Source: a virus. Taken from it: a stretch of 20,750 nt of DNA. Of the stretch, positions 1 to 20,750 are shown piece after piece. The stretch covers positions 1 through 20,750 of IMG/VR virus record IMGVR_UViG_3300046007_000837, one strand, 5' to 3'. Below the pieces are notes generated by a model, which saw nothing but the letters and a program-made list of their open reading frames with translations, had not been told where the DNA came from and searched no databases. Position numbers and translations under genes: made by a program. Position 1 is the stretch's first letter. Each line of letters starts with the position of its first letter.

Positions 1-2
1 GG

Positions 3-68
3 TTTTTGCTGTATTCCGTGGCGTGGGTCACTTTTTGTGTGTGGGTATCGTGGGAGATGGAACAATGA
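3..68 (+). CDS. 3' end of an upstream gene, hydrophobic C-terminus (partial)
   Basis: Frame 3 is open from the window edge to a TGA at 66-68. That stop forms an ATGA overlap with the start of the next gene at 65, the same junction seen elsewhere in this genome (5842, 6099). The visible 21 residues are rich in Leu, Val, Phe and Trp and end in WEMEQ, so they could be the end of a membrane segment. No family can be named from so short a piece. The junction geometry is the main support; the gene could also be spurious. Confidence 0.4.
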   Translation, partial: FLLYSVAWVTFCVWVSWEMEQ

Positions 69-280
69 GCCAGGCAAACGACAGGCAAGAGGGCGGCAGC
101 CACTACAAAACCAAGGCGATCCAGCCGTGGGACTACATTGTGGCCAACGAACTTGGGTTCCTCGAGGGATCGATCATTAAGTACGTTACCCGCTACAAGG
201 AAAAAAACGGGGTCCACGACCTAAAGAAGGCCGCACACTTCCTCGAGAAACTAATCGAGGTGCAAAGTGGCAAGAACTAA
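65..280 (+). CDS. DUF3310-type small phage protein
   Basis: This 71-residue protein has the DUF3310 signature: GGSHYK near the N-terminus, then QPWDYI, GFLEGSIIKYVTRY and DLKKAAHFLEKLI. The family is often labelled a nucleotide kinase in phage genomes, but it lacks a P-loop and its role is unknown. The start at 65 is preferred over an in-frame ATG at 23, because GGGAG at 52-56 lies 8 nt upstream and the 14 extra residues do not belong to the family. The 3' end overlaps the terminase start by 14 nt. Such genes usually sit in the nucleotide-metabolism region, so its place beside the packaging gene is slightly unusual. Confidence 0.85.
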   Translation: MSQANDRQEGGSHYKTKAIQPWDYIVANELGFLEGSIIKYVTRYKEKNGVHDLKKAAHFLEKLIEVQSGKN

Positions 281-1820
281 GGAGCAATCCACTAAAGCCG
301 TGGCCACCACGGGTCTTAACTTAGACTTCTCGAGGTCTCCCACCGTCTACGACTTCATTGGATCAAACGCTTTTGTGCAAGGCGTCATGGGACCGGTGGG
401 GTCTGGCAAGAGCTACGCGTGCGCGGCCAAGGTAATGATCAAGGCCGTCAAGCAAAAGCCCTCCCCTATCGATGGCATCCGATATACGCGTTTTGCAATT
501 GTACGCAATAGCTACCCAATGTTGAAAACCACCACCATCAAGACCTGGTTGGACCTATTCCCAGAGGCAACCTTCGGTCCAATGCTGTGGACTCCACCAA
601 TCACGCACCACATCAGGTTGCCGGCCAGGGACGGGGCCGCTGGGATCGACTGCGAGGTGATATTCCTTGCGCTCGACCAACCCAAAGACGTGCGAAAGCT
701 GTTGTCCTTGGAGCTTACCGGCGCCTGGGTCAACGAGGCCCGAGAGCTGCCAAAAGCGGTGATCGATGGCCTCACCCACCGTGTTGGTCGGTACCCAACA
801 AAACGCGATGGTGGGGCCACCTGGCACGGTATCTGGATGGATACCAACCCAATGGACGACGATCACTGGTGGCACAAGATAGCTGAAAAGGAAAAGATGT
901 CTGGCCAGTACGCGTGGAAGTTCTGGAAACAACCGGGTGGGATTATTGAGGTGGACCCAGATCAGCTACCAGAGAATCCAGAGGCAAACGACCACATCTT
1001 CTCAGCTGGTAAGTGGTGGAAGGTGAACCCAAAGGCAGAAAACATCAACAACCTGCCTCCTGGCTACTACCAGCAGATGCTGCTTGGCAAGAACCTAGAT
1101 TGGATCAAGTGCTACGCGGGTGGGCTGTACACCTACGTTCAAGAGGGAAGGCCGGTGTGGCCAGAGTATAACGACTCAACCATGTCTGGTGACACCACCG
1201 TGAACCCGCAGGTACCCATCCAGGTGGGCCTGGACTTCGGTTTGACCCCAGCTGCAACCATTGGCCAGAGGCTGCCAAACGGACGGTGGGAGATTCACCA
1301 CGAAATTGTCACCTTCGATATGGGCCTCGAGAGGTTTGGCCACCAGCTGCTAGCGGAGCTCAACGCCAGGTACCCAAATCACCAGGTAATGATCTGGGGA
1401 GACCCTGCTGGCCAGGCCAGAGACGCCATCTACGAGGTGACGGCATTTGATTTTCTAAGAACCCTGGGGCTCAAGGCCCAACCCACGGCATCCAACGACT
1501 TCAAGGTCAGGCGCGAGTCTTCAGCTGCGCCAATGCAGCGGCTCATTGAGGGCAAGCCAGGACTGCTGGTCAACCGAGAGTGCAAGCTTTTGCGCAAGGC
1601 GCTAGCTGGTGGATATCACTTTAAGAGGGTAGCAATTGGTGCCGGCCAGGAACGATTCAGAGACGCGCCAAACAAAAACGAGCACTCACACATTGGCGAC
1701 TCTTTCGGATACTTACTGCTTGGGGGCGGCGAATACAACCGAATGACCAGGAGCCACAAATTGGGTGGCCAGCCACAGGGAATGATTGTGGCCAAAACCG
1801 ACTTTGACATCTTCGCATGA
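267..1820 (+). CDS. terL: Terminase large subunit (packaging ATPase/nuclease)
   Basis: A 517-residue DNA packaging motor of the T7-like type, close to the usual length (T7 gp19 is 586). The N-terminal ATPase has a Walker A motif GPVGSGKS at residues 42-49 and a Walker B-like GAWVNEARE around 152-160 with Glu158 as the likely catalytic acid. The C-terminal RNase H-like nuclease shows GLDFGLTP (Asp323), WGDPAGQ (Asp379) and HSHIGDSFGYLL (Asp478), a plausible acidic triad. It would hydrolyse ATP to pump DNA through the portal and cut the concatemer. The start is GTG at 267 with a weak GAGG at 257-260; an in-frame GTG at 300 is an alternative. No small terminase is visible nearby. Confidence 0.95.
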   Translation: MARTKEQSTKAVATTGLNLDFSRSPTVYDFIGSNAFVQGVMGPVGSGKSYACAAKVMIKAVKQKPSPIDGIRYTRFAIVRNSYPMLKTTTIKTWLDLFPEATFGPMLWTPPITHHIRLPARDGAAGIDCEVIFLALDQPKDVRKLLSLELTGAWVNEARELPKAVIDGLTHRVGRYPTKRDGGATWHGIWMDTNPMDDDHWWHKIAEKEKMSGQYAWKFWKQPGGIIEVDPDQLPENPEANDHIFSAGKWWKVNPKAENINNLPPGYYQQMLLGKNLDWIKCYAGGLYTYVQEGRPVWPEYNDSTMSGDTTVNPQVPIQVGLDFGLTPAATIGQRLPNGRWEIHHEIVTFDMGLERFGHQLLAELNARYPNHQVMIWGDPAGQARDAIYEVTAFDFLRTLGLKAQPTASNDFKVRRESSAAPMQRLIEGKPGLLVNRECKLLRKALAGGYHFKRVAIGAGQERFRDAPNKNEHSHIGDSFGYLLLGGGEYNRMTRSHKLGGQPQGMIVAKTDFDIFA

Positions 1821-1824
1821 GGTG

Positions 1825-1835
1825 ATTGCACGGTG
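1825..1835 (+). promoter_or_regulatory. Motif ATTGCACGGTG shared with the capsid promoter
   Basis: This 11-mer matches ATTGCACCGTG at 6947-6957 in 10 of 11 positions. Both copies lie upstream of a TTGCAT...TAGAAT promoter-like site. Here 12 nt separate it from the -35-like hexamer and there only 1 nt, a difference of 11 nt, about one helical turn. It may be a regulator binding site; no protein can be named. Confidence 0.35.
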
Positions 1836-1842
1836 ATATCAC
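1833..1842. promoter_or_regulatory. Perfect palindrome GTGATATCAC, possible operator
   Basis: A perfect 10-nt inverted repeat lies in the 61-nt gap after the terminase, ending 5 nt before the -35-like hexamer at 1848. If transcription starts at the ATG at 1882, it covers about -49 to -40, typical of an activator site. It has no loop and no T-tract, so it is not a terminator. Confidence 0.35.
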
Positions 1843-1847
1843 AGGTA

Positions 1848-1881
1848 TTGCATACCGATTAAAGACCAATAGAATAAAAGC
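1848..1881 (+). promoter_or_regulatory. Promoter-like TTGCAT-N16-TAGAAT before the cupin-like gene
   Basis: A -35-like TTGCAT (1848-1853) and -10-like TAGAAT (1870-1875) are separated by 16 nt. The ATG at 1882 begins 6 nt after the -10 and no Shine-Dalgarno precedes it. That is the geometry of leaderless transcription. The same hexamers, spacer length and 6-nt offset recur at 6959-6992. Confidence 0.6.
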
Positions 1882-2370
1882 ATGAGTGGCTTAGTCATCT
1901 TCGAGAGCGGAGATCTGTCAGTTGCAGATCAGCGCGAGTTGGTGATTAAGATGCAAGGGGAGCTGCTCGATATGGAGCAGGCAAAAATTGTTACATCTCA
2001 TCGATTCTTGCCTGGCATATATGAGCGCACGATTACGATACCGCCGTGGACTGTGTTAACCGGAGCTGCACACAAAACGCAATACCGGGTTCGCCTGGAA
2101 AGCGGAACCATCGCAGTCAACACAGATAGCGGAGTGAAAGTGCTGGTGGCCCCAATGGAATTTGATGTTCCAGCTGGTTTTCAAAGAGCTGGCAGGGTGT
2201 TCGATGAAGAGGTTGTGTGGACTGACATATATGAAAACCAGGACAACTGCCGCGACATTGAATTGCTTGAGGGTCGGTTGTATGAGGTTCCAGCGTGTGG
2301 GCTGGGTGAAAATCGCAAGTTGAAAGGGGAACTAATATGGCGGGATGGGTCGCAGGCGCAATTATCTTAG
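1882..2370 (+). CDS. Cupin-like protein of unknown function
   Basis: This 162-residue protein has a beta-rich centre (about residues 38-120) resembling a small cupin barrel: YERTITIPPWTVLTGAAHK, then a turn at ESGTIAV, and VPAGFQRAGRV around 96-106. Only His64 remains of the usual HxH metal motif, so metal-dependent catalysis is doubtful and a structural or ligand-binding role is as likely. It is the first gene after the terminase and has its own promoter-like site with no ribosome binding site, consistent with leaderless translation. Its 3' end overlaps the next gene by 34 nt. The fold is inferred from pattern only. Confidence 0.7.
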   Translation: MSGLVIFESGDLSVADQRELVIKMQGELLDMEQAKIVTSHRFLPGIYERTITIPPWTVLTGAAHKTQYRVRLESGTIAVNTDSGVKVLVAPMEFDVPAGFQRAGRVFDEEVVWTDIYENQDNCRDIELLEGRLYEVPACGLGENRKLKGELIWRDGSQAQLS

Positions 2371-2783
2371 GCTCTGCCTACACAGCAAACGAAGCTCGCA
2401 AGGCCAGGAAAGACGCCGAAAGCCAACAGCGGCAGGCTTTGCAACAGCAAGCATCAGACGCAGCCGCAATGCGCGAGCAGGTTGCCAAGCAAAATGAAAT
2501 TTATTCGATGCAGGCGGCCAGCCTTAAAGATCAGGCAGACCTGGCCAGGCAACAGTTTGAGCAGGGATCGCTGCAGTACAAAGAAAACAAGCTGGCCATG
2601 GAAAAGAAAGCATCAGAGGTGCAAGCTGCAGCTGACGAGGAGCGACGCAAGGCCGCAGCAGCTGAAGCATCGGCCCTAAAAGCTAGAACTCGCGGTGGAC
2701 GCCGAGCCCTATTGTCTCAAGAAAGACTAACACCGGAACTTGGAATTGAAAGCCCGCAGCTTGGAACGAGGGCGATGGTGTAA
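2337..2783 (+). CDS. Coiled-coil probable virion protein with hydrophobic N-terminus
   Basis: A 148-residue protein, not assigned to a named family. Residues 1-15 are small and hydrophobic (MAGWVAGAIILGSAY), like the N-terminal segment of ejection proteins. Residues 17-118 are a long helical, Gln/Ala/Lys-rich stretch with coiled-coil character. The C-terminus holds a compact motif, GGRRALLSQERLTPELG, that looks like a conserved docking peptide. The start has a strong AAAGGGGA at 2323-2330, 6 nt upstream, and overlaps the cupin-like gene by 34 nt. Position between terminase and portal, together with composition, suggests a minor structural or internal protein; this is inference. Confidence 0.8.
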   Translation: MAGWVAGAIILGSAYTANEARKARKDAESQQRQALQQQASDAAAMREQVAKQNEIYSMQAASLKDQADLARQQFEQGSLQYKENKLAMEKKASEVQAAADEERRKAAAAEASALKARTRGGRRALLSQERLTPELGIESPQLGTRAMV

Positions 2784-2785
2784 CC

Positions 2786-3583
2786 ATGGCGGCGCCAACC
2801 CTATATCAAAAACGAACTGCGGCAAAGCGCGGGTCTAGAGATATTGTTCGCCTAGCTGAACAATATAAGCGCGGTATTCAGTCTGTGTCGTCTGAGTACG
2901 AGCAGGCATTTGGCGCATACCAGGCAAAGACAGCTGAGACTCTGGCCCCATACGAGGCAGCAATTAAGAAATATCAAGAGAGCACTCTTCCTCAATACGA
3001 AAGCGCAGCCGCCACCTACGAGGCCAAGGCCAAAGAGTATCAAAGCAAAGTATCAAGCTACCAGGATTTATTAAAAAGCTATGCTGTTGATCCCCAGGGC
3101 AGGCGCGTCACAATGTCCAACTACGCTTATGGAAACGTATATACAACCAATTATCCAGGCACAAAACAACAGGTCAATTTCGCAGAAGCGTGGAAATATA
3201 ACCCGATTAACCTACCAGAAAGTTCTTTTGTTGAGGGATACTCAGGGCAGTCTCGCTGGGTTCTTCCATCGGGGTGGGAGTGGGTTCCAGATGTCAAAGG
3301 ACAAACTGGGTATCAAGCTACCGGCTATCTTAGAAAATCTGGAGTCACCACGCCTTTTGAGCAGTTTACGCAGCGCACGGCGCCTGGCGCGTTTACAGAG
3401 AAGGCCCCAGCTGCACCAGAGGCTCCACCATCTGCGCCAACAATTGAGTCATTCTCTGATGAGCCATTTCAGCAAAAACGCGCTGGACTAGAGAGCGAGT
3501 TTCAACGCGAATTGGGCGAGCGCAAATCTGCCCGCATATCAGCTGTATCACGCCGCTCTTCACGGCCACTAATGCAAGGGTAA
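2786..3583 (+). CDS. Probable virion protein with Tyr/Ala-rich helical N-terminus
   Basis: A 265-residue protein of unknown function. Residues about 15-95 form a regular Tyr/Ala/Lys-rich helical stretch (YEQAFGAYQAK, YEAAIKKYQ, YESAAATYEAKAKEYQ). A middle part rich in Gly, Trp and Tyr follows (NYAYGNVYTTNYPG, VLPSGWEWVPD), then a Pro/Ala linker at about 205-218 and a basic C-terminus ending RRSSRPLMQG. The gene begins 2 nt after the previous stop at a junction (GTAACCATGG) identical to the junction at its own 3' end. No catalytic motif is visible. Its setting suggests a minor head or connector protein. Confidence 0.8.
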   Translation: MAAPTLYQKRTAAKRGSRDIVRLAEQYKRGIQSVSSEYEQAFGAYQAKTAETLAPYEAAIKKYQESTLPQYESAAATYEAKAKEYQSKVSSYQDLLKSYAVDPQGRRVTMSNYAYGNVYTTNYPGTKQQVNFAEAWKYNPINLPESSFVEGYSGQSRWVLPSGWEWVPDVKGQTGYQATGYLRKSGVTTPFEQFTQRTAPGAFTEKAPAAPEAPPSAPTIESFSDEPFQQKRAGLESEFQRELGERKSARISAVSRRSSRPLMQG

Positions 3584-3585
3584 CC

Positions 3586-3747
3586 ATGGACAAAGTTGAA
3601 AAGGTAATGGGTGAATATAAGCGCGGAAAGCTCAAGAGCTCTTCTGGAGATAAAGTCAAAAATCGCAAGCAGGCGGTGGCCATTGCCCTGTCTGAACAGA
3701 GACGCTCTCGCAAGGGTGGTCTTATGAAGGACGCAAAATATGGATAA
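3586..3747 (+). CDS. Very small basic protein, DUF6496-like
   Basis: A 53-residue, Lys/Arg-rich protein. It contains KVMGEYKRGKLKSS and KNRKQAVAIALSEQRR, the characteristic pattern of a short phage family (DUF6496) recognisable by a KVM-x-E-[FY] start and the RKQAVAIALSE helix. The function is unknown. The strong positive charge and a place in the head-gene block suggest nucleic-acid or assembly contact, which is inference. AAGGG at 3576-3580 lies 5 nt upstream of the ATG. The 3' end overlaps the next gene by 8 nt. Confidence 0.82.
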   Translation: MDKVEKVMGEYKRGKLKSSSGDKVKNRKQAVAIALSEQRRSRKGGLMKDAKYG

Positions 3748-3901
3748 GGAAGTGTGGGACAAACCCAGGCCAAAGAGCGCCGGCAAACCAGAAAAACTTA
3801 CTTCATCTGAAAAACGTATGGCTATGCGTAAAGCAAAAAAGGCTGGGCGCCCGTATCCAAATTTAATCGATAACATGATGGCGGCCAGAGGCGAGAAGTG
3901 A
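3740..3901 (+). CDS. Very small basic protein with AGRPYPNLIDNM motif
   Basis: A 53-residue protein, by coincidence the same length as its upstream neighbour. It is Lys/Arg-rich with a C-terminal AGRPYPNLIDNMMAARG. That motif resembles a short conserved element I associate with other phage head clusters, but I cannot give it a family name. The ATG overlaps the previous gene by 8 nt and the stop overlaps the next start (GTGA). Dense overlap and intact codons support a real gene. Function unknown. Confidence 0.75.
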   Translation: MDKEVWDKPRPKSAGKPEKLTSSEKRMAMRKAKKAGRPYPNLIDNMMAARGEK

Positions 3902-4221
3902 GCAAATACAAGGACCCAGACGGTGGCCTTACCGAGGCCGGGCGTCGCAAATTTGAGCGATCAGGGGAAAGCAAGAACTTGCAGCCTGGCGTCAAAGATT
4001 CGTCTCCGTCTGGCGAGCGAGCCAGGCGCAAGGGTTCTTTTTTAACTAGGTTCTATACCAACCCAAGCGGTCCCATGGTTAACGAAAAGGGTGAGCCAAC
4101 TAGGTTGGCCAAGGCTGCTAATGCCTGGGGCGAGCCGGTTCCAAGAACACGCGCAGCAGCTGCGCGACTAGCTGCCAAGGGCCGTAATTTGCTTGAAAAG
4201 TACAAACTGGAAAAGGACTGA
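3898..4221 (+). CDS. DUF6321-like basic protein
   Basis: A 107-residue basic protein. It begins KYKDPDGGLTEAGRRKFERS, continues with a GVKD...SGERARRKGSFLTRFY region, and ends in an Ala/Arg/Lys-rich helix (RTRAAAARLAAKGRNLLEKYK). This order (G-G-L-T-x-x-G-R near the N-terminus, then RRKGSFLxRFY) fits the DUF6321 pattern. The function is unknown. The GTG start at 3898 makes a 4-nt GTGA overlap with the previous stop, implying coupled translation. The stop lies 1 nt before the portal ATG. Confidence 0.82.
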   Translation: MSKYKDPDGGLTEAGRRKFERSGESKNLQPGVKDSSPSGERARRKGSFLTRFYTNPSGPMVNEKGEPTRLAKAANAWGEPVPRTRAAAARLAAKGRNLLEKYKLEKD

Positions 4222-4222
4222 T

Positions 4223-5845
4223 ATGGATATTAGTTACTACGACAAGAAGGCTCCGGGCGGGCTGCGTCTTTCCCCTGACGAAATTATGAAACGTCAGGAA
4301 ATAGCCCAAAAGAAAAAAGACGAATTTCAGCAAATATATCAAGACGCCTACGAATTTGCCCTCCCGCAGCGCCAGCTATATGGCGTATGGGAAGGCGGTG
4401 CTACCGGCACCAAAAAAATGCACCGGGTATTTGATTCGACCGCAATCAATTCGACTCAGAGATTTGCTAACCGACTGCAGTCTGTGGTGTTTCCACCCCA
4501 GCGCAAGTGGTGCCGGCTAGAGCCGGGACCTTCTATTCCTACTGATAAGACACAGATGGCCCAGGCAATCTTGGATGTCTACCAGGACAAGATGTTTGCG
4601 GCGCTGCGTCAATCTAATTTTGATATTGCAATTGGAGAGTTTCTCTTAGACCTGGCGGTTGGTACGGCCTGTATGATGGTGCAGCCAGGCGATGACATTA
4701 GCCCAATTAACTTTGTGCCGGTCCCGCTATTTCTTGTGTCCTACGAAGAGGGCGCCAATGGCCAGGTAGACAATGTATACAGAAGAATGCGCATGAAGGG
4801 CGAGAGCATCGAGCGCCAGTGGCCAGATGCCAAGATGCCAGACGATATGGTGCGCCGCATTCAAAATAAACCCACGGACGACGTTGAGCTGCTCGAGGCA
4901 ACCATATTTGACGCCAAGCGCGGGGACTACTGTTACCACGTTATCGACAAGACATCTAAGCAAGAGATTGTCTATCGCAGAAGAAAGACCTCCCCGTGGG
5001 TTATATCGCGCTACATGAAAGTGGCTGGGGAAATCTATGGCCGCGGCCCGCTAATGACAGCGCTGCCAGACATTAAGACACTCAACAAGACAAAGGAGCT
5101 TCTACTTAAGAATGCCTCTATGGCCGTGTCTGGTGCCTACACCGCAGCTGATGACGGGGTCTTAAATCCCAACACGGTCAAAATTGTTCCTGGCGCGATT
5201 ATTCCGGTAGCCCGTAATGGTGGGCCACAGGGTCCGAGCCTGTTAGCGTTGCCCAGGTCTGGAGACTTTAACGTGTCGCAGCTGGTGATCAACGATATGA
5301 CCGCCAGCATCAAACGAATTCTGTTGGATGAGTCTCTGCCGCCAGACAATATGTCCGCTAGGTCTGCCACAGAAATTGTGGAGCGAATGAAGGAGCTGGC
5401 CCAGAACCTGGGCTCTGCCTTTGGTCGCCTGATCAATGAGACCATGATTCCTCTAACGGCCAAGATTCTCGAAGTAATGGACGAGCGCGGCATGATTGAC
5501 TTGCCACTGCGCGTTAACGGCCTAGAGGTTAAGGTTACCCCGGTGGCACCGCTGGCCCAGGCCCAGGCAATGGACGAGATCAACGCAATCTTGCAATACT
5601 CGCAGCTGATGCAGGGCTTTGGCACAGACGGAGCCGTCGCAATCAAGACAGACCTTGTCGTGGATTACATTGGCGACAAGCTGGGGGTGCCGGCCACGCT
5701 CAGAAACAACCAAGCAGAGAGAGCTGTTCTCATGGAGCAGATGCAGCAACAGCAACAAAATGCACTCGCTATGCAGGCAATGAGCGCTCAGATGGCCGCA
5801 ACCGCGGAGCAGCCCATGGTCCCACCTGAGATGGTGCCGGCATGA
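4223..5845 (+). CDS. Portal (head-to-tail connector), T7 gp8-like
   Basis: A 540-residue portal, close to T7 gp8 (536). It would form the dodecameric ring at one capsid vertex, binding terminase, scaffold and tail. Family features include the helical N-terminus through YEFALPQRQLYG (about 43-54), KMHRVFDSTAINSTQRFANRL (about 65-85), VFPPQRKWCRLEPG, and the clip/stem part with SARSATEIVERMKELAQNLG. The C-terminus is Gln/Met/Ala-rich (MEQMQQQQQ), which is common but poorly conserved. ATG at 4223 with AAAAGGA just upstream is preferred to an in-frame TTG at 4193. The stop overlaps the next start as ATGA. Confidence 0.95.
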   Translation: MDISYYDKKAPGGLRLSPDEIMKRQEIAQKKKDEFQQIYQDAYEFALPQRQLYGVWEGGATGTKKMHRVFDSTAINSTQRFANRLQSVVFPPQRKWCRLEPGPSIPTDKTQMAQAILDVYQDKMFAALRQSNFDIAIGEFLLDLAVGTACMMVQPGDDISPINFVPVPLFLVSYEEGANGQVDNVYRRMRMKGESIERQWPDAKMPDDMVRRIQNKPTDDVELLEATIFDAKRGDYCYHVIDKTSKQEIVYRRRKTSPWVISRYMKVAGEIYGRGPLMTALPDIKTLNKTKELLLKNASMAVSGAYTAADDGVLNPNTVKIVPGAIIPVARNGGPQGPSLLALPRSGDFNVSQLVINDMTASIKRILLDESLPPDNMSARSATEIVERMKELAQNLGSAFGRLINETMIPLTAKILEVMDERGMIDLPLRVNGLEVKVTPVAPLAQAQAMDEINAILQYSQLMQGFGTDGAVAIKTDLVVDYIGDKLGVPATLRNNQAERAVLMEQMQQQQQNALAMQAMSAQMAATAEQPMVPPEMVPA

Positions 5846-6102
5846 GCTGGGAGGACCTAGAGGAACCAATGCCCCCAGATATTAGGGACGTAACACAACA
5901 GCGCGAGGAGCTGGCCAAGCTGTGCCTGCGTGTATTTGCGACCGAGGACGGGCAAAAATTGCTGACCTGGCTTCGGGCAACCTATGTCGATGTGCCTGTC
6001 GCCGCGCCTGGCACCGACGCCTCATTCGCTTACTTTGTCGAAGGGCAGAGAAATGTAGTGAGGGATCTAATGTCGCGGATTAACCAAGCAAGGAAACTAT
6101 GA
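5842..6102 (+). CDS. Bbp19-like small phage protein
   Basis: An 86-residue protein with the pattern CLRVFATEDGQKLLTWLRATYVD followed by a short linker and FVEGQRNVVRDLMSRINQA. This matches the Bbp19-like family: a small helical domain with F-x-T-x-x-G, then EGQR. Members sit near portal and scaffold genes in many podoviruses and have no assigned biochemical role. The gene is joined by ATGA overlaps on both sides, so it should be made in step with portal and scaffold. Confidence 0.8.
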   Translation: MSWEDLEEPMPPDIRDVTQQREELAKLCLRVFATEDGQKLLTWLRATYVDVPVAAPGTDASFAYFVEGQRNVVRDLMSRINQARKL

Positions 6103-6881
6103 GCGAAGACACCAACATCGAGCCCGGAGAGTCCGGCCTACTCGATAACGTGCAACTAGAGGACCCAAACGCAAACAAAGAAGTAAACCCATCCGCAACC
6201 GCGGTGGACCACAAGGCAGCGCCGCCAGGCGAGCCAAAGCCAGAGGGTCCAAAGGACCGCCCAGATTTTCTCCCAGAGAACTTCTGGAAAGATGGCAAAG
6301 CAGACTACGAAAGCTTGGCCAAGAGCTGGAAGGACCTGCGGGCAAAAATCTCCAAGGGGGAGCACAACGCCCCAGCGGACGGCAAGTACAAGCTCGAGGC
6401 ATTCGGAGATGGCTACGACGACCAGAATCCCATTGCGGGAACACTGAGCAGCTGGGCAAAAGAGAACGGTATATCCCAGGCCCAATTTGATGACCTGGCC
6501 GGTAAGCTGTCCTCGCAGGCCAGAGAACTCATGCAGGGAGAATCTATTGACCCAGCAGAGGAGCTCAAGGCTCTGGGGCCAAACGGCAACGCCATCGTTA
6601 ACGGCATGGTCGATTGGGCCAGGGGAATGGTCAAAAAAGAAATTTTGTCTGCGGATGATTTTGAGGAATTCAAAATTATGGGCGGCACGGCCAGGGGCAT
6701 TAACGTGCTGATGAAAATCCGCTCTGCCTACGAGGGAAGGGTTCCGGTTGAATCTGTTCCGCTCGATGACGGCATGAACCGATCCAAGCTCGAGGGCTAC
6801 ATTAAAGACCCAAGATGGAACAGCGACCCCGCCTGGCGAGAGTCAAGAGAGCGGGAGTGGATGGCATCTCAAAATTCTTAG
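6099..6881 (+). CDS. Scaffolding / capsid assembly protein
   Basis: A 260-residue acidic protein in the scaffold position between portal and coat. It has a disordered Asp/Glu/Pro-rich N-terminus (about 1-55), then the motif RPDFLPENFWKDGKADYESL, which is typical of phage capsid assembly proteins, a helical middle (SWAKENGISQAQFDDLAGKL), and a charged helical C-terminus that would contact the coat protein. Scaffold guides prohead assembly and then leaves. AAGGA at 6090-6094 supports the ATG at 6099. A terminator follows 37 nt after the stop. Confidence 0.9.
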   Translation: MSEDTNIEPGESGLLDNVQLEDPNANKEVNPSATAVDHKAAPPGEPKPEGPKDRPDFLPENFWKDGKADYESLAKSWKDLRAKISKGEHNAPADGKYKLEAFGDGYDDQNPIAGTLSSWAKENGISQAQFDDLAGKLSSQARELMQGESIDPAEELKALGPNGNAIVNGMVDWARGMVKKEILSADDFEEFKIMGGTARGINVLMKIRSAYEGRVPVESVPLDDGMNRSKLEGYIKDPRWNSDPAWRESREREWMASQNS

Positions 6882-6895
6882 TAAGCATTTCCTCC

Positions 6896-6913
6896 TCCCC
6901 TCTCCTTCGGGGA
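6896..6913 (+). other. Small hairpin upstream of the terminator
   Basis: TCCCC (6896-6900) can pair with GGGGA (6909-6913) around an 8-nt loop in a pyrimidine-rich run. It lies directly before the intrinsic terminator and may protect or pause the end of the portal-scaffold transcript. It has no T-tract of its own. Confidence 0.4.
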
Positions 6914-6917
6914 TTTG

Positions 6918-6944
6918 ACCCGGCCACAGCGCCGGGTTTTTTTT
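6918..6944 (+). terminator. Rho-independent terminator after the scaffold gene
   Basis: ACCCGGC (6918-6924) pairs with GCCGGGT (6931-6937) around a 6-nt loop, a GC-rich 7-bp stem. An eight-T run begins at 6937. This is a strong intrinsic terminator separating the portal-scaffold genes from the coat protein gene. Confidence 0.92.
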
Positions 6945-6946
6945 AT

Positions 6947-6957
6947 ATTGCACCGTG
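6947..6957 (+). promoter_or_regulatory. Motif ATTGCACCGTG before the capsid promoter
   Basis: This copy differs by one base from the motif at 1825-1835. It contains the interrupted inverted repeat GCAC-C-GTGC at 6950-6958 and abuts the -35-like hexamer. A protein bound here could activate or block transcription of the capsid genes. Confidence 0.35.
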
Positions 6958-6958
6958 C

Positions 6959-6992
6959 TTGCATTTTGGTTTTTAACAAATAGAATGCAACC
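6959..6992 (+). promoter_or_regulatory. Promoter-like TTGCAT-N16-TAGAAT for the capsid genes
   Basis: TTGCAT at 6959-6964 and TAGAAT at 6981-6986 are 16 nt apart, the same hexamers and spacing as the site at 1848. It lies 14 nt after the scaffold terminator and about 140 nt before the coat gene. Transcription would start near 6993, giving a leader of roughly 138 nt. Confidence 0.65.
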
Positions 6993-7010
6993 ATGGCCCA
7001 CCGCTTTTAA
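6993..7010 (+). CDS. Possible 5-codon leader ORF (MAHRF)
   Basis: An ATG exactly 6 nt after the -10-like hexamer opens a five-codon reading frame ending in TAA at 7008-7010. The same 6-nt offset precedes the real gene at 1882. It could be a leaderless mini-ORF in the capsid leader, or the ATG may simply mark the transcription start. Too short to be tested by coding statistics. Confidence 0.2.
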   Translation: MAHRF

Positions 7011-7130
7011 TAGCGACCCTGACCGCAGTGAGATGCTGACGATTGGCTGCCGTAAGCAGCAAGCACAGGCCCAGGTTACTGGCTCACCGACGCGATCAAC
7101 CCTTTTTTTGACTAATTCAAGGAGCACGAA
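7008..7130 (+). other. Untranslated leader of the capsid mRNA
   Basis: About 120 nt with no gene. It contains a hairpin, GCTGC (7046-7050) pairing with GCAGC (7056-7060) around CGTAA and extendable by two pairs with a one-base bulge. A run of seven T follows at 7103-7109, and then AAGGAG at 7119-7124. The T-run has no stable stem directly before it, so it is not called a terminator. Confidence 0.5.
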
Positions 7131-7985
7131 ATGGCACTGTCTCTCTCAAACGCCTTCGTTACGCTCTTCGATGCTGAAGTCAAGCAGGCCTACCAGGGCA
7201 AAGCCCAGTTGGTCGGCGCGGTTCGTCAGCGTCGTGGAGTCGAAGGTTCTACAGTTAAGTTCCCCAAGGTTGGACGTGGCGTAGCAACAGCTCGCGTAAC
7301 GCAGACTGAAGTTACCCCAATGAATGTGGGATTCTCTAACGTCACCTGCACGCTAGGTGATTGGAACGCCGCTGAATACAGCGACATCTTCTCGCAGCAA
7401 AAAGTTAACTTTGACGAGCGCTCTGAGCTTGTCCAGGTAGTGGGCAACGCAATTGGCCGCCGCCAGGACCAGATCATCCTCGACGCGTTGAACGCAGCCT
7501 CCGGCACCGGAACTGTGGCCAACAGCATCGGTGGCTCGAACACCAACATGAACATTTCCAAATTGCGTGAGGCTGCAAAAATCCTCAACACAAAGAATGT
7601 TCCGTCCGACAACCGTCACATCATCATCCACGCCAACAGCTTGGCATCGATGCTCGAGCAGACCTCGGTCACCAGCTCGGACTTCAACAGTGTCAAGGCC
7701 TTGGTTCAGGGTGAGCTCTCAACATTTATGGGATTCCAGTTCCACATTCTCGGTGACCGTTCCGAGGGTGGCCTGCCCATCGATGCATCCAGTGACCGCA
7801 CGCTGTACGCATTCCACAAGGATGCAATCGGCTACGCAGAGGGTATCGCTCCTCGCACGGAAATCAACTACATCGCCGACAAGACAAGCTGGTTAGTAAA
7901 TGCTCTGTTCTCTGCTGGCGGTATAGCGATTGACGCCGAGGGTATTGTTAAAATTACTGCACGCGACACCGCGGCTGCAGCTTAA
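7131..7985 (+). CDS. Major capsid protein
   Basis: A 284-residue coat protein, identified by position right after the scaffold, high-expression context and family look. It shows FVTLFDAEVKQAYQGKAQL near the N-terminus, then VKFPKVGRGVATAR, a segment that in coat proteins of this kind precedes the TLGDW-AAEYSDIF region. QVVGNAIGRRQDQIILDAL and a late DRSEGGLPIDASSDRTLYAFHKDAIGYAEG stretch follow. It would build the icosahedral shell with an HK97-type fold, which is known for the group but not shown here. AAGGAG lies 6 nt before the ATG. The codons look cleaner (C-ending) than in neighbouring genes, as expected for an abundant protein. Confidence 0.88.
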   Translation: MALSLSNAFVTLFDAEVKQAYQGKAQLVGAVRQRRGVEGSTVKFPKVGRGVATARVTQTEVTPMNVGFSNVTCTLGDWNAAEYSDIFSQQKVNFDERSELVQVVGNAIGRRQDQIILDALNAASGTGTVANSIGGSNTNMNISKLREAAKILNTKNVPSDNRHIIIHANSLASMLEQTSVTSSDFNSVKALVQGELSTFMGFQFHILGDRSEGGLPIDASSDRTLYAFHKDAIGYAEGIAPRTEINYIADKTSWLVNALFSAGGIAIDAEGIVKITARDTAAAA

Positions 7986-8000
7986 TAAGGGGAATCACAA

Positions 8001-8279
8001 ATGGCTTACTCTGCTGATGGCCTCAATCTTGTTTCCGGCTCTAAAGCTGGCAACGCACCCCAGGTTTGGGCATACCAGACCGCCGACACCGCAGCCACGG
8101 TTGACACCTCTGGCTACTTCAACACGGCTGCTAGCCTGTTGAAAGTTGGCGATATGATGTATGTCTACTCTGGTGTAGGTGGCACGCCTGCCTACGGCAT
8201 TATGATTGTGTTGTCCAACACCGGAACCGTTGTCGATATGTCTGATGCCACCACCCTTGGCGGCACCGACACCGACTAA
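8001..8279 (+). CDS. Small putative head decoration or minor capsid protein
   Basis: A 92-residue protein rich in Gly, Ser, Thr and Tyr, with no Cys. It reads AYSADGLNLVSGSKAGNAPQ, then YFNTAASLLKVGDMMYVYSG, and closes with a beta-like segment ending VVDMSDATTLGG. Small beta-rich proteins encoded directly after the coat gene are often decoration or fibre-like capsid additions; that role is inferred from place and composition. AAGGGG at 7987-7992 sits 8 nt before the ATG, right behind the coat stop. A terminator follows, so it shares the capsid transcription unit. Confidence 0.75.
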   Translation: MAYSADGLNLVSGSKAGNAPQVWAYQTADTAATVDTSGYFNTAASLLKVGDMMYVYSGVGGTPAYGIMIVLSNTGTVVDMSDATTLGGTDTD

Positions 8280-8297
8280 TTGGTGACGTTGTAAACG

Positions 8298-8333
8298 GGC
8301 CAGCCACTGAGTAATCGGGGGCTGGCCTTTCTT
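8298..8333 (+). terminator. Intrinsic terminator after the capsid genes
   Basis: GGCCAGCC (8298-8305) is fully complementary to GGCTGGCC (8320-8327), with a 14-nt loop, followed by TTTCTT. The interrupted T-tract and long loop suggest partial rather than complete termination. That would let some transcripts continue into the tail genes, which have no evident promoter of their own. Confidence 0.85.
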
Positions 8334-8349
8334 ACATTGAGAGGTTGAA

Positions 8350-8964
8350 ATGGCTTCAGGCGACACCGGAATTCGGATTTGTTCAGATGCCTTGCTCATG
8401 CTTGGGGCCAAGGCAATTACATCTTTTAATGATGGAACAGATGAAAGCTCTGTATGCGACCGCCTGTACCCAAATGTTAGAGACTCCACAATTACAATGT
8501 ATCCGTGGGGTTTTAGTATTAAAAAAGTTCAGCTCTCGCAGCTGATTACAGCGCCAGGTTCCGTGTGGAGATATGAGTACCAACTGCCAGGCGACAGGCT
8601 AGCCAGCCCCAGGGCGGTCTTTGAGACCAACGCCGTAGGTGGGTACCCGGTCAAGGATTGGGAGATCCAGGGCGACAGACTGCTAACAAACCTAACATCT
8701 GTATACATAGACTATCAATACTCGGTTCCAGAGTATGCGATGCCAGCATATTTTGTTCAGCTGCTTAAGTACCAGATGGCGTGGCACATAGCGGAGACGA
8801 TTACTGAGCAGCAAGAAAAATCTACCAAGTGGCAGCGCGTGGCGCTGGGTGACCCATCAGAGAATATGCGGGGTGGATACTTTAGAGTTGCCGCCAACAT
8901 TGATGGCCAAAACCAACCCACCAGGGTCATTGAAGACTTCAGCTTAATTGCAGTGAGAAACTAA
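8350..8964 (+). CDS. Tail tubular protein A (adaptor), T7 gp11-like
   Basis: A 204-residue protein, near T7 gp11 in length (196). It would form the ring joining portal to nozzle. It has the family N-terminus ICSDALLMLGAKAITSF and DGTDESSVCDRLYPNVRDS, followed by YPWGFSIKKVQL and YEYQLPGDRLASPRAVFE. The C-terminal half includes YIDYQYSVPEYAMPAYFVQLL and a helix ending in AETITEQQEKSTKW. GAGAGG at 8339-8344 lies 5 nt before the ATG. The stop overlaps the next ATG by one base (TAATG). Confidence 0.93.
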   Translation: MASGDTGIRICSDALLMLGAKAITSFNDGTDESSVCDRLYPNVRDSTITMYPWGFSIKKVQLSQLITAPGSVWRYEYQLPGDRLASPRAVFETNAVGGYPVKDWEIQGDRLLTNLTSVYIDYQYSVPEYAMPAYFVQLLKYQMAWHIAETITEQQEKSTKWQRVALGDPSENMRGGYFRVAANIDGQNQPTRVIEDFSLIAVRN

Positions 8965-11183
8965 TGCCGCGCTTTGTCGAGTTTCAAACCAACTTCTCTA
9001 CGGGTGAGCTCGATCCTTTGCTGCGTGCTAGGGTGGACCTGCAGTCATATAACAACGCATTGGCCAAGGCGACCAACGTCTTGATTCAGCCCCAGGGCGG
9101 CCTGCGTCGCCGGCCCGGTACTAAGCATATTCTCGAGCTACCAAACAGCTCCACACCATCTGCCGGCAACGGCGTGCGCCTGGTCCCGTTTCAGTTCTCG
9201 GTAGATGATAGCTATATGCTGTGCTTTACGCACAACCGTATGTATGTCATCAAGAATGGTGCGGCTGTATCAAACATCAATGCTAGCGGCAATAACTACC
9301 TGACCACCACAATTGGCTCTTCAATCGTTGATGATATGTGCTGGACACAATCGGCCGACACATTGATTGTCGTCCACCCTGACCTACAGCCAATCAAGAT
9401 CGTGCGCGGCGCATCTGACTCAAGCTGGACGGCCAACACGATCACGTTTGATTCAATTCCAAAGTATGCGTTTGAACTGGACTCGCACATTCACGTTGGC
9501 AGCAAATTGTCTGTGAGTGCCGTGTCTGGAAACGTAGAGCTCACTGCAACAAACACGCACAACACAAGTGGAACAGCGCAGGCCGGAAGTTCAAACACCA
9601 TCACGCTGAAGTCGGCCTCAAGTGCAACAGATGACATCTATGTCGGTATGTTCATCGAGATCACATCTGGCGCAGGTGCTGGACAGACTCGATTGTGTGA
9701 GGACTACAACGGCACAACGAAGGTTCTTACGGTGAGTCCGGCCTGGACTACCGCACCAAACAACACAAGTCAGTACGATATCGCTTCTTTTAAGGCGGCA
9801 GCTGTTGATCAATACATCAACGCTCAACCGCAAGGCCGCGCTCGGATTGTTGAGGTCTTGAGTGATACCAAGGTCCGAGCGGTTACTGAGTACCCATTTT
9901 TTTCAACCAGTGACATTGACCCAGGCAAATGGGAAATTGAACATGGCTACGAAGACGCCTGGTCTGCCACACGCGGCTGGCCGCGTACGGTGACGTTCCA
10001 TGAGGGCCGGCTGTATTTTGGTGGCAGCAAATCGCGCCCATCAACCATCTGGGGTTCAAAGATTGGGCTGTTCTATGAGTTCGTCCCAACTGAATCATTG
10101 GACGACGACGCTGTCGAGGCGACGCTTGACACCAACGAACTTAACGTCATCACAGACATCATCAGCTCGCGGGACTTCCAGGTGTTCACCACCGGCGGCG
10201 AATTCTATGTGCCACAGCAGGGAACAGACCCTGTTACCCCGCTGACGTTTACATTTAAGAACGTCTCGCGCAATGGCACCAAACCAGGCACCAGGGTGCA
10301 ATCTGTTGAAACTGGATCGGTCTACATCCAGCGCCAGGGCAAGTCATTAAACGAGTTTGTGTTCTCGGACACGCAGCTCACCTACATCACGCAGCGCATC
10401 TCGCTGCTAGCTGGCCACTTACTCAAGGGCCCGCAACGTATAGCTATGCGGCGTGCGTCGTCCACCGAAGAGGGCGACCTGCTATTGATTACAAATACAG
10501 ACGACGGATCGATGTCTGCATTTGCAATTATGCGCAGCCAACAAATTACAGCCCCATCAGAGTTCACCACAGATGGAGAATTTATTGATGTTGGTGTAGA
10601 TATTACTGATATCTACTGCGTTACAAAGCGCGTGTTTAATGGCACGACGCGGTACTTTGTGGAGTTGTTTGGATACGATTACTTTACAGACTGTGCGTTT
10701 GTTGGTGGCTCCGCAGGTGGAATTGGGTCTGGGTTGCCACACATTGGCAAGAGCTTAAATGTCATATGTGATGGCGTGCCACAATCTAACGAAACAGTGT
10801 CTGCTGGTGGCGCTATTACATTTGACCGAGAGTCTGTCACTAGCTACGAGGCTGGATTGCCAATCACGGTGTACGTTAAAACAATGCCCGTAGAGATTAA
10901 GCTGCAAACTGGCAGCCGGGTGTCGTTCAAAAAACGTATTGTTGAAATTAGCGCAATAGTTCAAGACACACAGAACCTAGAAATCAATAACCAGCTGATT
11001 GAGTTTCGGTTATTAGACAACCCACTTTTAGATTTGCCTGTCCCAACATTTACGGGAATTAAGCGTGTCAACGGCGCGTTAGGTTATGGGCGCGAGCAGG
11101 CCATTCAAATTGAACAAACCCTGCCGCTAAAAATGAACTTGCTGGGCCTCGATTATCGCGTGGCCGTCAACTCGGGGACATAG
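8964..11183 (+). CDS. Tail tubular protein B (nozzle), T7 gp12-like
   Basis: A 739-residue nozzle protein (T7 gp12 is 794). It has the strong family N-terminus FQTNFSTGELDPLLRARVDL and NVLIQPQGGLRRRPGTKHI, and the central signature GWPRTVTFHEGRLYFGGS and STIWGSKIGLFYEF (about 338-373). It would form the hexameric nozzle at the tail tip, carrying the fibres and gating DNA. Residues about 204-274 look like an inserted beta domain (see findings). Translation is probably coupled to tail protein A through TAATG. Confidence 0.95.
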   Translation: MPRFVEFQTNFSTGELDPLLRARVDLQSYNNALAKATNVLIQPQGGLRRRPGTKHILELPNSSTPSAGNGVRLVPFQFSVDDSYMLCFTHNRMYVIKNGAAVSNINASGNNYLTTTIGSSIVDDMCWTQSADTLIVVHPDLQPIKIVRGASDSSWTANTITFDSIPKYAFELDSHIHVGSKLSVSAVSGNVELTATNTHNTSGTAQAGSSNTITLKSASSATDDIYVGMFIEITSGAGAGQTRLCEDYNGTTKVLTVSPAWTTAPNNTSQYDIASFKAAAVDQYINAQPQGRARIVEVLSDTKVRAVTEYPFFSTSDIDPGKWEIEHGYEDAWSATRGWPRTVTFHEGRLYFGGSKSRPSTIWGSKIGLFYEFVPTESLDDDAVEATLDTNELNVITDIISSRDFQVFTTGGEFYVPQQGTDPVTPLTFTFKNVSRNGTKPGTRVQSVETGSVYIQRQGKSLNEFVFSDTQLTYITQRISLLAGHLLKGPQRIAMRRASSTEEGDLLLITNTDDGSMSAFAIMRSQQITAPSEFTTDGEFIDVGVDITDIYCVTKRVFNGTTRYFVELFGYDYFTDCAFVGGSAGGIGSGLPHIGKSLNVICDGVPQSNETVSAGGAITFDRESVTSYEAGLPITVYVKTMPVEIKLQTGSRVSFKKRIVEISAIVQDTQNLEINNQLIEFRLLDNPLLDLPVPTFTGIKRVNGALGYGREQAIQIEQTLPLKMNLLGLDYRVAVNSGT
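9573..9785 (+). other. Inserted beta-domain-like segment in the nozzle gene
   Basis: Residues about 204-274 of the nozzle protein are rich in Gly, Ser, Thr and Asn. They carry the pattern TITLKSASSATDD, then IEITSGAGAGQTR, then a YNGTTKVLTV strand and W-T-x-x-P-N-N-T-S. This resembles a small beta module found in various phage tail and baseplate proteins and reads as an insertion between core segments of the family. Confidence 0.5.
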
Positions 11184-11185
11184 AC

Positions 11186-11788
11186 ATGGCAGTCACAGCT
11201 GGTCAAATGTATGGTGTAGCTGGGCTCATTTCTGCCTACGGCCAATCGGAGGCGATGAAGGCCCAGGGCATCTACAATCAAACCGCCTATCTTCTGCAGG
11301 CTAGAGACACGTTGGCCATAGCTGGCGTGCGGTCCGAGATGGACTTGCAATACGCAGAAATTCAAGCCGGACGCCTGCTCAAGAAAGCGGAGGTCGAGGC
11401 ACAAAATTACACCATCGCTGGCAACTCACTGCTAAAAAATATGAGGGCCACAAATGCGGCCATGCGTGCCAGGGCGGCGGCGTCTGGCGTGTCCTATGCC
11501 GAGGGGTCGGTTGCAGCTGTACAGAGAGAGAACGTGGCGGCCACATACAGAGACGTTGGCATCACAGACCTCAACGCGTTGACAGCCAGGGTGATGGGAT
11601 TCGAGGACGCAAGCGCAATGTTGCAGTCAGCAGAAATGCAAAACATTTTGACCCAATACTCAGCGGAGCGCCAGGCTGGCCAATACGAAATGGCAGGCGC
11701 AACTGGCCGCAGAATGAGCGGTCTCATGGCAGACGCAACCCTGGTCTCTGGTGCAATTCAGGGCGGCAAAACAATTTCAAAGGCATAG
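11186..11788 (+). CDS. Internal virion protein, T7 gp14-like
   Basis: A 200-residue protein, almost the same length as T7 gp14 (196) and in the same order directly after the nozzle gene. It is helical and Ala-rich. It has a short apolar start (MYGVAGLISAYGQ), then NTIAGN-type NYTIAGNSLLKNMRATNAAMR and an RAAASGVSYAEGSVAAVQRE segment that resembles the family core. It is expected to be ejected first and form a pore in the outer envelope. The ATG lies 2 nt after the nozzle stop with only a weak GGGGA upstream. Confidence 0.82.
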   Translation: MAVTAGQMYGVAGLISAYGQSEAMKAQGIYNQTAYLLQARDTLAIAGVRSEMDLQYAEIQAGRLLKKAEVEAQNYTIAGNSLLKNMRATNAAMRARAAASGVSYAEGSVAAVQRENVAATYRDVGITDLNALTARVMGFEDASAMLQSAEMQNILTQYSAERQAGQYEMAGATGRRMSGLMADATLVSGAIQGGKTISKA

Positions 11789-11791
11789 AAC

Positions 11792-13519
11792 ATGGCAGAG
11801 CGAAGAATTGAGTCTGGTCGCGCACAGATTGCTGGGGTTGGCGGGGCGCCTCTGCAGCGGGTGGCTATGCCCCAGGTTGATTACGTTGGGGTGCGCGCCG
11901 AGGGTCAGGCGGCCGGCCAGCTATCACAGCTGCTAGAAAGAATGAGCTCCACTCTCTTTAAGGAGGCAGGCGAGCTGCGCCAAAAAGAGGGCCTGGAGTT
12001 TGTGGCCACAAATCCAATTACCCCAGAACAGCTTGAGGCCGCAAAAGGCGGCAGCATTCAGCCACTAGGCTTAGGCGGCGGTCTTTCTATTTTTGACCAA
12101 GCAGTTCGCAAGGCAAGGGCCATAGAGATTTCTGGTCACTTTGAAATGGAAGGGCGCAACGAGCTTACAAAACTGCTCACGCAAGTTGAAACTGGGCAGG
12201 CGACATCCGCTGACGTTGAAACAAAAATTAAGGCTTTCACTGATGGTTTTAGTCCGGTTATTACAAAAATCGACCCAGAGGCTACGTTTAAGTTTAGGGC
12301 CACAATGGCCACCCAGGGCAACGCAATTTTAAAGTCGGCATACGAGACAGAGCTCAAGCGCGCCAAGAACCAGCGAATCGCCAAGTTTGACATGGACTTT
12401 GACAATCAGATGAGATTGCTGGAGGCGGCTGTGGCGCAAGACCCAAACAACATAGAGGGCATAGCTTCCGTCGCTCGCAATAATATTCAACTGCAGTCAC
12501 TGATATTTGGCGACGCGGCCATACAGAAAGATTATTCCACTAAGTTTGAGGCCGGCTTGCGCAACGCCAAGATTAACGCGCTCACCAAAGTGCTGACCTC
12601 AGATGAGTTTATGGTTAACCCAGACGAAACATTATCTAAAATTCGTCAGGGAGAAATTGGTAACTTAAGCCCCGTACTAAAGCAGATGATTAACACTGAC
12701 TTTGACGCCGTGGCCAAGGTAACAGCAAACTTTATGGTGGCCGCAAACCAGCGCGATACACTGGCAAAACAAAAAATAGACCGCAACAAGAGAGAGGGCG
12801 AGGCCGCCGCAATTAACTTGCTCGAGCAAATATTTCCGCTGCCAGACGGAGACCCACGGCGAACAGCTTTGGTTTCACAATTGGTTGAACTGCCCCCCGG
12901 CTCTGTTCCAATTGGTACACTGAAAGACTTGCTAGATCCAAACGTGCGCAGCAACCCAATGGTGCTTGGAAATATTTACAATTTAATTGACAAAGGCGCC
13001 ATCAATACTAAGGAACAAATTGACGCATACGTTGGCAAGGGCATCGGAGGCAACGACTATGTGTCTCTGATTAAGTATCTTAATGCAGACGACAGACGAG
13101 ACAAGCGAGACCTGCAGCAGGGTATCTCCAGGCTCGCTGGCATCCCGGTTATACCTGGCCAGATGATTGTGCTCGACCCCAAGGGAACTGAGTTTCAGCG
13201 CCGCCAGGAGCTCGAGTCCGAGGCCCTGCGCATTCAGGCAGACGCGGCCAAGGGAGGGGTATCTCTAACCACGTCGCAAATCTTGCAGCAGCTCGAGACC
13301 AACATTGCAACCAGACGTAACAGTGAGGCTGCCACCAGAGCTGCCCAGTCCCTTGGGGTCTACGAGAAAAAAGATTGGATTGGCGGCCCGATTACTAGAG
13401 ACAATCTCCCAGCTCTTGAGCGCAAGGCCGGAACAGACAAAAACAAACTAAACGAGCTGAACCGTATTAAGACGCTGCTTGATCAAAAAGAAGGCATCAC
13501 AGCTGGAGGTGCAAGATAA
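11792..13519 (+). CDS. Internal virion protein, gp15-like
   Basis: A 575-residue, mostly helical, Gln/Ala/Lys/Asp-rich protein in the place of T7 gp15 (747 residues). Notable parts are an N-terminal leader with GVGGAPLQRVAMPQVDYVGV, a helical region containing KEAGELRQKEGLEFVATNPITPEQ, repeats of alpha-helical pairs through about residue 340 (RAKNQRIAKFDMDFDNQMRL), and a C-terminal helical bundle. By analogy it would join the ejection tube that spans the periplasm. No enzymatic motif is evident. The gene starts 3 nt after the previous stop and ends in a TAATG overlap. Confidence 0.75.
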   Translation: MAERRIESGRAQIAGVGGAPLQRVAMPQVDYVGVRAEGQAAGQLSQLLERMSSTLFKEAGELRQKEGLEFVATNPITPEQLEAAKGGSIQPLGLGGGLSIFDQAVRKARAIEISGHFEMEGRNELTKLLTQVETGQATSADVETKIKAFTDGFSPVITKIDPEATFKFRATMATQGNAILKSAYETELKRAKNQRIAKFDMDFDNQMRLLEAAVAQDPNNIEGIASVARNNIQLQSLIFGDAAIQKDYSTKFEAGLRNAKINALTKVLTSDEFMVNPDETLSKIRQGEIGNLSPVLKQMINTDFDAVAKVTANFMVAANQRDTLAKQKIDRNKREGEAAAINLLEQIFPLPDGDPRRTALVSQLVELPPGSVPIGTLKDLLDPNVRSNPMVLGNIYNLIDKGAINTKEQIDAYVGKGIGGNDYVSLIKYLNADDRRDKRDLQQGISRLAGIPVIPGQMIVLDPKGTEFQRRQELESEALRIQADAAKGGVSLTTSQILQQLETNIATRRNSEAATRAAQSLGVYEKKDWIGGPITRDNLPALERKAGTDKNKLNELNRIKTLLDQKEGITAGGAR

Positions 13520-14358
13520 TGTCGTGGTCTGAAATTGAAAACGCATACTTGGACCGCCTGGCGGCATATGAATTTCCTGGCACGCCACCGGCAGAACAAG
13601 AGCCGGCCAAGGGACCAGAGGTAACAGAGCCCAGTGAGGCACCAGCTGAGATGAAGGCGTATGACCCAACCACGCGTGAGCGGATTGCATCGTTTTTGCA
13701 AGCTGGTTTTGAGGGTTTGGGCATGGATCGTTCAAGCGCACGCAAAAACGCTCAAAGCATTATTGGTGGCCCGTCATCTGGTGGGCCGCTGGGCATAGGT
13801 ATTGCTGACATTGTGCCGTTGATAGGAACCGCGCTGCAGACTGAAGAGGCTAGCCGCAACCTGGGAAATGCCGCAACGCTGGCCAAGCAAGGCGATATGG
13901 CCGGCGCTGCCATCGAGGCAGGTATCGGTGCTGTCGGTATGCTCCCTGGCGCAATTGGCACGGTTCAGCTTGGCAAGCAAGCAAAAAAGATGGCCACCGA
14001 AATTGCTAAGACACCACCTGTTGGCGCAATCAATACTTGGATTTCGCGCGATGAGTTTACTGCCTACCGAAACCAGCCAAGGCAGTTACAAGGCTTTAAG
14101 ACTATCGGCCCGAACAAGGGTTTTGACGAGCAAAAATACAAGCACGCGGAATTCTTAGAGGTCAAGCTAGACGATGGTACGACTTTTTATGATGCGATTC
14201 GTGGTCTAAACAAGTCTCATGCGCTGTCGCGTGCGTTTGGTAATTGGCCTGCCGCGTCCGAGATTAGACCTCTTGCGCGCCTTGAGGCCGAAAAGGCTGA
14301 CCCGTCTCTTGTCAAAGAGGTTGATGCAGCAATGGGCGTATCTAAGGGGAAAAAATAA
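13519..14358 (+). CDS. Unassigned internal virion protein with Gly-rich hydrophobic core
   Basis: A 279-residue protein lying between the gp15-like and gp16-like genes, where T7 has none. It has an acidic Pro/Glu-rich N-terminus (about 20-45) and a helical RERIASFLQAGFEGLGM region. A Gly/Ala-rich apolar part follows at about 84-150 (GPLGIGIADIVPLIGTAL; AAIEAGIGAVGMLPGAIG) that could insert in a membrane. A soluble C-terminal domain carries IRGLNKSHALSRAFGNWPAA. The function is unknown. Similar Gly-rich blocks occur in large phage polyvalent proteins, so it may be a split part of one. GGAGG at 13505-13509 supports the start. Confidence 0.75.
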   Translation: MSWSEIENAYLDRLAAYEFPGTPPAEQEPAKGPEVTEPSEAPAEMKAYDPTTRERIASFLQAGFEGLGMDRSSARKNAQSIIGGPSSGGPLGIGIADIVPLIGTALQTEEASRNLGNAATLAKQGDMAGAAIEAGIGAVGMLPGAIGTVQLGKQAKKMATEIAKTPPVGAINTWISRDEFTAYRNQPRQLQGFKTIGPNKGFDEQKYKHAEFLEVKLDDGTTFYDAIRGLNKSHALSRAFGNWPAASEIRPLARLEAEKADPSLVKEVDAAMGVSKGKK

Positions 14359-17283
14359 ATGGCCATCAAACCACTTGAGCAGCGCTTAGAATCAATTCTG
14401 CCGGCTGCAGATCAGATCACATCTGATCCAATGGCTCCGGTCGAGCCAATGCCCGGTGAGGCCATCGAGACCCCGCAGATGGAGCTGCTGTCTGGTGAGC
14501 CAGGCACGCCAGGCATGGAAGACACCACCCAGGTCGCCGGATTATTTGACAGGATAGTTCGTGGTGGAATTGGATCGGTTACCCGCAAGGCGCCCAAGGC
14601 AGAGCGCCAGCTTGTGCCAGAGGTTAAACCTGGCGTTCTGCCGGAACCAGAGAAGGTTGGCCGATTTAAGGTAATCCCGGAGGCAGACGAGCAGCTGACC
14701 GAGGAGGTTGGCCGAGCTGTTAGCCGTCGCCAGACATTTGGCATCACGCAGGGCAAGCCGCCAGAGGAGGCCTTTAATCTTTCTAGATTTCAAACCGAGA
14801 ACGCAGCTGGTGTAGTTGGCGGTGTGGCAGACGCGCTTGGCATCAAGACCAAGGCTGTGACATTTGATGAGCTCAAGGCCAAGGCAAAGGAAAGCGGAAT
14901 CTCCGAGGCGTTTCTGTCCAGGCTAATAGCTGCCGACGGGAAGATGTTGCCGTCAGCTGTGGAGACATACCAGGCCCTCGAGGTTCTAGAGAGCTCGGCC
15001 AACGAGCTCGACCGTCTCTTCAAGCTAGTCAACGAAGGCCAGGCCACCGACGCACAAAAGCTGCAGCTGAGACAGCAGGTAGCATTCCACGGCCTGGTGC
15101 AAAAGGGCGTTAAGGGAATCCAGACAGAGACGGCCAGGGCCCTCGCTGTGTTTCGTATTCCAAGAGAGGGCAACGCAGACATTATTCGCCAGGTGCTAGA
15201 TGAGTACGGCGGCGATAGATCGTTGCAAGATATGGCGCGTAGCTATCTGACCCTAGAGTCTCGCGCAGCTCGCAACCAGATGGTTGAGAAGTCAATGTTT
15301 TCTAGCCTCAAGGATGTGTGGTTTACGACATATATTAACGGCCTTCTGGCGTCCTTCACATCTCACGCTAAAAATATTTTGGGTAATAGTATGTTTGGGC
15401 TGTATCAGATCCCAGAGCGCTTGATAGCTGGTCTCTACTCGCAGTATTTGCCGAAGGCCGCACGCGAGGGCGCGGTGCCAAAGTGGCTAGGTGGCAGCTC
15501 TGTGTGGGGCGACTTGGTCCCAGGAAGCGCAGATGAAAAAATAGCGCTGGACGAGGCGCTGACCATGATTCAGTCCCTTCGTAATGGGATGTCAGAGGGT
15601 TTGCAGCTGGCGTCCACGGCATTTCGTACCAACCAGGCCAGCGATCTAGCGAGCAAGGTAGAGCTGCAGCGTATGCCACAGGAAGCTCTGGGCGAGACAC
15701 TGCAGAGGATCACTGGAGTTGGACAGGACACCTGGATGGGCAAGGCCATGGACTACTATGGCACAGCCGTTACCCTACCCGGACGAGCTCTGATGTCTGA
15801 GGATGAGTTCTTCAAGGGCGTCTTCTACAGGATGCACCTCAACACTTTGATTGATCGGCGCGGCAAGTCCATCTACCGTCAGGCCATCGAGGGCGGCGCG
15901 TCGGAGTCAGACGCACTGGCCAGGCAGCAAGCGGAGATGACCTCATTATTTGAGAACCCACCCAGGGACCTAGACGACGCGGCGATGGAATTTGCCAGGC
16001 GCGGCACGTTTACCGGAGAGCTGCCACCCGCCCTAGCTGCGCTACAGAAAGTATTTAATCACCCGGCCCTGAAGATTGCGGTGCCGTTCTTTAAGACCCC
16101 GGCCAACATTGGCCTGGAGGTGATCGAGCGCACGCCATTTGCGCCGCTGTCGTCCAGGTTTAGAGATGACATAGGCAAGGGCGGCGTCTACCGCGACATG
16201 GCTCTAGCAAAGGTAACCCTTGGGTCTACCTTGCTGACTACCTTTGCGCTGATGGCCGGAGAGGGAACAATCACTGGTGGTGGCCCAAAGAGACCAGCGC
16301 AGCGCCAGGCGTGGGAGCGCACCGGGGCTAAACCATATTCGTTCAAGATTGGCGATGACTACTATAGCTACCAGGGCCTAGAGCCGATTGGCGCATTTAT
16401 TGGTATGGCCGCGGACTACGCAGAATACGCGCTGGAGGAGCCAGACGCCGGCAAGGTAGAACAGGTCGCCATGGGTATGGTGTACGGGTTCTATGAGTAC
16501 ATGAAGGAGCAGCCATACCTACAGGGCCTGGCCGAGATAACAAAGGCCCTGGGCCTTGGCAGGGGCTCCGGAGAGGTAGACGGAGCGAAGGTTGTCAACG
16601 AGCTCACAAAGCAGCTCGGCCAGTTTGTAATTGGTGGGTCACCTTTACCTGGCACGTCCGCGCTTGGCGGCGCACTCGAGCGCCTATTGGACCCAAATGC
16701 CACAAACGTAAACGCAGATCCAAATTTACCAATGGGGCTGCGCGGCCTGGTAACCGCCTGGAACAGGTACCGCTCGAGGCTGCCGTACTTTAATAGCGAC
16801 CTTCCAGAGGACCTGAATCTGTGGGGAGACCCAAAGATGCAGGCCAACGAAAACCTGACCATGCGTATTTTAGGCATGGTGTTACCAACTAGGGTTTCCC
16901 CTGACCAGTTCTCGGATGTAGACGACGAGCTGGTGCGCCTGGGGTCACCCATTGGGATGCCTGAAACCAAGGTAGGGTTTCAAATTGGCCAAGGCGAGGG
17001 CGCCATATCAGGCAACGTGGAGCTTAATGCCAACCAAAGGCACCGGCTGCTGACAATCTATGGCAAGGAAACCAACGCCAAAGACGACATCTTGCGCCTG
17101 ATCCGCACCCCTGGATTCGATCTGCTATCGAAGGCCGACCAGCAGCAGCAGGTCCAGAGACTGCACTCAAAGTATATGAATATCGCAAAGATGCAGCTGA
17201 TGTCTGAGGACCCCGGCATCGAGGCCAAGATCATTGAGCTCAATGAATTGCGCCAGGCCCACGGAAACTACTACAAACCTTAA
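14359..17283 (+). CDS. Large internal virion protein, gp16-like position
   Basis: At 974 residues this is the largest gene in the window, in the position of T7 gp16 (1318). The N-terminus (1-135) is Pro/Glu-rich and looks disordered. Residues about 140-320 are helical. A hydrophobic block at about 322-343 reads FTTYINGLLASFTSHAKNILGN, resembling the Th-x-x-N-x-x-GN element of large phage ejection or polyvalent proteins. Later parts include VPFFKTPANIGLEVIERTPF and the DDYYSYQGLEPIGAFIGMAADYAEYA region. No lytic transglycosylase motif was seen. The ATG directly follows the previous stop with AAGGGG at 14344-14349. Confidence 0.75.
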   Translation: MAIKPLEQRLESILPAADQITSDPMAPVEPMPGEAIETPQMELLSGEPGTPGMEDTTQVAGLFDRIVRGGIGSVTRKAPKAERQLVPEVKPGVLPEPEKVGRFKVIPEADEQLTEEVGRAVSRRQTFGITQGKPPEEAFNLSRFQTENAAGVVGGVADALGIKTKAVTFDELKAKAKESGISEAFLSRLIAADGKMLPSAVETYQALEVLESSANELDRLFKLVNEGQATDAQKLQLRQQVAFHGLVQKGVKGIQTETARALAVFRIPREGNADIIRQVLDEYGGDRSLQDMARSYLTLESRAARNQMVEKSMFSSLKDVWFTTYINGLLASFTSHAKNILGNSMFGLYQIPERLIAGLYSQYLPKAAREGAVPKWLGGSSVWGDLVPGSADEKIALDEALTMIQSLRNGMSEGLQLASTAFRTNQASDLASKVELQRMPQEALGETLQRITGVGQDTWMGKAMDYYGTAVTLPGRALMSEDEFFKGVFYRMHLNTLIDRRGKSIYRQAIEGGASESDALARQQAEMTSLFENPPRDLDDAAMEFARRGTFTGELPPALAALQKVFNHPALKIAVPFFKTPANIGLEVIERTPFAPLSSRFRDDIGKGGVYRDMALAKVTLGSTLLTTFALMAGEGTITGGGPKRPAQRQAWERTGAKPYSFKIGDDYYSYQGLEPIGAFIGMAADYAEYALEEPDAGKVEQVAMGMVYGFYEYMKEQPYLQGLAEITKALGLGRGSGEVDGAKVVNELTKQLGQFVIGGSPLPGTSALGGALERLLDPNATNVNADPNLPMGLRGLVTAWNRYRSRLPYFNSDLPEDLNLWGDPKMQANENLTMRILGMVLPTRVSPDQFSDVDDELVRLGSPIGMPETKVGFQIGQGEGAISGNVELNANQRHRLLTIYGKETNAKDDILRLIRTPGFDLLSKADQQQQVQRLHSKYMNIAKMQLMSEDPGIEAKIIELNELRQAHGNYYKP

Positions 17284-17289
17284 TTGTGA

Positions 17290-17300
17290 ACCAATAGAAT
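17290..17300 (+). promoter_or_regulatory. ACCAATAGAAT, possible -10 region before the tail fibre
   Basis: An 11-nt exact match to 1865-1875, which includes the -10-like TAGAAT of the cupin-gene site. It lies in the 38-nt gap before the fibre gene. No TTGCAT or other good -35 is found 15-17 nt upstream. Unlike the other two sites the gene has a normal leader with GGAAGGA (17308-17314). It may be a weaker or activator-dependent promoter. Confidence 0.4.
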
Positions 17301-17321
17301 CCATACAGGAAGGACCCGACT

Positions 17322-19316
17322 ATGCCAATCCAGATTAACAACGTCACTCGCCGAGCTGTGTACTCCCCAACCGGGGCTGGTGGGGCGGGACCATATTCTT
17401 TCACCTTCGAGATATTGGCCGCCGGAGACATCGCCGTCTACAAGGACGACGTACTCTTAACGCTGACCACGCACTACACCGTCTCAATTGCAGCTAACGG
17501 CACCGGGTCCGTAACCATCACAGCTGCTGGATTGGCCCTGGCCCCGGCTAGCCCAACTCAATATGCAATTGTTGGCAACCGTACGATTTCCCGTACGACA
17601 GACTTTGTGACCGGCGGCGACTTCTTCGCTAATACGTTAAACGACGAGCTCGACCAGCAGACCATCTTCAACCAGCAAAATCAAGAAGGTTTGCAACGTG
17701 CGCTGCAGGCTCCACAGACTGATCCAACGTCAATTAGCATGACCCTGCCGCGGGCATCGGTGCGAGCCCTTAAGGTGCTGTCATTTGACGCAAACGGCAA
17801 CCCATCGGCAACAGAGTTTATTGGCTCTAACCGTGGCAACTGGGCCGCCGGCACGCTCTACTATGTGCGCGATATTATTAAAGACACAACCAACGACAAC
17901 ATCTATCAATGTATTGAGCAGCACACCTCTAGTGGGTCGCTGCCAATTACTACAAACGCGGCTAGCTCCAAGTGGGCGCTGTTGGTAGACGCGGCCCAGG
18001 CGTTTTCTTATGCAACAGCAGCTGCGGCCAGTGCATCGGCTGCATCTACGTCGGCGTCTAACGCCTCTACCTCGGCAAGCAACTCCTCTACCTCGGCAAG
18101 TAACGCGTCTAGCTCTGCGTCTGCCGCATCGACCTCCGCAAGCAACGCATCTACCAGCGCATCTGCCGCTAGTACGTCAGCGACTAATGCGTCTAACAGC
18201 GCAACGGCAGCGGCCAGCTCTGCATCTACGGCCAGCACAGCCGCAACCAACGCATCTAATAGCGCATCGTCCGCTAGCACCTCTGCAACTAACGCCTCAA
18301 ATAGTGCAACCTCGGCGGCTAGTTCTGCAACCACAGCTACCAACGCTAGCAACGCCTCAATCAACTTGGCCACTAACTTTACGGCCACAGCCACCACGCT
18401 GTCTGCTGGCTCTAGTGCAACAGCGTCGTACAACTCTGGAACCTATACCCTAACCCTCGGCATTCCAACCGGAGCGACAGGCGCAACGGGCTCGACCGGA
18501 GCGACAGGCGCAACCGGCGCAACCGGGCCAGAGGGCCTTAGATGGTTAGGCGCTTATGCTGGTGGCACAGCTTATGTAGTCGATGATGCTGTTAGCTACA
18601 ACGGATCAAGCTATATCTGTAAGCTTGCCTCAACCGGAAACCTGCCAACGAACACAACTTATTGGGATGTGCTCGCAGAGAAGGGCGCATCTGGCTCTGG
18701 TGCCGGCGATGTGGTTGGCCCAGCATCTGCGGTCAATGACCGCCTGGTTGCGTTTGATGGCACGACCGGAAAGCTGATTAAAGACAGCACATTCACGGCA
18801 TCTAGCTTTGCTAAGTACGCCGATACAACAGCAAACTTCACAGGCACGTTGCAGAACTCTGGTAGCAACGTACTTACAGCAGCCAGCATTGGTTCAACTG
18901 TACAGGCCTATGATGCTGACCTTACCACGCTAGGTGCCGGTGGCTCATCTGCCAGGTCTTTCTTGGGGCTGGCAATTGGCTCAGATGTTCAGGGCTATGA
19001 TGCACAGCTTGCTGATATTGCTGGGTTGACCCCAACAGACAATGGCGTCATTGTTGGCAATGGAACTAACTTTGTTGTGGAGTCTGGGGCAACACTAAAG
19101 ACCTCCCTGGGCCTGACTATTGGCACAGATGTCCAGGCATACGATAGCAACCTAACATCGTTTGTTAATACGTTCACCCTGCCGACAACTGATGGCACGG
19201 CAGATCAGGTATTAAAGACTAATGGTTCAGGGACATTATCTTTTGTAACCCCTAGTGGTGGTGGTGGTATCACAACAGGTAAGGCCATCGCAATGGCCAT
19301 TGTTTTCGGTGGCTAA
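17322..19316 (+). CDS. Tail fibre protein with T7-type N-terminal anchor
   Basis: A 664-residue modular fibre. Residues 1-165 match the T7 gp17 anchor that binds the tail (RRAVYSPTGAGGAGPYSFTFEI style, then DDVLLTLTTHYTV, RTISRTTDF and ELDQQTIFNQQ). Next come a CBM-like module (about 170-222), a 17-heptad alanine repeat (222-340), a seven-triplet collagen-like run (384-404), a second CBM-like module (406-454), and a head part with three IG-x-x-VQ-x-YD-x-x-L repeats (523, 552, 600). The end is a Gly hinge and GKAIAMAIVFGG. It is probably trimeric and host-recognising. GGAAGGA lies 7 nt before the ATG. Confidence 0.93.
   Translation: MPIQINNVTRRAVYSPTGAGGAGPYSFTFEILAAGDIAVYKDDVLLTLTTHYTVSIAANGTGSVTITAAGLALAPASPTQYAIVGNRTISRTTDFVTGGDFFANTLNDELDQQTIFNQQNQEGLQRALQAPQTDPTSISMTLPRASVRALKVLSFDANGNPSATEFIGSNRGNWAAGTLYYVRDIIKDTTNDNIYQCIEQHTSSGSLPITTNAASSKWALLVDAAQAFSYATAAAASASAASTSASNASTSASNSSTSASNASSSASAASTSASNASTSASAASTSATNASNSATAAASSASTASTAATNASNSASSASTSATNASNSATSAASSATTATNASNASINLATNFTATATTLSAGSSATASYNSGTYTLTLGIPTGATGATGSTGATGATGATGPEGLRWLGAYAGGTAYVVDDAVSYNGSSYICKLASTGNLPTNTTYWDVLAEKGASGSGAGDVVGPASAVNDRLVAFDGTTGKLIKDSTFTASSFAKYADTTANFTGTLQNSGSNVLTAASIGSTVQAYDADLTTLGAGGSSARSFLGLAIGSDVQGYDAQLADIAGLTPTDNGVIVGNGTNFVVESGATLKTSLGLTIGTDVQAYDSNLTSFVNTFTLPTTDGTADQVLKTNGSGTLSFVTPSGGGGITTGKAIAMAIVFGG
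17985..18341 (+). repeat. 17-unit heptad repeat (alanine zipper) in the fibre
   Basis: Residues 222-340 divide into 17 consecutive heptads of type x-S-A-S-x-A-S. The third position is Ala in all 17 and the sixth is Ala in 16 (Ser255 is the exception). The DNA period is 21 nt, but serine codons are mixed (TCN and AGY), so the repeat is conserved in protein more than in DNA. Confidence 0.85.
18471..18533 (+). repeat. Collagen-like Gly-x-y run in the fibre
   Basis: Seven Gly-x-y triplets (six of the kind GAT/GST, then GPE) at residues 384-404 with near-repeated DNA (GGAGCGACAGGCGCAAC type units). Such short collagen-like runs often link shaft to head in trimeric phage fibres. Confidence 0.85.
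18885..19172 (+). repeat. Three IG-x-x-VQ-x-YD-x-x-L repeats in the fibre head
   Basis: The motifs IGSTVQAYDADL, IGSDVQGYDAQL and IGTDVQAYDSNL begin at about residues 523, 552 and 600. They are unevenly spaced (29 and 48 residues), with a DNGVIVGNGTNFVVESGA segment between the last two. This pattern is common in distal parts of phage tail fibres and probably forms a beta-structured trimer. Confidence 0.75.
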
Positions 19317-19335
19317 CCCTTAAGGAGATCAAATT

Positions 19336-19710
19336 ATGGCCGCACCAAATATAGTAAACGTAGCAACAATCACTGGCAAGACTGCCGTGGTAGACCTAAC
19401 CTCAACCTCAGCGACATCCGTCGTCAGCAACGCAGCATCCAGCGGAAAGGTCTTTAAGATCAACTCGCTGATCGTGTCAAATGTTGACGGAACTAACAAC
19501 GCTGACATCACAATTAACCTGTACTCAGCAGCTGCGATAGGCGGCACGGCAACTCAGATCTGCTCGACAGTTACTGTTCCGGCTGACTCATCTTTGATTG
19601 TGATCGACAAGACCTCTGGCATCTACTTGGAAGAAGATAAGTCAATTGGAGCAATTGCTGGCGCAGCTAATGACCTCAAGGTTGTTTGTTCTTATGAGGA
19701 GATTTCCTAA
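19336..19710 (+). CDS. Small tail-associated protein of unknown function
   Basis: A 124-residue protein, predicted beta-rich from its composition (Thr, Ser, Val, Ile, Ala). It reads NIVNVATITGKTAVVDLTS, then KINSLIVSNVDGTNNADITI, and ends SIGAIAGAANDLKVVCSYEE. Proteins of this shape commonly follow tail fibre genes and may be accessory receptor-binding or adaptor proteins. No domain can be named. AAGGAG at 19322-19327 lies 8 nt before the ATG, and the stop makes a TAATG overlap with the next gene. Confidence 0.75.
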   Translation: MAAPNIVNVATITGKTAVVDLTSTSATSVVSNAASSGKVFKINSLIVSNVDGTNNADITINLYSAAAIGGTATQICSTVTVPADSSLIVIDKTSGIYLEEDKSIGAIAGAANDLKVVCSYEEIS

Positions 19711-20750
19711 TGTCTCGTTACCCAGGCCGTATACTTTCTTCTACTGCACCAACAGTAAGTGCACTCTCGGCCAAAGGTATTTGGACTTTAGACGAGGCTC
19801 TGCGCTATCAGAGAGCAGGTACTTGGCCCGTTCCTACTGGCGGTGGCGATCCGTACTTTGGATACAACACTCTGCTATTGCCGGGGCAGGGAACCAATCT
19901 ATCAAACAATAATACGTTTCAAGATTCTTCAGCAAATAACTTTACTGTTTTTAGAAACGGCAACACAACTCAGGGTACGTTTACCCCGTTTAGTGAGGCT
20001 CCGGGGTATTGGAGTAACTACTTTGATGGCTCTAGCAAAATAACAACTCCAAGTAGTGCGGACTTTGGGTTTGGTACTGGAGACTTCCATATTAGTTTCT
20101 GGGCGTACTTGGTTAGCGATGCCAATAAAACATTTTTTGGAAACGGAACAGACAACTTAAACTTGTATGTTGCGGCAACTACAAAATATATTGGTTTGTA
20201 TACGGGATCGACTAACGACAGCACTACCGTTGCGCCTTTGAACCAATGGGCTTTTTTCGTTGTAACTCGAACTGGATCAAGTCTCCAAGTTTACTTAAAT
20301 AATGTTTCAATACTTTCAATTTCAAATAGCACCAATTTTTCAACTACATCTTTTGCAATTGGAAGCAACACGTCTACGTCGTATATCAACTCATACATTT
20401 CTAATTTTAAAATTGTTAAAGGGGTTGCTTGGACTCCTGCTGCCAACCCAACATCGCCATCAACAGCCGATGCAAATACTAAATTACTAACCTGTCAGTC
20501 AAACAGATTTGTAGACAACTCAACAAACGCATTTGCATTTACTGTAACTGGCTCACCATCCGTCCAAACATTCCAACCCTTTGGCGCTCCAACATCTGCG
20601 TACTCTGCCGCTACAATTGGTGGTAGCGGGTACTTTGATGGTAGCGGGGATTATTTAACTGTTGCAGACAATGCAGCATTTGAGTTTGGAAGCGGAGATT
20701 TCACAATTGAATTGTGGGTTAATACAACATCATCAAGTCAATATGATTCT
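19710..20750 (+). CDS. LamG/concanavalin-like tail protein (3' truncated by window)
   Basis: An uninterrupted frame of 347 codons runs from the ATG at 19710 off the window. Residues 1-50 form a short N-terminal region (GIWTLDEALRYQRAGTWPVP) of a type I associate with tail attachment in environmental phages. Residues about 105-240 look like one LamG-type lectin domain (YFDGSSKITTPSSADFGFG; FHISFWAYLV; NQWAFFVVTRTGSSLQVYLN). A linker with LLTCQSNRFVDNSTNAF follows, and a second domain begins (GYFDGSGDYLTVADNAAFEF; FTIELWVNT). It probably binds host glycans. Base composition is clearly more AT-rich than the upstream genes. GAGGAG at 19696-19701 supports the start. Confidence 0.88.
   Translation, partial: MSRYPGRILSSTAPTVSALSAKGIWTLDEALRYQRAGTWPVPTGGGDPYFGYNTLLLPGQGTNLSNNNTFQDSSANNFTVFRNGNTTQGTFTPFSEAPGYWSNYFDGSSKITTPSSADFGFGTGDFHISFWAYLVSDANKTFFGNGTDNLNLYVAATTKYIGLYTGSTNDSTTVAPLNQWAFFVVTRTGSSLQVYLNNVSILSISNSTNFSTTSFAIGSNTSTSYINSYISNFKIVKGVAWTPAANPTSPSTADANTKLLTCQSNRFVDNSTNAFAFTVTGSPSVQTFQPFGAPTSAYSAATIGGSGYFDGSGDYLTVADNAAFEFGSGDFTIELWVNTTSSSQYDS

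Follow-up and report, generated by a model that had tools for sequence, protein, structure and literature searches.

The locus and the parts of the slot protein

The window, i.e., the whole stretch of 20,750 bases that was analyzed, is a virus record in which genes for a T7-type scaffold (PF05396, 7.3e-27), a portal (PF12236) and the capsid are present. The gene studied here, referred to as the slot gene, sits within an operon-like run (Table 1): its ATG shares one base with the upstream stop codon, and its TAA is followed directly by the next ATG. In T7, to our knowledge, no gene is located between gp15 and gp16. An earlier note on this DNA had proposed an extra gene between a gp15-like and a gp16-like gene, and the reading frame was indeed found intact at exactly 13519-14358, with a downstream neighbor that is gp16-like by phrog_6651; the upstream neighbor corresponds to gp15 by position only. 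The gp16-like protein was matched by 54 phage records (tblastn). The sole match to the gp15-position protein among deposited phages was the product of the equivalently placed gene of phage MEP301 (23.7%), and neither this protein nor the product of the gene before it gave a convincing family match in Pfam or PHROGs. Unlike in T7 gp16, Pfam revealed no lysozyme or transglycosylase domain in any of the three proteins encoded at 11792-17283, namely the gp15-position protein, the slot protein and the gp16-like protein.

Elsewhere in the window, the terminase large subunit gene (267-1820) precedes the portal gene (4193-5845), and ORFs without assigned function, 2337-2783 and 2786-3583 among them, lie between the two; in T7, the terminase large subunit gene follows the fiber genes. 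The product of 17322-19316 is fiber-like; it matches CBM_5_12 (3.3e-7) and contains Ser/Ala-rich repeats as well as a GAT stretch resembling collagen.

Table 1. Positions of the slot gene, its parts and its two neighbors in the window.
Feature	Position	Strand	Basis or detail
gp15-position protein, 575 aa (5' border of the slot)	11792..13519	+	position
Shine-Dalgarno-like GGAGGT	13505..13510	+	8 bases before the ATG of the slot gene, read directly
Putative payload-slot gene P0001, 279 aa	13519..14358	+	intact ORF
Leader, residues 1-20 (helix 5-18, then FP)	13519..13578	+	conservation; AlphaFold helix 5-18, pLDDT ~83
Conserved 5' segment, codons 1-45	13519..13654	+	continuous with 94%-identical upstream DNA; blastn breakpoint after slot nt 136 versus L004
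Exchangeable Gly/Ala-rich apolar cassette, 'type A'	13655..13969	+	no DNA match to L004-L010
Conserved 66-nt linker, protein about ATEIAKTPPVGAIN	13970..14035	+	86-89% DNA identity to L004-L010, both sides swapped
Exchangeable C-terminal cargo	14036..14355	+	core domain residues 201-252 (14119-14274), motif GLNxxHALxRAxxNWP
gp16-like ejection protein, 974 aa (3' border of the slot)	14359..17283	+	phrog_6651, 6.3e-31

From the N- to the C-terminus, the slot protein comprises four parts: a leader of 20 residues, an apolar block rich in Gly and Ala, a short linker and the C-terminal domain. In an alignment of 63 slot proteins from related contigs, from which the 3' ORF of the disrupted L032 gene and the protein of L039 were left out, Y10 and P20 were present in 63 of 63 sequences, and E7 and F19 in 62 of 63. 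The slot gene of L039 is without the leader region, with a gap of about 87 nt.

The Gly/Ala-rich character of the apolar block described in the earlier note was evident, with G or A at 29 of the 76 positions of residues 81-156, and blocks of the same protein type (type A) were found in L001, L002, L003, L022, L032 and L039. Since an apolar, Gly/Ala-containing block occupies the middle of the slot proteins read, a role in forming or regulating a membrane channel during DNA entry, as had been suggested, was considered. The many G-x-x-x-G-like spacings reported for this block, however, did not exceed what a shuffled composition gives: 11 small-x3-small spacings were counted against a shuffle mean of 12.5 (p 0.84), and four GxxxG against 3.05 (p 0.36). 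The proposed membrane-segment and structure predictions supported the C-terminal domain, which was well modeled, and gave no positive support to a membrane span: the highest 19-residue hydropathy of the slot protein, 1.46, is borderline and below the 1.6 usually required for a span, and the AlphaFold model of the block was of low confidence. Moreover, the block itself is swapped between relatives for sequences of a different type. A weakly apolar block may still insert into a membrane, but a channel former or regulator appears very improbable.

Slot proteins of several contigs, e.g., L041, L048 and L002, contain a motif like SMDGVQLAAG, which resembles SMDEGVQVAG in the gp16 of the same phages and is absent from the slot protein of the window. 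Judged by this resemblance, it could perhaps be a docking or cleavage site common to the slot protein and gp16. The N-termini of the slot protein and gp16 were aligned by hhalign with a probability of 10%. In a position-weight test of 47 cases, the gp16 N-terminus came first in 4 and within the five best in 39, with the best-scoring segment usually lying elsewhere.

Exchange of cargo between related contigs

Loci were collected by searches with gp15-position proteins, one of which covered the best 80 of 190 relatives. The 106 loci with a gp15-position gene included 73 with both flanking genes, and subtraction of 8 repeat loci left 65 distinct IMG/VR contigs. Among the matches listed, all 65 of these metagenomic contigs with both flanking genes carried a slot gene, and complete slot proteins ranged from 183 to 956 aa. 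L032 (4861-7611) carries a broken slot gene, with one ORF of 380 aa and another of 531 aa, followed downstream by an intact gp16 start.

A protein search of viral contigs with the slot protein of the window yielded ten relatives. For eight of them (L003-L010), similarity was confined to the N-terminal part; for L002, it fell chiefly in the C-terminal domain, and for L001, it spanned residues 1-213. The DNA of the window matches that of L004 with 94% identity across the gp15-position gene and into the slot gene as far as nt 136; thereafter, the two share the 66 nt of the linker (89% identity) with nothing in common on either side of it, and from the start of gp16 the identity is 92-93%. L005-L010 showed the same pattern of identity and breaks. 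Since the linker and both outer sides are kept while the stretches between them are swapped, the apolar block and the cargo form two separate cassettes within the slot gene. In eight pairs tested, the 3' border was no more than about 50 nt away from the stop codon of the slot gene, except for L002/L046, where the last domain is common to both.

For a wider comparison, flanks of 1.5 kb were used, which were available upstream in 65 and downstream in 62 contigs. A DNA identity of 90% or more on each flank was reached by 38 contig pairs, which are not independent of each other and of which ten are practically identical contigs; 18 of the 38 differed in cargo class. At 95% flank identity, 7 of 24 pairs differed, and 6 of the 15 groups formed at 90% contained mixed cargo. 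The clearest pair was L046 and L051, which are 97% identical on both sides and carry the domain of the window and an ADP-ribosyltransferase, respectively. As judged from these sequences, cargo swapping is fast.

Clustering of the cargos of the 65 contigs gave 12 clusters in addition to the cargo-less L003. Since the 3' ORF of the broken L032 gene formed a cluster of its own and was counted with the class of L033, at least 11 cargo classes are present. An ART-PolyVal domain was found above the cut-off in L051 (9.3e-23) and below it in L001 (2.8e-5). DUF7178 was assigned to the cargos of L002 and L068 (1e-26 and 3.9e-25) and of L007 and L010 (1.6e-7), and weakly to those of L033, L032 and L100. 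L039 carries phrog_3170 (1.4e-18) and L124 a phrog_7348 segment (8.2e-24). The cargos of L004, L024, L092, L107, L041 and L126 gave no convincing family match, and PADLOC added only one weak match, in L001 (0.0053). A motif had suggested that DUF7178 is a DNA glycosylase; this idea was dropped, as Foldseek returned nothing significant, with one glycosylase at E 1.8, from a poor model (mean pLDDT 44.6). No paper on DUF7178 was found in the open-access literature searched.

An unpackaged late gene, acting, e.g., in lysis timing, superinfection exclusion or assembly and varying because the spot tolerates insertions, would agree with the broken copy in L032. Tolerated insertion, however, fits poorly with the occupancy of 65 out of 65, the fixed borders with ejection genes, the conserved leader and the fusion to gp16 in one relative (L080; see below), and such a gene appears quite improbable. 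The slot gene is conserved as a protein, synonymous changes exceeding non-synonymous ones: the C-terminal domains of the window and L046 differ by 40 synonymous and 29 non-synonymous codon changes in 106 codons, and dN is 0.33 and dS 1.70 between those of L002 and L046. L002 and L068 differ in five codons, four of them synonymously.

The GLN domain of the window

The cargo of the window, named here the GLN domain after its motif, was confidently modeled (AlphaFold pLDDT of 88-96 over about residues 201-270) and recurs in other proteins, which bears out the separate C-terminal domain proposed in the earlier note. The predicted fold is beta-beta-alpha-beta (strands 209-217, 222-229 and 246-252, helix 232-242), followed by two helices. 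When the domain was searched alone, it was recovered from viral contigs and from no library family, i.e., no model in Pfam, PHROGs or NCBIfam matched it at a meaningful score.

The GLN domain occupies 5 of the 65 slots (window, L046, L002, L064 and L065). A motif search of viral contigs located it in 15 stretches, four of them slot genes and 11 elsewhere, with L067 and L075 being the same stretch. As the search pattern was fixed as GLNxxHALxRAxxNWP, the invariance of the motif in the alignment arises partly by construction; the domain positions D52, Y34, V40 and G47 lie outside the pattern. Likewise, the GLN-domain HMM and one follow-up search were built from the same sequences that they recover. 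Outside slots, the domain stands alone in L073, L074 and L077 and forms part of large phage proteins in L071 (with LPD38), L075 (with InPase) and L076 (with helicase domains). The GLN-domain proteins of L072 and L078 had no Pfam match, and that of L079 matched only PHROGs without known function.

Among 50,697 deposited phages, four queries did not retrieve the GLN domain at a meaningful score: the three queries from other contigs gave no match (two at E<=1, one at 0.1), and the query from the window gave two matches at E 9-10, the one in ZPAH1 being antisense to annotated genes. The domain was also not found in genome_contigs. The Prauserella marina plasmid (L085, 2833-3285) encodes, next to an integrase gene, a hypothetical protein of 150 aa that is a weak candidate (tblastn 0.05, HMM 3.9e-5). 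Five other plasmid matches had E 0.5-8.

Homology of the whole slot protein to a cytoplasmic enzyme, which the earlier note had named as an argument against its proposal, was not observed in Pfam, PHROGs, NCBIfam or among solved structures, where the best match by sequence was at 0.25. A fold search with P0001 against the PDB gave nothing at E<=0.001 among 472 matches at E<=10. The T7 Gp2 and phage p56 inhibitors were not significant as fold relatives (E 0.85-2.3). Ribosomal eL20/LX, a repeated match to residues 205-277 (VIA), reached Z 3.4-4.4, the range of common arrangements, and rubrerythrin (VIA, Z 5.4) was not trusted, as it fits the helices of the apolar block. In BFVD, two proteins of uncultured phages without known function matched (1.6e-6 and 1.5e-5). 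The payload of the window would more likely serve in binding or inhibition than act as an enzyme.

Relation to gp16 and to known injected proteins

In one relative, L080, a single ORF of 1969 aa comprises, in this order, the GLN domain, phrog_3170, DUF7178, a glycine zipper and gp16 (phrog_6651, 8.6e-38), and lies between a large ORF, gp15-like by position only, and a fiber-like ORF. Thus, three domain types that occur as slot cargo are fused to gp16 in one phage. The possibility raised in the earlier note that the slot protein carries a cargo domain is well supported: the domain is self-contained, is exchanged between near-identical phages and is fused with gp16 in this relative.

Two cultured phages of marine bacteria possess a gene in the same slot before their gp16-like gene, and both products are annotated as hypothetical: gp25 of MEP301 (161 aa), in which no cargo was seen, and gp34 of HTVC028P (954 aa; gp16 of 985 aa). 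No sequence similarity of either protein to the slot protein of the window was found. In the MEP301 paper (PMC8024684), internal virion proteins are predicted, and gp25 does not appear by that name. The slot gene is absent from ProddE, Eyrgjafa, CRP-227, HTVC011P and the metagenomic MW202733, all with gp16 proteins of 1142-1303 aa that are longer by about 170-330 residues on the N-terminal side of the region in common.

Since the phages without a slot gene have longer gp16 proteins, the slot protein might be a split-off N-terminal region of gp16, i.e., a structural part of the ejection machinery whose apolar block aids passage through the inner membrane and whose C-terminal variety is incidental. 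The short gp16 proteins of the window and HTVC028P, in a comparison that covered 7 of the 54 gp16-matching records, agree with such a split, as do the cargo domains placed in front of gp16 in L080 and the persistence of the cargo-less forms of L003 and MEP301. However, HMM searches in both directions, which are of low sensitivity, revealed nothing above chance between slot proteins and the N-terminal region of long gp16 proteins, and the slot protein of HTVC028P, which matched a long gp16 at the expected place, scored no better than shuffled sequences. A split would also leave the replacement of the C-terminus by unrelated domains, e.g., ADP-ribosyltransferases, unexplained. Although less improbable than a channel or an unpackaged late gene, this origin is unlikely.

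The layout of the slot was compared with three known systems. First, the internal proteins Ip1-3 of T4 are, as far as the accessible text of the sources extends, packaged by an N-terminal leader, injected, otherwise unrelated and encoded at a genomic hotspot (PMC12373910), and inhibit different GmrSD enzymes (PMC12373910, PMC3012670). Like these T-even anti-restriction proteins, the slot proteins combine a conserved N-terminal leader with unrelated payloads at a locus that varies between close relatives, the exception being L039. In contrast to them, the slot adjoins gp16 of a T7-like ejection module rather than lying in the T4 head locus, its protein has an additional swapped apolar block and is not known to be cleaved by a prohead protease, and the likeness considered here is one of layout.

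Second, polyvalent proteins (Iyer et al. 2017; PMC5512222), with domains such as ART-PolyVal, LPDs and InPase, resemble the slot proteins, as described in the part of that work available, in their cargo families, their neighborhood of virion genes and their inferred early delivery. All 65 slot genes lie between the gp15-position and gp16-like genes; ART-PolyVal was above the cut-off in the slot of L051, and the domain of the window, which matches no Pfam family, recurs beside LPD38, InPase and helicase domains. Unlike polyvalent proteins, slot genes mostly carry one cargo behind a common leader at a fixed place: at least two disparate domains were present in L002 (DUF7178 and GLN) and L080, whereas the protein of the window has one globular domain.

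Third, the T7 ejection proteins are gp14, gp15 and gp16, and gp15/gp16 undergo mosaic domain swaps, with the lysozyme located on gp16 in T7 and on gp15 in K1E (PMC8954989). The slot gene belongs to the same ejection module, being flanked by the gp15-position and gp16-like genes, but it is a fourth gene without detectable homology to gp16 family models. The accessible part of that review covers mosaic exchange in gp15/gp16 and describes no such slot, and no report of a payload slot between gp15 and gp16 genes was found in the open-access literature searched.

Since the conserved leader, the variable payload, the swaps at shared borders, the enzyme domains of injected types and the gp16 fusion together fit an ejected payload carrier, we consider it likely that the slot gene is a payload slot in the ejection module of a T7-like phage. 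Its product is probably a modular payload protein that is carried in the virion and ejected, and would work in the manner of the polymorphic T-even internal proteins. The leader, perhaps together with the apolar block, would load the slot protein into the internal head core with the gp15- and gp16-like proteins, and the C-terminal domain would be the payload that leaves with the core proteins at DNA ejection. Early in infection, the payload would act on a host target, most likely defense or another early host function. Payload and, separately, apolar block would be exchanged by recombination within the conserved sequences that flank them. The slot gene may serve a second purpose or may not be required: L039 without a leader and the broken gene of L032 suggest that the whole gene, or the leader alone, may be expendable, and the cargo-less slot proteins of MEP301 and L003 indicate that carrying cargo is not the sole function.

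A more far-reaching proposal can be put forward only tentatively, and we lean against rather than towards it: the leader of about 20 residues may be a general-purpose cargo port that loads whatever follows it into the core and out through the trans-envelope channel of T7-type ejectosomes, with at least 11 cargo classes in this lineage, one of them an undescribed beta-beta-alpha-beta domain shared with unrelated phage contigs.

If the payload reading is correct, the slot would be a natural catalogue of the proteins that short-tailed phages inject before their first gene expression, a catalogue found by position rather than by homology, from which each cargo could be screened against bacterial defenses. 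It would include an undescribed small domain common to stand-alone phage proteins and polyvalent-type proteins of several thousand residues. T7-type ejection has so far been studied as a fixed set of gp14, gp15 and gp16; the plan of a leader with a variable payload, as in the internal proteins of T4, would extend to the T7-type ejection machine.

Follow-up and report, generated by a model that had tools for sequence, protein, structure and literature searches.

A run of heptads within a tail fibre gene

The virus studied here infects water bacteria and carries a host-binding fibre, and the gene of that fibre contains a long run of alanine-based heptads. The question raised by this locus is whether such a run forms the rod of the fibre and, if so, with which fold. 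In the window, i.e. the whole stretch of 20,750 nucleotides that was analysed, the run at 17985-18341 corresponds to residues 222-340 of an ORF at 17322-19316 (664 aa, plus strand). We read this segment as the rod of a short-tailed phage fibre, an Ala-layered alpha-helical coiled coil and most likely a parallel trimer, with a probability of roughly 0.88. The features of the gene are the following.

17322..19316, plus strand: tail fibre gene, 664 aa (ORF; PHROG tail/tail fibre matches; annotated N-terminal relatives)
17322..17705, plus strand: N-terminal tail-binding arm, probably T7 gp17-like, residues ~1-128 (PF03906 in relatives; fold match; profile match)
17832..17987, plus strand: CBM 5/12-type carbohydrate-binding-like module, residues ~171-222 (PF02839 in relatives; fold similarity)
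17985..18341, plus strand: coiled-coil shaft, 17 Ala heptads, residues 222-340 (counts, shuffles, AlphaFold2 helix, relatives)
18136..18329, plus strand: five-heptad internal duplication, 105-base unit, 1.8 copies, 78% alike (Tandem Repeats Finder)
18375..18470, plus strand: linker or capping segment from coil to collagen run, residues ~352-383 (alignment; conserved in relatives)
18471..18536, plus strand: short collagen-like Gly-X-Y run, residues ~384-405 (sequence; Pfam Collagen)
18552..18635, plus strand: second CBM 5/12 module, Pfam stretch at residues 411-438 (PF02839)
18675..19313, plus strand: distal part with VQxYDAxL-type repeats and conserved tip, residues ~452-664 (alignment of relatives)

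The product of this ORF is a tail fibre. It matches PHROG tail/tail fibre families (phrog_5073, 5.4e-19; phrog_1640, 1.8e-11), and its N-terminal relatives carry a tail fibre annotation, the nearest annotated one being that of Methylophilales phage MEP301, followed by those of Pelagibacter phages. The gene lies after that of an internal virion protein (ORF 14359-17283, phrog_6651, E 6e-31), an order also found in MEP301 and HTVC024P. Downstream, an ORF at 19710-20750, cut by the window end, encodes a Laminin_G_3 (concanavalin-like) domain (E 3.5e-11) and is perhaps a further adhesin.

From the N-terminus, the fibre comprises a probable T7 gp17-like arm, a chitin-binding-like module, the coil, a short collagen-like run, a second such module, and the tip. 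PF03906 (Phage_T7_tail) is matched by 10 of 38 family members, at best with 9.4e-5, and for the window member itself the match falls short of E 1. The model of the arm, of fair confidence, folds like the tail-binding arms of T7 gp17 and other short-tailed phages, with scores near the search background level (T7 gp17 7ey9_a: Z 8.6, rmsd 3.1 over 75 residues), the part aligned to the T7 gp17 chains being the N-terminal arm only. Profile matches independently connect the arm with tail fibres or spikes of solved phages (8ck1/28lx, E 2e-20; 9efk, E 2e-14); T7 gp17 was absent among the matches when the arm alignment was searched as a profile against PDB sequences, other tail fibres and spikes being matched. 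With regard to the two CBM 5/12-type modules, sugar binding is possible and their function putative. PF02839 is recognised at residues ~171-222 in 36 of 38 members (best 1.7e-5), the window scoring under the curated cut-off (E 0.0079), and the fold there resembles chitin-binding modules (e.g. 4nz1, Z 6.2 over 47 residues). The match at residues 411-438 (E 3.3e-7) scores over the whole-protein cut-off. The Gly-X-Y run, which matches Pfam Collagen under the curated cut-off (E 0.026), begins about 30 residues after the coil, beyond a linker modelled by AlphaFold2 with low confidence.

The heptad pattern and its conservation

The initial annotation had described an Ala zipper with Ala at heptad position 3 in all 17 repeats of residues 222-340 and at position 6 in 16 of them; our counts are the same, Ser being the single exception at position 6. 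Over the best pair of phases, Ala is counted at 33 of 34 places; shuffles of the same residues (n = 20,000) never came close, their mean being 15.9 and their highest value 23. Ala periodicity is strongest at 3.5 residues. The remaining positions are mostly Ser, Thr, and Asn with some Ala, the heptad being A-S-N-A-S-T-S and variants thereof, and residues 229-345 hold no charged residue, consisting of S, A, T, N, and one Y. The first heptad (VDAAQAF) forms the junction with the preceding domain, leaving a pure shaft of about 16 heptads. No phage-fibre-repeat family of Pfam was found with the shaft as query at E 0.1.

At the DNA level, the 21-base units of the shaft have about 11 of 21 bases in common on average, and identical amino acids at equal heptad positions use identical codons at a frequency of 0.35, about the codon-usage expectation. 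Since the units have diverged and codon identity is about what codon usage alone would give, the Ala pattern is kept at the protein rather than the DNA level. These observations bear on a very different view of the segment, namely, a flexible, disordered Ser/Thr/Asn/Ala linker devoid of any stable coil, which grows and shrinks by slippage of 21-base repeats. The low-complexity composition, free of charge and of large hydrophobic residues, and the five-heptad duplication in the DNA would both suit such a linker. However, a linker has no need of Ala at 33 of the 34 places that make up two heptad positions, and recent slippage is insufficient to account for units that have diverged in their DNA. 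A 141-aa antisense ORF (window 18008-18433, minus strand) overlaps the Ala heptads; it was set aside as a feature, as it probably arises from the base composition that GCN/TCN-rich codons bring about.

Shaft length among relatives

Lengths were compared between landmarks that all lie outside the repeats: a KW.L motif before the coil, and the collagen run or a YLG motif after it. In collagen-type fibres, the distance from KW.L to the collagen run equals 2 modulo 7 in 8 of 8 cases (135-163 residues). In YLG-type fibres, that from KW.L to YLG equals 0 modulo 7 in 33 of 40, and the 33 free of inserts all agree modulo 7, over distances of 77-217. Every one of the seven exceptions carries a WA.KT insert. 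Relatives' lengths in multiples of seven, which the initial annotation had named as a check, were thus found in all insert-free fibres of the window's N-terminal class: 41 of 41, a set of non-independent relatives that includes the window (as L060), MEP301, and HTVC024P, are constant modulo 7 over 14 shaft lengths. Outside this set the rule is broken by the seven insert carriers and, in a second class of fibres defined by a short MAIYRGPGG N-terminus, by the irregular L022 group, whose deviation is not divisible by seven; of the distinct sequences in this second class, 9 of 10 follow the rule.

This constancy is a further argument against the disordered linker, which need not hold its length modulo 7 between non-repeat landmarks over 14 lengths. 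It supports a shaft without proving a helix, because any 21-base tandem repeat, whatever its fold, is expected to yield steps of whole units.

Three other traits of the lengths can be mentioned. The inserts, present in L066, L073, L078, L083, L088, L127, and L128, are WATKTSGxVxGxxYSAKY-type modules located within the coil, and they change its length by non-multiples of seven. The lengths of insert-free YLG-type fibres fall into two groups, 77-98 and 175-217 residues, with none between. The shaft of L142, from base 973, is Asn-rich (ASNSANNSSNF heptads), with 217 residues between landmarks and the Ala phase kept.

Comparison with known fibres

Building a phage rod from an Ala-rich coil is already known. 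In the side tail fibre of an E. coli O157 prophage, EPclA, the PCoil domain is an Ala-X-X-Ala/Ser-X-X-Ser coil situated between the N-terminal domain and collagen; it is trimeric by SEC/MALLS and alpha-helical by CD, and coil lengths in EPclA homologues differ by multiples of seven (PMC3368898). Compared by description only, the window coil is similarly Ala-patterned, varies in length by whole heptads among relatives, and is followed by a collagen-like run. It differs in its N- and C-terminal domains, in a shaft lacking charge, and in a nearly perfect heptad periodicity, that of EPclA being described as loose (PMC3368898). Sequence of this kind can also become alike by convergence.

In the side tail fibre of lambda (orf-401), Ala occupies 0.88 of core positions over the best 84 residues, and SETNA and TKASEA heptads resemble those of the window's relatives, but 17% of these 84 residues are charged, compared with 0% in the window, and the ends of the fibre differ. 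T7 gp17 probably resembles the window fibre in the fold of its N-terminal arm and has an Ala-containing heptad region after the arm (residues 175-263); in this coil, 26% of residues are charged, Ala occupies 0.62 of core positions, and no collagen run was noted. It also provided the only match, a weak one (E 0.03-0.09), when the shaft was searched against PDB sequences. The MEP301 tail fibre is closer, with 57.6% identity over residues 1-223 and an Ala zipper of the same heptads, and the portals of the two phages are 71% identical. Its distal part is YLG-type and lacks the collagen run present in the window, and its landmark distance is 182 residues, the window having 163 to the collagen run. 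A literature search on the alanine zipper returned nothing on phage fibres.

Since heptads of a similar type occur in EPclA, the lambda side tail fibre, and T7 gp17, the window shaft stands at the charge-free end of a rod type already known, and within its own family this form is common. As a finding on one gene, it is ordinary. What is added is an extensive collection of natural Ala-zipper rods from the environment, nearly perfect in their heptads and spanning 77 to 217 residues between landmarks, which could serve to test how a charge-free Ala core stabilises a coil and whether host range depends on rod length.

Fold and oligomeric state of the shaft

For the full protein, modelled as a single chain from 20 sequences, AlphaFold2 predicts one unbroken helix at residues 224-351, with a mean pLDDT per ten residues of about 64-76 up to residue 340 and lower values from there on, and gives no resolved structure for the parts that follow the helix. 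This is a single-chain prediction of middling confidence, and the method may be biased towards helix wherever Ala is abundant. Ser, Thr, and Asn have a low helix propensity; the alternative heptads that occur in register in relatives are rich in Glu and Gln, which are good helix formers. Such in-register swapping with Glu-rich heptads is, again, something a disordered linker need not keep, and overall we regard that explanation as very improbable. Beta shafts are common among phage fibres, yet the 3/4 spacing and the 3.5-residue period are at odds with alternating beta strands and the predicted structure is helical, so that we attach next to no weight here to a beta-structured fibre such as a triple beta-helix or repeat solenoid. 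The reading of the segment as a helical coiled-coil fibre shaft, which the initial annotation had advanced, is well supported, by the AlphaFold2 helix and, more strongly, by the whole-heptad lengths in relatives.

The number and direction of the chains are a separate matter. Ala layers permit very close helix packing, and a dimer or an antiparallel arrangement, as a tightly packed Ala coil, would be equally helical. However, the coil is followed by a collagen-like run, and a collagen helix requires three chains in parallel; the annotation of T7 gp17 fibres is likewise that of a trimer, and the equivalent EPclA coil was measured as one (PMC3368898). We therefore consider another oligomer or topology improbable, and the coiled-coil shaft is probably a trimer. 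Three copies of the protein would pair through residues 222-350 into a parallel alpha-helical coil with small Ala layers, presumably with a left-handed supercoil. The rod length of about 18 nm initially proposed holds if the segment is helical, as an estimated 18-19 nm; the coil would thereby hold the distal part, with a possible sugar-binding module and the tip, some 18-19 nm from the tail-binding arm and may contribute to the reach towards the receptor.

Surface charge and the role of the collagen-like run

Two other expectations, that an uncharged Ala coil would be unusual and that it would need the collagen-like run as a clamp, were not borne out. With regard to the first, 26 of 41 shafts in the family have at most 2% charged residues, and the measured EPclA coil is described as having hardly any Leu/Ile but much Ala and Ser (PMC3368898). 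As for the clamp, it is not supported, given the EPclA coil, whose melting temperature without collagen is about equal to that with collagen (PMC3368898), and the many relatives in which no collagen run follows the coil, e.g. L012, L061, and L072.

Core layers across the family

With phase 3 assigned to the 'NA' Ala of TSASNAS, family heptads have Ala at phase 3 in 97-99% and at phase 0 in 82-94% of cases. Glu-rich heptads (TAETNAE) carry Glu or Gln at phase 0, and their second Ala falls on phase 6. Large or charged residues occupy phases 6 and 0 together in 1 of 673 heptads, compared with about 8.5 expected if independent (p = 0.0015, a descriptive value only, as heptads are repeated). Because the two phases are almost never both large or charged, the second core layer could be filled from either neighbouring position. 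We infer that Ala almost invariably makes up one of the core layers and that the second layer seems to alternate between two adjacent positions. By gaining or losing whole heptads, the phage lineage would alter rod length with the helix register kept. Rather tentatively, a fixed Ala layer and a switchable second one might let recombination mix charged and uncharged heptads freely, with the rod remaining continuous and its length in whole units.

The second fibre type (L002, L004, L006-L010, L015, L024, L057, and L150) shares this kind of coil and the collagen run, and most of its members have the same CBM module and tip. As the module, the tip, and the coil with its collagen run occur in both fibre types, they form a distal cassette common to two adaptor types.
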